From: Streptomyces deccanensis
GTDB lineage: Bacteria; Actinomycetota; Actinomycetes; Streptomycetales; Streptomycetaceae
DNA length: 64,000 nt
NCBI RefSeq assembly: GCF_022385335.1
Contig: NZ_CP092431.1
Location: 5,208,001 to 5,272,000 of the forward strand
Direction of reading: 5' to 3'
Shown here: positions 1 through 64,000 of the stretch, one piece after another
Numbering within the stretch: the first letter of the stretch is position 1
How the letters are laid out: each line of letters begins with the position of its first letter
Position numbers and translations under genes: made by a program
Notes under the pieces: model-generated
The model's database searches: none
What the model was told of the DNA's origin: nothing
Seen by the model: the letters and a program-made list of their open reading frames with translations, nothing else

Positions 1-111
1 ATCAACTCGATCGTGGAGTGGTACCGGCCGGACGGGCGGGGCATGGGCGAGCGGGAAGTGTCCGAAGCGGTGGCGCACCTGGTCTTCTCGGGGCTGCGCG
101 CGCCGGCCTGA
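1..111 (+). CDS. C-terminal end of a TetR-family regulator (partial)
   Basis: Frame 1 is open from the first base to a TGA at 109-111 and encodes the last 36 residues of a protein truncated by the window edge. The segment begins with an IVEWYRPDG motif, which is typical of the C-terminal ligand-binding domain of many actinobacterial TetR regulators (known family feature). The DNA-binding domain is outside the window, so the class rests on this short motif alone. It faces the Lrp-type regulator tail to tail, with about 48 bases between the stop codons. Confidence 0.55.
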   Translation: MNSIVEWYRPDGRGMGEREVSEAVAHLVFSGLRAPA

Positions 112-159
112 GCGCCTACCGGGAGCGCGTGCGCCCAGGTGGGGCGCCCGGGCCTGCGC

Positions 160-660
160 TCACCCGTCCGGTTCCACGTCCTCCTCCTCGAACACCAGCA
201 GGGTCCGGGTGCTGAGCACCTCCGGGATGGCCTGGAGCTTGGTGAGGACGACCTCGCGCAGGGCCCTGTTGTCCGAGGTGTGCACCAGGAGCAGGACGTC
301 GTAGTCACCGCCCACGAGGGCGATGTGGGCGGCGCCGGACAGCTGGCGCAGCTGGTCGCGGACCGTGCGCCAGGAGTTCTGCACGATCTTGAGGGTGATG
401 TAGGCCGAGGTGCCCTTTCCGGCGCGCTCGTGGTTCACGCGCGCCCCGAAGCCCCGGATCACGCCGTCCTCGATGAGGCGGTTGATGCGTGCGTAGGCGT
501 TGGCGCGAGAGACGTGGACCCGTTCGGCGACGGACCGTATCGAGGCGCGGCCGTCGGCCTGGAGCATGCGCAGGATGTCCTGATCTATGGCGTCCAGCGG
601 TCGAGGGGGTGGCAGGGCCGGGCCGTGCTCCGGCGGCTCGGCCATTTGTTCAGGTGCCAT
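160..660 (-). CDS. bkdR: Lrp/AsnC-family transcriptional regulator, probable BkdR
   Basis: 166 residues. Residues about 22-75 form an AsnC-type helix-turn-helix (DQDILRMLQADGR, then SVAERVHVSRANAYARINRL). The C-terminal half is an Lrp ligand-binding (RAM) domain with the usual GxxDxLLLV core (GGDYDVLLLV). The ATG at 660 is chosen because GGGAGG lies 9 bases upstream; an upstream in-frame codon would add a short basic tail. The gene diverges from the bkdABC operon across about 170 bases. In Streptomyces an Lrp-type regulator in this position (BkdR) controls the bkd genes, and branched-chain amino acids are the expected effectors. The inverted repeat GGCTGTG...CACAGCC (703-729) in the divergent region is a possible operator. 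Function is by family and context. Confidence 0.85.
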   Translation of the reverse strand: MAPEQMAEPPEHGPALPPPRPLDAIDQDILRMLQADGRASIRSVAERVHVSRANAYARINRLIEDGVIRGFGARVNHERAGKGTSAYITLKIVQNSWRTVRDQLRQLSGAAHIALVGGDYDVLLLVHTSDNRALREVVLTKLQAIPEVLSTRTLLVFEEEDVEPDG

Positions 661-702
661 GTGCCCCCGCCTCCCTACCATGGACGTACTGCGTTCATTT
701 GA

Positions 703-729
703 GGCTGTGCAGAACCGTTTGTCCACAGC
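703..729. promoter_or_regulatory. Inverted repeat in the bkdR-bkdA divergent promoter region
   Basis: GGCTGTG at 703-709 pairs with CACAGCC at 723-729, separated by 13 bases. The right arm overlaps a perfect Streptomyces-type DnaA box (TTGTCCACA, 719-727). A symmetric site between a regulator gene and its likely target operon is a reasonable operator candidate, but no consensus was tested. Confidence 0.35.
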
Positions 730-834
730 CTGAGGGTGCCTGTAGCCAAAATGCGTCAACGACCGAACAATCGGTAGGTGAGACGCGTCACAGCCGTACC
801 GCGTCCCTGAGCCACCCCCACGAGGAGGTGCCGT

Positions 835-1971
835 ATGACGGTCATGGAGCAGCGGGGCGCGTACCGCCCGACACCGCCGCCCGCCTGGCAGCCCCGCACG
901 GACCCCGCGCCGCTGCTGCCCGACGCCCTGCCGTACCGCGTGCTCGGCACGGACGCGGCCGCCGACGCCGACCCCGCGCTGCTGCGCCGGCTCTACGCCG
1001 AGCTGGTCCGCGGCCGCCGCTACAACACGCAGGCCACGGCCCTGACCAAGCAGGGCAGGCTCGCCGTCTACCCCTCCAGCACCGGCCAGGAGGCCTGTGA
1101 GGTCGCCGCCGCGCTGGTCCTCGAAGAGCGCGACTGGCTCTTCCCGAGCTACCGCGACACGCTCGCCGCCGTCGCCCGCGGCCTCGACCCCGTCCAGGCG
1201 CTCACCCTGCTGCGCGGCGACTGGCACACCGGCTACGACCCGCACGAGCACCGCGTCGCGCCCCTGTGCACCCCCCTCGCCACCCAGCTCCCGCACGCCG
1301 TGGGGCTCGCGCACGCCGCCCGCCTCAAGGGCGACGACGTGGTGGCGCTCGCCCTGGTCGGCGACGGCGGCACCAGCGAGGGCGACTTCCACGAGGCCCT
1401 CAACTTCGCCGCCGTCTGGCAGGCCCCGGTCGTCTTCCTCGTCCAGAACAACGGCTTCGCGATCTCCGTGCCGCTCGCCAAGCAGACCGCCGCCCCGTCG
1501 CTGGCCCACAAGGCGGTCGGCTACGGGATGCCGGGCCGCCTGGTCGACGGCAACGACGCGGCGGCCGTGCACCAGGTGCTCGCCGAGGCAGTGGCCCACG
1601 CGCGCGCGGGCGGCGGTCCCACCCTGGTCGAGGCGGTGACGTACCGCATCGACGCCCACACCAACGCCGACGACGCCACCCGCTACCGGGGCGACGCCGA
1701 GGTCGAGACCTGGCGCGCACACGACCCGATCACGCTCCTGGAGCACGAGCTGACCGAGCGCGGACTCCTCGACGAGGACGGCATCCGGGCCGCGCGCGAC
1801 GCCGCCGAGACGATGGCGGCCGACCTGCGCGAGCGCATGAACCAGGACCCGGTCCTCGACCCCATGGACCTCTTCGCCCACGTCTACGCCGAGCCCACGC
1901 CCCAACTGCGCGAACAGGAAGCCCTGCTGCGGGCCGAGCTGGCGGCGGAGCAAGAAGGGGCACACCGATGA
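835..1971 (+). CDS. bkdA: Branched-chain 2-oxoacid dehydrogenase E1 alpha subunit
   Basis: 378 residues. This is the thiamine-diphosphate-binding half of the E1 component, which decarboxylates the 2-oxoacids from Val, Leu and Ile. The ThDP motif starts at GDGG (residues 176-179) and ends at NN (205-206), the expected spacing for E1 alpha. The ATG at 835 follows GAGGAGG by six bases. It overlaps the E1 beta gene by ATGA, so translation is probably coupled. In Streptomyces this pathway feeds isobutyryl-, isovaleryl- and 2-methylbutyryl-CoA into branched fatty acids and polyketide starter units. The size and the adjacent Lrp-type gene fit the cluster called bkdABC in S. avermitilis, as I recall it. 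A pyruvate dehydrogenase role is less likely because there is no E3 or AceE-type gene and the paralogous set lies close by. Confidence 0.9.
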   Translation: MTVMEQRGAYRPTPPPAWQPRTDPAPLLPDALPYRVLGTDAAADADPALLRRLYAELVRGRRYNTQATALTKQGRLAVYPSSTGQEACEVAAALVLEERDWLFPSYRDTLAAVARGLDPVQALTLLRGDWHTGYDPHEHRVAPLCTPLATQLPHAVGLAHAARLKGDDVVALALVGDGGTSEGDFHEALNFAAVWQAPVVFLVQNNGFAISVPLAKQTAAPSLAHKAVGYGMPGRLVDGNDAAAVHQVLAEAVAHARAGGGPTLVEAVTYRIDAHTNADDATRYRGDAEVETWRAHDPITLLEHELTERGLLDEDGIRAARDAAETMAADLRERMNQDPVLDPMDLFAHVYAEPTPQLREQEALLRAELAAEQEGAHR

Positions 1972-2972
1972 CCACCGTCGCGCTCAAGCCCGCCACCATG
2001 GCGCAGGCACTCACCCGCGCCCTGCGCGACGCCATGACCGCGGACCCCACCGTGCACGTCATGGGCGAGGACGTCGGCACCCTCGGCGGTGTCTTCCGGG
2101 TCACCGACGGCCTCGCGAAGGAGTTCGGCGAGGACCGCGTCACCGACACGCCGCTCGCCGAGGCGGGCATCCTCGGCACCGCCGTCGGCATGGCCATGTA
2201 CGGGCTGCGGCCGGTCGTGGAGATGCAGTTCGACGCGTTCGCCTACCCGGCGTTCGAGCAGCTCATCAGCCACGTCGCCCGCATGCGCAACCGCACCCGC
2301 GGGGCCATGCCGCTGCCGATCACCATCCGCGTCCCGTACGGCGGCGGCATCGGCGGCGTCGAGCACCACAGCGACTCCTCCGAGGCGTACTACATGGCGA
2401 CTCCGGGGCTCCACGTGGTCACGCCCGCCACCGTCGCCGACGCCTACGGGCTGCTGCGCGCCGCCATCGCGTCCGACGACCCGGTCGTCTTCCTGGAGCC
2501 CAAGCGCCTGTACTGGTCGAAGGACACCTGGAACCCCGAGGAACCGCAGAGCGTCGAGCCGATCGGCCGCGCGGTCGTGCGCCGCGCCGGACGCAGCGCC
2601 ACGCTCATCACCTACGGCCCGTCCGTGCCCGTCTGTCTGGAGGCCGCCGAGGCCGCCACGTCCGAGGGCTGGGACCTCGAAGTCGTGGACCTGCGCTCCC
2701 TGGTGCCCTTCGACGACGAGACGGTCGCCGCGTCGGTACGGCGGACCGGCCGCGCGCTCGTCGTGCACGAGTCCGGCTCCTACGGCGGCCCGGGCGGCGA
2801 GATCGCGGCCCGCGTGACCGAGCGCTGCTTCCACCACCTGGAGGCGCCCGTGCTGCGCGTCGCCGGGTTCGACATCCCCTACCCGCCGCCGATGCTGGAA
2901 CGGCACCACCTGCCCGGCGTCGACCGGATCCTGGACGCCGTGGGGCGCCTGCAGTGGGAGGCGGAGAACTGA
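1968..2972 (+). CDS. bkdB: Branched-chain 2-oxoacid dehydrogenase E1 beta subunit
   Basis: 334 residues, the standard length for E1 beta. The N-terminal half has the MGEDVG and GGVFRVTDGL signatures of the pyrimidine-binding domain. The glycine-rich PYGGGIGGVEHHS loop and the C-terminal transketolase domain (LITYGPSV, then EVVDLRSLVPFD) follow. It forms the alpha2beta2 E1 heterotetramer with the upstream product. The start overlaps the stop of bkdA (ATGA at 1968-1971), and its own stop overlaps the E2 start by one base, so the three subunits are probably made from one message in balanced amounts. Confidence 0.92.
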   Translation: MTTVALKPATMAQALTRALRDAMTADPTVHVMGEDVGTLGGVFRVTDGLAKEFGEDRVTDTPLAEAGILGTAVGMAMYGLRPVVEMQFDAFAYPAFEQLISHVARMRNRTRGAMPLPITIRVPYGGGIGGVEHHSDSSEAYYMATPGLHVVTPATVADAYGLLRAAIASDDPVVFLEPKRLYWSKDTWNPEEPQSVEPIGRAVVRRAGRSATLITYGPSVPVCLEAAEAATSEGWDLEVVDLRSLVPFDDETVAASVRRTGRALVVHESGSYGGPGGEIAARVTERCFHHLEAPVLRVAGFDIPYPPPMLERHHLPGVDRILDAVGRLQWEAEN

Positions 2973-4369
2973 TGGCCCAGGTGCTGGAGTTCAAGCTGCC
3001 CGACCTCGGTGAGGGGCTGACCGAGGCCGAGATCGTCCGCTGGCTCGTCCAGGTCGGGGACGTCGTCGCGATCGACCAGCCCGTCGTCGAGGTCGAGACG
3101 GCCAAGGCCATGGTCGAGGTCCCCTGCCCCTACGGCGGCGTCGTCACCGCCCGCTTCGGCGAGGAGGGCACGGAACTGCCCGTCGGGGCGCCACTGTTGA
3201 CGGTGGCGGTGGGAGCGCCGGTCACCGACGGTTCCGCCGGGCGCGCGGACGCGGCCGGTGCCGCGAAGGACGAGGGCTCCGGCAATGTGCTGGTCGGATA
3301 CGGCACGGGTGCGCCTCCGGCACGCCGCAGGAGGGTGCGGCCGGGGGAGCCCGCGCGATCCGTCGTGCCGGTGTCCGTTCCCGAGGCTGCCCCCGCGGCC
3401 GTGCCCGGGGGGCCGACCTCGGTGACCGGCCCGGTCCGCGCGGACGGACCCGTGCCGGTCATCTCCCCGCTCGTCCGCCGCCTCGCCCGCGAGAACGGCC
3501 TCGACCTGCGGGAACTGACGGGATCCGGGCCCCAGGGGCTGATCCTGAGGGCGGACGTGGAGCACGCGCTGCGGTCCGCCGCTCCCTCCGCCCCGGCGCC
3601 GAAGACGCAGGAGGCACCGGCCGTACGGCCCGTCGCGGTGCCCGCCGCTCGGCCTACCGCCGTGTCCGGGGCGGCGGCCGACGGCACCCGTGTCCCCCTC
3701 CGGGGCGTCCGTGGCGCCGTCGCCGACAAGCTCTCCCGCAGCCGGCGCGAGATCCCGGACGCGACCTGCTGGGTGGACGCCGACGCGACGGAGCTGATGA
3801 ACGCCCGCACGGCCATGAACGCCGCCGGGGGCCCGAAGATCTCCCTCCTGGCGTTGCTCGCCCGGATCTGCACCGCCGCGCTGGCCCGATTCCCCGAGCT
3901 CAACTCCACGGTCGACATGGAGGCCCGCGAGGTCGTACGGCTGGAGCAGGTGCACCTCGGGTTCGCCGCGCAGACGGAACGAGGGCTGGTCGTCCCCGTC
4001 GTGCGGGACGCGCACACCAGGAACGCGGAGTCGCTCGGCGCGGAGTTCGCCCGGCTGACCGAGGCCGCACGCACCGGCACCCTGACGCCCGGCCAGCTGA
4101 CCGGCGGCACCTTCACGCTGAACAACTACGGCGTGTTCGGCGTCGACGGCTCCACGCCGATCATCAACCACCCCGAGGCCGCCATGCTCGGCGTCGGCCG
4201 CATCGTCCCCAAGCCCTGGGTGCACGGGGGCGAGCTGGCGGTACGGCAGGTCGTGCAGCTCTCGCTCACCTTCGACCACCGGGTGTGCGACGGCGGCACG
4301 GCGGGCGGCTTCCTGCGGTACGTGGCGGACTGCGTCGAACAGCCGGCGGTGCTGTTGCGCACGCTCTGA
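2972..4369 (+). CDS. bkdC: Branched-chain 2-oxoacid dehydrogenase E2 (dihydrolipoyl acyltransferase)
   Basis: 465 residues. An N-terminal lipoyl domain carries the lipoylated lysine at residue 45 (ETAKAMVEV). A long Ala/Pro/Gly-rich linker contains a VLVGYG motif that is also present in the second E2 of this window. A peripheral-subunit-binding domain spans about 164-200 (SPLVRRLARENGLDL). The catalytic acyltransferase domain ends with FDHRVCDG (His about 436, Asp about 440). The ATG at 2972 shares its A with the bkdB stop TGA; an upstream in-frame GTG at 2954 would lie inside bkdB. E2 forms the multimeric core that transfers the acyl group to CoA. No E3 gene follows, so the complex must use a lipoamide dehydrogenase encoded elsewhere. 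Confidence 0.92.
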   Translation: MAQVLEFKLPDLGEGLTEAEIVRWLVQVGDVVAIDQPVVEVETAKAMVEVPCPYGGVVTARFGEEGTELPVGAPLLTVAVGAPVTDGSAGRADAAGAAKDEGSGNVLVGYGTGAPPARRRRVRPGEPARSVVPVSVPEAAPAAVPGGPTSVTGPVRADGPVPVISPLVRRLARENGLDLRELTGSGPQGLILRADVEHALRSAAPSAPAPKTQEAPAVRPVAVPAARPTAVSGAAADGTRVPLRGVRGAVADKLSRSRREIPDATCWVDADATELMNARTAMNAAGGPKISLLALLARICTAALARFPELNSTVDMEAREVVRLEQVHLGFAAQTERGLVVPVVRDAHTRNAESLGAEFARLTEAARTGTLTPGQLTGGTFTLNNYGVFGVDGSTPIINHPEAAMLGVGRIVPKPWVHGGELAVRQVVQLSLTFDHRVCDGGTAGGFLRYVADCVEQPAVLLRTL

Positions 4370-4528
4370 TCACCGGCTTCGCCCGTCGAGCCCGGCCAGT
4401 GAGCGCCGCTGGACCCGGCCGCCGATCGCCGCCGGGCCCCGCCGCTCCGCACCTCCGACCCGACCAGGCCCGGAACGCGCGGCCTCCCCCGCGTTCCCAG
4501 TGATCGTGACGGCACGCATACTCGGAGG

Positions 4529-5494
4529 GTGACCGCGTACGAGCCCCCGGGCGACCCCGGTACCGAGGTGTTCGACGCCGTCGTGCTCGCCGGAGGCGCC
4601 GCCCGGCGGCTCGGCGGCACGGACAAGCCCGCCGTGCGCGTCGGCGGACGGGCCCTGCTGGACCGCGTGTTGAGCGCCTGCGCCGGGGCCGGGACGACCG
4701 TGGTGGTCGCCGAACCCCGGCCTACCGCGCGGCCCGTGCTGTGGACCCGCGAGGAACCCCCCGGCGGCGGCCCACTCGCCGCCCTGGGGGCCGGACTCCG
4801 GCACACCACCGCGCCGTACGTCGTCGTCCTCTCCGCCGACCTGCCGTTCCTGGACGAAGGGACGGTAGGCCGGCTGCTCGACGCCCTCATGGCCGACGAG
4901 GGGACCGCCGACGGCGTTCTGGTCACCGACCCCGACGGCCGTGACCAGCCGCTTGTGGCCGCCTACCGGGCCGAGCCCCTCCGCCGTGAGCTCGCGCGGC
5001 TCGCCGCCGAGCACGACGGCCTCACCGGGCTCCCCCTGCGGCGGCTGACCGCCGCACTGCGCCTCACCCGCATCACCGACCCGCTCGCGTCCTTCGACTG
5101 CGACACCTGGGACGACATCGCCGCCGCCCGCGCACGGATCAGGGAGCATGGCCACGTGTTGGATGAATGGATTTCCGCAGTCAAGGACGAGCTGGGGATC
5201 GACCTCGACGTCGACATCACCGAGCTGCTCGACCTCGCCCGTGACGCCGCCCACAGCGTGGCCCGGCCCGCCGCCCCGCTGACCACGTTCCTGGTCGGCT
5301 ACGCCGCCGCCAAGGCCGGGGGAGGCCCCGAGGCGGTCACCGAGGCCGCCCGCAAGGCCTCCGCCCTGGCCCTGCGCTGGGCCGACGAGGCCACTGCCGA
5401 GGCCGAGACGGACGCCGTGCCCGAAGCCGCCCCGGAGGTCCAGCCCCACCCCGGGCCCGGCGCCGGCCAGGACACCGGTCCGGCCGCCGGATGA
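4529..5494 (+). CDS. MobA-like molybdenum cofactor nucleotidyltransferase fused to a small DUF6457-type domain
   Basis: 321 residues. Residues 1 to about 205 are a MobA-like Rossmann domain: the nucleotide-binding loop is [11 protein letters not shown] followed by TDKPA, and LSADLPFL is the metal-binding strand. Such enzymes attach GMP or CMP to molybdopterin. From about residue 210 a helical domain begins (LDEWISAVKDELGID) that resembles the small DUF6457 domain often fused or adjacent to MobA in actinobacteria, ending in a low-complexity Ala/Glu/Pro tail. It overlaps moeA by ATGA, so the two are probably co-translated. The GTG at 4529 sits directly after GGAGG, too close for a good site, so a slightly different start is possible. 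Confidence 0.8.
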   Translation: MTAYEPPGDPGTEVFDAVVLAGGAARRLGGTDKPAVRVGGRALLDRVLSACAGAGTTVVVAEPRPTARPVLWTREEPPGGGPLAALGAGLRHTTAPYVVVLSADLPFLDEGTVGRLLDALMADEGTADGVLVTDPDGRDQPLVAAYRAEPLRRELARLAAEHDGLTGLPLRRLTAALRLTRITDPLASFDCDTWDDIAAARARIREHGHVLDEWISAVKDELGIDLDVDITELLDLARDAAHSVARPAAPLTTFLVGYAAAKAGGGPEAVTEAARKASALALRWADEATAEAETDAVPEAAPEVQPHPGPGAGQDTGPAAG

Positions 5495-6894
5495 CCGCCC
5501 AGGACGCCGAGGAACTCGACGTGGAGGAGGCGCTGGCCGTGGCCAACGACAGGCCCGTCCGGGGGCCGGCCGAGCCCCCCTCCCCCCGCGAGACCCCCAC
5601 GACGGCGCGTGCGGACCGTGAACGGGCAGGTCACGCCGACCCGCACCGGGGCAAGGACGACACCCACCACCGGGCCAAGGACGACTCCCACCACCGGGCC
5701 ACCTCCTGGCCCGAGGCACGGGCCGTCGCCGAACGCGCCGCCCGCTCGGTCGGACGCCGGTCCCCCGTGTCGGTCACCGTCGACAAGGCCCTCGGCCTCG
5801 TGCTCGCCGCTCCGCTCACCGCCCTCACCGACCTCCCCTCCTTCGACACCTCCGCGATGGACGGCTGGGCGGTCGCGGGCCCCGGCCCCTGGGCGGTTCG
5901 GGAGAACGGCGTGCTGGCGGGGCACGCCGAGCCCGTACGGCTCACGGACGGGGAAGCGGTCCGGATCGCCACCGGCGCCCGTATCCCGCCCGACACGACC
6001 GCCGTCCTGCGCAGCGAGCACGGCCGCACCGACGACAAGGGGCGACTGCACCCGACCCGGGACCTCGCCCACGGGCAGGACATCCGCCCCCGAGGCCAGG
6101 AGTGCCGCAACGGCGACCAGCTGCTGCCGCTCGGTACGCAGATCACCCCGGCCGCGCTCGGGCTCGCGTCGGCCGCCGGGTACGACACCTTGAGCGTGCT
6201 CCCCCGCCCGCGCGTCGAACTGCTCGTCCTGGGCGACGAACTGCTCACCGAGGGGCTGCCGCGCGAGGGCTCGATCCGGGACGCCCTCGGCCCGATGCTG
6301 CCCTCCTGGCTCCGGGCGCTGGGCGCCGAGGTCACCGCCGTACGCCGCCTCGGTGACGACGCCGAGGCCCTGTACCGGGCGGTGAAGAAGTCGTCCGCCG
6401 AGCTCATCGTCACCACGGGCGGCACGGCGTCCGGACCCGTCGACCATGTCCATCCCACCCTGCGCCGCGTCGGGGCCGAACTCCTCGTCGACGGGGTGAA
6501 GGTGCGCCCGGGCCACCCCATGCTGCTGGCCCGGATCAAGCCGGACCAGCATCTCGTCGGCTTGCCCGGCAACCCGCTGGCCGCCGTGTCCGGGCTGTTC
6601 ACGCTCGCCGAGCCGCTGCTGCGGACCCTCGCCGGGCGCGTCGCCCCGGAGCCGTACACGATGCCCCTACGGGAGGGCGTGCACGGTCACCCGTACGACA
6701 CGCGGCTCGTCCCCGTCAGCCTGCGGGGGGATGACGCCCTGCCGCTGCACTACAACGGTCCCGCTATGCTCCGCGGCATCGCCACCGCCGATGCCCTGGC
6801 CGTCGTACCGCCGGGCGGCGCCCGTTCCGGCCAGGAGTTGGAACTGCTCGATCTGCCCTGGGCGACAGGGGGCATCCAGGTGTGTTTCACGTGA
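5491..6894 (+). CDS. moeA: Molybdopterin molybdenumtransferase MoeA
   Basis: 467 residues. MoeA inserts molybdate into adenylylated molybdopterin. Family motifs are clear: SFDTSAMDGWAV, a TTGGTASGPVDHV nucleotide-site loop, and GLPGNPLAAVSG near the C terminus. The first 70 residues are an extra disordered extension containing the tandem repeat KDDTHHRA-KDDSHHRA, encoded by two 24-bp direct repeats. The start overlaps the MobA-like gene (ATGA). The stop codon TGA (6892-6894) lies inside a perfect parS site, so the last codons are constrained by ParB binding as well as by the protein. Confidence 0.9.
   Translation: MTAQDAEELDVEEALAVANDRPVRGPAEPPSPRETPTTARADRERAGHADPHRGKDDTHHRAKDDSHHRATSWPEARAVAERAARSVGRRSPVSVTVDKALGLVLAAPLTALTDLPSFDTSAMDGWAVAGPGPWAVRENGVLAGHAEPVRLTDGEAVRIATGARIPPDTTAVLRSEHGRTDDKGRLHPTRDLAHGQDIRPRGQECRNGDQLLPLGTQITPAALGLASAAGYDTLSVLPRPRVELLVLGDELLTEGLPREGSIRDALGPMLPSWLRALGAEVTAVRRLGDDAEALYRAVKKSSAELIVTTGGTASGPVDHVHPTLRRVGAELLVDGVKVRPGHPMLLARIKPDQHLVGLPGNPLAAVSGLFTLAEPLLRTLAGRVAPEPYTMPLREGVHGHPYDTRLVPVSLRGDDALPLHYNGPAMLRGIATADALAVVPPGGARSGQELELLDLPWATGGIQVCFT
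5653..5700 (+). repeat. 24-bp tandem repeat inside moeA
   Basis: Two copies (5653-5676 and 5677-5700), differing at one base, encode KDDTHHRA and KDDSHHRA in the disordered N-terminal extension of MoeA. Confidence 0.8.
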
Positions 6895-6897
6895 AAC
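6884..6897. other. parS site 1 (ParB-binding centromere-like site)
   Basis: Perfect 14-bp palindrome GTTTCACGTGAAAC, extended to 16 bp by flanking T and A. This is the Streptomyces parS core. It overlaps the moeA stop codon and is the first of three sites within 130 bp. Confidence 0.93.
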
Positions 6898-6931
6898 ATC
6901 GATATGGCCCACCGGCCGTGCGACCAACGGT

Positions 6932-6945
6932 GTTTCACGTGAAAC
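6932..6945. other. parS site 2
   Basis: Perfect GTTTCACGTGAAAC, again with flanking T and A (6931-6946). Its centre is 48 bp from site 1. It lies in the non-coding gap between moeA and the potassium channel gene. Confidence 0.93.
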
Positions 6946-6999
6946 AACGGGCCATCGGGGGCGGAGTGCAGCCAGGGGATGTACGCCGAAACGGGGAGT

Positions 7000-7013
7000 G
7001 TTTCACGTGAAAC
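7000..7013. other. parS site 3, overlapping a start codon
   Basis: Perfect GTTTCACGTGAAAC, 68 bp centre-to-centre from site 2. The central GTG (7007-7009) is the probable start codon of the potassium channel gene, so ParB occupancy could affect that gene's expression (inference). Confidence 0.92.
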
Positions 7014-8098
7014 TTCCGGGCCAGGACGCGATCGCCCGCAACGCGGACGAGCGTCACGTGACCCACCAGGTGAGACTGCCGAAAAGAGAGGTCGAGCGGC
7101 CGATCCGTCAGGTCGGCAAGCGGCTGGCGATGGCCCTCTTCGTGCTCGTCGCCACCGCCTTCATCGTCTATGCCGACCATGAGGGGTACAACGACAACTC
7201 CGACGGTTCCGTGGACCTGTTGGACGCGTTCTACTACGCCACCGTCACCCTCTCCACCACCGGCTACGGCGACATCACCCCGGTCAGTGATGCTGCCCGT
7301 TTCACCAATATCTTCGTGATCACGCCGTTGCGTGTGCTGTTCCTGATCATCCTGGTCGGCACCACGTTGGAGGTGCTCACGGAGCGCACGCGCGAGGAAT
7401 GGCGACTGAACCGCTGGAGGGCGGCCTTGAGGGAGCACACCGTTGTCGTCGGCTGGGGGACCAAGGGGCGGTCGGCGGTCCAGACCGTCTGCGCGACGGG
7501 CCTGAAGAAAGAGCAGGTCGTCGTCGTGGACCCCAGCTCGAAAGCCATCGAGGCGGCGACGTCCGAGGGGTACACGGGGGTCATCGGGGACGCGACCCGC
7601 AGTGATGTGCTGCTGCGGGCGGAGCTCCAGAAGGCACGGCAGATCATCATCTCCACCGCGCGGGACGACACGGCCGTACTGGTCGCGTTGACCGCACGCC
7701 AGCTCAACCGCGGCGCGAAGATCGTGGCCGCGGTTCGGGAGGAGGAGAACGCGCCGCTGCTGAAGCAGTCCGGGGCCGATGTCGTCATCACCAGCGCCAG
7801 TGCGGCGGGACGGCTCCTCGGGCTCTCCGTGCTCAGTCCCGCTGCGGGCATGGTGATGGAGGACCTCATCCAGCAGGGCAGCGGGCTCGACATCGCCGAA
7901 CGTCCGGTCATAAAGGCCGAGGTGGGGCGCGGTGTGCGGGAGACGGAGGACCTGGTGGTCAGCGTGCTGCGCGGACACCGGGTGCTCGGCTACGACGATC
8001 CGTCCATCGGCGAGCTCCAGCTGACGGACCGGCTGATCACCATCGTCCGGGCCACCCCGAGCACGAAGATCACCCCCGAGACCAAGCACCTGCCGTAG
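7007..8098 (+). CDS. Two-transmembrane potassium channel with a cytoplasmic TrkA-N/RCK domain
   Basis: 363 residues. Two membrane segments (about 40-56 and 100-122) flank a pore loop with the K+ selectivity filter TTGYGD (residues 84-89). A cytoplasmic RCK/TrkA-N Rossmann domain begins at VVVGWGTKG (146 onward), followed by a TrkA-C-like tail. The architecture matches MthK-type channels, where ligand binding to the RCK ring gates the pore. The GTG at 7007 is chosen because GGGGAG lies eight bases upstream; another GTG at 6998 would add three residues but leaves no room for a ribosome binding site. The start codon lies inside parS site 3. A strong terminator follows. Confidence 0.85.
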   Translation: MKLPGQDAIARNADERHVTHQVRLPKREVERPIRQVGKRLAMALFVLVATAFIVYADHEGYNDNSDGSVDLLDAFYYATVTLSTTGYGDITPVSDAARFTNIFVITPLRVLFLIILVGTTLEVLTERTREEWRLNRWRAALREHTVVVGWGTKGRSAVQTVCATGLKKEQVVVVDPSSKAIEAATSEGYTGVIGDATRSDVLLRAELQKARQIIISTARDDTAVLVALTARQLNRGAKIVAAVREEENAPLLKQSGADVVITSASAAGRLLGLSVLSPAAGMVMEDLIQQGSGLDIAERPVIKAEVGRGVRETEDLVVSVLRGHRVLGYDDPSIGELQLTDRLITIVRATPSTKITPETKHLP

Positions 8099-8108
8099 GG
8101 AAATGAAA

Positions 8109-8148
8109 GGGGGCCCCGGGACTACGCGTCCCGGGGCCCCCTTTTTTT
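8109..8148 (+). terminator. Strong intrinsic terminator after the potassium channel gene
   Basis: A 14-bp perfect stem (8109-8122 with 8128-8141, GGGGGCCCCGGGAC) with a five-base loop is followed by seven T. The convergent ABC permease gene ends 12 bases later, so the hairpin may serve both directions, although only the plus strand has the T run. Confidence 0.9.
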
Positions 8149-8159
8149 GCTGCGATCGG

Positions 8160-9008
8160 CTACTTGCGGTTGTACAGCCGCATCGTGATCGGGCCGAAGA
8201 CCAGCACGAACAGGGCGGACCAGCCCAGCGTCCAGGCGATCTCGGCCGTCGGCCACTCACCCGCCATCAACTCGCGGACCGCCGACGCCAGATGCGTGAC
8301 CGGGCTGTTGTTGACGAACGCCTGGAGCCAGCCCGGCATGGTGCTCGGATCGACGAAGACATTGGACAGGAAGGTCAGCGGGAAGATCACCATCATGCTG
8401 ACGCCCATCACGGACTTCTCCGTGCGAAGCATGAGGCCGAACATGGTCCAGATCCACGAGAACGCGAACGAGAAGACGATGAGCAGCGCGACCCCGGCGA
8501 CCACACCCACCACGCCGCCGTCCGGCCGGTAGCCGAGGATCATGCCGACGGTGAGCATCACCACGGACGCGATCGCGTAGCGCAGGGCGTCGCCCAGCAG
8601 ATAGCCGACCATCGTCGACGGGCGCCAGATCGGCAGCGAACGGAACCGGTCGAAGACACCCTTCTCGATGTCCGTGTTGACCGAGACTCCGGTGTACATC
8701 GTGATCATCACGACCGACATCACCAGGATGCCCGGCAGCAGGAACTGGATGTACTCCTCCGGGGAGCCGGCCAGCGCCCCGCCGAAGAGGTACGTGTACA
8801 TCAGCACCATCATGATCGGGAAGGCGGTGACGTCGAAGAGCTGCTCCGGCACATGTTTGATCTTGAGCATGGCCCGCCAGCCGAAGGTCAGCGACGCCGA
8901 GAGAGCGCTGGGCCTCGGCGGGCGTTCCTTGGCGATGAGCAGCGCGGCGAGCGACTCGGCGCTGACGGGGGCGAGTTCCTTGTTCTCGGTGGTGGTCGCC
9001 GTGCTCAT
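8160..9008 (-). CDS. ABC-2 type transporter permease (DrrB-like)
   Basis: 282 residues. After a soluble N-terminal stretch of about 50 residues there are six predicted membrane segments typical of ABC-2 permeases (for example [17 protein letters not shown] and [11 protein letters not shown] near the last loop). The [18 protein letters not shown] motif after the second segment is characteristic of DrrB-type exporters. Its start overlaps the ATPase stop (ATGA), so the pair forms one transporter. DrrAB systems export hydrophobic drugs or lipids; the substrate cannot be read from the sequence. Confidence 0.87.
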
Positions 9009-10036
9009 GCCGCTACCTCGTCCTTCGTCTCGGGGGCGCCGGCGGCCTGCGTGGCCGTCGCCTTGGTGTCGTGGCCGGTGAGGGCGAGGAACACCTCGTC
9101 CAGGCTGGGCTGGCCCAGCGAGAAGTTGTCGACGGTGATACCGGTGCGGGCCAGTTCGGCGAGCGCCCGGGCGGCGGCCTCGGCGGCCCCCTGTCCGTTG
9201 GCGGATCCCGCGCCGACACGCGCCGTCAGCGCCACCGGGTCCGGCTCACGCTGTACCTCGGCGTCGAGGGCGATGCGCAGCACCTCCTCGGCCTGCGGCC
9301 GCTGGGCCGCGTCGCGCAGCCGCAGATGGACGGAACCCGCCCCCACGGACGCCTTCAGCTCGCCCTTCGTGCCCTCCGCGATCACCTTGCCCTGGTCGAT
9401 GACCGCGATCCGGGACGCCAGCTGGTCCGCCTCGTCCAGATACTGCGTGGTCAGCAGCACGGTCGTGCCCTGGGCGACCACCGCGCGCACGATGTCCCAC
9501 ACCTGGTTGCGGCTGCGCGGGTCGAGGCCGGTCGTCGGCTCGTCCAGGAACAACAGGTCGGGCGTGTTGAGGATGGACGCGGCGATGTCGATACGGCGCC
9601 GCATGCCGCCCGAGTAGTGCTTGACCTGCTTGCCGGCCGCCTCGCTCAGTCCGAATGCCTCCAACAGCTGCCCGGCGCGCTGCCGGGCCGTCCGTTTGTC
9701 GTGGCCGAGGAGCCGGGCGAGCAGCACCAGGTTCTCGGTGCCGGTGAGGTCCTCGTCCACGGAGGCGTACTGCCCGGTCAGGCTGACCCTGCCCCGTACC
9801 TCGTCGGCCTCCCGGACGACGTCGTGTCCGAAGACGTGCGCCTGGCCGCCGTCGGGGCGCAGCAGGGTGGCGAGCATCTTCACCGTGGTGGTCTTGCCGG
9901 CGCCGTTCGGGCCGAGGACGCCGTAGACCGTGCCGGCCGGCACGGCCAGGTCGACGCCGTCGACGGCCCGGGTCTCGCCGAACGTCTTCACCAGACCAGC
10001 GGTCTCGATCGCGAGGCCGGACGTCTGTGCGCTCAT
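9005..10036 (-). CDS. ABC transporter ATP-binding protein (DrrA-like)
   Basis: 343 residues. Walker A is GPNGAGKT (42-49), the ABC signature is SGGMR (142-146), and Walker B is LFLDEP (about 162-167). As usual for DrrA proteins the switch histidine is replaced by Gln (TTQYLDEAD). A C-terminal extension of about 120 residues is typical of DrrA and contacts the permease. The ATG at 10036 follows GGAAGGAT by six bases. It is first gene of a two-gene operon whose upstream region holds a 17-bp direct repeat (10158-10193), a possible regulator site. No dedicated TetR gene is adjacent. Confidence 0.88.
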
Positions 10037-10157
10037 GTTGAGATCCTTCCGCGTACGGGGCCCGTGTCCGGGGCTACGCAAGGGGAGACCGCCGGGACCG
10101 CCGGAACTCATCGGTCGCCGCGCGGAAAAAAATCGACCGCGTCGACTGCTTCCTCCA

Positions 10158-10193
10158 TCGGAGCGAAGCACGTCTGTCGGAGCGAAGCACGTC
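10158..10193. repeat. 17-bp direct repeat upstream of the ABC exporter operon
   Basis: TCGGAGCGAAGCACGTC occurs at 10158-10174 and again at 10177-10193, with a two-base spacer (period 19). It lies about 120 bases upstream of the DrrA-like start, in a 416-base gap between that operon and the divergent quinone oxidoreductase gene. The rest of the gap shows no other element I can support. Confidence 0.75.
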
Positions 10194-10452
10194 GGGACGG
10201 CGGAGGGAAGGCCGGATGACGTCGGGGCGCGGGTCGACGGGGGCGCGGATGCGGAGGTCGAGGGGCGGCGGGGTAGCGGATCGCGGGGTGCGTCCGCAGA
10301 TTCAGGCTAGGGGGCGGCCGGGGTGGTGATGCAGGTCGGAGGCCCGGGGCGCGCGAGGGCGGTGCGGGGCGTGCGGGGGCAGTCGAGGCCGGGCGAAGGC
10401 AGGGGGGACGGGGCCGGGATCGGACAGGAGGGCGGGGGGTAGCGTCCCTCTC

Positions 10453-11433
10453 ATGCATGCGATCACGATTCCCGAACCCGGTGGACCCGAGGCCCTGGTG
10501 TGGGACGAGGTCCCCGACCCGGTGCCCGGCGAGGGCGAAGTGCTCATCGAGGTGGCGGCGAGCGCCGTGAACCGCGCTGACCTGCTGCAGCGGCAGGGTT
10601 TCTACGACCCCCCGCCCGGCGCCTCCCCTTATCCCGGCCTGGAGTGTTCCGGCCGCGTCGCGGAGCTCGGGCCCGGTGTGGCCGGGTGGAACGTCGGCGA
10701 CGAGGTGTGCGCTCTGCTCTCCGGCGGCGGTTACGCGGAGAAGGTGGTCGTCCCGGCCGGCCAGCTGCTGCCGGTCCCCTCCGGCCTCGACCTCCGACAG
10801 GCCGCCGCGTTGCCCGAGGTGACCTGCACGGTCTGGTCGAACGTCTTCATGATCGCCCACCTGCGTCCAGGTGAGACGCTCCTCGTGCACGGCGGCTCGA
10901 GCGGTATCGGCACGATGGCCATCCAGCTCGCCAAGGCCGTCGGCGCGAAGGTCGCCGTCACGGCGGGCACCAAGGAGAAGCTGGAGCAGTGCGCCGCCCT
11001 GGGCGCGGACGTCCTGATCAACTACCGCGAGCAGGACTTCGTCGAGGAGGTCCGGGCGGCCACGGACGGCAGGGGCGCGGACGTCGTCCTCGACAACATG
11101 GGTGCCAAGTACCTGGACCGCAACGTCCGGGTCCTGGCCGTCAACGGCCGGCTCGCGATCATCGGTATGCAGGGCGGCATCAAGGGTGAGCTGAACATCG
11201 GCGCCCTCCTCGCCAAGCGGGCCGCGATCAGCGCGGCCTCGCTGCGGGCCCGGCCCCGGGAGGAGAAGACGGCCATCGTCGCCGCCGTACGCGAGCATGT
11301 CTGGCCGCTGATCGCCGGTGGGCACGTACGCCCGGTCGTCGACCGGGAGATCCCCATGGCCGACGCGGCCACGGCACACCGGGTGCTGGAGGAGAGCGGC
11401 CACGTGGGCAAGGTGCTGCTGGTGGTGCCGTAG
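10453..11433 (+). CDS. Zinc-independent NAD(P)H quinone oxidoreductase (QOR/PIG3-like)
   Basis: 326 residues, a full-length medium-chain dehydrogenase/reductase. The GroES-like N-terminal half lacks the zinc cysteines. The nucleotide-binding loop is HGGSSGIGTMAIQLAK (about residues 147-162). The NRADLLQRQGFYDPPPG segment is typical of the PIG3 subgroup, which reduces quinones or quinone-like electrophiles with NADPH. The ATG at 10453 is used because the family begins with MHAI. The gene is single and divergent from the ABC operon. Confidence 0.87.
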   Translation: MHAITIPEPGGPEALVWDEVPDPVPGEGEVLIEVAASAVNRADLLQRQGFYDPPPGASPYPGLECSGRVAELGPGVAGWNVGDEVCALLSGGGYAEKVVVPAGQLLPVPSGLDLRQAAALPEVTCTVWSNVFMIAHLRPGETLLVHGGSSGIGTMAIQLAKAVGAKVAVTAGTKEKLEQCAALGADVLINYREQDFVEEVRAATDGRGADVVLDNMGAKYLDRNVRVLAVNGRLAIIGMQGGIKGELNIGALLAKRAAISAASLRARPREEKTAIVAAVREHVWPLIAGGHVRPVVDREIPMADAATAHRVLEESGHVGKVLLVVP

Positions 11434-11497
11434 GCGCGGGCGGTCGGCCGTGCGGGCCTTGCGCCCTGAGGACCGCGCCCGTTGGGACGTCGCCGGT

Positions 11498-11956
11498 TCA
11501 GTACCGCCGTATGCGGAGCCCCACGAAGGCCAGTCCGAGGCCCAGGCCGATCAGAATGAGGCCGCTGCCGAGGACGAAGACCTGCAGTACGGGCTCCTCG
11601 ACGGGCGCGGTGCCGGTACCGGGCGGGACGCCGGGGACGGGCAGGGCGGCGTTCCGGGACGGATCGGGGGCGAGTGTGGGGTCCGGGCCGTTTGGATCGG
11701 GAGCGGGCTCCTCCGCGGGCGGGGAGGCGTCGTCCTCCGGGCCCACGGGGCCCGCGTCCGCCCGGCCAGGCCGTTCCCGGCCCTCGCCCGCGCGGCTGCC
11801 GGCCCAGGAGGTCGCGGGGTCGGGCTCGGCGGCGTACACCGCCGGCACGGCCCCCGTCACCAGAACGACGAGCAGCCCCGCGACGAGAACCGGTCCCGTC
11901 ACGCGCACCGAACGAAGCCAGGAAGCCACGACCACAGCGTCACACGCCCCCGGCAT
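11498..11956 (-). CDS. Small membrane-anchored secreted protein of unknown function
   Basis: About 152 residues. An N-terminal hydrophobic stretch (GPVLVAGLLVVLVTG, then AVYAAEP) looks like a signal peptide or anchor. A Pro/Asp/Gly-rich linker of about 75 residues follows. A C-terminal transmembrane segment (GSGLILIGLGLGLAF) ends in a short basic tail (RIRRY), the pattern of proteins held in the membrane with an exposed linker. I recognise no domain. The start is uncertain: the ATG has no clear ribosome binding site and a GTG seven codons downstream is equally plausible. It is convergent with the quinone oxidoreductase gene. Confidence 0.65.
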   Translation of the reverse strand: MPGACDAVVVASWLRSVRVTGPVLVAGLLVVLVTGAVPAVYAAEPDPATSWAGSRAGEGRERPGRADAGPVGPEDDASPPAEEPAPDPNGPDPTLAPDPSRNAALPVPGVPPGTGTAPVEEPVLQVFVLGSGLILIGLGLGLAFVGLRIRRY

Positions 11957-12173
11957 CCCGGCATCCCGGCGCTTCGGGCCGCGGGCCGCCCCGAAACCCT
12001 GTGCGGTCCCGGAGCGGCGCCGCCCGGTTTCCCGGCTCCGAGACCTTGGGCGGTCCGGAGCGGCACCGCCCGGAACCACGGCCGAGACGCCAACCGTGGC
12101 TACGTAAACGGTGGATCACCCTGCGTGGGGGGCACCAGGGTGGTGAGGTGTACGCGTGCGAGAGAATGGCGGC

Positions 12174-12719
12174 ATGGAGATGCCGAGGAACGAACGGTCG
12201 CCCGAACAGCCCCAGATCCTGGTCGTGGGCCAGGACGGCATGGCCGTGGGCGGCGGCGGAGGCGACGAGGACTCCCGCGAGGTACCGGTGACGGAGATGG
12301 TGGAACAGCCGGCCAAGGTCATGCGCATCGGCAGCATGATCAAGCAGCTGCTCGAAGAGGTACGGGTCGCCCCCCTGGACGAGGCCAGCCGGGCCCGGCT
12401 CAAGGAGATCCACGCCAGCTCGGTCAAGGAACTGGAGGACGGCCTGGCGCCCGAGCTGGTGGAGGAGCTGGAGCGGCTCTCCCTGCCCTTCACCGACGAG
12501 GTGATCCCGAGCGACGCGGAACTGCGGATCGCCCAGGCCCAGTTGGTCGGCTGGCTCGAAGGCCTCTTCCACGGGATCCAGACGACGCTGTTCGCCCAGC
12601 AGATGGCCGCCCGGGCCCAGTTGGAGCAGATGCGCCGCGCACTGCCGCCGGGTGTCGGTGGCCAGGAGGGCGACGACGACCCCCGCACGATCGGCCGCTC
12701 GGGCGGCCCTTACCTCTAG
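12174..12719 (+). CDS. bpa: Bacterial proteasome activator Bpa/PafE
   Basis: 181 residues. The helical core (VEQPAKVMRIGSMIKQLLEE, then ELVEELERL and AQAQLVGWLEGLFHGIQ) matches the family of ATP-independent 20S proteasome activators (Bpa, PafE; Rv3780 in M. tuberculosis). These form a dodecameric ring on the proteasome and open the gate through a C-terminal motif. The protein ends GGPYL, where the mycobacterial protein ends GQYL, so the penultimate Tyr-Leu gate-opening element is present. The N-terminal 40 residues are acidic and Gly-rich, probably disordered. The ATG at 12174 is preceded by AGAGA; the next ATG two codons later is an alternative. Proteasome genes are not in this window. Confidence 0.88.
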   Translation: MEMPRNERSPEQPQILVVGQDGMAVGGGGGDEDSREVPVTEMVEQPAKVMRIGSMIKQLLEEVRVAPLDEASRARLKEIHASSVKELEDGLAPELVEELERLSLPFTDEVIPSDAELRIAQAQLVGWLEGLFHGIQTTLFAQQMAARAQLEQMRRALPPGVGGQEGDDDPRTIGRSGGPYL

Positions 12720-12759
12720 CCTCCGGCAGTCGTACGAACACCCCCCACCCCGTACGCAG

Positions 12760-12788
12760 AGGGCCCGGCACATCGAGTGCCGGGCCCT
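12760..12788. terminator. Shared terminator hairpin between bpa and the converging kinase gene
   Basis: AGGGCCCGGCAC at 12760-12771 pairs perfectly with GTGCCGGGCCCT at 12777-12788 around a five-base loop. Only a short pyrimidine tail follows. It lies 41 bases after the bpa stop and 30 bases before the end of the convergent kinase gene. Confidence 0.8.
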
Positions 12789-12817
12789 TCCTACGTCCGT
12801 GTCGTCAGGCTCAGGCG

Positions 12818-14467
12818 TCAGGCCGGGTTGCCCGTCGAGACCTTGAGGATGATCGAGGGCATGTCCTTGGGGTCGACGTCGTCGGAGGCCGCCGGGTACT
12901 GCTCCATGACCGTGCCCTCGCCGTACGTGTTCTCGTCGACCTTCTGGACGTCATACTGCCAGCCCGCCGCCTGGAAGCACTTCTTCACCGAGTCGATGTT
13001 CTTGAAGGTGAAGTCCGGCAGCTCGATCTTGTCGGGGTCGTTGTACGACTCCACGGGCTCCGTGCACTCGGTCGACTCGATGACCTTCGACGTGTCCGGC
13101 CCCTTGTGCCCCTCGACCACGGTCGGCGATGAGGAGGCCTTCGCGCCGTCGTCGCCGCCCTCGGCCTCGGTGCCCGAGCTCAGGGAGAGCGCCGTGATCA
13201 GACCGCCGACCGCGAGCACCGACACGGCGATCGCGCCCACGATGACGCCCTTGTTGCTCTTCCCGCCCCCGGAACGCCCCGCCGACATCGAGGACTGCTG
13301 GGGTGCCATGTTGTACGGCGCCGGGGTGGGCGAGCCCTGCTGCGGCGAGTACGCGGCGGTCTGCGGCGGCGTCTGATAGCCGCCCTGCTGCGGGTAGCCG
13401 TAGGACGGTGCGGGCGTCGGAGCCGGCGTCGGCGGGCCGTAACCGCCCGTGGCCGGCGGCTGGTACGGCGTCTGGACGCTGCCCGACTGCGGTGCGCCGG
13501 TGTGGTCGATCGGCGGGAAGACCGCGGAGGAGACCCCCGCGCCGCTGGCCGTCTGCACACCCGGCACGATGCTCGGCGCGACGGGCTGGAGCGACGCGGC
13601 GACCCGCAGGCACTCGTCCCGCATGGCCTCCGCGCTCGGGAACCGCTCGTTCGGGTTCTTCTTGAGCGCCCGGGCCACGATGGCGTCGACGGCCGGCGGC
13701 AGGGAACGGTTGATCGAGGAGGGAGCGACCGGCTCCTCCTGGACGTGCGCATACGCTATGGCCAGCGGCGAGTCCGCCTCGAACGGCAGCCGCCCGGTGG
13801 TCAGCTGGAAGAGCATGATGCCGACCGAGTACAGGTCGGAGCGGGCGTCCACGCCCCGGCCGAGGGCCTGCTCCGGCGAGAGGTACTGCGGGGTGCCGAC
13901 GACCATGCCGGTCTGCGTCATCGACGTGACCCCGGACTGCATGGCGCGGGCGATGCCGAAGTCCATGACCTTCACGACGTTGCGCTTGGTCATCATCACG
14001 TTGCCCGGCTTGATGTCCCGGTGGACCAGGCCCATCTCGTGGCTGATCTCCAGCGCCGCCAGCACATCCGCGGTGATCTTCAGCGCCTTGTCGGAGGGCA
14101 TGGCGCCGAGCTGGGCGACATCCGCGTCGAGCACCGAACCGAGCGGCTTGCCCTCGATGTACTCCATGACGATGTACGGCGTCGTCATGCCGTCCAGATC
14201 GTCCTCGCCGGTGTCGAAGACCGACACGATGTTCGTGTGGGTGAGCTTCGCCACGGCCTGCGCCTCACGGCGGAAGCGCTCACGGAAGGCCTGCTCGCGG
14301 CCGAGGTCGGTGTGGAGTGTCTTGATAGCGACCTGTCGGTCGAGCACCGAGTCGTACGCGAGGTGGACGGAGGCCATGCCGCCCTCGCCGAGCAGGTCAC
14401 GCAGTTGGTAGCGGCCACCGGCTAGCGACCGCCCCGCGTACCGGCCCTGTGCGGCGTCCTGGCTCAT
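12818..14467 (-). CDS. Transmembrane Ser/Thr protein kinase with a PASTA-like extracellular domain
   Basis: 549 residues. The kinase domain spans about 20-290: glycine loop LGEGGMASV, catalytic Lys49, HRDIKPGN with Asp151, DFG at 169-171, and GTPQYLSPEQ in the activation segment. A long Pro/Gln/Tyr-rich juxtamembrane linker (about 300-400) precedes one transmembrane helix (about 407-429). The roughly 110-residue outer part ends in a PASTA-like fold (FKNIDSVKKCFQAAGWQYDV, later PSIILKVSTG), expected to sense cell-wall fragments as in PknB. The start at 14467 is uncertain at its Shine-Dalgarno. It diverges from a second kinase over 390 bases that contain three 11-bp direct repeats. Confidence 0.88.
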   Translation of the reverse strand: MSQDAAQGRYAGRSLAGGRYQLRDLLGEGGMASVHLAYDSVLDRQVAIKTLHTDLGREQAFRERFRREAQAVAKLTHTNIVSVFDTGEDDLDGMTTPYIVMEYIEGKPLGSVLDADVAQLGAMPSDKALKITADVLAALEISHEMGLVHRDIKPGNVMMTKRNVVKVMDFGIARAMQSGVTSMTQTGMVVGTPQYLSPEQALGRGVDARSDLYSVGIMLFQLTTGRLPFEADSPLAIAYAHVQEEPVAPSSINRSLPPAVDAIVARALKKNPNERFPSAEAMRDECLRVAASLQPVAPSIVPGVQTASGAGVSSAVFPPIDHTGAPQSGSVQTPYQPPATGGYGPPTPAPTPAPSYGYPQQGGYQTPPQTAAYSPQQGSPTPAPYNMAPQQSSMSAGRSGGGKSNKGVIVGAIAVSVLAVGGLITALSLSSGTEAEGGDDGAKASSSPTVVEGHKGPDTSKVIESTECTEPVESYNDPDKIELPDFTFKNIDSVKKCFQAAGWQYDVQKVDENTYGEGTVMEQYPAASDDVDPKDMPSIILKVSTGNPA

Positions 14468-14719
14468 CTTCCTGCGTCCCCCATCGGCGCGCGCGAAAGC
14501 TGCTGGCGTGGCTCCCGCGATCGGTGATCCCTGATGATGCTGGTGATCCTTTGTGCTATTCCCGGCCAAGTCTGCCCCAGGGCACTGACACGTCAAGCGC
14601 GGTGCCCGATCCGTGACCGTACGCGAAAGAAGCGTCGCGGAAGCGTTACAGGGGGCGTACGCCCGGTACACAGAACTTGCACGAGTGCGCGCGCTGCGGG
14701 TTTCATGGCCGATCAACCT

Positions 14720-14752
14720 TTGAATCCACCTTGAATCCGTCGTGAACCCGTC
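14720..14752 (-). promoter_or_regulatory. Three 11-bp direct repeats between the divergent kinase genes (PHO-box-like)
   Basis: Units TTGAATCCACC (14720-14730), TTGAATCCGTC (14731-14741) and GTGAACCCGTC (14742-14752) are head-to-tail. On the minus strand they read in the register GTTCACGACGG, ATTCAAGGTGG, ATTCAAAGGTT. The 11-bp period and TTCA core resemble PhoP sites (GTTCACC plus four bases), but two units deviate. No other element is evident in this 390-base divergent region. Confidence 0.5.
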
Positions 14753-14857
14753 GCGCATCCAACCCGGACGGGCCACTTGCGTGAAGGCTGTAGCGTGGCC
14801 GACGGAGACCGTAACAAGTACCGCGCGGACCGCGGGCAGAAACGACGGCGAGGACTG

Positions 14858-16438
14858 ATGGCACAGCAGCAGCGCTCTCAGGGCCCGTCCGACCCCGAGG
14901 CGTCTGGCGGCGGCATGTCGGACGCGCCGGAGTTGTGGGGCAACGGCGGGCTCGTAGGCGACGGCCGGTACCGGATGACCCACAGACTCGGCCGGGGCGG
15001 AATGGCCGAGGTGTTCGCGGCCGAGGACGTGCGCCTCGGCCGGACGGTCGCGGTCAAACTGCTCCGTTCCGACCTCGCCGAGGACCCCATCTCCAAGGCC
15101 CGCTTCACGCGTGAGGCCCAGGCGGTGGCCGGTCTCAACCACCACTCGATCGTGGCGGTCTACGACTCCGGCGAGGACATGGTGAACGGCACCCCCGTGC
15201 CGTACATCGTCATGGAGCTGGTCGAGGGCCGCACCATCCGTGACCTGCTGATCAACGCCGAGGCCCCCGGCCCCGAGCAGGCGCTGATCATCGTCTCCGG
15301 TGTGCTGGAGGCGCTCGCGTACTCGCACCAGCACGGCATCGTGCACCGGGACATCAAGCCGGCGAACGTCATCATCACCACCAACGGCGCGGTGAAGGTG
15401 ATGGACTTCGGCATCGCCCGTGCCCTGCACGGCGCGTCGACGACGATGACGCAGACCGGCATGGTCATGGGAACGCCCCAGTACCTCTCCCCGGAGCAGG
15501 CGCTCGGCAAGGCCGTCGACCACCGCTCCGACCTGTACGCCACCGGCTGTCTGCTCTACGAACTCCTGGCGCTCAGGCCGCCCTTCATCGGCGAGACCCC
15601 GCTGTCGGTGGTCTACCAGCACGTCCAGGACATCCCGGTGCCGCCCTCCGAGACCTCGGAGGGTTCGGCGCCCCCGGAGCTCGACGGCCTGGTCATGCGC
15701 TCCCTCGCCAAGGAGCCGGACGACCGGTTCCAGACGGCGGAGGAGATGCGCGGCCTCGTCCAGTACGGCCTGCAGATGCTCTACGACCAGGGCGGCCACA
15801 CCGGCACCTGGAACACCGGGCCCGTCACCATGCACGAGGGCCGGCACACGCCGCCGGGCGGTATGTCCGGTACGACGGTCATGCCGCACCCCGGGGAGTC
15901 GGGCACCTCGCAGATCCCGCAGCCGATCCTGCCGGGGTACGGCGGCGGCGGCCGGGACGACGGCGGCTTCGAGGGCAACGGCAACCGGGGCAGCGGCCGC
16001 GGCAAGCTGTGGATCCTCGCCGTCCTCGCGGTGATCGCCATCGCGGCGGGCGTCGCCCTGGCGCTGAACAACAACGGCGACAGCGGTGGCGGCGGCACCG
16101 AGACCACGAAGTCCCCGACGGCGTCGACGTCCAGCAAGGACAAGGACCCCAGCGAGTCGCCCAGCGAGGAGGCGACCGAGGAGACCACGGACGAGAGCAC
16201 CGACTCGAACAACGGCGGCGGTTACACCCCGCCGTACACGCAGTCGCCGAGCTTCAGCCAGTCGCCCACGCAGAGTGAGCCGTCGCAGGAGCCGACGACC
16301 GACGAGCCGACGACCGACGAACCCACGACCGACGAGCCCACGGAGGAGCCCACCGAGGAGCCGACCGACGACAGCAGCGGCGGCGGCGGGGACGCCGGCG
16401 GCGGCCTGCCGGGCGGCATCGGCGGCGACGAGGGCTGA
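14858..16438 (+). CDS. Transmembrane Ser/Thr protein kinase with an acidic repeat tail, no PASTA domain
   Basis: 526 residues. The kinase domain (about 38-310) has LGRGGMAEVF, Lys67, HRDIKPAN with Asp165, DFG at 183-185 and GTPQYLSPEQ, so it should be active. One transmembrane helix lies at about 384-403. The outer region of about 120 residues is low-complexity, rich in Ser, Thr, Glu and Pro, with TTDEP repeated four times, and has no folded sensor domain I can see. The ATG at 14858 follows GAGGA; an upstream GTG at 14795 is possible but family members start at MAQQQ. It is the sister of the divergent kinase; the pair is conserved in this chromosomal position in Streptomyces as I recall. Confidence 0.88.
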   Translation: MAQQQRSQGPSDPEASGGGMSDAPELWGNGGLVGDGRYRMTHRLGRGGMAEVFAAEDVRLGRTVAVKLLRSDLAEDPISKARFTREAQAVAGLNHHSIVAVYDSGEDMVNGTPVPYIVMELVEGRTIRDLLINAEAPGPEQALIIVSGVLEALAYSHQHGIVHRDIKPANVIITTNGAVKVMDFGIARALHGASTTMTQTGMVMGTPQYLSPEQALGKAVDHRSDLYATGCLLYELLALRPPFIGETPLSVVYQHVQDIPVPPSETSEGSAPPELDGLVMRSLAKEPDDRFQTAEEMRGLVQYGLQMLYDQGGHTGTWNTGPVTMHEGRHTPPGGMSGTTVMPHPGESGTSQIPQPILPGYGGGGRDDGGFEGNGNRGSGRGKLWILAVLAVIAIAAGVALALNNNGDSGGGGTETTKSPTASTSSKDKDPSESPSEEATEETTDESTDSNNGGGYTPPYTQSPSFSQSPTQSEPSQEPTTDEPTTDEPTTDEPTEEPTEEPTDDSSGGGGDAGGGLPGGIGGDEG

Positions 16439-16448
16439 CCAGGATGGA

Positions 16449-16481
16449 GGGTGCGCCGGGCGGAACCCGCCCGGCGCACCC
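16449..16481 (+). terminator. Hairpin terminator after the second kinase gene
   Basis: A 15-bp perfect stem (16449-16463 with 16467-16481, GGGTGCGCCGGGCGG) has a three-base loop and begins 11 bases after the stop. There is no T run, as is common in Streptomyces. Confidence 0.8.
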
Positions 16482-16525
16482 CTTGTCGTGCAGCGCGCTT
16501 GTCGTGCCGTGCGCGCCGCGTCGGG

Positions 16526-17692
16526 TCACTCCACGAACGCCTCACGCACCGCGTCGTACTCCCGTGTCCACCACACCACCAGTGCCGAGGCCGCCGGGAA
16601 CTGCGGATCGGCACGTCTGTCGCCGCGCTCGTAGTGCCAGCGCAGCATCCAGAAGTCGTTGAGCCGCTCCCACCACACGCGGTGCACCGCCGCCGCGAGC
16701 TCGGCGGGGGCGGCGTTCGCGGAACGCCGGTACGCGCGCGCGTAGGAGCGCACTTTTGGCAGGTCCAGGGCGCCGACGGGACGCACGAAGAAGATCACCG
16801 CCGCCCGGACCGCCTCCTCCGCGCGCGGCTGCACACCCAACCGGTCCCAGTCGAGGATCGCGGCCGGCACGTCCGGGACGTCGTCCCGGTAGAGCACGTT
16901 GAAGGGGTGGAAGTCGCCGTGCACCCACCCCACCGAGCCACCCCTGGGCGGCCGCCGGTCCGCGTGCCGTTCCAGCAGCTGCCGCCGCTCCAGCAGCCGA
17001 TGCCGGGCGAGGGCGTCGAAGGGGTCGGCCGGACGGTGGCGGCGTACTCGGTCGAGCAGATCGTCGATGAGGGCGAAGGTGCGGACGGGATCGGCGCTCT
17101 CGGTCCCGCCCGCCCGAGAACTCCCGGCACCCCCGGCACCCCCGACATCCCCGACATCCCCGACACCCCCGGCACCGCCCGGAGGCGCCGGCGTCCCGCC
17201 GCCCCGTCGTTGTGACGGGATCAGTCGCTTCCGTACGGGCGCGGTCGGGCCCTGCGGTGGCATGACCCGTTCCAGGGAGGCGTGCACGACACCCAGCAGG
17301 GCCCCCAGACGGGCGCACTGCCCCCGGGTGAGCTGGCCCCCGTGCCGGTGGCGTCCCTCGATCCAGGGGTGCAGGGCGTAGGCGTGGCCGGCGACGACCG
17401 CCACCGTGCCCCCGTCCCGTCCGGTCAGCGGCGGAGCGACGGGAACGCCGAGGTCGGCGAGGCGCTGGGTGGCCCGGTGCTGGCGCAGGATCGCGGCCGG
17501 GTCGGCGGTCTCGGGGTCGAAGTGGTGTTTGAGGAAGTAGCGGCCTCGGGTGGTGCGGAGTCGGTAGCCGCGATTGAGGAGCCCCTCGTCGACGGGTTCG
17601 CACGCCAGCACGGACCCGGCGGAGTACTGCTCCAGCAGCGGACCCAGAGGGGGCGTGTGGAGCACGGGGGGTGGTACAGATGAGCGCGGCAC
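16526..17692 (-). CDS. Aminoglycoside-phosphotransferase-fold kinase (APH family)
   Basis: 388 residues. The C-lobe has the Brenner motif VHGDFHPFNVLY and the metal motif AILDWDRLG, both typical of the APH/choline-kinase fold, so it is a small-molecule kinase of unknown substrate rather than a proven resistance enzyme. Between the N-lobe and C-lobe sits a Gly-rich insertion (GGVGDVGDVGGAGGAG) encoded by imperfect 9-bp tandem repeats at 17122-17177. The GTG at 17692 gives a full-length domain but has no strong ribosome binding site. It is a single gene, convergent with the preceding kinase. Confidence 0.78.
   Translation of the reverse strand: MPRSSVPPPVLHTPPLGPLLEQYSAGSVLACEPVDEGLLNRGYRLRTTRGRYFLKHHFDPETADPAAILRQHRATQRLADLGVPVAPPLTGRDGGTVAVVAGHAYALHPWIEGRHRHGGQLTRGQCARLGALLGVVHASLERVMPPQGPTAPVRKRLIPSQRRGGGTPAPPGGAGGVGDVGDVGGAGGAGSSRAGGTESADPVRTFALIDDLLDRVRRHRPADPFDALARHRLLERRQLLERHADRRPPRGGSVGWVHGDFHPFNVLYRDDVPDVPAAILDWDRLGVQPRAEEAVRAAVIFFVRPVGALDLPKVRSYARAYRRSANAAPAELAAAVHRVWWERLNDFWMLRWHYERGDRRADPQFPAASALVVWWTREYDAVREAFVE
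17122..17177. repeat. Imperfect 9-bp tandem repeats inside the APH-family gene
   Basis: About six head-to-tail units of the type CCCCGRCAY-C encode alternating Gly-Val/Ala-Gly/Asp residues in a linker. They look like slippage-prone sequence. Confidence 0.65.
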
Positions 17693-18007
17693 GCGCCAGA
17701 TGTTAGGGCACGCGCCACGCCGCTGACCTCATGCTTGTCACACACAGTCGTTACCGATCACAGGACGCATGGATCCGAACTGTGGCTCGACGCGCAGACA
17801 TGCGGGCCGGGTCGCTGCCGCGCCGGAAGTGGAGCGAGGCGGTCCCGCCGCGTTCACGGATGGAGCAACTTGCGCCACCGATCTCACGGCCCGCCTCCGG
17901 CGAACTCTTCCCGTGGCCGGGGTGGCCGGGATAACGTGCCCGTGTTCCGGCCCCCTGCCAGGCTGTAGCCAGTGCTGTGACCAGCAGCTGTTCCCGACAG
18001 ACGCGAC

Positions 18008-18048
18008 TTACTTGGACCCCCTCATACCGAATTACTTGGAAATCCAAG
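18008..18048. promoter_or_regulatory. Repeat/palindrome upstream of the second bkd operon
   Basis: TTACTTGGA occurs at 18008-18016 and 18032-18040. The second copy is extended to the dyad CTTGGA-AA-TCCAAG (18035-18048). This is an AT-rich patch about 200 bases upstream of the E1 alpha start and a candidate operator. The remainder of the 550-base gap 17693-18242 holds no gene I can support. Confidence 0.45.
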
Positions 18049-18242
18049 GAAAATCGCAGGTCAGTAGGGGTTTCACAGGAATGTGGCGCACTGGGTAACG
18101 TGCCTCGTGCAGGGCGCTCGCCGGGGCACCTGTCACGTCTGTTCCCGGCCAAGGGCACCCACCCCGTGCACGGGCACCGGGATCAGGCGAGCCGCACTGG
18201 TCACCCGGCAACCCCGGGGGCCGGACCGACGGAGGAGCACAC

Positions 18243-19460
18243 GTGACCGTGGAGAGCACTGCCGCGCGCAAGCCGCGACGCAGCGCCGCAGGCAAGACCG
18301 GCACCACCGGCAGCAAGGCGGCCGGCACCACCGGCACCAGGCGCGCCACTGCGAAGAAGCCGACCGACGCATCGCCCGAACTCGTTCAGCTGCTGACGCC
18401 CGAGGGCAAGCGCGTCAAGAACGCCGAGTACGACCCGTTCGTCGCGGACATCACCGCCGACGAGCTGCGGGGCCTGTACCGCGACATGGTGCTGACCCGT
18501 CGCTTCGACGCCGAGGCCACCTCCCTGCAGCGCCAGGGCGAGCTGGGCCTGTGGGCCTCACTGCTCGGCCAGGAGGCCGCCCAGATCGGCTCAGGGCGGG
18601 CCACCCGCGAGGACGACTACGTCTTCCCGACCTACCGCGAACACGGCGTCGCCTGGTGCCGCGGCGTCGACCCGACCAATCTGCTGGGCATGTTCCGCGG
18701 AGTGAACAACGGCGGCTGGGACCCGAACAGCAACAACTTCCACCTCTACACGATCGTCATCGGCTCCCAGACGCTGCACGCCACCGGCTACGCCATGGGC
18801 ATCGCCAAGGACGGCGCCGACTCGGCGGTCATCGCCTACTTCGGCGACGGCGCCTCCAGCCAGGGCGACGTCGCCGAGGCCTTCACCTTCTCCGCGGTCT
18901 ACAACGCGCCGGTCGTGTTCTTCTGCCAGAACAACCAGTGGGCCATCTCGGAGCCCACGGAGAAGCAGACCCGCGTCCCGCTGTACCAGCGCGCCCAGGG
19001 CTTCGGCTTCCCGGGCGTCCGCGTCGACGGCAACGACGTCCTGGGCTGTCTCGCGGTCACCAAGTGGGCGCTGGAGCGCGCCCGCCGGGGCGAGGGACCC
19101 ACCCTGGTCGAGGCGTACACCTACCGGATGGGCGCCCACACCACCTCCGACGACCCCACCCGCTACCGCCACGACGACGAGCGGGTGGCCTGGGAGGCCA
19201 AGGACCCGATCGCGCGTCTGCGCGGCTACCTCGAGTCCGAAACGGACACGAACGAGGGATTCTTCGCGGAACTCGAAGCGGAGAGCGAGGCGTTGGGAAG
19301 GCGAGTGCGCGAAGCGGTGCGTGCCATGCCCGACCCGGACCACTTCGCCATCTTCGAGAACGCGTACGCGGACGGACACGCGCTCGTGGACGAGGAGCGC
19401 GCCCAGTTCGCGGCGTACCAGGCGTCGTTCGCCGATGTGGACGAAGAGGAGGGCAAGTAG
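18243..19460 (+). CDS. bkdF: Branched-chain 2-oxoacid dehydrogenase E1 alpha subunit, second cluster
   Basis: 405 residues. The ThDP motif begins at GDGASSQGD (201-209) and ends at NN (230-231). Compared with the first E1 alpha it has an N-terminal tail of about 45 residues that is very rich in Lys, Arg, Ala, Thr and Gly (RKPRRSAAGKTG...TAKKP), probably disordered. GTG start with GGAGGAG eight bases upstream. Its length fits BkdF of the S. avermitilis bkdFGH cluster, as I recall. It starts a three-gene operon with a two-base gap to the next gene. Specificity for branched-chain 2-oxoacids rather than pyruvate is inferred from the paired cluster layout. Confidence 0.88.
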   Translation: MTVESTAARKPRRSAAGKTGTTGSKAAGTTGTRRATAKKPTDASPELVQLLTPEGKRVKNAEYDPFVADITADELRGLYRDMVLTRRFDAEATSLQRQGELGLWASLLGQEAAQIGSGRATREDDYVFPTYREHGVAWCRGVDPTNLLGMFRGVNNGGWDPNSNNFHLYTIVIGSQTLHATGYAMGIAKDGADSAVIAYFGDGASSQGDVAEAFTFSAVYNAPVVFFCQNNQWAISEPTEKQTRVPLYQRAQGFGFPGVRVDGNDVLGCLAVTKWALERARRGEGPTLVEAYTYRMGAHTTSDDPTRYRHDDERVAWEAKDPIARLRGYLESETDTNEGFFAELEAESEALGRRVREAVRAMPDPDHFAIFENAYADGHALVDEERAQFAAYQASFADVDEEEGK

Positions 19461-19462
19461 CG

Positions 19463-20488
19463 ATGACCACGCAGACAGCCGCGCAGACGGCAGGGCAGGA
19501 CGCCGGGCCCGCCGTGAAGAACATGGCGATCGCCAAGGCGATCAACGAATCGCTGCGCACGGCCCTCGAAGCCGACCCCAAGGTCCTCGTCATGGGCGAG
19601 GACGTCGGCAAACTCGGCGGAGTGTTCCGGGTGACCGACGGCCTCCAGAAGGACTTCGGCGAGGACCGGGTCATCGACACCCCGCTCGCCGAGTCCGGCA
19701 TCGTCGGCACCGCCATCGGCCTGGCCCTCAGGGGCTACCGCCCCGTGGTCGAGATCCAGTTCGACGGCTTCGTCTTCCCCGCCTACGACCAGATCGTCAC
19801 CCAGCTCGCCAAGATGCACGCCCGCTCGCTGGGCAAGGTCAAGCTCCCCGTCGTCGTCCGCATCCCCTACGGCGGCGGCATCGGCGCGGTCGAACACCAC
19901 TCCGAGTCCCCGGAGGCGCTCTTCGCGCACGTGGCGGGCCTGAAGGTGGTCTCGCCGTCGAACGCGTCGGACGCCTACTGGATGATGCAGCAGGCCATCC
20001 AGAGCGACGACCCGGTGATCTTCTTCGAGCCCAAGCGGCGCTACTGGGACAAGGCCGAGGTCAACCCCGAGGCGATCCCCGGCCCGCTGCACAAGGCCCG
20101 GGTGGTCCGCGAGGGCACCGACCTCACGCTCGCCGCGTACGGCCCCATGGTGAAGCTCTGCCAGGAGGTCGCCGACGCCGCCGCCGAGGAGGGCAGGGCC
20201 CTGGAGGTCCTGGACCTGCGGTCGGTCTCCCCGCTGGACTTCGACTCGATCCAGACCTCGGTGGAGAAGACCCGCCGTCTGATCGTGGTCCACGAGGCCC
20301 CGGTGTTCTTCGGCTCGGGCGCGGAGATCGCCGCCCGGATCACGGAGCGCTGCTTCTACCACCTGGAGGCCCCGGTACTCAGGGTCGGCGGCTACCACGC
20401 CCCGTACCCGCCGGCCCGCCTGGAGGAGGAGTACCTGCCGGGTCTGGACCGGGTGCTCGACGCCGTCGACCGCTCGCTGGCGTACTGA
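19463..20488 (+). CDS. bkdG: Branched-chain 2-oxoacid dehydrogenase E1 beta subunit, second cluster
   Basis: 341 residues. It has the same landmarks as the first E1 beta: MGEDVGKLGGVFRVTDGL, PYGGGIGAVEHHSESPE and a C-terminal transketolase domain with EVLDLRSVSPLD. The N-terminal 18 residues (Thr/Ala/Gln-rich) are extra. It begins two bases after the E1 alpha stop and partners that subunit. It is clearly paralogous, not identical, to the gene at 1968, so the duplication is old. Confidence 0.9.
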   Translation: MTTQTAAQTAGQDAGPAVKNMAIAKAINESLRTALEADPKVLVMGEDVGKLGGVFRVTDGLQKDFGEDRVIDTPLAESGIVGTAIGLALRGYRPVVEIQFDGFVFPAYDQIVTQLAKMHARSLGKVKLPVVVRIPYGGGIGAVEHHSESPEALFAHVAGLKVVSPSNASDAYWMMQQAIQSDDPVIFFEPKRRYWDKAEVNPEAIPGPLHKARVVREGTDLTLAAYGPMVKLCQEVADAAAEEGRALEVLDLRSVSPLDFDSIQTSVEKTRRLIVVHEAPVFFGSGAEIAARITERCFYHLEAPVLRVGGYHAPYPPARLEEEYLPGLDRVLDAVDRSLAY

Positions 20489-20499
20489 GGGAGAGGTCC

Positions 20500-21990
20500 G
20501 TGACGACGATGACAGACACGTCTCCGCGCGAGTTCAAGATGCCCGACGTGGGCGAGGGACTCACCGAGGCCGAGATCCTCAAGTGGTACGTCCAGCCCGG
20601 TGACACCGTCACCGACGGCCAGATCGTCTGCGAGGTCGAGACGGCCAAGGCCGCCGTCGAACTGCCCATCCCGTACGACGGTGTCGTACGCGCCCTGCAC
20701 TTCCCCGAGGGCACCACGGTCGATGTCGGTACGTCGATCATCGCGGTGGACGTGGCGGGCGGGGCGGCCCCGGCCGCCGAGGAAGCCGCGCCCGCCCGGC
20801 AGGCGGCCGAGCCGGAGCCGGTGGCGAAGCCGGAGCCCGCGGCGAAGCCCGTGGCGGCGCCGGCGGCCAAGAAGCCCGAGGGCCGCAAGCCGGTCCTCGT
20901 CGGCTACGGCGTCGCCGAGTCCTCCACGAAGCGCCGCCCCCGCAAGGGCGTCCCGGCCGCCGCCGCGCCCGCCGAGGACACGCTGTACGGCGCCTCGGCC
21001 CTCCAGGGGGCCCAGAGCGAGCTGAACGGACACGGACAGCACGGGATCACCGTCGCGCGTCCGCTGGCGAAGCCGCCGGTCCGCAAGCTGGCCAAGGACC
21101 TCGGGGTGGACCTGGCGACGATCACCCCGTCCGGCCCGGACGGCATCATCACCCGCGAGGACGTCCACGCGGCCGTGGCCCCACCGGCGGCTCCCGAGCC
21201 GGTGACGCAGGCACCCACGGCACCGCCGGCCCCTGCCGCGACCGCCGCGTCCGTTCCGGCCCCGGCGCCGGTGGCGTCGTACGACGGCGCGCGCGAGACC
21301 CGTGTGCCCATCAAGGGTGTCCGGAAGGCGACGGCGGCGGCGATGGTCGGCTCGGCGTTCACCGCGCCGCATGTCACCGAGTTCGTGACGGTCGACGTGA
21401 CGCGCACGATGAAGCTGGTCGAGGAGCTGAAGCAGGACAAGGAACTGGCGGGGCTGCGGGTCAATCCGTTGCTGTTGATCGCCAAGGCCCTGCTGGTGGC
21501 GATCAGGCGCAATCCGGAGATCAACGCGTCCTGGGACGAGGCCGCGCAGGAGATCGTGGTCAAGCACTACGTGAACCTGGGGATCGCAGCCGCCACCCCA
21601 CGCGGTCTGATCGTCCCGAACATCAAGGACGCCCACGCCAAGACGCTGCCGCAACTGGCGGAGTCCCTGGGCGAGCTGGTCTCGACGGCCAAGGACGGCC
21701 GGACCTCCCCGGCCGCCATGCAGGGCGGCACGGTCACCATCACCAACGTGGGCGTCTTCGGCATCGACACCGGTACGCCCATCCTCAACCCCGGCGAGTC
21801 CGCGATCCTCGCGGTCGGTTCGATCAAGCTCCAGCCGTGGGTCCACAAGGGGAAGGTGAAGCCCCGCCAGGTCACCACACTGGCGCTCTCCTTCGACCAC
21901 CGGTTGGTGGACGGGGAGCTGGGGTCGAAGGTGCTGGCGGATGTGGCGGCGATTCTGGAACAGCCGAAGAGGTTGATCACTTGGGCGTGA
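20500..21990 (+). CDS. bkdH: Branched-chain 2-oxoacid dehydrogenase E2, second cluster
   Basis: 496 residues. Lipoyl domain with Lys50 (CEVETAKAAVEL), Ala/Pro/Lys/Glu-rich linker with VLVGYG, subunit-binding domain about 188-224 (PPVRKLAKDLGVDL), a second Ala/Pro linker, and the catalytic domain ending in FDHRLVDG (His about 467, Asp about 471). The GTG at 20500 is preceded by a GGGAGAGG stretch; an internal ATG three codons later is an alternative. It is the last gene of the operon and is followed by a near-ideal terminator. No E3 follows here either. Confidence 0.9.
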   Translation: MTTMTDTSPREFKMPDVGEGLTEAEILKWYVQPGDTVTDGQIVCEVETAKAAVELPIPYDGVVRALHFPEGTTVDVGTSIIAVDVAGGAAPAAEEAAPARQAAEPEPVAKPEPAAKPVAAPAAKKPEGRKPVLVGYGVAESSTKRRPRKGVPAAAAPAEDTLYGASALQGAQSELNGHGQHGITVARPLAKPPVRKLAKDLGVDLATITPSGPDGIITREDVHAAVAPPAAPEPVTQAPTAPPAPAATAASVPAPAPVASYDGARETRVPIKGVRKATAAAMVGSAFTAPHVTEFVTVDVTRTMKLVEELKQDKELAGLRVNPLLLIAKALLVAIRRNPEINASWDEAAQEIVVKHYVNLGIAAATPRGLIVPNIKDAHAKTLPQLAESLGELVSTAKDGRTSPAAMQGGTVTITNVGVFGIDTGTPILNPGESAILAVGSIKLQPWVHKGKVKPRQVTTLALSFDHRLVDGELGSKVLADVAAILEQPKRLITWA

Positions 21991-22016
21991 GGCAGCCGAC
22001 TGGGTAGGCTCACGGC

Positions 22017-22064
22017 GAAGGGGCCGGTCGCAAATTCGTCTTGCGACCGGCCCCTTCTCTTTCA
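22017..22064 (+). terminator. Strong terminator after the second bkd operon
   Basis: A 17-bp perfect stem (22017-22033 with 22041-22057) with a seven-base loop is followed by the pyrimidine tail TCTTTC. It also separates the operon from the convergent BRO-N gene ending at 22082. Confidence 0.92.
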
Positions 22065-22081
22065 GCCCTGCTCAACTGGCG

Positions 22082-23128
22082 TCAGCGGCGGCTGAGCACG
22101 TACACGGGCGCCCCGTCCTCCGCCGCGCCCACGGGATGGATGCAGGCGTGCTTGCGCAGCAGCCGGAGGCACTCGTTGACGCGGTGCACCGACAGTCCCG
22201 TACGGGCCGCGATCGCCTCCAGCGGCTGCCGCAGCTCACCCTCCTCGACGAGCACCGGCGCGATCACCACGGCCACCGTCCACACGTCCGTCGTCACGGA
22301 CAACCGCTCGCGCCAGTCGGCCAGGACGGACTCGGTGGTGGGGTGCGTCTCGAAGGCGGTGGCGGCGGGGGCCGGGTGCGCGACGGCGAGGGTGTCGAGC
22401 CGGTTGGCGATGCGCTCCATCGCCAGGGCCATGGCCTGCTGGGCGGCGAGGCCGGCCCGCTGCATCTCGACCATCTGCTGCTGGGTGGCCAGCATTTGCT
22501 GCTGAGTCTCCAGCATCTGCTGCTGGGTTTCCAACATGTGCTGTTGCGAGTCCAGCATCTGCTGTTGCAACGCGAGGGACTTCTGCTGGGAGACCGCCAG
22601 TTGCTCGTCCGCCTGGAGGTTGCGCTCTTCGAGCCGGACGATGGCGTCGGCGATCTGCTCGGGCATGGCGTACGCGATCGGCGCGCCGGGGCCGACGGGC
22701 TGGACCTCGGCCTCGTCGAGGGCGAAGGAGCCCTCGCGCTGAATGGTCTCGATCACTTCGGCGACCCACTGCTTGAAGGGTGCGCACTCTGGCTTGGTGC
22801 AGGCGCCGACGAGCAGGATGAGACCTTGCAGAGAGATGACATTCAAGTCTCGGCGCCACTCCCTACCTGCGGGAATGCTGAGACCGTAACCCCCAGTTAG
22901 GGTCTCGAGAATGTCTCGATGGCGCTCCGGAACGTGATCCGAGAGTGCCTTCTGAGGGTTGGTGTGCCCCAACTGCTTGCAGACGTCCACCGCCGGGAAC
23001 CAATGCGTTCCGTCCGGCATGGTGAGTCGGCGGACGCGGGCTCCGGTGGCCGCGTACACGAAGTCGCCGGCGTCGATGGCGTCGTGCTGCGTCCTGGGGT
23101 CGGGTTGGTGCTTGCTGGGTTCGATCAT
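22082..23128 (-). CDS. BRO-N domain protein with a heptad-repeat coiled coil
   Basis: 348 residues. The N-terminal part (about 22-135) fits a BRO-N/phage antirepressor-type DNA-binding domain (FPAVDVCKQLGHTNPQKALSDHV, later LNVISLQGLILLVGACTKPE). Residues 181-232 form heptads QQQMLET/QQQMLAT, a probable parallel coiled coil. A predicted winged-helix or HTH segment follows near the C terminus (LEAIAARTGLSVHRVNECLRLL). BRO-N proteins are common in phages and as lone regulators in Streptomyces. The ATG at 23128 follows GGAGG by eight bases, better than the in-frame GTG three codons upstream. No phage genes adjoin it, so it looks domesticated. Target unknown. Confidence 0.78.
   Translation of the reverse strand: MIEPSKHQPDPRTQHDAIDAGDFVYAATGARVRRLTMPDGTHWFPAVDVCKQLGHTNPQKALSDHVPERHRDILETLTGGYGLSIPAGREWRRDLNVISLQGLILLVGACTKPECAPFKQWVAEVIETIQREGSFALDEAEVQPVGPGAPIAYAMPEQIADAIVRLEERNLQADEQLAVSQQKSLALQQQMLDSQQHMLETQQQMLETQQQMLATQQQMVEMQRAGLAAQQAMALAMERIANRLDTLAVAHPAPAATAFETHPTTESVLADWRERLSVTTDVWTVAVVIAPVLVEEGELRQPLEAIAARTGLSVHRVNECLRLLRKHACIHPVGAAEDGAPVYVLSRR
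22433..22588. repeat. 21-bp (heptad-encoding) tandem repeats in the BRO-N gene
   Basis: About six to seven imperfect 21-bp units, including nearly identical CAGCATCTGCTGCTGGGTTTC-type units, encode seven-residue repeats with Gln-Gln and Met-Leu at fixed positions. Copy number could vary by slippage. Confidence 0.75.
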
Positions 23129-23240
23129 GTGAACCACCTCCGCTGCGGAACGTACGGGGGCGGAAATCGAATATGCCAGCTGGGTTAGCCATGTTCACTA
23201 TTGCGAGGTAAAGAAGCGTGATCGGCTTGCGTCGAGAAAC

Positions 23241-23278
23241 GCGAAGGGGGCCACCGCGGTGAGCGGTGGCCCCTTCGC
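23241..23278 (-). terminator. Terminator after the D,D-carboxypeptidase gene
   Basis: GCGAAGGGGGCCACCGC (23241-23257) pairs with GCGGTGGCCCCTTCGC (23263-23278) with one bulged G and a five-base loop. On the minus strand it is followed by GTTTCTC. It lies just past the gene end at 23301. Confidence 0.82.
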
Positions 23279-23300
23279 ATGCCTCCGAGAGGCCGGTGGG

Positions 23301-24200
23301 CTAGATGGTGGCGAAGCCGTAGTCCATCAGCTTCTTCACGTCCGCCATGCGCGTGGTCTCGTTGGTGGAGGTGAGGACGGTGCCGACGATCGTCTTGCCA
23401 TTGCGGGTGGCGGCGAAGATGAGGCAGTACTTGGCCTCGGTGCCGGAACCCGTCTTGACGCCGATCGTGCCCTTCCAGCCGAGCAGCTGGTTCGTGTTGT
23501 TCCACGTCGCCATGGTGCGCGTGCTGCCGGTCTTGGTGATGGTCTTCGCCGTGTACGACTTGGTCGCCACGATCTTCTTGAACGTCGCGTTCTTCATGAC
23601 GTTCTGCGCGAGCTTGCTGAGGTCGCGCGGAGTCGATGCGTTCGCGCCCTTGCTGATGCCGTCGAACGAGTCGAACTTCGTGTTCGTCATGCCGAGGCTC
23701 TTGGCCGTGGAGTTCATCTTTGCGATGAAGTTCTTGGTGCGGGCGGAGACCGTCGAGCCGGAGCCGAACTTGTCGGCGAGTGCCATGGCGGCCTCACAAC
23801 CCGACTTCAGCATCATCCCGTACAGCAGCTGACGGACGGTGACCTTGTCGCCGACGATCAGGTTGGCCGACGACGCGCCGTTCTTGACGATGTAGTCGCT
23901 GTACTCCTTCTTGATCGTCACCTTGGCGTCGAGGTTCAGGTTCGACTGCGACAGCACGACCTTGGCGGTCATGGCCTTCGTGGTGGAGGCGGTGAGCCTC
24001 TTGGTGTCGGCGGCCTTGGTGAAGAGCGTCTTGCCGTTGGCGGCGTTCATCACGAACCCGCCCTTGGCGGTGATCGTGGGCTTCGCGGGAGCGGCCTGCG
24101 CGGGAGCGGAGGTGGCTACTCCGGTCGCGATCATCGCACCGGTGGTCACGACGACTGCGGCGGCCCTGCGGACACGTGCGCCCTTTATGGCGGTAATCAA
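23301..24200 (-). CDS. Secreted D-alanyl-D-alanine carboxypeptidase (S11 family, PBP5-like)
   Basis: 299 residues. A basic start and hydrophobic core (RRAAAVVVTTGAMIATG) ending APAQAAP form a signal peptide. The S11 motifs are STTK (active Ser), SGC in place of the textbook SGN, and KTGSGT. SGC is a recognised variant in actinobacterial members as I recall. The enzyme trims the terminal D-Ala from peptidoglycan stem peptides outside the membrane. It lacks the C-terminal amphipathic anchor of E. coli PBP5 and ends soon after the catalytic domain, so it is probably released or wall-bound. A TTG start at 24200 is used, with GGGG eight bases upstream; this is the weakest point of the call. Confidence 0.85.
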   Translation of the reverse strand: MITAIKGARVRRAAAVVVTTGAMIATGVATSAPAQAAPAKPTITAKGGFVMNAANGKTLFTKAADTKRLTASTTKAMTAKVVLSQSNLNLDAKVTIKKEYSDYIVKNGASSANLIVGDKVTVRQLLYGMMLKSGCEAAMALADKFGSGSTVSARTKNFIAKMNSTAKSLGMTNTKFDSFDGISKGANASTPRDLSKLAQNVMKNATFKKIVATKSYTAKTITKTGSTRTMATWNNTNQLLGWKGTIGVKTGSGTEAKYCLIFAATRNGKTIVGTVLTSTNETTRMADVKKLMDYGFATI

Positions 24201-24362
24201 GTCAAGTACCCCGATTGCGTCAAATGTCTGTGGAGCGCGGCCACTTGGGCACCTGTTGCGGGCAAGCAGGGCCGCTTCTCATGTGACAAGTGAGTAGCAC
24301 AAAAGGTTGTGCTCTGGGTGAGGTGGGGGTCAATTCGAGTCCATCTCACAGTCTTTTGACGG

Positions 24363-24395
24363 GTTCACAGTGGGTGAACGGTGGGTTCGAAGTGG
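24363..24395. promoter_or_regulatory. 11-bp tandem repeats between the carboxypeptidase and GntR genes (PHO-box-like)
   Basis: GTTCACAGTGG, GTGAACGGTGG and GTTCGAAGTGG follow each other without spacers. The first two also form a GTTCAC/GTGAAC inverted repeat. The 11-bp period and GTTCA core resemble a PhoP site, but only the first unit is a close match. It lies about 90 bases upstream of the GntR gene and 160 bases upstream of the divergent carboxypeptidase. Confidence 0.4.
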
Positions 24396-24481
24396 GCTCG
24401 GGCGCGGGTGCGGCGCGGGCGTGCCGTTCCGGATCGTGGACGGGAACGGCAATGCGTACGTGTTGTATCTATGCTGTGGGC

Positions 24482-25168
24482 ATGCCCTCCGCCCCAGCTC
24501 CCGCCGCAGCAACCGCCACCGGCCCCGCCGTGAAGCAGCCCCCCGCCGCCGACCGTGTCTACGCCCACGTCAAACAGGGTGTGCTGGAGCGCCGCTACGA
24601 GGGCGGCACGTTGCTCACCGAGGGCGAGCTGGCCGAGGCGGTCGGCGTGTCGCGGACGCCGGTGCGGGAGGCCCTGCTGCGGCTGGAGGTCGAAGGGCTG
24701 ATCAAGCTCTACCCGAAGAAGGGCGCCCTGGTGCTGCCCGTCTCCGCCCAGGAGATCGCGGATGTGGTGGAGACCCGGCAGCTGGTCGAGGAGCACGCCG
24801 TCCGCAAGACGGCCCCGGCCTCGCCGCAGCTGATCGAGCGGCTGGAGAGTCTGCTGGAGCGGCAGAAGGCGCAGGCCGCCGCCGGGGACCTGGCGGGTGC
24901 CGCGGTGACCGACCGCTGTTTCCACGCGGAGATCGTCCGCAGCGGGGGGAACGAGATTCTCTCCCGCCTCTACGACCAACTCCGGGACCGGCAGCTGCGG
25001 ATGGGCGTCGCCGTGATGCACGCCCACCCCGACCGCATCACCAAGACGCTCACCGAGCACGAGGAGATCCTCCAGGCGCTGCGCACGGGCGACGCGGAGG
25101 CGGCCGTGGAGATCGTGCACCGGCACGTGAGCTGGTTCTCCAACCTGGCGCGGGGGGAGGTCCGTTGA
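24482..25168 (+). CDS. GntR-family regulator, FadR/FCD type
   Basis: 228 residues. Residues about 22-90 are a GntR winged helix (YAHVKQGVLERRYEGG, then LAEAVGVSRTPVREALLRL). The C-terminal all-helical FCD domain (VVETRQLVEEHAVRK, later FHAEIV, HEEILQALRTGD, HRHVSWF) carries the metal-binding histidines usual in FadR-type sensors of carboxylate metabolites. The start has no Shine-Dalgarno and a TATCTATGCT promoter-like stretch ends about 6 bases before it, so the message may be nearly leaderless. Its stop overlaps the TTG of the following MFS gene, indicating that the regulator and transporter act on the same compound. Confidence 0.88.
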   Translation: MPSAPAPAAATATGPAVKQPPAADRVYAHVKQGVLERRYEGGTLLTEGELAEAVGVSRTPVREALLRLEVEGLIKLYPKKGALVLPVSAQEIADVVETRQLVEEHAVRKTAPASPQLIERLESLLERQKAQAAAGDLAGAAVTDRCFHAEIVRSGGNEILSRLYDQLRDRQLRMGVAVMHAHPDRITKTLTEHEEILQALRTGDAEAAVEIVHRHVSWFSNLARGEVR

Positions 25169-26481
25169 GCCGCCCCGCCATATCGTCGTCCGCCGGGTCC
25201 CTGCCCGGAGACCCGCCCGGCGGCCGTCGCGCCCTCGCCGTCTGGGGGGTCGGCGTCTCCGTGTACTTCGTCGCCGTCATCTTCCGTACGTCGCTGGGCG
25301 TGGCCGGCCTCGACGCCGCCGATCGCTTCCACGTGGGCGCCTCCGCGCTGTCGACCTTCTCGATCCTCCAGCTGCTGGTCTACGCCGGTATGCAGATACC
25401 CGTCGGCCTGCTGGTCGACCGGCTCGGCACCAAGAAGGTGCTGACGCTGGGCATCCTGCTGTTCACGGCCGGGCAGATCGGTTTCGCGCTGTCCCCGTCG
25501 TACGGCATGGCGCTGGCGTCGCGGGCACTGCTGGGCTGCGGCGACGCGATGACGTTCATCAGCGTGCTGCGGCTGGGCAGCCGGTGGTTCCCGGCCCGGC
25601 GCGGGCCGATGGTCGCGCAGATGGCGGGCCTGGTCGGCATGGCGGGCAACCTGGTCTCGACGCTGCTGCTGGCCCGGCTGCTGCACGGGGTGGGCTGGAC
25701 GGCGGCGTTCGCGGGCAGTTCGGTCGCCGGTGTGGTCGTGCTGGTCCTCACCCTGCTGTTCCTGCAGGACCACCCGGACGGGCACGAGCCGGAGCCGTTC
25801 CCGCACCGCGGTGCCGCGTACGTGCGGCGGCAGATCGTGGCGTCCTGGCGGGAGCCCGGTACCCGGCTCGGGATGTGGGTGCACTTCACGACCCAGTTCC
25901 CGGCGATGGTGTTCCTGCTGCTGTGGGGGATGCCGTTCCTGGTCCAGGCGCAGGGGCTCAGCCGGGGCACTGCCGGTGAACTGCTCACCCTCGTCGTCCT
26001 GTCCAACATGGTGGTCGGACTGGTGTACGGCCAGATCGTGGCCCGGCACCACGCCGCGCGGCTGCCGCTGGCCCTCGGGACGGTGCTCACGACGGCGGTC
26101 GTGTGGGCGGCCACGCTCCTGCACCCCGGCGAGCACGCGCCGATGTGGCTCCTGATCGTGCTCTGTGCGGTGCTCGGGGCCTGTGGCCCGGCCTCGATGC
26201 TCGGCTTCGACTTCGCCCGTCCCGCGAACCCGCCGGAGCGTCAGGGCACCGCCTCCGGAATCACCAACATGGGTGGTTTCGTGGCCTCCATGACGACTCT
26301 CCTCGCGGTCGGCGTCCTGCTGGACCTGACCGACGACGACTACGGCATCGCCTTCTCCGCCGTGTTCGTCCTGCAGGCGCTGGGCCTGAGTCAGATCTTC
26401 CGCCTGCGCGGCCGCGCGGCCCGCCGCGAGCGGGAACGCCTGGTGGCGAGCCGGGTGGAGACGGTGCACGTACCGGCGTAG
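25165..26481 (+). CDS. Major facilitator superfamily transporter
   Basis: 438 residues with twelve predicted membrane segments. The VDRLGTKKVL loop between segments 2 and 3 is the MFS signature region, and a long cytoplasmic loop (about 205-235) separates the halves. TTG start at 25165 overlaps the GntR stop (TTGA), with GGGGGGAGG four bases upstream. It is transcriptionally and translationally coupled to the GntR regulator. The substrate is unknown; a carboxylate or sugar acid would fit an FCD-type regulator (inference). Confidence 0.85.
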   Translation: MSRPAISSSAGSLPGDPPGGRRALAVWGVGVSVYFVAVIFRTSLGVAGLDAADRFHVGASALSTFSILQLLVYAGMQIPVGLLVDRLGTKKVLTLGILLFTAGQIGFALSPSYGMALASRALLGCGDAMTFISVLRLGSRWFPARRGPMVAQMAGLVGMAGNLVSTLLLARLLHGVGWTAAFAGSSVAGVVVLVLTLLFLQDHPDGHEPEPFPHRGAAYVRRQIVASWREPGTRLGMWVHFTTQFPAMVFLLLWGMPFLVQAQGLSRGTAGELLTLVVLSNMVVGLVYGQIVARHHAARLPLALGTVLTTAVVWAATLLHPGEHAPMWLLIVLCAVLGACGPASMLGFDFARPANPPERQGTASGITNMGGFVASMTTLLAVGVLLDLTDDDYGIAFSAVFVLQALGLSQIFRLRGRAARRERERLVASRVETVHVPA

Positions 26482-26505
26482 GGGCTGCGCGTTTTGACCC
26501 GGTGG

Positions 26506-27330
26506 CTACACGGTCACCGCGAACGCGCGCAGGATCGCCGCGATCAGGTGGGGGTCGCCCTCGGCCTTGATGCGGTCGGCGACGAGGTCGGCGGTGACGC
26601 GGCCGCAGGCGAGGCGGACGTAGGTCTCCCAGTCGAGCGTGAGGGCGGCGGCGGGGCCGAGGGCGGGGGAGGTCTCCAGCGTGCCGCGGCCCTGGATGTC
26701 CACCCGGACGGTACGGATGAACTCCACCGGACCGTGCACGTCGAAGACGACGGCCGAACTGCGCGGTGCCTGCGCGTCCTCCGCGACGACCTTCGGCAGC
26801 ACGGACAGCAGCTCGTCACGGACGACGTACGCGCCCGGCGAGTCCAGGTTCCCCGGCTGCCCCAGGGCGGCGCGCAGGTCCTGCTCGTGGACCCAGACGT
26901 CGAACGCGCGATTCCGCATGGCCTGTTCGAGAGTCAGCTCCGTGCCGAGCGGGCCCCGCACCTTGTGGCCCGGGTCCCGGGACTCGTTCCGCAGCTGGCG
27001 GTTGCGCCGGATGATCGTGTACTCCAGCTCGGAGGTCATCTCCGGCGCGGTGTGGTGACGGCGGGCGTCGACCTGCATCTCCATGTACCGCTGGTGCTCG
27101 GTCCGTACGTGGTACAGGTCGCGCGGCAGGGTGTGGATCGGCCGGGGGTCGCCGAGCATCTCGCAGTCCATCCCGATGACATGGGAGACCACATCGCGCA
27201 CCGACCACCCCGGGCACGGCGTCCGGCGGTTCCACTCGCCCTCCACGAGCGGCGACACCAGTTCGGATATCGCGTCCACGGAGTGGGTCCAGGCGTCGGC
27301 GTAGGGCTGAAGAGTGGGATGCAGACTCAC
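26506..27330 (-). CDS. MDMPI/DinB-fold protein (mycothiol-dependent maleylpyruvate isomerase family)
   Basis: 274 residues. The N-terminal four-helix DinB-like domain shows TPCPGWSVRDVVSHVIGMD, the classic MDMPI_N signature with its metal-binding histidine. A further metal-ligand candidate lies in RAFDVWVHEQDLR. The C-terminal half is an SCP2-like lipid-binding-type domain (TVRVDIQGRGTLE, ALTLDWETYVRLACGR). Most actinobacterial members are not isomerases but unassigned thiol-dependent enzymes. GTG start with GAGGGG nine bases upstream. It is convergent with the MFS gene and divergent from a nitrilase gene. Confidence 0.82.
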   Translation of the reverse strand: MSLHPTLQPYADAWTHSVDAISELVSPLVEGEWNRRTPCPGWSVRDVVSHVIGMDCEMLGDPRPIHTLPRDLYHVRTEHQRYMEMQVDARRHHTAPEMTSELEYTIIRRNRQLRNESRDPGHKVRGPLGTELTLEQAMRNRAFDVWVHEQDLRAALGQPGNLDSPGAYVVRDELLSVLPKVVAEDAQAPRSSAVVFDVHGPVEFIRTVRVDIQGRGTLETSPALGPAAALTLDWETYVRLACGRVTADLVADRIKAEGDPHLIAAILRAFAVTV

Positions 27331-27348
27331 GGAACGGGACCCCTCGGG

Positions 27349-27382
27349 CGGTCGGTACGTGTCAGTACGGTCGGTACGTGTC
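27349..27382. repeat. 15-bp direct repeat in the MDMPI-nitrilase divergent region
   Basis: CGGTCGGTACGTGTC occurs at 27349-27363 and 27368-27382, period 19, separated by AGTA. It starts 19 bases upstream of the MDMPI-family gene, where a repressor or activator could bind. Confidence 0.7.
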
Positions 27383-27563
27383 GGCTACGTGGGTGGTGGT
27401 CTTCGGTGGGGGCGTCGGCGTTGACGGCGTGGAGTAGGTCGTCGGCGGCTGTCAGTGGGTGCTGTGAAACGTTAAGTTACGCTGCTCTGAGGCACCCCGG
27501 CAGTGCTTTCGTGTGACGATCGTAGGCCGGTGTGGACGGCTCGAATGCCAGGACGGTGGTACT

Positions 27564-28358
27564 GTGCGCGCCTCGCTCATCCAGATCGGCGTAGACGAGG
27601 ACGAATCGGTCGATTCGCGCAGGCGGCGGGTGGCCTCGCTGGTACGGGACCAGGCCGGCGCCGATCTCGTCGTCCTCCCGGAGCTCTGGACCACCGGCGC
27701 ATTCGCGTTCGAATCCTTCGCCGAGGCCGCCGAACCGCTGGAAGGGCCCACGTACGAGGCGATGGCCAAGGCGGCGAGCGACACGGGCGTCTGGCTGCAC
27801 GCGGGCTCGATCCCGGAGCGCGGCCCCGACGGAACCCTCTACAACACCTCCCTCGTCTTCTCACCGTCCGGCGTCCTCGCCGCCGCCTACCGCAAGATCC
27901 ACCGCTTCGGCTTCGACAAGGGCGAGGCCGTGCTGATGGGCGCCGGCGCTGAGCTGGTGACGCTTCGCCTCCCGGACACGACCATCGGCATCGCCACCTG
28001 CTACGACCTGCGGTTCCCCGAGCTGTTCCGGGGCCTCGTGGACGCGGGCGCCGAGATGTTCGTGCTGTCGGCGGGCTGGCCGGAGCGCCGACGCTCCCAC
28101 TGGACACTGCTGGCGCAGGCACGAGCCGTGGAGAACCAGGCCTACGTCCTCGCCTGTGGAACGGCCGGTACGCACGCGGGGGTTCCCCAAGCCGGTCACT
28201 CGATCGTGGTCGATCCGTGGGGCGAGGTCCTGGGCGAAGCGGGCCCGGACGAGGAGGTCCTCACGGTCGACCTCGACCCGACGAGGGTCGCGACCACACG
28301 CGAGCAGTTCCCGGCGCTGAAGGACCGGCTCCTGGGGCTGGACACACCGCGCCGCTGA
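27564..28358 (+). CDS. Carbon-nitrogen hydrolase (nitrilase superfamily, Nit2/omega-amidase-like)
   Basis: 264 residues, full length. The Glu-Lys-Cys triad is visible: Glu in VVLPELW, Lys in YRKIHRFGF and Cys in IATCYDLRFPE. The DLRFPELFR context is typical of the Nit2/YafV branch, which hydrolyses small omega-amides such as 2-oxoglutaramate, rather than of true nitrilases. The GTG at 27564 is chosen because AGGA lies about 10 bases upstream and the protein then begins directly with the first beta strand. It runs convergent with the next gene across 20 bases. Confidence 0.85.
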   Translation: MRASLIQIGVDEDESVDSRRRRVASLVRDQAGADLVVLPELWTTGAFAFESFAEAAEPLEGPTYEAMAKAASDTGVWLHAGSIPERGPDGTLYNTSLVFSPSGVLAAAYRKIHRFGFDKGEAVLMGAGAELVTLRLPDTTIGIATCYDLRFPELFRGLVDAGAEMFVLSAGWPERRRSHWTLLAQARAVENQAYVLACGTAGTHAGVPQAGHSIVVDPWGEVLGEAGPDEEVLTVDLDPTRVATTREQFPALKDRLLGLDTPRR

Positions 28359-28378
28359 GCCCTGCGGCGTACGTCCCG

Positions 28379-28873
28379 TCAGTCGTCCTCCCGCTCCCGC
28401 TCCGCCAGGTTGATCACGCACACCGTCACGGCGATCAGCAGGGCCGGGTCCGCGTCGTCACGAACGACGTCGAGGCCGTAGGTCTCGCGGACGCTCAGCC
28501 ATCTGCGGGAGATGTGCGCGAGGAGTTCGCCGTCGTACTCGATGACGAACTCACGGTCGAGGATCTTGCCGCTGACGTCGAGTTCGGTGCCGTCCGCCAG
28601 GGAGACCCGGAAGTGGTTGCGCAGGAGGGAGAGGCGTTTGCGGCGGACGGTGGCGAGGGGCTCGCCGCCGCGTTCGACGACCATCGTGTCGCGCAGCGCG
28701 AACATCTTGCGGCGGATGTCGATCAACACCTCGCCCCGGGTGTCCTTCAGCTCGAAGGTGTCCCGCAGCCGCATGGCCTTGCCGTCGACGAGGAAGGCCT
28801 TCCGGCCGTTCTCGTCCTCGATCCAGTAGTCGTCACCGATGCCGAGGATCCGGTCGCGCACGAGGAATCTCAT
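28379..28873 (-). CDS. LURP-one-related (DUF567-type) protein
   Basis: 164 residues. The repeated motif pattern (FLVRDRILGIGDDYWIEDENG, MRLRDTFELKDTRGEVL and LLRNHFRVSLADG) is that of the LURP-one/Tubby-like beta-barrel family found in plants and widely in actinobacteria. Bacterial functions are unknown; membrane-lipid binding has been suggested for Tubby-like folds. The ATG at 28873 has only a weak AAGG before it. It is divergent from the thioredoxin/NHL gene, and the region between them holds DnaA boxes. Confidence 0.8.
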   Translation of the reverse strand: MRFLVRDRILGIGDDYWIEDENGRKAFLVDGKAMRLRDTFELKDTRGEVLIDIRRKMFALRDTMVVERGGEPLATVRRKRLSLLRNHFRVSLADGTELDVSGKILDREFVIEYDGELLAHISRRWLSVRETYGLDVVRDDADPALLIAVTVCVINLAEREREDD

Positions 28874-28970
28874 GCCTTGAGGCGTTCCCCCGGGCCCGCT
28901 CCGAAACGTCGCCTGTAGGCCGAAGGGCTCAGTCCGGTCTCCGGACGCCCGCTGCGGCCGGGATCGAAAG

Positions 28971-29002
28971 TTATCCACAGGCCTGTGGGCAAGTTGTCCA
29001 CA
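28971..29002. other. DnaA-box cluster
   Basis: TTATCCACA (28971-28979) and TTGTCCACA (28994-29002) lie on the plus strand. TTGCCCACA lies on the minus strand (28984-28992) as the mirror of the first box, so TTATCCACAGG faces CCTGTGGGCAA. TTGTCCACA is the box preferred by Streptomyces DnaA. Three boxes in 32 bp outside oriC could titrate DnaA or regulate the adjacent gene. Confidence 0.75.
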
Positions 29003-29042
29003 GGCTCGTGAGCGGTTCGTCGACAAGTGGCACGCTTGATCC

Positions 29043-30893
29043 ATGAGCGATTCCACGAACCGGCACCCGGCACCCCGCCGTGTCCGCGTCCGCGCCCCCG
29101 AGCTGATCGGGAAGGGCGGCTGGCTGAACACGGGCGGCAAGGAGTACAGCCTCGCTGACCTGCGGGGGAAGATAGTGGTGTTGGATTTCTGGACGTTCTG
29201 CTGCATCAACTGCCTGCATGTCCTCGACGAGCTGCGGGAGCTGGAGGAGAAGCACCGGGACACGGTGGTCGTCATCGGGGTGCACTCACCGAAGTTCGCG
29301 CACGAGGCGGACCACGGGGCGGTGGTCGACGCCGTCGAGCGGTACGGGGTGGAGCACCCGGTGCTCGACGACCCGGAGCTCGCCACCTGGAAGCAGTACG
29401 CGGTACGGGCCTGGCCCACGCTCGTGGTGGTCGACCCGGAGGGGTACGTGGTCGCCCAGCACGCGGGCGAGGGGCATGCGCACGCCATCGAGCGGCTGGT
29501 CGCCGAGCTGGAGACCGAGCACGAGGACAAGGGCACGCTGCGCCGCGGCGACGGGCCCTATGTGGCGCCGGAGCCCGAGCCGACGGTGCTGCGCTTCCCC
29601 GGAAAGGCCCTGCCCCTGCCGGGCGGCGACTTCCTCGTCAGCGACACCACCCGGCACCGACTGGTCCGGCTGGCGCCCGACGGCGAGACGGTCGTACGGC
29701 ACTACGGCTCCGGCGAGCGCGGGTTCGTGGACGGCGACGCGGAAGACGCCCGCTTCAGCGAGCCACAGGGGCTGGCGCTGCTGGACGGCGGTGCCGTGGT
29801 CGTCGCCGACACGGTGAATCACGCACTGCGCCGGCTCGATCCGGCCACCGGGAGGGTCACGACGCTCGCGGGCACCGGCCGCCAGTGGTGGCAGGGCTCG
29901 CCGACCTCCGGGCCGGCGCGGGAGATCGACCTCTCCTCGCCGTGGGACGTGGCCGTGTTCGGCGGCAAGGTGTGGATCGCGATGGCAGGAGTCCACCAGC
30001 TGTGGACGTACGACCCGGCCGACCGCACCGTGGCCGTGGCGGCTGGCACGACCAACGAGGGTCTGGTGGACGGGCCGGGTGACGAGGCCTGGTTCGCACA
30101 GCCCTCGGGGCTCGCGGCGACCCCCGACCGGCTGTGGCTCGCCGACTCGGAGACGTCCGCGTTGCGCTGGGTGGACCTCGACGGGGCGGTTCACACGGCG
30201 GTCGGGACGGGGCTCTTCGACTTCGGGCACCGTGACGGCCCGGCCGAACAGGCGCTGCTGCAGCATCCGTTGGGCGTCACCGTCCTGCCCGACGGCTCGG
30301 TGGCGGTCAGCGACACCTACAACCACGCGCTCCGCCGCTACGACCCGGCGACGGGCGAGGTCACCACCCTGGCCACGGACGTGAGAGAGCCGAGCGACGC
30401 GGTGCTCGTCGGGGACGACATCGTGGTCGTCGAGTCTGCCCGGCACCGGCTGACCAGGCTGCGGCTGCCGGAGGAGACGGTGAAGGTGGAGGCCGTCGCC
30501 CACCGCACCCGGCGAGCGGCCACCGAAGTCGCCCCCGGCAGGCTGCGGTTGGACGTGGTGTTCCAGGCACCGGCGGGGCAGAAGCTCGACGAGCGGTACG
30601 GGCCTTCGACGAGGCTGCTCGTCTCCGCCACCCCGCCCGAGCTGCTGCTCGGGGGCGAGGGCGCGGACACGGCCCTGTCCCGTGAGCTCGAACTGGACCC
30701 GTCCATACCCGAGGGCGTCCTCCACGTCTCGGCGATGGCCGCCTCCTGCGACGACGACCCCTCCCAGGCGTACCCGGCCTGCCATGTGCACCAGCAGGAC
30801 TGGGGCGTGCCGGTCCGGCTCACGGAGGGCGGCACGGACCGGCTGCCGCTGGTGCTGGCGGGGATGGACGAGGGCGACGGCGACAGGGCCTGA
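29043..30893 (+). CDS. Thioredoxin-like/NHL-repeat protein
   Basis: 616 residues. Residues about 20-170 form a TlpA/AhpC-type thioredoxin fold with the cysteine motif FCCINCLHVL in the CxxC position. From about 190 to 480 there are NHL beta-propeller repeats (for example GLALLDGGAVVVADTVNHALRR and GVTVLPDGSVAVSDTYNHALRR, each truncated here), and a C-terminal beta domain of about 110 residues follows. The architecture matches human NHLRC2. There is no signal peptide, so it is cytoplasmic; a thiol-redox scaffold role is inferred. The ATG lies 40 bases downstream of the DnaA-box cluster, which overlaps its probable promoter. Confidence 0.85.
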   Translation: MSDSTNRHPAPRRVRVRAPELIGKGGWLNTGGKEYSLADLRGKIVVLDFWTFCCINCLHVLDELRELEEKHRDTVVVIGVHSPKFAHEADHGAVVDAVERYGVEHPVLDDPELATWKQYAVRAWPTLVVVDPEGYVVAQHAGEGHAHAIERLVAELETEHEDKGTLRRGDGPYVAPEPEPTVLRFPGKALPLPGGDFLVSDTTRHRLVRLAPDGETVVRHYGSGERGFVDGDAEDARFSEPQGLALLDGGAVVVADTVNHALRRLDPATGRVTTLAGTGRQWWQGSPTSGPAREIDLSSPWDVAVFGGKVWIAMAGVHQLWTYDPADRTVAVAAGTTNEGLVDGPGDEAWFAQPSGLAATPDRLWLADSETSALRWVDLDGAVHTAVGTGLFDFGHRDGPAEQALLQHPLGVTVLPDGSVAVSDTYNHALRRYDPATGEVTTLATDVREPSDAVLVGDDIVVVESARHRLTRLRLPEETVKVEAVAHRTRRAATEVAPGRLRLDVVFQAPAGQKLDERYGPSTRLLVSATPPELLLGGEGADTALSRELELDPSIPEGVLHVSAMAASCDDDPSQAYPACHVHQQDWGVPVRLTEGGTDRLPLVLAGMDEGDGDRA

Positions 30894-30953
30894 GGCAGCG
30901 ACCCCGCGGCCCTGGCGCCCCAGCAGCCCCAGCGCGTTGGTAGCTCCGGTGCC

Positions 30954-31187
30954 CTAGTAGCCCTGGTAGCCGCCCCGGTGGGGGTCCTCGTCGATGACCG
31001 GGGCCGTGGGGGGCACCACGACCCGCTTCCGCTTGGCGATGCTGCTGAACGTCGCGACCCCGATGAGGCCGACGATCATGAAGATGACGCCGACCAGGTC
31101 GAGGTTGACCCCCTGCATGTCCCAGTCGGTGGCGAACGTGAGGATGGCCCCCACCGCGATCAGAATGATGCACCCGCCCAGGCCCAT
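30954..31187 (-). CDS. Small two-helix membrane protein (DUF6458-like)
   Basis: 77 residues. Two transmembrane helices (LGGCIILIAVGAILTFA and LVGVIFMIVGLIGVATF) flank a short loop WDMQGVNLDL. A basic cytoplasmic tail with VVVPPTAPVIDEDP follows. This is the layout of the widespread actinobacterial DUF6458 family, whose function is unknown. GGGAGGA is six bases before the ATG, so expression is likely good. It stands alone between larger genes. Confidence 0.82.
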   Translation of the reverse strand: MGLGGCIILIAVGAILTFATDWDMQGVNLDLVGVIFMIVGLIGVATFSSIAKRKRVVVPPTAPVIDEDPHRGGYQGY

Positions 31188-31331
31188 GAGTGTTCCTCCC
31201 TGTGTCCGGTTGGGTCGGCCGGTCGTTCCGGTCGTTCGGTCCTACCGGTTGACATCGGGTACCCGGACAGGCGGGTCAGTAACAGCCGTTGGGGGTGGGA
31301 CGGGGCCAGGGGCGGGTGCCGGGGCGGGGAG

Positions 31332-32630
31332 TCAGCCCTCCAGGAAGGCTGCCAGGGCGTTCGCCAGGAGGTAGGGGTCCTTCGCGCCGCACAGCTCGCG
31401 GACGCTGTGCATCGAGAGGATGGCGACGCCGATGTCGACGGTGCGGATGCCGTGCCGGGCGGCGGTGATGGGGCCGATGGTGGTGCCGCAGGGCATGGAG
31501 TTGTTGGAGACGAACGTCTGGAACGGCACACCGGCCTTCTCGCAGGCGGCGGCGAAGACGGCGCGGCCCGAACCGTCGGTGGCGTAGCGGTTGTTGACGT
31601 TGACCTTCAGGATCGGGCCGGCGTCCGCGCGGGGGTGGTGCGTGGGGTCGTGGCGCTCCGCGTAGTTGGGGTGGACGGCGTGGCCGGTGTCGGAGGAGAG
31701 ACAGACGGAGCCGGCGAAGGCCCGTGCCCGGTCCTCGAGGGAGCCGCCGCGGGCGAGGACCGAGCGCTCCAGTACCCCGCCGAGCAGTGGGCCGTCGGCG
31801 CCGGTGTCGGACTGGGAGCCGTTCTCCTCGTGGTCGAAGGCGGCGAGGACGGGGATGCAGGGGAGGTCGTCGCCCGCGCCGGCGAGTGCGGCGAGTGCGG
31901 CGGTACCGGCGTGCACGGAGAGGAGGTTGTCCATGCGGGGGCCGGCGAGCAGTTCGTTGTCGCGGCCGAGGTAGGCGGGCGGTTCGACGGAGTGGGTCAT
32001 CAGGTCCCAGCCGGTGACCTCGCCCTTGGGGAGACCCGCCTCCTCCTCGAGGAAGGCGATCAGGTCGCCGTCGCGGACGTCGTCGCCGAGGCCCCAGACG
32101 GGCTGGAGGTGGCGCTGCTTGTCGAGCTTGAGGCCGTCGGAGGTGACTGTCCGGTCGAGGTGGATGGCGAGTTGGGGGACGCGCAGGAGAGGTCTGTCGA
32201 CGTTGACGAGGCGGCTGGTGCCGTCGCGCAGGGAGAGCCGGCCGGCGATGCCGAGGTCGCGGTCGAGCCAGGAGTTCATCAGCGGGCCGCCGTAGATCTC
32301 GACGGCGACCTGGCGCCAGCCGTGGGCGCCGCTGTCGGGGCGGGGTTTGACCCGCAGATTGGGGGAGTCGGTATGGGCACCGATGATGCGGAAGGGGGTG
32401 TGGGGGTGGGCGCCCTTCGGGACGTACCAGGCGATGATCGCGCCCCCGCGCAGCACGTACCGGCCGCCCAGCGAGCCGTCCCACGCGTCGGTCTCCGAGA
32501 CCTGTCGGAAGCCTGCCTTCTCCAGCCGTTCCGCGGCGCTCGCCACCGCGTGGTACGGGGTCGGGCTGCTCGCCAGGAAGGTCATGAGGTCGTCGGTGTG
32601 GCCGCGATCGAAGCGTGGGGGTGTGCGCAT
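31332..32630 (-). CDS. apeB: M18-family aspartyl aminopeptidase
   Basis: 432 residues. The di-zinc ligands and catalytic residues of the M18 family are visible: GAHTDSPNLRVK, RMDNLLSVH, FDHEENGSQSDTGA, SSDTGHAVHPNY and the late SMHSVRE. The enzyme is a tetrahedral dodecamer that removes acidic N-terminal residues in the cytoplasm. The ATG at 32630 is preferred because AAGG lies eight bases upstream; a GTG three codons earlier overlaps that ribosome site. It is a single gene, preceded by the terminator of the acyl-CoA dehydrogenase. Confidence 0.9.
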   Translation of the reverse strand: MRTPPRFDRGHTDDLMTFLASSPTPYHAVASAAERLEKAGFRQVSETDAWDGSLGGRYVLRGGAIIAWYVPKGAHPHTPFRIIGAHTDSPNLRVKPRPDSGAHGWRQVAVEIYGGPLMNSWLDRDLGIAGRLSLRDGTSRLVNVDRPLLRVPQLAIHLDRTVTSDGLKLDKQRHLQPVWGLGDDVRDGDLIAFLEEEAGLPKGEVTGWDLMTHSVEPPAYLGRDNELLAGPRMDNLLSVHAGTAALAALAGAGDDLPCIPVLAAFDHEENGSQSDTGADGPLLGGVLERSVLARGGSLEDRARAFAGSVCLSSDTGHAVHPNYAERHDPTHHPRADAGPILKVNVNNRYATDGSGRAVFAAACEKAGVPFQTFVSNNSMPCGTTIGPITAARHGIRTVDIGVAILSMHSVRELCGAKDPYLLANALAAFLEG

Positions 32631-32651
32631 GGGGTTCACCTTAACGACGTA

Positions 32652-32688
32652 CGAGGGCCCGCTCCCTGGGGACGGGAGCGGGCCCTCG
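32652..32688 (-). terminator. Terminator after the acyl-CoA dehydrogenase gene
   Basis: CGAGGGCCCGCTCCC (32652-32666) pairs perfectly with GGGAGCGGGCCCTCG (32674-32688) around a seven-base loop. It lies between the end of the dehydrogenase gene and the downstream aminopeptidase start on the same strand. Confidence 0.88.
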
Positions 32689-32774
32689 TGGTGAGCGTGC
32701 GGAGGAGGGGGCGCCGGACGGACGGGCAGGGTCCGTCCGGCGCCACGACCGGGGTGCGGTCGAGGGGCGGCTGT

Positions 32775-34601
32775 CTAGAACGCCGCCTCGTCCAGCTCCA
32801 TCAGGTCCAGGTCGACACCCTCGGAGATCTTGCGGGCGAGGGTGACGCCCGGGAGCACGTTGGCCGCGAAGAACTTCGCCGCCGCGATCTTGCCGGTGTA
32901 GAAGGGCTTGTCCTTGGCGGAGGCGGTGGGCAGCTTCTCGGCGGCGACGGCGGCGCCCTTGAGGAGCAGGTAGCCGACGACGACGTCACCGGAGGCCATC
33001 AGCAGGCGGGTGGTGTTCAGGCCCACCTTGTAGATGTTCTTGACGTCCTGCTCGGTGGCGGCCAGGTCGGTGAGCAGGAGGCCGACGATGGCCTCCAGCT
33101 CGACGGCGGCCTTGGCGAGGTGCTCGCGGGCCCCCTCCAGCTGCTCGCCGCCCTCTCCGAGGGCCAGGAACTTCTTGATCTCCTCGGCGAGGGAGTTGAG
33201 CGCGGCGCCCTGGTTGCGGACGATCTTCCGGAAGAAGAAGTCCTGGCCCTGGATCGCGGTGGTGCCCTCGTAGAGGGTGTCGATCTTGGCGTCGCGGATG
33301 TACTGCTCGATCGGGTACTCCTGCAGGAAGCCGGAGCCGCCGAAGGTCTGCAGGGACTGGGCGAGCTGCTCGTAGCCCTTCTCGGAGCCGTAGCCCTTGA
33401 CGATGGGCAGGAGCAGGTCGTTCAGCGCCTCCAGGGCGGAGAAGTCCTCGCCGGCCGCCTCCTTGACCTGGATCTCGTCCTGGATGGAGGCCGTGTAGAG
33501 GACGAGGGCGCGCATGCCCTCCGCGTACGCCTTCTGCGTCATGAGCGAGCGGCGCACGTCGGGGTGGTGGGTGATGGTGACCTTGGGCGCGGTCTTGTCC
33601 ATGAAGTTCGCCAGGTCGGGGCCCTGGACGCGCTCCTTGGCGTACTCCAGCGCGTTCAGGTAGCCCGTGGAGAGCGTGGAGATCGCCTTCGTGCCGACCA
33701 TCATGCGGGCGAACTCGATGATGCGGAACATCTGGCGGATGCCGTCGTGCTTGTCGCCGATCAGCCAGCCCTTGGCGGGGTGGCGGTCGCCGAAGGTCAT
33801 CTCGCAGGTGTTGGAGGCCTTGAGGCCCATCTTGTGCTCGACGTTGGTGGCGTAGACGCCGTTGCGCTCGCCCAGCTCGCCGGTCTCGAAGTCGAAGAGG
33901 TACTTCGGGACGAGGAAGAGGGACAGGCCCTTGGTGCCGGGGCCGTGGCCCTCGGGGCGGGCGAGGACGTAGTGGAGGATGTTCTCCTCCATGTCGTGCT
34001 CACCGGAGGTGATGAAGCGCTTGACGCCCTCGATGTGCCAGGAGCCGTCCTCCTGCTGGACCGCCTTGGTGCGGCCGGCGCCGACGTCCGAGCCCGCGTC
34101 CGGCTCGGTGAGCACCATGGTGGAGCCCCAGGTCCGGTCCACCGCTATCTGGGCGATCTTCTTCTGTACGTCGTTGCCCTCGTCGTAGAGGATGCCGGCG
34201 AACGCCGGGCCGGAGGCGTACATCCACACGGCCGGGTTCGCGCCGAGCAGCAGCTCCGCGTAGGACCAGATCAGGGAGCGCGGCGCGGTAGTGCCGCCGA
34301 TCTCCTCGGGGAGGCCGAGCCGCCAGTACTCGGACTCCATGAAGGCCTTGTAGCTCTTCTTGAAGGACGCCGGTACCGGAGCGGTGTTGGTCTCCGGGTC
34401 GAAGACCGGGGGGTTGCGGTCGGCGTCGATGAAGGACTCCGCCAGCTCGTTCTCCGCGAGGCGGGTCAGCTCCTCCAGGATGCTCTTGGCGGTGTCCGTG
34501 TCCATCTCCGCGAACGGGCCGGTGCCGTACAGCTTGTCGCGCCCGAGGACCTCGAAGAGGTTGAACTCGATGTCGCGGAGATTCGACTTGTAGTGCCCCA
34601 T
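32775..34601 (-). CDS. Acyl-CoA dehydrogenase, large FadE5-like type
   Basis: 608 residues, longer than classical 380-residue acyl-CoA dehydrogenases and typical of the FadE5/AidB-like group with an extra C-terminal helical domain. FAD/substrate motifs are clear: [22 protein letters not shown] and [22 protein letters not shown]. The catalytic Glu is in [16 protein letters not shown]. It starts beta-oxidation by making the 2-enoyl-CoA. GGAG is eight bases before the ATG. The gene stands alone, with a terminator downstream. The 150-base upstream region is AT-rich for this genome and probably contains its promoter (around 34640-34710). Confidence 0.9.
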
Positions 34602-34750
34602 GGCGACGGCTCCGTTAGAGAGATCGGCGAGGCACTGGATCCTCGCGCTGGTTCACGTACCAACTAGTAGCTTGTATGTCGATGATGCTACCCATCAGTA
34701 ATAAGAAGCAACCCCGATCGGGTCATCTGTGACTCGTTACGCTTTGCCGC

Positions 34751-35245
34751 ATGTACGGCTACGACCAGAGCGCCGGCCCCCAGCAGCAGTACGCCCCGCC
34801 GCCGCAGCAGCAGATGCCCGGGCAGATGCCCGGCGGCCAGATGGGGGGCGGCTACGGGCAGCAGCCACCCCTGTATCCGGAGCCGTCTCCGCCCTCCCTC
34901 GCGGACGCGGTACGGGCCTTCACCACCGGGCAGATGGCGGCGGAGGACTTCCAGCAGGTCTTCGCGTCGTCGAAGGTGTACTGCCCGCGCGGCGACAACC
35001 CCGGGTTCCTGGCGCTGCACAACACCCAGCAGCCGGTGATCCCGATGTTCACCTCGCTCAAGGAGCTCCGCCGGTACGCCGGCAAGGAGTCCAAGTACTT
35101 CGTGATCACCGGTGCGGAGGTGATCGATCTGCTGCCGACCGGGTACGGCTTCGTCCTCGACATGGAGGGGGAGCACCGGATGGTGTTCGACGCGAAGGCG
35201 GTGGAGCAGATGGTGGAGTTCGCGATGCGGCGGATGTATGGCTAG
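34751..35245 (+). CDS. SseB-like protein with a Gln/Pro/Gly-rich N terminus
   Basis: 164 residues. Residues 1-45 are disordered and rich in Gln, Pro, Gly, Met and Tyr (QQQYAPPPQQQMPGQMPGG). The remainder fits the SseB N-terminal domain (VYCPRGDNPGFLAL, MFTSLKELRRYAG, GYGFVLDMEG), found in many actinobacterial proteins linked to envelope or secretion functions but without an assigned activity. No Shine-Dalgarno precedes the ATG, and TTACGCT sits about 6-12 bases upstream, so translation may be leaderless. It is divergent from the acyl-CoA dehydrogenase. Confidence 0.75.
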   Translation: MYGYDQSAGPQQQYAPPPQQQMPGQMPGGQMGGGYGQQPPLYPEPSPPSLADAVRAFTTGQMAAEDFQQVFASSKVYCPRGDNPGFLALHNTQQPVIPMFTSLKELRRYAGKESKYFVITGAEVIDLLPTGYGFVLDMEGEHRMVFDAKAVEQMVEFAMRRMYG

Positions 35246-35339
35246 ACGCCATTGCTTCGCAGACGGGTAGCTCCGCTGGTGGGGCCGGGTTCCGGGGGCG
35301 GGGTGGTGGGTTCGGTTCGTCGCGGGGTGCGGGGCTGTG

Positions 35340-35376
35340 GGGGTTGATCGCGCAGTTCCCCGCGCCCCTCGGGTGG
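35340..35376. repeat. Streptomyces interspersed intergenic repeat (partial copy)
   Basis: The stretch with GATCGCGCAGTTCCCCGCGC followed by CCCT matches a short sequence I recognise as occurring in very many Streptomyces intergenic regions (reverse form AGGGGCGCGGGGAACTGCGC). It lies in the 351-base gap between the SseB-like gene and pirin, which has no gene I can support. Confidence 0.6.
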
Positions 35377-35553
35377 GCTGTGGCTTGGCCATAGCGGCTT
35401 GCTGAATCGTTTCTTCCGGGCTCTTGGCTCCTCTACTGTTCGCCGGTGACCCGGATCGTCACCTCGCCGTTGGTCCGCTGGGGCCGACGGCGTTCTGTTG
35501 TCCGGGGGTGCGCGGGAATGGGATGCGGGGGTGCGCTGTTAGGTCTGGCAGGA

Positions 35554-35574
35554 AGTTCAATAATCAACTAAACT
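35554..35574. promoter_or_regulatory. AT-rich dyad and -10-like element before the pirin gene
   Basis: AGTTCAATAATCAACT (35554-35569) is an imperfect palindrome with AGTT/AACT arms, immediately followed by TAAACT (35569-35574), a good -10 hexamer 23 bases before the ATG. The strong AT content in a GC-rich genome suggests a MarR- or TetR-type operator overlapping the promoter (inference). Confidence 0.45.
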
Positions 35575-35596
35575 GAGCGCACAAGGAGGTACCGAC

Positions 35597-36568
35597 ATGC
35601 CCGCAGTGACCGTCGAGAACCCGCTGATCCTGCCCCGTGTCGCCGCACCGACCGACGCGGTGGCCCGCCCGGTGCTCGCCGTGACGACCGCGCCCAGTGG
35701 CTTCGAGGGCGAGGGCTTCCCGGTCCGACGCGCCTTCGCCGGGATCAACTACCAGCACCTCGACCCGTTCATCATGATGGACCAGATGGGCGAGGTGGAC
35801 TACGCGCCGGGAGAGCCGAAGGGCACCCCCTGGCACCCCCATCGCGGCTTCGAGACCGTCACCTACATCATCGACGGGATCTTCGACCACCAGGACAGCC
35901 ACGGCGGTGGCGGCACCATCACCAACGGCGACACCCAGTGGATGACGGCCGGCTCCGGCCTGCTCCACATCGAGGCGCCGCCGGAGTCCCTCGTCATGTC
36001 CGGCGGTCTGTTCCACGGCATCCAGCTGTGGGTGAACCTCCCGGCCCGGGACAAGATGATGTCGCCCAAGTACCAGGACATCCGCGGTGGCCAGGTGCAG
36101 CTGCTCACCACCCCCGACGGCGGCGCGCTCCTCCGTGTCATCGCCGGTGAGCTGGACGGCCACCAGGGGCCGGGCGTCACCCACACCCCGATCACCCTGC
36201 TCCACGCGACCGTCGCGCCGGGTGCGGAGATCACCCTGCCGTGGCGCGAGGACTTCAACGCGCTCGCCTACGTCCTCGCCGGGCGCGGCAGCGTCGGTGC
36301 GGACCGGCGGCCGATCCACCTCGGTCAGACGGCCGTCTTCGGCGCGGGCTCCTCGATCACCTTCCGCGCGGACGAGCAGCAGGACTCCAACGCGCCCGAC
36401 CTGGAGATCGTGCTCCTCGGCGGACAGCCGATCCGTGAGCCGATGGCCCACTACGGCCCGTTCGTCATGAACACCCGCGAGGAACTGCAGCAGGCCTTCG
36501 AGGACTTCCAGAAGGGCCGACTGGGGACGATCCCGGCGGTTCACGGGATGACCCCCGAAGGGCTGTAG
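35597..36568 (+). CDS. Pirin-family bicupin protein
   Basis: 323 residues. N-terminal pirin motifs are FIMMDQMG, PHRGFETVTYI, GDTQWMTAGSGLLHIE and FHGIQLWVNLP. The PHRGF and HxE residues are the metal-binding set of pirins, some of which have quercetinase activity. The second cupin (PWREDFNALAYVLAG) follows. The ATG has an ideal AAGGAGG. It is preceded by an AT-rich operator-like dyad, so expression is likely controlled by a stress or aromatic-responsive regulator not encoded nearby. Confidence 0.88.
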   Translation: MPAVTVENPLILPRVAAPTDAVARPVLAVTTAPSGFEGEGFPVRRAFAGINYQHLDPFIMMDQMGEVDYAPGEPKGTPWHPHRGFETVTYIIDGIFDHQDSHGGGGTITNGDTQWMTAGSGLLHIEAPPESLVMSGGLFHGIQLWVNLPARDKMMSPKYQDIRGGQVQLLTTPDGGALLRVIAGELDGHQGPGVTHTPITLLHATVAPGAEITLPWREDFNALAYVLAGRGSVGADRRPIHLGQTAVFGAGSSITFRADEQQDSNAPDLEIVLLGGQPIREPMAHYGPFVMNTREELQQAFEDFQKGRLGTIPAVHGMTPEGL

Positions 36569-36732
36569 GCGGGGCCCCTCCCCGGGCGAAGCGGAGCCCC
36601 TTCCCTGGGCAAATGCGGCTCGTCCCGGCCAATCGGGCCACCGGGTGTCGTCCGGGTTCACTGGGTTCCGGGTGATCATGCCCACCCGGTCGACGCCTGG
36701 ATGAGCACTGTCTCCACCGCGTAGGTTCTGGC

Positions 36733-38454
36733 ATGTCCACCCCTTCGGCTGACCTCCGGAGCGGGTGGCTCTCATGGGGGAGAGAGCACCACGCGGTTCC
36801 GCCCCGGCCATCGGCCGGGGCGGGCTCAGTTCTGCCCGTTCCCCCGCCGCATACGCAGGGCAACGGGGAGAGACACCATGCGCAGGCTGTTCCACGACGA
36901 TGGATCCCGAGGATTCCGAGGATCCCGACATCCGTCCGGCACTTCTCCGCTCGCTTGAGCGCGCCCGCGCTGTCGTTCCTGAGAGGGTGCGCGACCGTCA
37001 CGGCGGCCCGTTCGGCGGCCGCGACGGCGGTACGGCGGCTGCCGGTCTGGGCGGCTCCGGTGCTGTGGACGCTCGCGCTCGGTCTGTGGGGGCTGTCCCG
37101 GCAGCACAGCGTGTGGCGGGACGAGGCCGCGACCTGGCAGGTGGCGCGGCGATCGACCGCCGAGATCTGGCACATGCTGGGGCAGGTCGACGTCGTGCAC
37201 GGGGCCTACTACCTGCTGATGCACGCCCTCTTCAACTGCTTCGGCCCCGGGACGACGACCCTGCGGCTGCCTTCGGTGCTGGCCATGGCGGGGGCGGCGG
37301 CCTGTGTCACGGTCATCGGCCGTCGGCTGGCCGGGCCCTGGGCAGGCCTCGGTGCTGGACTGGTGTTCGGATTACTGCCGGCTGTGCAGTTCCACCTCCA
37401 GGAGGGCCGCCCGTACGCGCTGATCGCGGCCGGCGCGGGCCTCTCGACGTTGCTGCTGGTGACCGCGCTCCAGCGGGGGCGGGCCGGTACGGGGGCGTGC
37501 TGGGTGGCGTACGGGGGCGTGATCCTGGCGTGCGGGCTGCTGAACTGGCTCTCCCTGCTGATCGTGCCCGCGCATGCGGCGACCCTGGCGTGGACACGGG
37601 CGCCGCGCGCGACCTGGGCGCGCTGGGCGACGGCCTCGGCGGTCGCCGTGGTGGGGGTCCTGCCGCTGATCCTTTTCAGCAGGCAGCAGTCCGAGCAGGT
37701 GTCCTGGATACCGCCGCTGACCTGGCACATGCTGATCGGCCCCGCGGTCCTGCTGACGATCGGCGGTCTGGGGGCGCTGCTGGACCGGCCGCGGGTGGGG
37801 CGGCTGTCGGTGGCGGCGGTCGCGCTGCCACTGCTGGCGGTGCCGCAGGTGGGACTGCTCGGCCTGTGCCTGATCCGTCCGCTGTTCCTGGACCGCTATG
37901 TCCTGTTCAGCATGCTGGGCCTGGCGCTGCTGATCGGGGCGGCCCTGAGCGCGGCGGTACGGGCCGTCCGGCCGGGGTTCCCCAGATCGGCCTCGTGGCT
38001 CGTCCCGCTGCTGGTCGCCGTCGCGATGGTGGCACTGCTGCCGCATTCGCTGGCCAAGCGGTCCCCCGCCAGCCGGGTCGACGACGTCCTGGCGACGGCC
38101 GTGAACGTGCGGCACCTGAAGCAGCCCGGGGACGCGGTGCTCTTCGCCCCGTCCGCCCGGCGCGACACCGCGCTCGTCTCCCCCGGCGACTTCGCGGGAC
38201 TGCGGGACATCGCGCTGACCCGGAGCCCCGCGGCGTCCGGGACGCTCAAGGGGGTGGAGGCGGACCCGGCCCGGATTCGCACCGCGATGCTCGCGCAGCG
38301 ACGGATCCTGCTGGTCACCGACGCGCCCGGGGTCGCCCGGCCGCTGTCCGGGGGACGGGACCGGATGAAGGCGGCCGTGCTGGCGGAGTACTTCACCGTC
38401 GTCGCGGACGAGGCGGTGCGGGGGCGACGGGTCATCGTGTACGAGCGGCGCTGA
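36733..38454 (+). CDS. Polytopic membrane glycosyltransferase (GT39/ArnT-like)
   Basis: 573 residues as drawn. About twelve hydrophobic segments begin at residue 105. The first loop has SVWRDEAATWQVARRS, the acidic DE motif of GT39/GT83-type transferases, which use polyprenyl-phosphate sugars outside the membrane. The first 90 residues are Pro/Arg/His-rich and unlike the family, so the true start may be later: a TTG at 36955 gives 499 residues and overlaps the stop of a 26-codon ORF (36878-36958) that has a much better ribosome site. Acceptor unknown; lipoglycan or protein mannosylation is possible. Confidence 0.72.
   Translation: MSTPSADLRSGWLSWGREHHAVPPRPSAGAGSVLPVPPPHTQGNGERHHAQAVPRRWIPRIPRIPTSVRHFSARLSAPALSFLRGCATVTAARSAAATAVRRLPVWAAPVLWTLALGLWGLSRQHSVWRDEAATWQVARRSTAEIWHMLGQVDVVHGAYYLLMHALFNCFGPGTTTLRLPSVLAMAGAAACVTVIGRRLAGPWAGLGAGLVFGLLPAVQFHLQEGRPYALIAAGAGLSTLLLVTALQRGRAGTGACWVAYGGVILACGLLNWLSLLIVPAHAATLAWTRAPRATWARWATASAVAVVGVLPLILFSRQQSEQVSWIPPLTWHMLIGPAVLLTIGGLGALLDRPRVGRLSVAAVALPLLAVPQVGLLGLCLIRPLFLDRYVLFSMLGLALLIGAALSAAVRAVRPGFPRSASWLVPLLVAVAMVALLPHSLAKRSPASRVDDVLATAVNVRHLKQPGDAVLFAPSARRDTALVSPGDFAGLRDIALTRSPAASGTLKGVEADPARIRTAMLAQRRILLVTDAPGVARPLSGGRDRMKAAVLAEYFTVVADEAVRGRRVIVYERR
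36878..36958 (+). CDS. Possible 26-residue leader peptide before the GT39-like gene
   Basis: ATG at 36878 is preceded by GGGGAGAG at ideal spacing. The 26-residue product is Arg/Gly/Ser-rich (MRRLFHDDGSRGFRGS...). Its stop TGA overlaps an in-frame TTG (36955) of the glycosyltransferase frame, the classic geometry for translational coupling. It lies inside the questionable N-terminal part of the larger ORF, so at most one of the two arrangements is right. No homology is claimed. Confidence 0.35.
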   Translation: MRRLFHDDGSRGFRGSRHPSGTSPLA

Positions 38455-38520
38455 TCGGTCGGCGGCTCGGTGTCCAGGGGCGGGCGTGCGTCTCTGTCAC
38501 TGGGAGGGTGGCGGCGCCGG

Positions 38521-41247
38521 TCATGGGTGGGCGGGGGGCGTCTGGTTCAGGACCGCGCGGTGCGGGCCTTCCGGTGGTGGCGTCTCGTACAGCTCGAACC
38601 AGATGCTCTTGCCGTCGCCGCGGGGGTCCACGCCCCAGGCGTCGGCGAGCATGTCCATGAGGACGAGGCCGCGTCCGGAGGAGGCGAGTTCGCCGGGGTG
38701 ACGCTTGTGGGGGAGGTCGTCGCTGGCGTCGGTGACCTCGACGCGTATGCGGCGCTTGCCGCCGTCGCCGGTCATCTCGGCGACGAGGAGGGCGTCGGCG
38801 TCGGTGTGGACGAGGACGTTGGTGAGCATCTCGGAGACGAGGAGCACGGCGGAGTCGACCTGGTCGGCGCAGGTCCAGTCGTGGAGGAGTTCGCGTATCT
38901 GCTGGCGGGCGCCGGCGATGCGTTCCGGCTCCGCCTGGGCGATGGTCAGGGCGGTGCGGCGGGCCGGTGCCGGTACGGCGGTGGTGTCGCCGCGGCCACG
39001 GCCCTGGCTCTTCCGGCTCAGCAGCAGCATCGCTATGTCGTCCTCGCGCCGGTCGGCGAGCGGGCCTGGCGTGTGGTGCGAGGAGGGGCCGTGCACCCCT
39101 TGCACCAGCGCGACGGCCAACGCCTCCAGCCGCCCCGGCGCCAGCCCGATCGCCTCCGGCGGGTCGGGGACGAGGGCGGCGGTGGGGGCGAGGGGCCCCG
39201 GGTGACCTGGGTGGGGGCTCGCCTCCACAGGACCGGCGGATTCGAGGCCCGAGGGCTGACGACCGGGAAGCTCCGCGCGAGCCGACGCGGGGCCTACGGG
39301 TTGGGTGCGGTCCGGCGCGGGGCCTACGGGTTGGGTGCGGTCCGGTGTGAGGCCGGTGGACTGGGTGCGGTCCGGTGCGGGCTCGCCGGTGTTCGGGGTG
39401 CCCGGCGCTTGGGAGTCCTGGTCCCGGGTGGTCGCCGTGCGTGTGGGCGCCGGCCCGCGAGGTGGCTCGACGTGGTCCGGCGACTGGTTCGGTGCCGGAT
39501 CGCCGTCCGTCCCCCGCCCGCCCGGTCTCAGCGCGGCGACGACGGTCGGTTCCTCGTCCTCCGGGCGGTGAGGCCCGAGCCGATCCGTCCCGGGCGAGGA
39601 CGCATCCCGGTCTCCCGCAGCCCGCTCCCCGGCAGCCTCGGCCTCGAAGGTCCCCTCGCCCCTTAAGCCCCCCTGGGCGTCCTCCGGTTCTCTGTCGAAG
39701 GACTCCAGGATCGTGCGGATGCGGCGCCAGCCCGTGTCGAGGTCGTGGCCGCCGGTCTCGATGAGGCCGTCGGTGCACAGGAGCATCGTCTCGCCCGGCT
39801 CCAGCACCAGCCGGGTGGTGGGGTAGTCGGCGTCGGGGTCGATGCCGAGGGGGAGGCCGCCCGGGGTGGGTCGCACGAGGACCGTTCCGTCGGCCATGCG
39901 GACCACCGGGTCGGGATGCCCCGCACGGGCGATGTCGAGGACGCCGGTCGCCGGGTCGACCTCGACGTAGAGGCAGGTCGCGAAGCGCAGGTCGGGATAC
40001 GTGTCGGCGGCGGAGTCGGTGATGCCGTGCAGGAATCGTGAGGCGCGGGAGAGGACGGCGTCGGGGCGGTGGCCCTCGGAGGCGTAGGCGCGCAGGGCTA
40101 TGCGGAGCTGGCCCATGAGACCGGCGGCGCGTACGTCGTGGCCCTGGACGTCGCCGATGACCAGGGCGAACCGTCCGCTCGGCAGGGCGATCATGTCGTA
40201 CCAGTCGCCGCCGACCTGGAGTCCGCCCCCGGTGGGGACGTACCGCGCGGCGACGCTCATGCCCGGTATCTCGGGGCCCAGCGTGGGCAGCATCGTGCGC
40301 TGCAGACCGTCGGTCAGTTCGCGCTCCGTCTCGGCCGCGCCGGCGCGGGAGAGGGCCTGGGCGAGCATGCGCGCGACGGTGGTCAGGACCGAGCGCTCGT
40401 CGGGGGTGAACGTGACGGGGTGGGTGAAGCCCGCCATCCACGCGCCCATCGTGCGGCCGGCGACGGTCAGCGGCAGGAACGCCCAGGACTGGCGGCCGAA
40501 CTGTGCGGCGAGCGGCCAGGCCGTGGGATAGCGCGCCTTGTAGTCCTCGGGGGAGGAGAGATAGACCGCGCGGCCGGTGCGGACCACCTCGGCGGCCGGG
40601 TAGTCCGTCTCCAGCGGCATGTGGGTGAAGGGGCCTTCGTCGCCCTCGTTGTGCCCGTGGTGGCCGATGACGGTGAGGCGGTCGGCCTCCACGCCGAAGA
40701 CCGCGAGTCCGTCCGGCGAGAAGCCGGGCATCGCCAGGCCCGCCGCGACCCGCAGCACCTCGGCCGTGGACCGCGCCTCGGCCAGCGCCCGGCCCGCGTC
40801 CAGCAGGAACGCCTCGCGTGAACGCCGCCAGTCGCCGGTGACGGACGGAGCCCGCACGGCGGTCGCCGGGGAGGGCTCGGTGACCTCCTGGATGGTGCCG
40901 ATCAGCTCGAAGGACTTGCGGACCGGGTCGAAGGTCGGCTTGGAACGGCTGCGGATCGTGCGGACCACCCGGCCCTGCTCGTCCATGACCCGGATCCGCA
41001 CCTCGGCGAGGGTGTCCTCGGCGACGGCGAGCTGCACGACCGAGACGATCTCGTTCCAGTCGACGGGGTGCAGACGTGAGCGCGCCCCGGCCTGGGTGAG
41101 GGTCGTCGGCTCGGCGGGCAGCCCCATGAGCCGGGCGGCCTCGGCGTCCATCGTGACGGTTTCGGCAGCGCTGTCCCAGGTCCACAGTCCCGTCGCGAGG
41201 GCGGACAGGACGTCCCCCACGGTGGGCGGGGGCTCACCAGTGCGCAT
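38521..41247 (-). CDS. PAS-GAF-PP2C (SpoIIE-type) phosphatase with a C-terminal anti-sigma-type HATPase domain
   Basis: 908 residues. PAS-like domain about 10-125; GAF domain about 145-300; SpoIIE/PP2C phosphatase from about 310 with metal ligands in GGDWYDM (Asp348, Asp351) and VIGDVQGHD (Asp366); and the last PP2C motif DRREDDIAML (about 732-740). Between about 519 and 705 the phosphatase domain is interrupted by a Pro/Ala/Thr/Gly-rich insertion with PDRTQPVGPA repeats. The C-terminal HATPase_c domain (LLVSEMLTNVLVHT, SSGRGLVLM) resembles RsbW/SpoIIAB serine kinases. Kinase and phosphatase in one chain suggest a self-contained partner switch acting on an anti-sigma antagonist. Start has only a weak ribosome site. 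Confidence 0.87.
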   Translation of the reverse strand: MRTGEPPPTVGDVLSALATGLWTWDSAAETVTMDAEAARLMGLPAEPTTLTQAGARSRLHPVDWNEIVSVVQLAVAEDTLAEVRIRVMDEQGRVVRTIRSRSKPTFDPVRKSFELIGTIQEVTEPSPATAVRAPSVTGDWRRSREAFLLDAGRALAEARSTAEVLRVAAGLAMPGFSPDGLAVFGVEADRLTVIGHHGHNEGDEGPFTHMPLETDYPAAEVVRTGRAVYLSSPEDYKARYPTAWPLAAQFGRQSWAFLPLTVAGRTMGAWMAGFTHPVTFTPDERSVLTTVARMLAQALSRAGAAETERELTDGLQRTMLPTLGPEIPGMSVAARYVPTGGGLQVGGDWYDMIALPSGRFALVIGDVQGHDVRAAGLMGQLRIALRAYASEGHRPDAVLSRASRFLHGITDSAADTYPDLRFATCLYVEVDPATGVLDIARAGHPDPVVRMADGTVLVRPTPGGLPLGIDPDADYPTTRLVLEPGETMLLCTDGLIETGGHDLDTGWRRIRTILESFDREPEDAQGGLRGEGTFEAEAAGERAAGDRDASSPGTDRLGPHRPEDEEPTVVAALRPGGRGTDGDPAPNQSPDHVEPPRGPAPTRTATTRDQDSQAPGTPNTGEPAPDRTQSTGLTPDRTQPVGPAPDRTQPVGPASARAELPGRQPSGLESAGPVEASPHPGHPGPLAPTAALVPDPPEAIGLAPGRLEALAVALVQGVHGPSSHHTPGPLADRREDDIAMLLLSRKSQGRGRGDTTAVPAPARRTALTIAQAEPERIAGARQQIRELLHDWTCADQVDSAVLLVSEMLTNVLVHTDADALLVAEMTGDGGKRRIRVEVTDASDDLPHKRHPGELASSGRGLVLMDMLADAWGVDPRGDGKSIWFELYETPPPEGPHRAVLNQTPPAHP
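39286..39375. repeat. 30-bp tandem repeats in the PP2C insertion
   Basis: Three adjacent 30-bp units encode PDRTQSTGLT, PDRTQPVGPA and PDRTQPVGPA inside the disordered insertion; the last two units are almost identical at the DNA level. Confidence 0.8.
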
Positions 41248-41557
41248 TGACCCACTCTAAGAACAGCTGATCGGACCGTGCCACCGGCGCTGTGCCGGGC
41301 TCCGGTCGGGACCGGGGGCACGGCAAGCGACCACGACCGGCGGCGACGGAGGTGACGGCAATCGACGCTAGCGACAGTAACCGCTTACGGTCCTGCCCAT
41401 GGCTATGACGGTGCGTATCCGGTCAGGAGGCGGCCGCCGCGGAGAGAGCGCAGCCTGCTCCACGGTGCCCGGCGCGGAGACGGGGAGTCGCTCCACGGTG
41501 CCCGTCGCTCGTAAATGGTGGGGAGGTGATCTCGGGGTGCCCGGTACCCTTGGGCTT

Positions 41558-41571
41558 GTTTCACGTGAAAC
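41558..41571. other. parS site 4, upstream of aspS
   Basis: Perfect GTTTCACGTGAAAC with flanking T and A (41557-41572), in the 390-base gap between the PP2C gene and aspS, 70 bases before the aspS start. About 34.6 kb from the three-site cluster. No other feature is evident in this gap. Confidence 0.92.
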
Positions 41572-41640
41572 ATCGGCTGTGAGACACCGGCCGTGAGGCA
41601 CCACCCAGATCCCCGATCAGCGAAGGCTGGATGAACGACG

Positions 41641-43404
41641 ATGCATCGGTACAGGTCCCACACCTGCGGCGAGCTCCGCGCCTCTGACGTCGGCACCGAC
41701 GTCCGGCTGAGCGGCTGGCTGCACAATCGGCGCGACCTGGGCGGCATCCTCTTCATCGATCTCCGCGATCACTACGGCATCACGCAGCTGGTGGCCCGTC
41801 CGGGCACCCCGGCCTACGAGGCGCTGGACAAGATCTCCAAGGAGTCGACGGTCCGCGTCGACGGCAAGGTCGTCTCGCGCGGCACCGAGAACATCAACCC
41901 GGACCTGCCCTCCGGCGAGATCGAGGTCGAGGTCGGCGAGGTCGAGCTGCTCGGCGCGGCCGCCCCGCTCCCCTTCACCATCAACACCGAGGACGGGGTC
42001 AACGAGGAGCGGCGCCTGGAGTACCGCTTCCTGGACCTGCGCCGCGAGCGCATGCACCGCAACATCATGCTGCGTACGGCCGTGATCAGCGCCATCCGTC
42101 ACAAGATGACGGCCCTCGGCTTCAACGAGATGGCGACGCCGATCCTGTCCGCCACCTCCCCCGAGGGCGCCCGCGACTTCGTCGTGCCGTCGCGCCTGAA
42201 CCCGGGCAAGTTCTACGCCCTCCCCCAGGCCCCGCAGCAGTTCAAGCAGCTGCTGATGATCTCGGGCTTCGACCGGTACTTCCAGATCGCGCCCTGCTTC
42301 CGTGACGAGGACGCCCGCGCGGACCGTTCGCCGGGCGAGTTCTACCAGCTCGACGTGGAGATGTCCTTCGTCGAGCAGGAGGACGTCTTCCAGCCCATCG
42401 AGAAGCTCATGACCGAGCTCTTCGAGGAGTTCGGCGGCGGTCGGCACGTCACCTCGCCGTTCCCGCGCATCCCGTTCCGCGAGGCGATGCTCAAGTACGG
42501 CTCCGACAAGCCGGACCTGCGTGCCCAGCTGGAGCTGGTCGACATCACCGATGTCTTCGAGGGCTCGGAGTTCAAGGCCTTCGCCGGCAAGCACGTGCGC
42601 GCGCTCGCCGTGCCGGACGTCTCGGCGCAGCCGCGCAAGTTCTTCGACCAGCTCGGCGAGTACGCGATCGAGCAGGGCGCCAAGGGTCTGGCCTGGGTGC
42701 GGGTCGCCGAGGACGGTTCGCTGTCCGGCCCGATCGCCAAGTTCCTCACCGAGGAGAACGTCGCCGAGCTGACCAAGCGTCTGTCGCTGGCCGCCGGACA
42801 CGCGGTCTTCTTCGGCGCGGGCGAGTTCGAAGAAGTCTCGAAGATCATGGGCGCGGTGCGGGTCGAGGCCGCCAAGCGTGCCGGGCACTTCGAGGAGGGC
42901 GTCTTCCGGTTCTGCTGGATCGTCGACTTCCCGATGTACGAGAAGGACGAGGAGACCGGCAAGATCGACTTCTCGCACAACCCCTTCTCGATGCCGCAGG
43001 GCGGTCTGGAGGCCCTGGAGACCCAGGACCCGCTGGACATCCTCGGCTGGCAGTACGACATCGTCTGCAACGGCGTCGAGCTGTCCTCCGGCGCGATCCG
43101 GAACCACGAGCCCGACATCATGCTCAAGGCCTTCGAGATCGCGGGCTACGACCGTGACACCGTCGAGGAGCAGTTCGCCGGCATGCTGCGCGCGTTCCGC
43201 TTCGGCGCCCCGCCGCACGGCGGCATCGCGCCGGGTGTCGACCGTATCGTCATGCTCCTCGCGGACGAGCCCAACATCCGCGAGACCATCGCCTTCCCGC
43301 TCAACGGCAACGCCCAGGACCTGATGATGGGCGCGCCGACGGAGCTGGAGGAGGCGCGGCTGCGCGAGCTGCACCTTTCGGTGCGCAAGCCCCAGCCGAA
43401 GTAA
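41641..43404 (+). CDS. aspS: Aspartyl-tRNA synthetase
   Basis: 587 residues, the usual bacterial AspRS length. The N-terminal OB-fold anticodon-binding domain ([22 protein letters not shown], split here by the reader) is followed by class II motif 2 ([18 protein letters not shown]) and motif 3 ([13 protein letters not shown]). The bacterial GAD insertion domain lies between motifs 2 and 3 (about 285-420). It charges tRNA-Asp. The ATG at 41641 gives the conserved [12 protein letters not shown] start. An essential gene, here downstream of a parS site and followed by a terminator. Confidence 0.96.
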
Positions 43405-43432
43405 GGCAAGCCTTTATAAGAGCTTTTCCGGG

Positions 43433-43470
43433 AAGGGACCTGAAATCGTCCGTCGATTTCAGGTCCCTTT
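43433..43470 (+). terminator. Terminator after aspS
   Basis: AAGGGACCTGAAATCG (43433-43448) pairs perfectly with CGATTTCAGGTCCCTT (43454-43469) around a five-base loop, 29 bases after the stop. Confidence 0.9.
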
Positions 43471-43538
43471 CGCGTGGCCGGGGAAAAGAGGACCTTTTCT
43501 CAGCTCGTTGACAGGTTTCTTATCTAACTTCCCGGCGC

Positions 43539-44462
43539 ATGACAGCCAATCAACAGAATCAGCCGGATCAACCCGATCAGCCCGATCAGCCCGATCAGCC
43601 GGATCGGCGGGATGTGACGCGTCGTAAGGTCGTCGTGGCCGGGGCGGGTGCCGTGGCGGCGGTGGGCCTCGGCGGCGCCATGGCGGCGAACGCCTTCGCG
43701 GGAGAGCGGAGAGGGAGCGCGGGCGAGGGCTCCGCGCCCTTACCCCGTCCCTCGGAGGAGTGCTATCAGCTGACCTCCGAGGCCATGGAGGGCCCGTACT
43801 ACATCGACGCCGACAAGATCCGCCGGGACGTGACCGAGGACAAGGAGGGCATCCCCCTCATCCTGCGTCTCAAGGTGATCGACTCCGAGACGTGCCGGCC
43901 GGTGCGCGACGCGGCCGTCGACATCTGGCACTGCGACGCGGTGGGTGTCTACTCCGGCTACGAGGACATGGGCAACGGTGACGGCGGCGGCCCGGCCCCC
44001 ACCGCCCCGCCGCCGAGCGGTGATCCCTCCGGTCCGCCCCCGGGCGGCCACCAGGAGCCGACGGACGACACCCGCTATCTGCGCGGCACCTGGCGGACGG
44101 ACCGGCAGGGCTTCGTCACGTTCAGGACCGTCTTCCCGGGCTGGTACCGGGGCCGGTGCGTGCACATCCACCTCAAGGTGCACGTCAACGGTGCGTGGAC
44201 GGACGCCGGTTACGAGGGCGGCAACACCTGCCACACCGGGCAGCTCTACTTCGACGAGGAGTCCGTCCTCGCGTCCGCCGAGGTCGAGCCGTACGCGTCG
44301 AACACGGCGGAGCGCACGACGCTCGACGAGGACTTCATCTACGACGGCAACGGCGCCCAAGGCGGACTGCTGAGACTCCGCTACGACCGGGGGGACATCG
44401 CGCAGGGCGTGCGGGCCTCGCTCACGGTGGGCGTGGACCCGGAGGCGACCAACGAGGGGTAG
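43539..44462 (+). CDS. Tat-exported intradiol ring-cleavage dioxygenase
   Basis: 307 residues. A Tat signal (TRRKVVVAGAGAVAAVG, ending near AFA) follows a QPD tripeptide repeat at residues 8-22. The dioxygenase domain has the non-haem Fe(III) ligands Tyr138 (or 141) in DAVGVYSGY, Tyr203 in FPGWYRGR, and His209/His211 in CVHIH. A Gly/Pro-rich insertion lies at about 146-172. Family members cleave catechol-like diols between the hydroxyls; the secreted Streptomyces type is little studied and may act on lignin-derived or humic phenols outside the cell (inference). TTGACA occurs 30 bases upstream, but no good -10. Followed by its own terminator and a paralogue. Confidence 0.85.
   Translation: MTANQQNQPDQPDQPDQPDQPDRRDVTRRKVVVAGAGAVAAVGLGGAMAANAFAGERRGSAGEGSAPLPRPSEECYQLTSEAMEGPYYIDADKIRRDVTEDKEGIPLILRLKVIDSETCRPVRDAAVDIWHCDAVGVYSGYEDMGNGDGGGPAPTAPPPSGDPSGPPPGGHQEPTDDTRYLRGTWRTDRQGFVTFRTVFPGWYRGRCVHIHLKVHVNGAWTDAGYEGGNTCHTGQLYFDEESVLASAEVEPYASNTAERTTLDEDFIYDGNGAQGGLLRLRYDRGDIAQGVRASLTVGVDPEATNEG
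43562..43606 (+). repeat. 9-bp tandem repeats at the start of the first dioxygenase gene
   Basis: Five head-to-tail units of the form GCCCGATCA encode the repeated tripeptide Gln-Pro-Asp ahead of the Tat motif. Confidence 0.85.
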
Positions 44463-44515
44463 CGCGTGGAGTAGAGCAGGGTAGAGCGAGGTATATCCAG
44501 ATGTTCTGCCGGGAA

Positions 44516-44547
44516 GGGGCTCGAAAGGGACGGCGATTTCGAGCCCC
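44516..44547 (+). terminator. Terminator between the two dioxygenase genes
   Basis: GGGGCTCGAAA (44516-44526) pairs with TTTCGAGCCCC (44537-44547) around a 10-base loop, so the second copy needs its own promoter. Confidence 0.8.
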
Positions 44548-44628
44548 ATTCCCTTCGCTCGGGAAATGCGGGACAAACCACAGCCCCTTCTTATCGCTCT
44601 GACAGTCGGGCTCCCTAATTTCCTGGCC

Positions 44629-45603
44629 ATGACGGGAAACCAGACCGGAAACGAGAAGGCCCAGGGGCCGAAACACAAGCGGGACCTGACGCGCCGCAAG
44701 GTCGTCGTGGCGGGCGCGGGTGCCGTGGCCGCCGTGGGCGTGGGCGGCGCGGTCGTCGCGACCGCGAGCGCGGGCACCACCACGAAGGGCAGCGCCAAGC
44801 CCCGCGCCTCCGCGAGCGCCGGGGAGGAGTGCTACCAGCTCACCTCGGAGACCACCGAGGGTCCGTACTACATCGACGCCGACAAGCTCCGCCGGGACAT
44901 CACCGAGGACAAGGAGGGCATCCCCCTCACTCTGCGCCTCAAGGTGATCGACTCCGTGACGTGCGAGCCGATCCGCGACGCGGCCGTCGACATCTGGCAC
45001 TGCGACGCGCTCGGGCTCTACTCGGGCTACGAGAGCTTCTCCGAGGGCGGCGGCACCGCCCCCACCGGCGCGCCCTCGGGCGAGCCGACGGGTGAGCCGC
45101 CGGCCGGCGGCGGGGGCGGGGGCGGCGGGCACGAGGAGCCGACCAGCGACACCCGCTATCTGCGCGGCACCTGGAAGACCGACAAGCAGGGTCAGGTCAC
45201 CTTCACGACGATCTTCCCGGGCTGGTACCGGGGCCGGTGCGTGCACATCCACACCTAGGTGCACGTCAACGGTGAGTGGACGGACGCGGGTTACGAGGGC
45301 GGGAACACCTGCCACACCGGGCAGTTCTTCTTCGACGAGGAGTCCGTCCTCGCGTCCGCCGAGGTCGAGCCGTACGCGACCTCCACGACGGAGCGCACCA
45401 CCCTCGACGACGACACCATCTACGACGGCAGCGGCACCCAGGGCGGTCTGCTCAAGCTGACGTACAAGAAGAACGACATCGCCAAGGGTGTCGTCGGCTC
45501 CCTCACGGTCGGTGTCGACCCGGAGGCCACGAACACCGGCACGGACGACTCCGTCCAGCCGGGCGCGTCGGAGGCGACGTCGGAGTCCGCCTCGGCGAGC
45601 TGA
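44629..45603 (+). pseudogene. Second Tat-type intradiol dioxygenase, interrupted by an in-frame amber codon
   Basis: Paralogue of the gene at 43539, with the same Tat motif (TRRKVVVAGAG), core and order. At 45253-45258 the paralogue's CTC AAG (Leu-Lys) is ACC TAG (Thr-stop), after which the frame continues without a shift for 114 more conserved codons to the stop at 45603. The break is one codon after the HIH iron ligands, so the 209-residue product would keep all four ligands but lose the C-terminal strands. Three substitutions fall within four bases while the flanks are near identical. A GTG directly after the stop could restart translation but has no ribosome site. Alternatives are a recent pseudogene, a sequencing error, or readthrough. 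Confidence 0.8.
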
Positions 45604-45663
45604 CCCCGACCCGCGTACACCGTCCCTGAGCGGCCGACGGGCGTACGACCCGGCGCACGGCGC

Positions 45664-45698
45664 AGGCCCGGAACCCCCTCCCCCTGGGTTCCGGGCCT
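45664..45698 (+). terminator. Terminator after the second dioxygenase copy
   Basis: AGGCCCGGAACCC (45664-45676) pairs perfectly with GGGTTCCGGGCCT (45686-45698). The 268-base gap up to the next gene holds nothing else I can support. Confidence 0.82.
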
Positions 45699-45871
45699 TC
45701 GCCGTGTGCGCGATCCGGGGGCGGGTACGCGCTGGGGAAGTCATCAGGGGGCGCACAGGTTTCTCGACGGGCGATCACAGGGGGAGGGGATGTGATGGGA
45801 CGTACAGGGTGAGGAACCCGTACGGGATGCACGCCCTGTACGGGACGGAACGTCGAATGCTGGAGGAGGCC

Positions 45872-46435
45872 ATGAAGCTGGCTGTGCTGGTGGCAGTGTT
45901 GCTGATCGTCGGGGCGGTGGTCGCGACCGTCGCGCGGCGGCGGTCCGTGGAGGACCCGCGTCCGTCGTCCGACCTGGACGCGGAGGCCGAGGCCAACCGC
46001 TGGGTCGTACGGCTGGGCGGCAGCCTGGCCGGCATCGACGTACGGGCGCAGGCCCGGGCGGGCGGCAGTGCGGCCGAGTCCCTGACCGAGGCCACCGAAC
46101 GCCTCCGCACCGCCCGCGCCCAGCTGACCAGGGCCCGTACACCGGACGAGTACGCGCGGGTGACGCGGACGGCGGTCGAGGGGCTGCGCCATGTGGGGGA
46201 GGCGCGTGCGGCGTTGGGGGTGGACACGGGCCCGGGTACCGGCGCGGGGCCTGCCGGGGGCGCGGGTTCGCGCGCGGGGTCGGGAGTGCCGGACGGCGGC
46301 GGTCAGGGTGAGGTGCCGGTCGCGGCGTCGGTCCGTACGGCGATCAGGATGCCGCTCGACCAGGTCAGCCGCGTCGTACGGAAGTCCGAGCGGCCCTCCA
46401 GAGCCGCGCGCAGGTCGGTCAGCCCCGCCCCGTGA
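45872..46435 (+). CDS. Membrane-anchored protein of unknown function
   Basis: 187 residues. An N-terminal hydrophobic helix (KLAVLVAVLLIVGAVVATVA) is followed by RRR, giving a cytoplasmic C-terminal part. The middle (about 45-125) is helical and Ala/Arg/Glu-rich (SLTEATERLRTARAQLTRAR), probably coiled. The end is Gly/Ala/Pro-rich and basic. No known domain. The ATG at 45872 follows GGAGGAG by three to five bases; an ATG five codons upstream is possible but covers that site. The next gene, GPP34-type, starts 62 bases later, so the two may be co-transcribed. Confidence 0.72.
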   Translation: MKLAVLVAVLLIVGAVVATVARRRSVEDPRPSSDLDAEAEANRWVVRLGGSLAGIDVRAQARAGGSAAESLTEATERLRTARAQLTRARTPDEYARVTRTAVEGLRHVGEARAALGVDTGPGTGAGPAGGAGSRAGSGVPDGGGQGEVPVAASVRTAIRMPLDQVSRVVRKSERPSRAARRSVSPAP

Positions 46436-46497
46436 CCCTCCGGCCGGCCTGGCGCGGGCGTGGTGAGCGGAACTCCCGGGCTGCCGTGGGCGTCGTA

Positions 46498-47175
46498 ATG
46501 ATCATGACCATGTCGATCGATTCCGCTGCCGCCTCTACGCCTGTCCCCACGACCCTCGGGGAGGAGATTCTCCTCCTCTCGCTCGACGACACCACGGGTG
46601 AGGCGCGGCTTCCCTTGCGGACGCCCTACGCGATCGCGGCGGCGGCCCTGCTGGAGCGGGCGCTGTCCGGGGCGGGCGACGCGGTCGACGGGGCCGAGGG
46701 AGCCGGCGGTTCGGGTGAGGGGGCCCTGCCGGACGACATCGGGAAGTGGCTCCACGAGCACAGAACAGCGGAGTACGAGGCCGCTCTGCGGGGTGTCCTG
46801 GACAAGGGGTTGATCCGGAAGGAGAAGCGCCGGGTCCTGCTCGTCTTCCGCACCACGCGTTATCCGGAGGCCGACGGCACGGTGGAGTCCGCCCTGCGTG
46901 GGCGTCTGGCGGAGGTGGTGCTGGAAGGTGCCGAGCCGGACCCCCGCACCGCCGCCCTGATCAGCCTCCTGCACCACGGTGAACTGCAGACCCTCGCCTT
47001 CCCGGACGCCGACTCCGAGGACTCCCCGGCCCGGCGGCGCATGGCGGAGATCGCCGACCGCCACTGGGCCGACCCCGCCCTCCGCCGGATGGCCGAGACC
47101 GCGGCGGCCACGGCGGCGGCCCTCACGGCGGCGGCGATGGTGACGACGGTCGTGGTGATCACGGCGGTGACCTGA
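46498..47175 (+). CDS. GPP34 (Golgi phosphoprotein 3)-family protein
   Basis: 225 residues. LGEEILLLSLDDTTGE at residue 20 and the following helical pattern (YAIAAAALLERAL, later VLDKGLIRKEKRRVLLVFRTTRYP and TAALISLLHHGEL) are hallmarks of the GPP34 fold. In eukaryotes GOLPH3 binds phosphatidylinositol-4-phosphate at the Golgi. The family is abundant in Streptomyces and other actinobacteria with no settled role; membrane-lipid binding is the inferred activity. The C terminus is an Ala-rich hydrophobic stretch that could associate with the membrane. Three closely spaced ATG codons (46498, 46504, 46510) leave the start open. Confidence 0.82.
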   Translation: MIMTMSIDSAAASTPVPTTLGEEILLLSLDDTTGEARLPLRTPYAIAAAALLERALSGAGDAVDGAEGAGGSGEGALPDDIGKWLHEHRTAEYEAALRGVLDKGLIRKEKRRVLLVFRTTRYPEADGTVESALRGRLAEVVLEGAEPDPRTAALISLLHHGELQTLAFPDADSEDSPARRRMAEIADRHWADPALRRMAETAAATAAALTAAAMVTTVVVITAVT

Positions 47176-47204
47176 GGCCGGGGTCGGCTTCAGGGCCGGG
47201 GTCG

Positions 47205-47411
47205 CGTTCGGCGCCGGGGCGGCCATCCGTGGTCCGAAGGAGGAGAGCGAGCTGCCGGCATCCTGCCCGGGGCCGAGGTCGGGGCAGAGGTGGCGGGCGG
47301 GGTCGAAGCCGGGTTCGGGGCCGGGGTCGGGGCGGCCGTCCTGTGATCCGAGGGCGGCGAGCGAGCTGAGCTGCCGGCGTCCTGCCCGGCGGGGTCGAAG
47401 CCGGGGGCGGG
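47205..47411. repeat. Degenerate direct duplication downstream of the GPP34 gene
   Basis: The segment containing GCTGCCGGCRTCCTGCCCGG occurs at 47251-47270 and 47370-47389 (119 bases apart), together with a repeated GGGGTCGAAGCCGGG and GGGGCGGCC. It fills most of the 237-base gap between convergent genes and is otherwise featureless. Confidence 0.6.
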
Positions 47412-47412
47412 G

Positions 47413-47601
47413 CTAGCGTTTCAGAGTTCGGTAGCGCTTCAAAAGGGAGCCCAGGCGGTTCGGGTCCTTCTCGCCGTTCAGTTCGGTGAGGAGGTCGTCC
47501 GGGCAGTGTTCGTAGAGGTCGCCCCACCAGCCGCGGCGGCGGTTGTCGTAGATGCGGTAGCCGCCGGGGACGCCCCGGGCGACGTACCGTCTCCTGCTCA
47601 C
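47413..47601 (-). CDS. 62-residue basic protein overlapping the AbiEii-like gene
   Basis: GTG at 47601 overlaps the stop of the upstream nucleotidyltransferase gene (GTGA), with GGAGGAGG seven bases before it, so translation is surely coupled. The product is small and basic, rich in Arg, Tyr and Trp, with GGYRIYDNRRRGWWGDLYEHC and a helical end (GSLLKRYRTLKR). It has no membrane segment. I do not recognise the family. Its tight linkage suggests a partner of the nucleotidyltransferase, for instance an antitoxin or specificity factor (inference). Confidence 0.7.
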   Translation of the reverse strand: MSRRRYVARGVPGGYRIYDNRRRGWWGDLYEHCPDDLLTELNGEKDPNRLGSLLKRYRTLKR

Positions 47602-48326
47602 TCGGGTTCCTCCTCCGGTGGGGACGCCAACGCCTCCTCCTCCAGAAGGCGTTCCGCGATGTCGTCGGCCCAGCTCTGGGCCCAGCGACGCACACCCAGG
47701 ATGGCCTCCCCGTCCAGGCCGTGGCGAGCGAATTCCCGGTCGTCGAGCCACTCGGTGCCCTCCAGCCGGGACTGGAGGTCGGCTAGGTCGAAGGCCGTGG
47801 ACGTGGCGGAGGTATGGCGGCGGGCCAGCTCCTCCAGTTCGACGGCGGTCCACTGCGCGGTGGCCGCGTGCACGGCGATCAGGTCGCGGGCCGTGCCCCG
47901 GTCGGCCACCGCCCGGACCTTCGTGCCGACCACGTCCTCCAGGGAGAGGGTGAGGCCGAGAGGCGTCTCCACCGGCGGGTGCCAGAGGGTCTCCTTCAGG
48001 AGGTCCAGGGTGCGTTCCTCCGCCGTGGTGGGGTCGGTGACGACGAGACGGGCGGAGAGCGGGGTCGTCTCCACTGGGCGCACCAGCCAGCCGCGTTCCG
48101 CCAGACCCGCCCGGACCGTGGCCGCGATCCGCTCCATCGGCGCCGGGTGTTCCGTCGCCGTCTCCAGATCCCGGCCGGGCGGCCGCGCCTCGACCAGACC
48201 GTGCGCCTGCGCCGCGTGATCACCGGTGAGAGCGAGGCCGTAGGGGGCGCCGACGGCCAGCACGTCGTCGAGGAGATGGCGCAGCTGCTCGGGGAGGTCG
48301 CGAAGCTGCTCGGGGAGATCACTCAC
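47598..48326 (-). CDS. AbiEii-like nucleotidyltransferase-fold protein
   Basis: 242 residues. The LALTGDHAAQAHGL segment lies where the GG(S) strand of AbiEii/MenA-type nucleotidyltransferases is expected, then RPPGRDLETAT in place of the usual R-x-S-x-DID, and a later RDLIAVH helix shared by this superfamily. The metal-binding DxD is therefore degenerate, and activity is doubtful. The N terminus has a repeated LPEQLRDLPEQLRHLL. GTG start with GAGG seven bases upstream. It leads a two-gene overlapping unit with the 62-residue protein; no AbiEi-type antitoxin gene precedes it. Confidence 0.68.
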   Translation of the reverse strand: MSDLPEQLRDLPEQLRHLLDDVLAVGAPYGLALTGDHAAQAHGLVEARPPGRDLETATEHPAPMERIAATVRAGLAERGWLVRPVETTPLSARLVVTDPTTAEERTLDLLKETLWHPPVETPLGLTLSLEDVVGTKVRAVADRGTARDLIAVHAATAQWTAVELEELARRHTSATSTAFDLADLQSRLEGTEWLDDREFARHGLDGEAILGVRRWAQSWADDIAERLLEEEALASPPEEEPE

Positions 48327-48429
48327 GCGCGGGCCTCGTGCAGAGGTGGGAGTGGGGGCGGCGGGGGTGGGGGTGGGGCCATGAGGGGATTATCACGGCC
48401 CCCGCGGACTTTCCCTGGTCTTTCCCCGG

Positions 48430-49020
48430 TCAGTACGGCCGTCGGCCCACCCAGTTCCCCGGCGGGTCGAAGTTGGCCACGACGTAGGTCCAGCCGTTCC
48501 CGCACCTCGCCTTGGCCGCGCCGACCCGGGTCGAGGCGCGCCAGACCAGCTGGGTGTAGTGGAGGCATTCCCGGTCGTTGACGCAGGAGTTGGAGGGGCG
48601 GTCGTAGTCGGACTTCTCGTCGAGCCACAGGCGGGCCGCGTCCGCCAGCGAGTAGCGGGGGCTGGACCCCTTGGCCAGGTTCTCGCCGTACCGGCTGTTC
48701 GAGTGGACGAGCTCGCAGTCGGCGACCCGCAGCCTCGCCCAGGAACGGGCCTGCGCGGCGACGGACTCGTCCCAGACCAGCGGAGGGACGCCGACGTCCG
48801 CCCGTGCCTGGTTGACGACCGCCAGAAAGCCTCTGACCTCCGGCTTCGACGCGGCCGACACCGACCCGGCACCGGTCACCCCCGCTGCCGTCGCCGTAGC
48901 CGTGACCGTCTCCACGACCGTGGGCCGGGGGCCGGCTGCCTGAGCCGCCCCCGGAGCGAGCGCCAGCGTCGCCGCCGCGGTCGCCGCGGCCACCGTCCGC
49001 GCCCTGTCCCGTCGCACCAC
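48430..49020 (-). CDS. Secreted CAP-domain (SCP/PR-1) protein 1
   Basis: 196 residues. GTG at 49020 follows AAGGAGG by five bases. The signal peptide (RRDRARTVAAATAAATLALAPGAAQAAG) is followed by a short linker and a CAP domain: VNQARADVGVPPLVWDESVAAQARSWA, HSNSRYGENLAKG and HYTQLVWRAST, split by me for length, are the three classic CAP signatures, with the cavity His and Glu present. It has six cysteines after the signal, some in CVNDREC. CAP proteins are extracellular and often bind lipids. It is divergent from the DUF4956-VTC operon. Confidence 0.87.
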   Translation of the reverse strand: MVRRDRARTVAAATAAATLALAPGAAQAAGPRPTVVETVTATATAAGVTGAGSVSAASKPEVRGFLAVVNQARADVGVPPLVWDESVAAQARSWARLRVADCELVHSNSRYGENLAKGSSPRYSLADAARLWLDEKSDYDRPSNSCVNDRECLHYTQLVWRASTRVGAAKARCGNGWTYVVANFDPPGNWVGRRPY

Positions 49021-49251
49021 TCGTGCCTCCTTCTGCTCCGCATCTCCAACTGCGCCAACTGCCTTACTGGCGCAGCTACTTGTAGGGCAGCGCGAGGACA
49101 GGCCGGGGGCCAGGGGATCTTCTGCCACCCCATCGGGGGAATCGGAGCACGTCCGGGTTTCGGAAGCCATTGCACCGTGACCTGCGGGCGGGCGCCCCTC
49201 GAGAGGGTCTGTTCGGAGGGAGCGAGCGGGGGAACACCACTGGGCGCCCGG

Positions 49252-49295
49252 GTTCACCCGCCGTTGGCCGGTGGAACTTCTCAAGTTCAGTTAAG
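49252..49295 (+). promoter_or_regulatory. Candidate PHO box upstream of the DUF4956-VTC operon
   Basis: Four contiguous 11-bp units start with GTTCACC (49252), GTTGGCC (49263), GAACTTC (49274) and GTTCAGT (49285). The first matches the PhoP unit GTTCACC exactly, the fourth at five of seven positions, the second at five, and the third poorly. It lies 47-90 bases upstream of the DUF4956 start. Confidence 0.45.
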
Positions 49296-49341
49296 GGAAG
49301 GCAAAGGGTGCTCAAAGGTCGACCCCCGATTGTCTTTTGAC

Positions 49342-49950
49342 ATGGACCAGACCCTTCTCGTGGTCGCCGATCTGGCCGCCATCTCCGTGCTGACCTTCGC
49401 GGTCTACTTCCCGCGCCACCACCGCCGGGACCTCATCGCCGCCTTCCTCGGCGTCAACGTCGGTGTGCTCGCGGTGGCGATGACGCTCAGCTCGTCGTCG
49501 GTCGGCATCGGCCTCGGCATGGGGCTGTTCGGCGTCCTGTCGATCATCCGGCTGCGGTCCAACGAGATCGCCCAGCACGAGATCGCGTACTACTTCTCCG
49601 CGCTCGCCCTCGGCCTGCTGGCCGGGCTGCCCGAGCAGGTCAACGCCCTGTCGATGCTGCTCATGGCACTGATCGTCGCCACGATGTACGTCGGCGACCA
49701 CCCCCGGCTGTTCGGCCGCTACCGGCAGCGCAGTCTGCGCCTCGACGCCGCCTACACCGACGAGGACGCCCTGCGCGCCCACCTCGAAGTCCTGCTGGGC
49801 GGGCGGGTGGTGAACCTCTCCGTGCAGAACGTCGACCTGGTCAACGACATGACCCTGGTCGACGTCCGGTACGTCGTCACCGGCGGGGGCCCGCGCGCAC
49901 CGCGAGAGGCCGGCGGCCGGGTCGAGCGGGCCGAGGGGGTCCGGGCATGA
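49342..49950 (+). CDS. DUF4956 integral membrane protein
   Basis: 202 residues. Four predicted transmembrane helices occupy residues 5-125 (for example VVADLAAISVLTFAVYF and NALSMLLMALIVATMYVG). The loop FGVLSIIRLRSNEIAQHEIAYYF is the family signature. A cytoplasmic domain (about 130-185, HLEVLLGGRVVNLSVQNVDL) ends the protein. DUF4956 genes are recurrently next to VTC-domain genes, and this protein could be the membrane channel or anchor for polymer transfer (inference). The ATG at 49342 has no Shine-Dalgarno, so initiation may be leaderless or elsewhere. ATGA overlap with the VTC gene. Confidence 0.83.
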   Translation: MDQTLLVVADLAAISVLTFAVYFPRHHRRDLIAAFLGVNVGVLAVAMTLSSSSVGIGLGMGLFGVLSIIRLRSNEIAQHEIAYYFSALALGLLAGLPEQVNALSMLLMALIVATMYVGDHPRLFGRYRQRSLRLDAAYTDEDALRAHLEVLLGGRVVNLSVQNVDLVNDMTLVDVRYVVTGGGPRAPREAGGRVERAEGVRA

Positions 49951-50741
49951 CGGCCCTGGACTCCGTCGCCCCCGTGGTCGGGGCGCTGCGCCCCATCGGC
50001 CTCGACGAACTCGTCGACCGCGCCGAGCTGCTGACCCGACTGGACCGCAAGTACATGCTGCCCCTCACCGACCTGCCCTTCGTGGTCGGCGGACTGGAGG
50101 AGGACGTACAGGTCCTGGAGGTCGACGGCGCGCGGCGGTTCGCGTACCGGTCCGTGTACTTCGACACCCCGGACATGGCCGGCTATCTGGCCGCCGCCCA
50201 CCGCCGCCGACGCCGCTTCAAGCTGCGGATACGGACCTACCTCGCCTCCGGGCAGCACTTCCTGGAGGTCAAGACGCGCGGTCCGCGCGGCACCACCGTC
50301 AAGCAGCGGGTCCCGTACGACGGGGAGCCGGGGCGGCTGGGTCCCGAGGCGCGGGCGTACGTCGACGACGTGCTCCGCGCGGCGGGCATCGACTCCCACG
50401 GCTTCCGCCTGGTCCCGGCGTTGACCACCCGCTACCTGCGCACCACCCTCTTCCTGCCGGGCAGCGGCAGCCGGGTCACCGTCGACACCGACCTGACCTG
50501 GGCGTTGCCCGACGGGACCGAGCTGCGCACCCCCGAGCGGACCATCGTCGAGACCAAGGCGGGCCGCGCCGGATCGAGCGCGGACCGGCTGCTGTGGTCG
50601 CTCAGGCACCGGCCCTGCCCGGTCTCCAAGTACGGCACCGGGCTCGCCGCGCTGCGGCCCGACCTGCCCGCCAACCGTTGGCTGCCCGTCCTGCGGCGCC
50701 ACTTCCCCACCGCACCGACACCGAACGGGAGCCCCGCATGA
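49947..50741 (+). CDS. VTC-domain protein (probable polyphosphate polymerase)
   Basis: 264 residues. The beta-tunnel VTC fold is recognised from TRLDRKYMLP, YRSVYFDTPDM, RRRRFKLRIRTY, FLEVKTRGPRG, RYLRTTLF and TIVETKAG, which line the tunnel with basic and acidic residues as in yeast Vtc4, where ATP is polymerised to polyphosphate with metal. No SPX domain is present. It overlaps both neighbours by ATGA, so the three proteins probably act as one machine. A role in polyphosphate or phosphate transfer to an envelope acceptor is inferred. Bacterial VTC proteins are largely uncharacterised. Confidence 0.85.
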   Translation: MTALDSVAPVVGALRPIGLDELVDRAELLTRLDRKYMLPLTDLPFVVGGLEEDVQVLEVDGARRFAYRSVYFDTPDMAGYLAAAHRRRRRFKLRIRTYLASGQHFLEVKTRGPRGTTVKQRVPYDGEPGRLGPEARAYVDDVLRAAGIDSHGFRLVPALTTRYLRTTLFLPGSGSRVTVDTDLTWALPDGTELRTPERTIVETKAGRAGSSADRLLWSLRHRPCPVSKYGTGLAALRPDLPANRWLPVLRRHFPTAPTPNGSPA

Positions 50742-52672
50742 ACATCCGTAGGAACACGTGGAGCACGTGGAGCACGTGGAGCACGTGGAGCGCAGGGAAC
50801 GCCCGCAACGGGACGAACGCGAGGAACTCGTGGACCGCCTGGCGCAGAAGGGCACGCGGGCTGCGTACGAAGTCCGCGGGCGCCCTCGCCTCCGTCGTCC
50901 TCGCGGCCGCCGCGCTGGCCGGGTGCTCCGCCGGGAGCGACTCCGGCTCGGCGTCGTCCGACTCCTCGACGAGCGCGAGCGCGGCGGCCGCCGTGGACGG
51001 CACCCGGAACGCGGCGGCCGTCCTCGCCGACAACGAGGAGACGCACGCCGAGGACGGCGACACCGCGTACGGGGAGGCGGACGAGGCGGCGGCTGTCGCC
51101 ATCGAACTGAAGGGCGACTCGGCCTCCGCCGACGGCAAGGGCGTGGACGTCGACGGGTCCACCGTCACCATCACCGCCGCCGGGACCTATGTGCTGAGCG
51201 GATCCCTCGACGACGGGCAGATCGTCGTCACCGCCCCCGAGGCGACCGTGAAGCTGGTCCTCGACGGCGTCGACATCTCCAGCTCCTCCGGGGCGGCCAT
51301 CGCCGCGACCGAGGCCGAACGGCTGGTCGTCGTCCTCGCGGACGGCAGCGAGAACAAGCTGAGCGACACCGACTCCTACGCCGACGACGCCGAGGCGAAC
51401 GCCGCCCTGTACAGCGCGGGCGACCTGACGATCGGCGGCGACGGCTCGCTGACCGTGCGGGGGAACGGCAACGACGCCATCGCCGGCAAGGACGGTCTGG
51501 TCGTCGAGGGCGGGAACATCACCGTCGAGGCCGCCGACGACGGCATCCGGGGCAAGGACTACCTGGTGGTGAACGGCGGCACGGTCACCGTGACGGCGAA
51601 GGGCGACGGGCTGAAGTCCGACAACGCGGACGAGGAGGACGCCGGTTACCTCGTCGTCGACGGCGGCACGGTCACCGTCACCGCGAACGGTGACGCCGTG
51701 GACGCCGCGACCGACCTCGTCGTCACCGGCGGCGAGCTGACGGTGAAGGCCGACGCCTCCGACGACACCTCGGCGCACGGTCTGAAGTCGGGGGTGATCA
51801 CCGTGCTGGAGGGCGGCACGGTCGACGTGGACGCCTCCGCCGACGCGCTGCACGGCGACGCGGCCGTCCACCTCAACGGCGCCGAGGTCACCCTCGCGGC
51901 CGGCGACGACGGCGTCCACGCCGAGGGCGACCTGGTCATCAGCGGGGGCACCCTGGACATCACCGGCTCCAACGAGGGCCTGGAGGGCAAGGACATCCTG
52001 GTCAGGGGCGGCACGTCGAACGTCACGTCCGACGACGACGGGGTCAACGCGTCGGGCAGCGAGGCGACGTCCGAGGAGGACGCGGACGCGCGGGGCGGCC
52101 GGGGCGGTGGCATGGAGGTCGGCGACTACACCGCCAAGGTCACCGGCGGCACGCTCGTCCTCGACTCCCAGGGCGACGGCTTCGACTCCAACGGCACCGC
52201 CGAGATCACGGGCGGCACGATCGTCGTCAACGGCCCCGAGACGGGCGGCAACGGGGCGCTCGACGTCAACGGCAGCTTCACCGTCAGCGGCGGCACGCTG
52301 CTCGCGGCCGGCAGCGCGGGCATGGTCGTCGCGCCGGACGAGGAGTCGGACCAGGGCTGGCTGTCGGCGACCCTGGACGCGTCGGTCGAGGCGGGCACCA
52401 CCCTGCACGTCGTCGACGCGGACGGCGAGGTCGTGGCGTCGTACGTCACCTCGAAGACCATCCAGAACGTCGTGTACTCGGGCGCCGGGATCGAGAGCGG
52501 CGAGGAGTACACCGTGTACGCCGGCGGCTCCACCTCCGGCTCGGACACCGGTGGCCTGGCCGGCTCCGGCGCGCTCGGCTCGGCGGAGAAGATCGCCACG
52601 GTCACCGCGGGTGAGGCCCCGGAGGGCGGCTTCGGGGGCGGTCCGGGCGGGGGCGGCGACCGAGGACAGTAG
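50738..52672 (+). CDS. Lipoprotein with repetitive carbohydrate-binding/cadherin-like beta domain
   Basis: 644 residues. A hydrophobic stretch ending in the lipobox LAGC (Cys63) makes it a lipoprotein. It is preceded by an unusual 45-residue N-terminal region with WST repeats. After a Ser/Ala/Asp-rich linker the body is a right-handed beta-solenoid-like array of short repeats (GLVVEGGNITVEAADDGIRG, LVVNGGTVTVTAKGDGLK and so on). This matches the carbohydrate-binding-domain (DUF4353) proteins often encoded with VTC/CotH genes. It is very acidic (many Asp) and may bind calcium or polymer. ATGA overlap with the VTC gene, with GGGAG six bases before the ATG. It lies outside the membrane and may be the acceptor or scaffold of the module. 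Confidence 0.82.
   Translation: MNIRRNTWSTWSTWSTWSAGNARNGTNARNSWTAWRRRARGLRTKSAGALASVVLAAAALAGCSAGSDSGSASSDSSTSASAAAAVDGTRNAAAVLADNEETHAEDGDTAYGEADEAAAVAIELKGDSASADGKGVDVDGSTVTITAAGTYVLSGSLDDGQIVVTAPEATVKLVLDGVDISSSSGAAIAATEAERLVVVLADGSENKLSDTDSYADDAEANAALYSAGDLTIGGDGSLTVRGNGNDAIAGKDGLVVEGGNITVEAADDGIRGKDYLVVNGGTVTVTAKGDGLKSDNADEEDAGYLVVDGGTVTVTANGDAVDAATDLVVTGGELTVKADASDDTSAHGLKSGVITVLEGGTVDVDASADALHGDAAVHLNGAEVTLAAGDDGVHAEGDLVISGGTLDITGSNEGLEGKDILVRGGTSNVTSDDDGVNASGSEATSEEDADARGGRGGGMEVGDYTAKVTGGTLVLDSQGDGFDSNGTAEITGGTIVVNGPETGGNGALDVNGSFTVSGGTLLAAGSAGMVVAPDEESDQGWLSATLDASVEAGTTLHVVDADGEVVASYVTSKTIQNVVYSGAGIESGEEYTVYAGGSTSGSDTGGLAGSGALGSAEKIATVTAGEAPEGGFGGGPGGGGDRGQ
50756..50791 (+). repeat. 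9-bp tandem repeats at the start of the lipoprotein gene
   Basis: Four perfect copies of ACGTGGAGC encode the repeated Trp-Ser-Thr in the N-terminal tail. Length variation by slippage would keep the frame. Confidence 0.9.
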
Positions 52673-52712
52673 CGGCACCGCCGGATGATCCGGTCGTCGG
52701 GACGGTGCCGCT
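52671..52712 (+). terminator. Terminator after the VTC operon
   Basis: AGCGGCACCG (52671-52680) pairs with CGGTGCCGCT (52703-52712); the loop contains a second small palindrome CCGGATGATCCGG. It separates the operon from the convergent CAP gene. Confidence 0.75.
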
Positions 52713-52726
52713 CCCGTGCTCGGTGA

Positions 52727-53581
52727 CTACGCGGGTGTCCCGAAGTTCTGGGTCCAGTAGTTGCCCGGCTGGGCCAGGCCGATGCCGATCTCCTTGAAAC
52801 CGCAGTTGAGGATGTTCGCCTTGTGGCCGGGGCTGTTCATCCAGCCGTCCATGACGCTCTCGGCGGTGCCGTACCCGGCGGCGACGTTCTCGCCCGCCGA
52901 ACGGAACGCGTACCCGACACGGCGGAGCCGCTCACTCATGTCCGAGCCGTCGGAGCCGGTGTGGGACATGTTCCGGTGGTCGGCCATGTCCTGGCTGTGG
53001 TCCTGGGCGGCCTTGGTCAGCTTGGCGTCCACGGTCACCGGCGAGCAACCGGCCTTCTGGCGTTCGGCGTTGACCAGGCTCAGCACCTGAGCGGTGGGAC
53101 CGGAGGCCGCGGTGCCGGCGGAGGTCGCGGGAGCGCGTTCGGCCTGGGTGGCCTTCGGGGCGCTCGGCGGCGGTGTGGTCCTGGCCGGGGTGTCGGCGGC
53201 CTCGGGGGTGGACTTGGGCTTCGGCTTGGCGGACTTGGAGGGCGACGCGCTCGCCTTGGCCTTGGAACGCGACGGACTCGGGGAGCTCTCCGGAGTGTCC
53301 GGGGCGCTCTCGACGGAGGGCGTCGCGGACGCGGAGGGTGTGCGCGACGGCGTGGCCGGAGCCGGCTCCCGCTTCTCCCCTCCCCACCAGGAGGAGGCCA
53401 CGTTGCCCCAGTCGCCCAGCCCGACCCCGCCGGCCCACGCGGCCGTGGGGATGCCCACGGCGCCCACGGCCACCACGAACGCGGTGGCGACGGCTATCTT
53501 CCGGCGCGTCGTCCTGGGCTGCCGCGCCGCCGACCGTTTCGTCCTACGGCGGTGACTGTTCGTTCGTCTCGTGCGTGTCAT
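52727..53581 (-). CDS. Secreted CAP-domain (SCP/PR-1) protein 2
   Basis: 284 residues. A strongly basic N region (RRTKRSAARQPRTTRRK) precedes a hydrophobic core (AVATAFVVAVGAVGIPTAAWAG), forming a long signal peptide. A Pro/Ser/Lys/Thr linker of about 100 residues follows. The CAP domain begins at about residue 165 (VLSLVNAERQKAGCSPV, MSHTG, GENVAAGYGTAESVMDGWMNS, HKANILN), the YkwD-type subgroup. The ATG at 53581 follows GAGG by six bases. It faces the VTC operon from downstream, so two CAP genes bracket it. Confidence 0.87.
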   Translation of the reverse strand: MTRTRRTNSHRRRTKRSAARQPRTTRRKIAVATAFVVAVGAVGIPTAAWAGGVGLGDWGNVASSWWGGEKREPAPATPSRTPSASATPSVESAPDTPESSPSPSRSKAKASASPSKSAKPKPKSTPEAADTPARTTPPPSAPKATQAERAPATSAGTAASGPTAQVLSLVNAERQKAGCSPVTVDAKLTKAAQDHSQDMADHRNMSHTGSDGSDMSERLRRVGYAFRSAGENVAAGYGTAESVMDGWMNSPGHKANILNCGFKEIGIGLAQPGNYWTQNFGTPA

Positions 53582-54065
53582 ACGTGGCCTCACTGAATGG
53601 TCCGACTTCGACGCAATCGACCCCTTGGCAGGCCGTGGCCCTGGTGAGCCCGGTCATTATGGGGACCCCTCGCCGCACCGGGCAACGAACACGTGTGCTG
53701 GCCCCGAAGCGCTCCGACGAGACCTCCCGAGGGGGTCGGGGCGCACGCGCCCGGCGGATCGCCGCGTGCCCCCGAGTGCCCGAACCCGCCCTGGGAGCAG
53801 GCAGAAAGCCGTTGCGCCGACGGCGTCGGAGCGGGAGTCGTCGCTCCGGACGATCAGTTGGATTCGCCGTCTGTGCGGCAAATGCCGGATGAGGCTTCGA
53901 GCGGCGCCATTTGTCGCTTTGCTGAAACGGATTGATCGGTTCCAACGTGTGCGATTCGGTCGTGACGCATGTCACCCCGATTCGAGGTGTGTGCGTGAGG
54001 GGCGCAGACTGGATGGAGAAGCGGAGATCGCACAGACCCCGCGGTGATCCGGTCGTGGAGGAATC

Positions 54066-54419
54066 ATGACGGCAGTCACGCGGACGGAAGCCCCCGTGGT
54101 GATCGAGGGCGACGGTCTTGAGGTACGCCTCCAGGAGCTCGGCGGTGGTATGTCCGTCGCCTTCATCAAGCTCCCCCAGGGCACGGACATGGCCCCGGCG
54201 CTCAAGGGCCTCCCCGACGACTTGTGCCAGTGCCCCCACTGGGGCCAAGTCGTCAGCGGTCGGCTGAGGATGCGCACCAAGGAGGGCGAGGACCACTACG
54301 AGGCGGGGCAGGCCTACTACTGGTCCCCCGGCCACGCACCCGAAGCCCTGGAGGACGTCGAGCTCGTCGAGTTCTCTCCGACGAAGGAGTTCCAGGAGGT
54401 GATGGACCACATCCAGTAG
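54066..54419 (+). CDS. Cupin-fold protein
   Basis: 117 residues, a single small cupin barrel. CQCPHWGQVVSGRLRMR and EGEDHYEAGQAYYWSPGHAPEAL correspond to the two cupin motifs, with possible metal ligands His and Glu. No enzyme can be named. GGAGG four bases before the ATG. It is a single gene. The 484-base gap upstream (53582-54065) is relatively AT-rich near 53880-53980 and probably holds the promoter, but no other gene or element there is supportable. Confidence 0.75.
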   Translation: MTAVTRTEAPVVIEGDGLEVRLQELGGGMSVAFIKLPQGTDMAPALKGLPDDLCQCPHWGQVVSGRLRMRTKEGEDHYEAGQAYYWSPGHAPEALEDVELVEFSPTKEFQEVMDHIQ

Positions 54420-54587
54420 CCCACGATTCGCCCGTGTGTACGCGGCCAACGGCGTAACGGTGTTGGGCTGATCCGTTAATCATGCCGCTGGGGCCTCAAG
54501 GCGCTGCCTCCTCGGTCCGATGCCGTCCAGGGAAGCCTCGACTCGCTTCCGGACATCGTCGAACTGAATTGGATCAAGGAGCAGTGC

Positions 54588-55376
54588 ATGAGTTCTGAAC
54601 CCAGGAGACGGGCCCGGTTGGGCCCGTTCCCGGTGCGTGGTGCCCGGCTGGCCGGCAGCACCCTCGCCCTCGCCACCTTCGCCCTCCTCGTCACCGGCGC
54701 CGCGAACCCCGCCGCCGCGACGCCGCGTGCCGCCGGCACGGAGGCGGGCACCGCCTCGCTCACGGGCGCGCCGGCGGGTGACCCCTGCCGCAAGCCGAAG
54801 CCGAAGCCGCACCCCAAGGCCGAGGTCGGGGCCGAGACGGGCAGTGCCGGCCACCTCGACAAGTGCAAGGTCGGCCCGACGGGTCCGACGGGGCCGGCGG
54901 GTCCGGCCGGGCCCACCGGACCGACCGGACCGAAGGGCGACCCTGGTGTGCAGGGACCTCGGGGTGAGACCGGACCTCGGGGTGAGACGGGACCTCGGGG
55001 TGATACAGGGCCTCAGGGTGACCCCGGGCCGTGCTCCGACATCGACAGCTACCTCCCCTCGAACTCGGAGGAGTTCACCGCCGTGCTCACCGGCGGGCGG
55101 GCGTACGTGGGGCAGCGGTCGGTCAACCCGTTGCCGCCGGGTGCCTACGTGTGGGAAGACCTCACGGACAACGACCTGCCCCCTGGTGTGGCCGTCAATT
55201 TCCCCGCGACCGCCTGCGCCATCTCCATCTCGTCCCAGGGCAACGACACCTGGGTCAAGGTGGTGACCACGGCGGGCGCCATCTGGGAGACGCACGGCGA
55301 CACGAATGGCAACGCCTTCGTGTGGGACGAGGGCTGGAGCCCTCTGGCAGCGCTGCCGCTCCCGCCGAACCCGTAA
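54588..55376 (+). CDS. Secreted collagen-like protein
   Basis: 262 residues. A signal peptide (basic start, core [15 protein letters not shown], cut near AAA-T) leads to a Lys/Pro-rich linker. A collagen Gly-X-Y tract of 18 triplets runs from residue 96 to 149 ([12 protein letters not shown] and so on, ending GPC). Cys93 and Cys149 bracket the helix and could lock a trimer. A C-terminal beta-rich globular domain of about 110 residues (150-262) follows. AAGGAG lies six bases before the ATG. Bacterial collagens trimerise outside the cell and mediate adhesion or hyphal aggregation. The adjacent secreted pectate lyase suggests a plant-associated or surface role (inference). Confidence 0.87.
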
Positions 55377-55506
55377 AGCCTCAGGCACCCCAGGGGCCCC
55401 GTCCCTGAACGGCGGCCGTCGCTCGCACAGGGCGGCCGCCAACTCCTGTCAAGATTCCTGGAATCGGGGCGGCAACCTTTCAAAACCCTGCGACCACACA
55501 TGAGTC

Positions 55507-55570
55507 GGAACCCCCTTCACGAGGGTTCCACACGAACCACGTGTTCTCCCGAACCACGTACGTTACGTAA
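55507..55570. promoter_or_regulatory. Repeat-rich leader/promoter region of the pectate lyase gene
   Basis: GGAACCC (55507-55513) and GGGTTCC (55523-55529) form an inverted repeat. CGAACCACGT occurs twice (55533-55542 and 55550-55559, period 17). A TTACGTAA palindrome lies at 55563-55570, just before the ribosome site. The density of repeats suggests an operator or leader structure. Confidence 0.45.
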
Positions 55571-55580
55571 GGACTCATCC

Positions 55581-56933
55581 GTGGCCTCTGCCTCCCCGCG
55601 CCCGTCCCACCGCCGGTCCCTCCGCAAGCGGCGCACCCTCGTGGTCTCCGCCGCAGCCGTGGCCGCCGCGGTCGGCGCCGGCGTCCTCGTGATGAACGCC
55701 AACGCCAGCCCCACCGACCTGTACCACCAGGTGCTGCCCGCCAAGGACGGCTGGGCGGCGTCCGGCTCCGGCACGACCGGCGGCGCGAAGGCCGACGCGG
55801 CGCACACCTTCACGGTGTCGACGCGGGCGCAACTGGTGAAGGCGCTCGGCTCCGCCACCGACACCACGCCCCGCATCATCAAGATCAAGGGCACGATCGA
55901 CGCCAACACCAACGACTCCGGCAAGAAGCTGACCTGCGCGGACTACGCCGCCGGCACCGGCTACTCGCTCTCCGCGTACCTCAAGGCGTTCGACCCCGCG
56001 AAGTACGGCAAGAAGGTCCCGTCGGGCACCCAGGAGACCGCCCGCAAGGCCGCTCAGGACAAGCAGAAGAAGAACATCGTCCTCCGGGTGCCGTCCAACA
56101 CCACCATCGTGGGCGTCCCCGGCACCAAGGCCGGCATCCTCGGCGGCAGCGTCCTGGTCCAGAACGTCAAGAACGTCATCATCCGCAACCTGACCTTCGC
56201 GGACACCCAGGACTGCTTCCCGCAGTGGGACCCGACCGACGGCTCGGCCGGCGAGTGGAACTCCAACTACGACTCCGTCACGCTGCGCGGCGCGACCAAC
56301 GTCTGGGCGGACCACAACACGTTCACCGACGCGCCGACCTTCGACAAGACCGAGGCGACCCACTTCGGCCGCAAGTACCAGGTGCACGACGGCGCGTTGG
56401 ACATCACCAACGGCTCCGACCTGGTGACCGTCGAGCGCAACCAGTTCCTCAACCACGACAAGACGATGCTGATCGGCTCCAGCGACACCGACAGCACGGG
56501 CAAGCTGCGCGTGACGATCCACCACAACCTGTGGAAGGGCATCGTGCAGCGGGCGCCCCTGGCCCGCATCGGCCAGATCCACCTCTACAACAACGTGTAC
56601 GACACCGCCACGGTCAACGGCTACGCGCCCAAGTACAGCATCGACTCGCGCGCCAAGGCCCAGGTCGTCGCCGAGCGCAACGTCTGGAAGATTCCCGCCG
56701 ACGCGAAGGTCGCCAAGCTGCTGAGCGGCGACGGCACGGGTTCGCTCGCGGGCACCGGCAACATCGTCAACGGCAAGGCCACGGACATCGTCGCCGCGTA
56801 CAACGCCGCGAGCTCCAAGAAGCTGAAGACGACGGTCAACTGGACCCCGGCCCTCACCGCCGGCCTCCAGACCACGGTCACCAACCTGCTGACCGACCTG
56901 ACCGGCACGACGGGCGCGGGCACGCTCTCCTGA
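55581..56933 (+). CDS. Secreted pectate lyase (polysaccharide lyase family 1)
   Basis: 450 residues. The signal peptide has a basic N region (HRRSLRKRRT) and a hydrophobic core (LVVSAAAVAAAVGAGVLV). The parallel beta-helix shows family signatures: NLTFADTQDCFPQWDPTDG, DHNTFTDAP, HDGALDITNGSDLVTVERN and QRAPLARIGQIHLYNNVYD. The Arg in the last motif is in the position of the catalytic base, and the Asp residues should bind calcium. It cleaves polygalacturonate by beta-elimination. The GTG at 55581 follows AAGGA by seven bases; an ATG at 55500 would add an out-of-family leader. Confidence 0.9.
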   Translation: MASASPRPSHRRSLRKRRTLVVSAAAVAAAVGAGVLVMNANASPTDLYHQVLPAKDGWAASGSGTTGGAKADAAHTFTVSTRAQLVKALGSATDTTPRIIKIKGTIDANTNDSGKKLTCADYAAGTGYSLSAYLKAFDPAKYGKKVPSGTQETARKAAQDKQKKNIVLRVPSNTTIVGVPGTKAGILGGSVLVQNVKNVIIRNLTFADTQDCFPQWDPTDGSAGEWNSNYDSVTLRGATNVWADHNTFTDAPTFDKTEATHFGRKYQVHDGALDITNGSDLVTVERNQFLNHDKTMLIGSSDTDSTGKLRVTIHHNLWKGIVQRAPLARIGQIHLYNNVYDTATVNGYAPKYSIDSRAKAQVVAERNVWKIPADAKVAKLLSGDGTGSLAGTGNIVNGKATDIVAAYNAASSKKLKTTVNWTPALTAGLQTTVTNLLTDLTGTTGAGTLS

Positions 56934-56953
56934 CAGCCCCCTGTACGTGACGC

Positions 56954-56984
56954 CGCCCGGCCGTCCTTCTCCGACGGCCGGGCG
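56954..56984 (+). terminator. Terminator after the pectate lyase gene
   Basis: CGCCCGGCCGTC (56954-56965) pairs perfectly with GACGGCCGGGCG (56973-56984) around a seven-base loop, 20 bases after the stop. Confidence 0.85.
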
Positions 56985-57052
56985 ACGTCACCGTGCCCGC
57001 GGCACGGGGGTCCGCGGGCACGCCTCACGCAGGGGCCGGCCGACCGGGTCGT

Positions 57053-57406
57053 TCACAGGCCGCGATGAAGCCCGTCGGCCGAGCCTCCGGGTCTCAGAAC
57101 CCCATGCTGCGGTACGGCCGGGAGAGCGCGGCGCAGGTAGCCGTGGGTCTCCAGTTCGCGCAGGGCGGCGGCGATACGGGCCGGGCTCTCCGGGAAGCGG
57201 TCGGTGAGCGTCCTGATGTCGACGCGGGCGCCGGTGGGGAGCGACTGGATGTGACCGGCGAGCCCGATGGCCGGCGCGGACAGCTGCGGGTGCTGGGCGA
57301 GGTGGTTGCCGACCACCGTGAAGCGGGTGGAGTGGCGGGAGTTGTCATGGATGACGCCACCCGCGTGGACGTTCCGGCGGGGGTGGTTTTTGCCCGTGGG
57401 ACGGGT
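57053..57406 (-). pseudogene. Remnant of a helix-turn-helix protein gene
   Basis: The minus strand encodes RFTVVGNHLAQHPQL, then AIGLAGHIQSLPTGA, RVDIRTLTDRFPESPARIAA and ALRELETHGYLRR. This is the winged-helix region of a common Streptomyces HTH family normally several times longer. Conservation stops abruptly after GYLRR and a stop follows about 26 codons later. No good start codon precedes the conserved part: upstream the frame ends at a TAG, and an ATG in the vicinity is in another frame. It is most likely a decayed fragment. The region 57407-57827 beyond it holds no gene, only a 7-bp inverted repeat at 57573-57588. Confidence 0.6.
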
Positions 57407-57572
57407 CAGCTCCTACTACCTCGGTGGTCAGGCCCTCGCAGTGGGATTGCCGTCCCGGCGGGGGCCGTCGCATGTCTGCGGTGGTGCGGCTGCCGCGGTG
57501 GTGCGGTGAATGCGGTGCCGCGCTGAGCGTAGAGCAGGCAACCCGTCCCGAAGCCAGTCGAGTTGGTGATGT

Positions 57573-57588
57573 TCACTCGCCCGAGTGA
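57573..57588. repeat. Short inverted repeat in a non-coding gap
   Basis: TCACTCG (57573-57579) and CGAGTGA (57582-57588) are separated by two bases. It lies in the 420-base gap beside the HTH remnant, and could be the old operator of that gene's family. Weak evidence. Confidence 0.4.
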
Positions 57589-57827
57589 GCGTGCGCCGTG
57601 GGCGGGAGGGGTGGGGCTTGGTGAGGTCTCTTTCCCCCTCGAGTTTCTTTGGGAGAGCGCCCAGAGCACCGGAGTTCGTATTTCTGAGCGCCGGCGGGAG
57701 ACCGGTCTTCCGAGCTGCCACGGCGGTGCAGGTGCGGTACAGCGGACTCGTCCAGGCGGCAGCGCGCACGGCCGGTAGTCCGGGCCCCGTAGGGATCCCC
57801 TGTGCAGGGACATCTGACTACCGCCGA

Positions 57828-58427
57828 CTACTGACCGTTTTCGGCCCGGCGCAGGATGTCGCGTTCCCGGCCGGTCTGGGTGTCGAGAGAGTCCTCGTGG
57901 TCGATGACGATGGTGTCGTCGGCATCCTGGGCCCGAAGTTGTGCCCCGTAGGCGTCGGTCGCCCTCACCAGAAGAGCGTCCTGGTGTTCCGCGGGCCAGC
58001 TCTGGAGCAGATAGGACTCCACGGCCTCGTCCACGACTGCCTGGTCGACAGCCGTGTCCCTGCCACGCGCGTGGACGCGCAGTCGGTACGGACCCGGCCC
58101 CTGGAATGCCAGCGAGGGCAGGTCCACGGGGTCATCCATGGGAGGAGCCACGAATGCTTCCCCGGAAGGGGAGCGCCATGAGATCTCGGCGATCTCTTCC
58201 CAGTCGGCGGCGGGCTCGGGCTTCTGGGCATGAAGCTCGACCGTCACCCGGACGTCGCCGGTGTGGATCCCGGTCGACACCTCGATGGCGCCGTCGGTGG
58301 CGGCCACGAGCCCGTTGTGGGACATGTCGAGGTCGTCGGCCACAGGCCCTTCCGGATCAGTGATCTGAAAGAGGTGATACTCGGTGTGCACCAGAGCTGT
58401 TCGGGCACCCCGCACAAGCCGCTCCAC
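57828..58427 (-). CDS. Conserved-looking protein of unknown function
   Basis: 199 residues, acidic, with no signal peptide or membrane segment. Beta-rich pattern with ALVHTEYHLFQITDPEG, GDVRVTVELHAQ, PSLAFQGPGPYRLRVHARGRD and an acidic end. Codon usage is normal for this genome. I do not recognise the family. The PYRLRVHARGRD element recalls immunity-like or beta-sandwich proteins common in Streptomyces, but no call is justified. It begins 28 bases after the PH-domain gene on the same strand, so the two may form an operon. Confidence 0.65.
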   Translation of the reverse strand: MERLVRGARTALVHTEYHLFQITDPEGPVADDLDMSHNGLVAATDGAIEVSTGIHTGDVRVTVELHAQKPEPAADWEEIAEISWRSPSGEAFVAPPMDDPVDLPSLAFQGPGPYRLRVHARGRDTAVDQAVVDEAVESYLLQSWPAEHQDALLVRATDAYGAQLRAQDADDTIVIDHEDSLDTQTGRERDILRRAENGQ

Positions 58428-58454
58428 CTGTCCCGCTCACTCCTCCCGGTGGTC

Positions 58455-58820
58455 CTACCGGGCCACGAACTGGGTGAGGATCGCCTGGACCTCGTAGATG
58501 TCCACGCCCTTGGTGAAGGTTTTTTCGATGGGTTCGTGGGTGCCGGAGAGCCAGATCTTCAGTTCGGCGTCGAGGTCGAAGTGGCCCGCCGTCTCGACCG
58601 CGAAGTGCGTGATGCTGCGGTACGGGACGGAGTGGTACTCGACCTTCTTGCCGGTGAGCCCCTGCTTGTCGATCAGGATCAGCCGGCGGTCGGTGAACAG
58701 GATGGTGTCGCGGATCAGCAGGAACGCGGCGTGGACCTGCTCCCCGTGACCCAGCAGACGTCCGTAGTCCTGCTGGGCCTTGCCGGGATTGACGGTGTGC
58801 GCGTTTCCGAACAGTGCCAT
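58455..58820 (-). CDS. Bacterial PH-domain protein
   Basis: 121 residues. The pattern AAFLLIRDTILFTDRRLILID, followed by KVEYHSVPYRSITHFAVETAG and LDAELKIWLSG, is the bacterial pleckstrin-homology fold (bPH_1/YvbH-like), here almost the whole protein. Bacterial PH domains oligomerise into rings; ligands are unknown. The ATG at 58820 has no Shine-Dalgarno and is preceded by a TGTGTGTG run, so the message may be leaderless or weakly translated. It lies downstream of metG on the same strand. Confidence 0.8.
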   Translation of the reverse strand: MALFGNAHTVNPGKAQQDYGRLLGHGEQVHAAFLLIRDTILFTDRRLILIDKQGLTGKKVEYHSVPYRSITHFAVETAGHFDLDAELKIWLSGTHEPIEKTFTKGVDIYEVQAILTQFVAR

Positions 58821-58878
58821 GCACACACAGACGCACACCCGGACATACGGGTTGCTTCCTCGCGGGGCGGCTTGGCGG

Positions 58879-60609
58879 TTACGCCGGTTCGCCGCCGAAG
58901 CGCTCCTTGTAGGCCTCCAGGTCGTCCTCCGTCAGCTTGGCGAAGAGGACCGGGGGGACGGTGAAGGGGGTGCCGGCGGGGACGGAGGACAGGGTCCTGG
59001 CCTCGTCGGGCGTGACCCAGGTCGCCGTGTCGTCCTTGAGGGTGAACGCGGCGCGCATCGCGGCCGAGGACGCCGGGATGAACGGCTCGGAGACCACCGA
59101 GTAGAGGTGGATGAGGTTCATCGCGGTGCGCAGGGTGAGGGCCGCGCCGTCCTGGTCGGTCTTGATCTCCAGCCAGGGGGCCTTCTCCTCCAGGTAGGAG
59201 TTGCCCGCCGACCACAGCGCGCGCAGGGCCGCGGCCGCCTTGCGGAACTGGAGGGACTCCATGTGGCCCTCGTACTCGGCGAGCAGTTCGGCGATCTGTT
59301 CGCCGAGCTTCGCCTCCGCCTCGCCGGGGGCGCTGCCCGCCGGGACCTCCTCGCCGAACCGCTTCTGCGAGAAGGACAGCACGCGGTTGACGAAGTTGCC
59401 GAGGGTGTCGGCGAGGTCCTTGTTGACCGTGGCGGTGAAGTGCTCCCAGGTGAAGGACGAGTCGTCCGACTCGGGGGCGTTGGCGATGAGGAAGTACCGC
59501 CAGTAGTCCGCCGGGAGGATCTCCAGCGCCTGGTCGGTGAAGACGCCGCGCTTCTGCGAGGTCGAGAACTTACCGCCGTAGTACGTCAGCCAGTTGAAGG
59601 ACTTGACGTAGTCGACCTTCTTCCACGGCTCACGGATGCCCAGCTCGGTCGCCGGGAACATCACGGTGTGGAAGGGGACGTTGTCCTTCGCCATGAACTG
59701 CGTGTACCGGACGGGGTGGTCGCCGCCGTCGGCGTCGTACCACCAGGACTTCCAGTCCCGGGTCTCGCCGTCCGGGGCGGCGTCCGACCACTCCTTCGTC
59801 GCGCCGATGTACTCGATCGGGGCGTCGAACCAGACGTAGAAGACCTTGCCCTCGGCCGCCAGCTCGGGCCAGGTGTCGGCCGGGACCGGGACGCCCCAGT
59901 CCAGGTCACGGGTGATGGCGCGGTCGTGCAGGCCCTCGTTCAGCCACTTGCGGGCGATGGAGGACGACAGGTGCGGCCACTCCTCCTCGTGCGCCGCGAC
60001 CCACGCCTCGACCTCGTGCTGCAGCTTGGACTGCAGGAGGAAGAGGTGCTTGGTCTCGCGGACCTCCAGGTCCGTGGAGCCGGAGATGGCGCTGCGCGGG
60101 TCGATCAGGTCGGTCGGGTCCAGGACGCGGGTGCAGTTCTCGCACTGGTCGCCGCGGGCCTTGTCGTAGCCGCAGTGCGGGCAGGTGCCCTCGACGTAGC
60201 GGTCCGGGAGGAAACGGCCGTCGGTCGGGGAGTACACCTGGCGGATCGCCCGCTCCTCGATGAAGCCGTTCTCCTTCAGGCGGCGGGCGAAGTGCTGGGT
60301 GATCTCCACGTTCTGCGGGGAGGAGCTGCGGCCGAAGTAGTCGAAGGCCAGGGCGAAGCCGTCGTAGACGGCCTTCTGCGCGTCGTGCGCCTGGGCGCAG
60401 AACGTGTCCACCGGGAGGCCCTGCTCCTTCGCGGCCAGCTCGGCCGGGGTGCCGTGCTCGTCCGTCGCGCAGATGTAGAGGACGTCGTGACCGCGCTGGC
60501 GCAGGTAGCGGGAGTACACGTCCGCCGGGAGCATGGACCCCACCATGTTGCCCAGGTGCTTGATCCCGTTGATGTACGGAAGGGCGCTGGTGATGAGGTG
60601 TCGAGCCAT
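58879..60609 (-). CDS. metG: Methionyl-tRNA synthetase
   Basis: 576 residues. Class I HIGH-type motif near the start ([15 protein letters not shown]), a zinc knuckle ([17 protein letters not shown]), the editing/substrate site [12 protein letters not shown], and a KMSKS-equivalent [11 protein letters not shown]. The Ser-Thr-Ser-Gln form of the last motif is the variant found in this MetRS subgroup rather than the textbook KMSKS. The anticodon-binding helical domain follows, and there is no C-terminal tRNA-binding EMAP domain. It charges initiator and elongator tRNA-Met. The ATG at 60609 gives [12 protein letters not shown], the conserved start. Confidence 0.95.
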
Positions 60610-60668
60610 CGGGGGATGCTCCCAGGTCGGTCGATTTCGTGAGTCTTGAAATCCTAGCCGACATGGGT

Positions 60669-60702
60669 GTGCCGCCCGCCTCCCGTTTTGACGGGTGGGA
60701 AG
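60669..60702 (-). terminator. Terminator between the VWA gene and metG
   Basis: GTGCCGCCCGC (60669-60679) pairs with GCGGGCGGCAC (60692-60702); part of the loop can also pair. It lies 50 bases after the VWA gene end on the minus strand. Confidence 0.75.
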
Positions 60703-60751
60703 CGGGCGGCACGGGGTGGTGCGGGGTGGGGTGGGGTGGCGGTACGGGGGG

Positions 60752-62914
60752 TTACGGGCGCCAGCCGGCCAGGATGCCCTCGTAGACCTCGGCGTCCGTC
60801 AGCTCGCGCGGGGTCTCGCCCGCCAGGAAGTGGGACGTGTTGTCCGTCTTCAGCTTGCGGAGGTAGTCGAAGGCCTTGTTCTCCGGGTCGCCGAACGCGA
60901 AGAACGCGAAGTGGACGGCCGGGTGGTTCTTCGCGGCGTCCGCGAGCGCCTGGTTCGCCGGGGTCTTGGCGTCCGGGGCGCCGTCGGTCTGGAAGACGAC
61001 GAGGGCGGGGGTGCCGGGTGCCGCCTTCTGGTGCTGGGCGAGGACCTCCTCGACGGCCACGTGGTAGCTGGTACGGCCCATGCGGCCGAGGCCGGCGTGC
61101 AGGTCGTCGACCTTGTTCTCGAACGCGTCGAGGGTGAGCTCGCCGGTGCCGTCCAGTTCCGTGGAGAAGAAGACGACGGGGACGGTGGGGGGCTGCTCGG
61201 GGTCGAGGTGGGCGGCGAGGGCGAGGGTCTGCTCGCCGAGGGCCTGGGCGGAGCCGTCCTTGTAGTAGCCGCGCATCGAGGCGGACCTGTCGAGGACGAG
61301 GTAGACCTTGGCCCGGGCGGGGGTGAGGTTCTGCTTGGCGAGTACGGCTTGGGCGGCGGCGTATGCGGTGCGGAGCCCTCCGGGGATGGGGGCGGCGGGT
61401 ACGGCCTCGGCTGCGCCTTCGGCCCCGTCCGTCTTCCCACCCGCACCACCCGTGCCGCTTTCGTCGTCGGCCGCGGGTGCCACCTGTGGGGCACCGTCGC
61501 CGTCGGCGGCTTCGGCTTCGGGGGTGGTTTCAGGGGTGGCTTCGGGGGTGGCTTCATCGGCCACGACGACCAGATCCGGGGCCTTGGAGGGTTCGTCGGC
61601 GACCGGTTCGGGGGTCGGCTCGGGGGTCGGCTCGGGGGTGGCCTGCGGCTCCGAGGCGGCCTCGGGCTCCGGGGTGGCTTCGGGCTCCGGGGTGGCTTCG
61701 GGTTCCGGGGTCGCGGCCGGTTCAGACGTGGCTTCCGGTTCGGCGGCGGCGGCCGGGTCCGGGGTGGGTTCCGGCTCGGTGACAGCCTCCGGGGCCGGGG
61801 TGACCTCGGGTTCCGGGGACGCCTCGGGCTCCGGCGCGGCCTCAGCGGCAGCCTTCGGCTCCGGCTCGGCCTCCGCTACGGGCTCATCGGCAGCCACCTC
61901 GGCGGCCTCGGGCTCCGGCTCGGCGTCCTGCGTCGCCACGGGCTCGGTGTCCGCAGCCACGGGCTCGGCGTCCGCCTCCGGCTCCGGGGTCGCCGCCTCA
62001 GGCTCGGCCTCGGCCACCGGCTCCGGCGCGGCTTCGGCGACCGGCGTGGCGGGCTTCTCGTCGGCGGGGGCCTTCGCGTCGGCCTCAGCTGGCACCTCGG
62101 CCTCAGCGGCAGCGGTGGGTTCCGCCTCGGCCTCAGCGGCAGCGGTGGGCTCAGGGTCGGCGACCGGCGCGGGCTCGACGACTGTCTCCGGCTCGGCCTC
62201 GGCCACCGGCGCAGCAGCCTCCACCTCATCGGCAGCCTCGACGGCCGCCGTCGCCTCGGCCTTGTCGGCGGCCCCAACCGCGGCCTCGGCGGGCGCCTCG
62301 GTCTCAGCGACCGGCTCGGCCTGGCCCACCGGCGTCTCCGCCTTGGTCTCCACCTCGGCTTTGGCCTCGGCCTCGGCCTCGGCGGGGGCCTCGGTCTCGG
62401 CGATGGGCGACTTAGCCTCGTCCTCGGCCACGGGCGTCTCAGCCTCAGCCTCGGCGACCGGCGTCTCGACCTTCGCCTCGGTTTCGGCGACTGACGTCTC
62501 CGCCTTGACCTCGGTCTTCTCCTCGGCAGCCGCTGCCGGCTCCGCCGCCGGAGCCTCCTCCTTCGGCCTGCCCTCAGCTTCAGCCTCAGCCCCATCCCCA
62601 GCCTCAGCTTCAGCCTTCGGCTCGGTCGTCGGCTCCGGCGTTCTCTCGGGGGTCTCGCTGGGGCGCGGTTTCGGGACCGTCACGTTGTCGAAGGCCGCCG
62701 AGACGAGCTCGTCGGCGACGGAGGAGGTCGCGGGCTCCGTCGCCGGGGCCGGGACCCTCGGCTCGGCGGCGACCGGCTGCGGCGCGGCCCCCTCGGCCGC
62801 CGCCGCGGAGGTGTCCTCCGGGGCGGAATCCCGCTCCGCCTCCTGCGAAGGAACCGTGTCGCGCCCCTTGCGTGAGCGGCTGAACGCATTCCGCAGGAGA
62901 GAGAGAATGCCCAT
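60752..62914 (-). CDS. VWA-domain protein with a very long acidic Ala/Glu/Pro repeat region
   Basis: 720 residues. A short N-terminal basic/hydrophobic segment ([18 protein letters not shown]) is followed by about 400 residues of low-complexity Ala, Glu, Pro, Thr and Val, with repeats such as PEPEAT and AEAE. The folded part (about 500-720) is a von Willebrand A domain of the TerF/tellurium-resistance type: MIDAS DRSAS at 542, Thr615 and QTDG with Asp644 are all present, so metal binding is expected. The ATG at 62914 follows GAAGGG by eight to nine bases. No other ter gene adjoins it. The repeat region spans about 61500-62720. It probably acts as an extended spacer or multivalent scaffold (inference). 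Confidence 0.83.
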
Positions 62915-63067
62915 GTGCGCAACCCTTCGGGTGAGTTGTAGCCCGTCAATCCCTGGCCAGGACGGACACGTAAGGTTAGCGGCCGGGCGTGGCGATCTTG
63001 GGGTGGGGCGGGGGCCTTTCACTAACCCCGCCGCCCCGCGCTGTCAACACCGCCTCAACTGCCGCAG

Positions 63068-63100
63068 GTTCACTCCCTGTTCACCTTCCGTCCCCGTTCT
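63068..63100 (+). promoter_or_regulatory. PHO box upstream of the PhoX-type phosphatase gene
   Basis: Three contiguous 11-bp units: GTTCACTCCCT (63068), GTTCACCTTCC (63079) and GTCCCCGTTCT (63090). The first two match the PhoP direct-repeat core GTTCACC at six and seven of seven positions; the third is degenerate, as is usual. It lies about 70-100 bases before the phosphatase start, where PhoP activates phosphate-starvation genes in Streptomyces. Confidence 0.75.
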
Positions 63101-63167
63101 CGAACACACGCCCCCCTAGCGTCGCGCTCACACCAAAAAGGCACATAAGAGCATCGAGGAGCGCGCT

Positions 63168-64000
63168 GTGCGCAAGCTGCTGCCCATGATCGGCTCGCAT
63201 CCCGGCGGCCGTTCCGCCCTGACCTGTCGCTTCCGCTGTGGCGACGCCTGCTTCCACGAGGTGCCGAACACCAGCACCAACGAGTACGTGGGCGACGTCA
63301 TCGCGAGCGCGCTCAGCCGTCGCTCGGTGATGCGGGCCGCCGCGGTCGTCTCCGTGGCGGGCGCGGCCGCTTCGGCCGTCTCGCTCGGCACCGCCCGGCC
63401 CGCCGCCGCGGCCACGTCGGCGGACGCCGCGGGGTCGGCCGGAGCCGCCGGGTCCAAGACCCGGCCCAAGGCCGCCCGCGGTCTGCGCTACACGTCCGTC
63501 GCGCCGAACACCGCCGACGCCGTGACCGTCCCCGACGGGTACAAGCAGAACGTCGTCATCCGCTGGGGCGAGCCCATCCTGCGCGGCGCCCCCGCCTTCG
63601 ACCCGGAGAAGCAGACGGCCAAGGCCCAGGCCGGCCAGTTCGGGTACAACTGCGACTTCCTCGCCCTGCTCCCCCTCCCGGGTGAGCGCGGCCGACAGCT
63701 GCTCGTCGCGAACCACGAGTACACCGACGAGGTGCTCATGTTCCGCGGCTACGACGCCGCCAACCCGACCCGCGACCAGGTCGAGGTCGCCTGGGCCGCG
63801 CACGGGCTGTCCGCCGTCGTGGTCGAGGAGGACCGGCGCACCGGCAAGCTCACCGCCGTGCCCCGCCACCACCTCAACCGCCGGGTCACGGCGACGAGCG
63901 AGTTCCGGCTCACCGGCCCCGCCGCCGGTTCCGACCTGCTCAAGACCTCCGCCGACCCGACCGGCCGCAAGGTCTTCGGCACGCTCAACAACTGCTCCGG
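63168..64000 (+). CDS. phoX: Tat-exported PhoX-type alkaline phosphatase (DUF839), 5' part
   Basis: The first 277 codons are present; the gene runs off the window. A Tat signal (SRRSVMRAAAVVSVAGAAASA) lies unusually far in, after about 50 residues (including CRFRCGDACFHE), as in other actinobacterial DUF839 proteins. The mature part begins around RGLRYTSVAPNTADAVTVP, with LLVANHEYTDEVLMF and TATSEFRLTGPAAG typical of PhoX-like beta-propeller phosphatases that use Fe and Ca. GTG at 63168 follows GAGGAG by six bases. A PHO box precedes it, agreeing with a role in releasing phosphate outside the cell. Confidence 0.85.
   Translation, partial: MRKLLPMIGSHPGGRSALTCRFRCGDACFHEVPNTSTNEYVGDVIASALSRRSVMRAAAVVSVAGAAASAVSLGTARPAAAATSADAAGSAGAAGSKTRPKAARGLRYTSVAPNTADAVTVPDGYKQNVVIRWGEPILRGAPAFDPEKQTAKAQAGQFGYNCDFLALLPLPGERGRQLLVANHEYTDEVLMFRGYDAANPTRDQVEVAWAAHGLSAVVVEEDRRTGKLTAVPRHHLNRRVTATSEFRLTGPAAGSDLLKTSADPTGRKVFGTLNNCS

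Follow-up and report, generated by a model that had tools for sequence, protein, structure and literature searches.

Bacterial polyphosphate synthesis is usually credited to PPK enzymes, as stated for prokaryotes in the accessible part of PMC7332688. A polymerase of another type, Vtc4, works in the yeast VTC complex together with Vtc1 and Vtc3. Related genes have been described in bacteria. The available text of PMC7112168 places CotH, polyphosphate polymerase and DUF4956 genes beside Pel genes in Gram-positive Pel loci, and that of PMC2879425 reports VTC, 'tubulin' and CotH genes in NELoc-2 of C. perfringens, where the 'tubulin' gene is taken to occupy the presumed place of DUF4956. The ligands reported for the protein Cthe_2159 are polysaccharides, cellulose and polygalacturonate (excerpt of PMC6712302), and it requires Ca2+ to recognize its ligand (excerpt of PMC8746771).

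We analyzed a stretch of 64,000 nucleotides from Streptomyces deccanensis (the window), in which three forward-strand open reading frames spanning 49342-52672 encode, in this order, a DUF4956 protein, a VTC-domain protein and a Cthe_2159-family lipoprotein (Table 1). Among the matches listed in the open-licence literature, we found no paper on this three-gene set. The original prediction had called bacterial VTC operons nearly unexplored, which is fair for that literature, although CotH, polymerase and DUF4956 genes beside Pel have been described. Because this published group is in print, at least in the portion of PMC7112168 available, the Cthe_2159-bearing operon is a variant beside it. Our best explanation, held tentatively at slightly short of an even chance, is a membrane polyphosphate synthase, possibly also an exporter, with an exchangeable partner outside the cell.

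Table 1 Positions of the operon, its upstream elements and neighbouring genes within the window
Feature	Position	Strand	Details or basis
DUF4956 (PF16316) membrane protein	49342..49950	+	202 aa; low-confidence model of five helices with a beta-alpha-beta-beta domain at the C-terminus
VTC-domain (PF09359) protein, SPX-less tunnel enzyme, candidate polyphosphate polymerase	49947..50741	+	264 aa
Cthe_2159-family (PF14262) acidic beta-helix lipoprotein	50738..52672	+	644 aa; lipobox Cys63
Operator-like element: TTCTCAA, GTTAAGG, CAAAGG, TCAAAGG, spaced 10-11-11 nt	49278..49318	+	conservation
GTTCACCCGCC, single PHO-box-like unit, partly conserved, weak	49252..49262	+	consensus in the available parts of PMC4415409 and PMC6283541
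GATTGTC, conserved, immediately ahead of the start codon; may belong to a leader or promoter	49328..49334	+	conservation
CAP-domain protein genes flanking the operon on both sides	48430-49284; 52730-53593	-; -	found in just 6 and 4 of 80 related loci
Pectate lyase gene, 3 kb from the operon	55500-56930	+	17 of 80 related loci have a relative, exclusively in Streptomyces

Results

Conservation of the DUF4956-VTC pair

Each neighbouring pair of frames in the operon shares an ATGA, so the two overlaps proposed to couple their translation held up. The host genome (10.1 Mb, searched as a single contig) contains one gene of each of the three families, two Cthe_2159 matches inside one open frame being counted once, and it also has a PPK1 gene. 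The best named protein matches come from Streptomyces species such as S. caniscabiei and S. europaeiscabiei. A search of NCBIfam gave no match at E 0.1. At the locus, Rfam gave no family at its gathering score and a pattern search found neither a sigma-70-type promoter nor a terminator.

Of 80 related loci, 79 place DUF4956 immediately before VTC (the exception is L071), and in 78 the two genes overlap by an NTGA stop/start. Where Cthe_2159 lies downstream (69 loci), its overlap with VTC is present in 42. Because of this order and these recurrent overlaps, the arrangement exceeds chance, and the three-gene group is a real, conserved module. The two families are seldom separated. VTC was present in 16 of the 149 genomes of a phylum sample, the host included, and DUF4956 adjoins it, in either order, in all 16 regions (15 other genomes). 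One VTC of this sample, at L140, is broken. Among plasmid records, 16 carry VTC and 15 of those also DUF4956; the remaining record, from Deinococcus sp. QL22, has a VTC match and no DUF4956 match. Across 199 Streptomyces genomes, 48 have VTC, 42 have DUF4956 and 41 have both. VTC is thus present in all DUF4956-bearing genomes except G275, whose DUF4956 gene sits at a contig end. A single open reading frame of 304 aa (P0197) was considered as a DUF4956-VTC fusion and rejected because it is cut inside both domains.

The DUF4956 membrane protein

DUF4956 matches its Pfam model over the whole profile (positions 1-169 of 169; E 1.4e-59, 201.1 bits with a cut-off of 30.6). Conservation is highest at R72 (127 of 127 aligned sequences), R70 and F85 (124 each). 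The original prediction described a four-helix protein; the structure model, which is of low confidence (mean pLDDT 65), instead shows five helices and a small beta-alpha-beta-beta domain, and a search of the PDB with this model returned no match at E 0.001. The basic loops fit an N-terminus outside and a C-terminus inside.

MgtC proteins consist of five helices followed by a C-terminal domain, a layout that DUF4956 may share. When the DUF4956 and MgtC profiles were compared, the match was collinear and reached a probability of 51% (local, 159 columns) or 63% (global, 199 columns), below usual significance, compared with 0.1% for VTC as a control. Four of 15 single MgtC proteins (28.9, 28.8, 28.2 and 23.6) outscored the best (23.1) of 66 other multi-helix proteins, a control set of 73 reduced by 7 whose scores mark them as DUF4956. 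We regard the relationship as suggestive only. It would agree with a tethered polymerase without export, in which polyphosphate stays at the inner face, DUF4956 is an MgtC-like sensor or anchor regulating VTC, and the lipoprotein serves as an adhesin on the cell surface that is merely expressed together with them. This arrangement appears unlikely: besides the modest profile score, the Pfam MgtC model (PF02308) matches 1 of 36 members (E 0.81), and the classes of partner protein look exported and vary with lineage, which is easier to understand if they encounter the product outside the cell.

The third gene and its substitutes

The lipoprotein is as acidic and as solenoid-like as anticipated (pI 4.05, with 101 D+E and 32 K+R). 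It carries an LAGC lipobox with C63 and belongs to the Cthe_2159 beta-helix family (E 9e-85, 284.5 bits with a cut-off of 25.8). A solved relative aligns over residues 123-346 (E 8.8e-38); PDB entries 4PEU and 4PHB, which carry the label 'uncharacterized protein', are presumably Cthe_2159. A 9-bp tandem repeat (4.6 copies, 50751-50791) gives the lipoprotein a repeated TWS stretch at its beginning, ahead of the signal sequence. The suggestion of a calcium-binding scaffold agrees with the Ca2+ need of Cthe_2159 (PMC8746771, in the text available), but the ligands given in the accessible part of PMC6712302 are polysaccharides and not polyphosphate.

A lack of co-conservation of the three genes, named beforehand as evidence that would tell against the reading, was looked for and not seen: the genes are co-conserved, though in other lineages the third is exchanged. 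Among the 80 related loci, Cthe_2159 is present in 70 (69 downstream, 1 upstream) and CotH in 8 (7 downstream, 1 upstream); one locus has no recognised partner and one ends with its contig. The 16 regions of the phylum sample have CotH in 11, Cthe_2159 in 3 and no recognised partner in 2. All 9 of the 199 Streptomyces genomes with Cthe_2159 carry it beside the pair, and 15 of the 18 CotH copies in these genomes adjoin the pair or, in G275, DUF4956 (read from coordinates). Other partners are PAP2 (L154, L161 and L167 by Pfam, L168 by likeness only) and a phytase-like protein in Shinella and Nitratireductor (Pfam) and Aminobacter (annotation); the Nitratireductor locus also has a PHO4 phosphate transporter. 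The idea of phosphate-polymer synthesis at the membrane with an external acceptor finds partial support; PHO4, PAP2 and phytase-like neighbours elsewhere fit a phosphate polymer.

Alternatively, the VTC product could tune or decorate an extracellular polysaccharide bound by Cthe_2159 or by CotH. This is consistent with the cellulose and polygalacturonate binding of Cthe_2159, with the cellulose-binding CBM_2 domain in 5 of 7 downstream CotH partners scanned, with the Pel setting of the published group (both literature points as far as PMC6712302 and PMC7112168 are available) and with putative glycosyltransferase genes, judged from their first residues, beside L138, L141 and L142. The pectate lyase gene near the operon in some Streptomyces loci points the same way. 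We nevertheless consider a polysaccharide machine quite improbable. The four flanking genes tested are absent from most loci (they recur in 4 to 9 of 80), and close pectate lyase orthologues (at least 73% identity) occur in 29 of 199 Streptomyces genomes, only 6 of which have Cthe_2159, one of them (G246) with the orthologue far from the operon. The pectate lyase was rejected as a fourth operon member because of this distant copy in G246 and because 23 of the sampled Streptomyces genomes carry its close orthologue but lack Cthe_2159.

Two other features were seen among the neighbouring genes. A dioxygenase-like gene (44566-45603, +) is seemingly interrupted by an in-frame stop and has a paralogue at 43539-44462, and a secreted-looking protein (54588-55376, +) contains collagen-like repeats.

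The VTC protein and the K200 lysine

As predicted, Pfam finds no SPX domain in the 264 aa of the VTC protein. It also lacks a transmembrane domain; the matches are to VTC (E 8e-24, 84.9 bits with a cut-off of 23) and weakly to CYTH (E 0.0086, under its cut-off). A broad bacterial VTC profile retrieves Vtc4 (E 1.7e-24). VTC chains top the structural lists, Vtc4 before Vtc2 and Vtc3, followed by triphosphatases and cyclases of the same tunnel fold. No variation was seen at the mapped tunnel and metal residues across 29 divergent bacterial VTCs, and K35, R94, R96, K109, K119, R165, R176, E202, K204 and K228 are kept in 80 of 80 loci. Loss of the basic tunnel residues, named beforehand as evidence that would tell against a polymerase, was looked for and the residues were found in place. 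From these residues and the fold, the protein is likely competent as a polyphosphate polymerase. A role as a hydrolase or a different tunnel enzyme of the triphosphatase type, which the shared fold and the CYTH match would allow, seems very improbable given that VTC chains, led by Vtc4, match it best.

Some relatives differ. The K200 lysine is absent from VTC in 16 of 20 further Streptomyces pairs (L155-L160, L162-L166 and L169-L173), where S, A, C or G replaces it and no partner is recognised, so some pairs may not make polymer; they are perhaps a class with another activity. These 20 regions have no adjoining Cthe_2159 or CotH, and the 4 that keep K200 are those with PAP2. This suggests that partner and VTC activity go together, as a correlation among relatives. 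L138 and L152 are exceptions that retain the lysine and have no recognised partner. In 7 Streptomyces genomes with VTC and no DUF4956, K200 is lost in all 7 and E202 in 3.

Conserved elements upstream of the operon

Comparison of 25 Streptomyces upstream regions brought out four blocks, TTCTCAA, GTTAAG, CAAAG and TCA[AC]AG, spaced by 10, 11 and 11 nt. Unit spacings of 10-11 nt are known from sites of OmpR/PhoB-type regulators. A two-unit matrix, applied to 55 loci outside the training set, located tandem sites ahead of DUF4956 in 38 (p <= 0.05, 200 composition shuffles per locus), compared with 3 of 55 on the reverse strand. Because the 55 loci are related, this measures conservation and not 38 independent cases. 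Of these sites, 31 fall 67-99 nt before the start. They were found in 2 of 8 CotH loci (L077 at -89, L075 at -192) and in 36 of the 47 others. We conclude from the sequences that many Cthe_2159-type operons have an operator-like element with 11-bp periodicity in front of them. Genome-wide, the two-unit pattern was not enriched (43 matches, 47 for the control), the genes beside 30 of its matches formed no clear regulon, and conservation autocorrelation at 11-12 nt was only 0.26-0.27.

Searching for a PhoP site (two adjacent GTTCACC-like 11-nt units) gave one good unit at 49252 followed by a poor one, variable in relatives. With just one convincing unit, a PHO box regulating the operon was kept as a weak candidate. 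A histidine kinase gene lies beside the VTC locus at L156 (Pfam) and, by likeness only, at L154 and L139.

Discussion

In the synthase-exporter that we favour, the VTC protein would polymerise phosphate from ATP in its basic tunnel at the cytosolic face, as its residues and fold suggest. DUF4956 would hold the tunnel at the membrane and probably pass the chain outward, a task that falls to transmembrane helices in the yeast VTC complex. The lipoprotein, anchored outside, would bind or organise the exported chain, perhaps via calcium, and a response regulator may turn the operon on through the conserved 11-bp repeats. Counting against this reading are the poor DUF4956 model with its lack of a PDB match, the polysaccharide ligands of Cthe_2159 (as far as its source is available), the inconstant third gene, the K200 losses, the plasmid record with a VTC match and no DUF4956 match, and the unenriched, weakly periodic repeat pattern.

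Export and outside use of polyphosphate are plausible. A fuller version, distinctly doubtful, has the chain leave through DUF4956 and the third gene decide its use. Within it, Cthe_2159 would hold calcium-polyphosphate at the surface, PAP2 and phytase-like enzymes would draw on polyphosphate, and secreted CotH kinases, with ATP absent outside, would phosphorylate surface proteins from it. If the synthase-exporter reading is right, a second, Vtc4-like synthase gives bacteria a route to surface polyphosphate, and DUF4956, CotH and Cthe_2159 proteins gain a common context. The three genes make the role of bacterial VTC proteins directly testable.

Compared with known systems, the operon resembles each in part. 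DUF4956 possibly shares the layout of MgtC (five helices, then a domain at the C-terminus), but the profile match is weak and the operon setting different. The third protein belongs to the same beta-helix family as Cthe_2159 (PF14262; 4PEU, 4PHB), but is a lipoprotein coupled to a VTC operon. With the Gram-positive Pel loci and C. perfringens NELoc-2, as far as their sources are available, the operon shares the VTC-DUF4956 core; in those groups CotH replaces Cthe_2159 and the set lies beside Pel or other genes. With the yeast VTC complex it shares the tunnel fold, the mapped tunnel and metal residues and the pairing of a polymerase with membrane helices. Because its polymerase has neither an SPX nor a transmembrane domain, we do not file it as a eukaryotic VTC complex: in the bacterial operon the membrane partner is DUF4956, and a lipoprotein is added outside.
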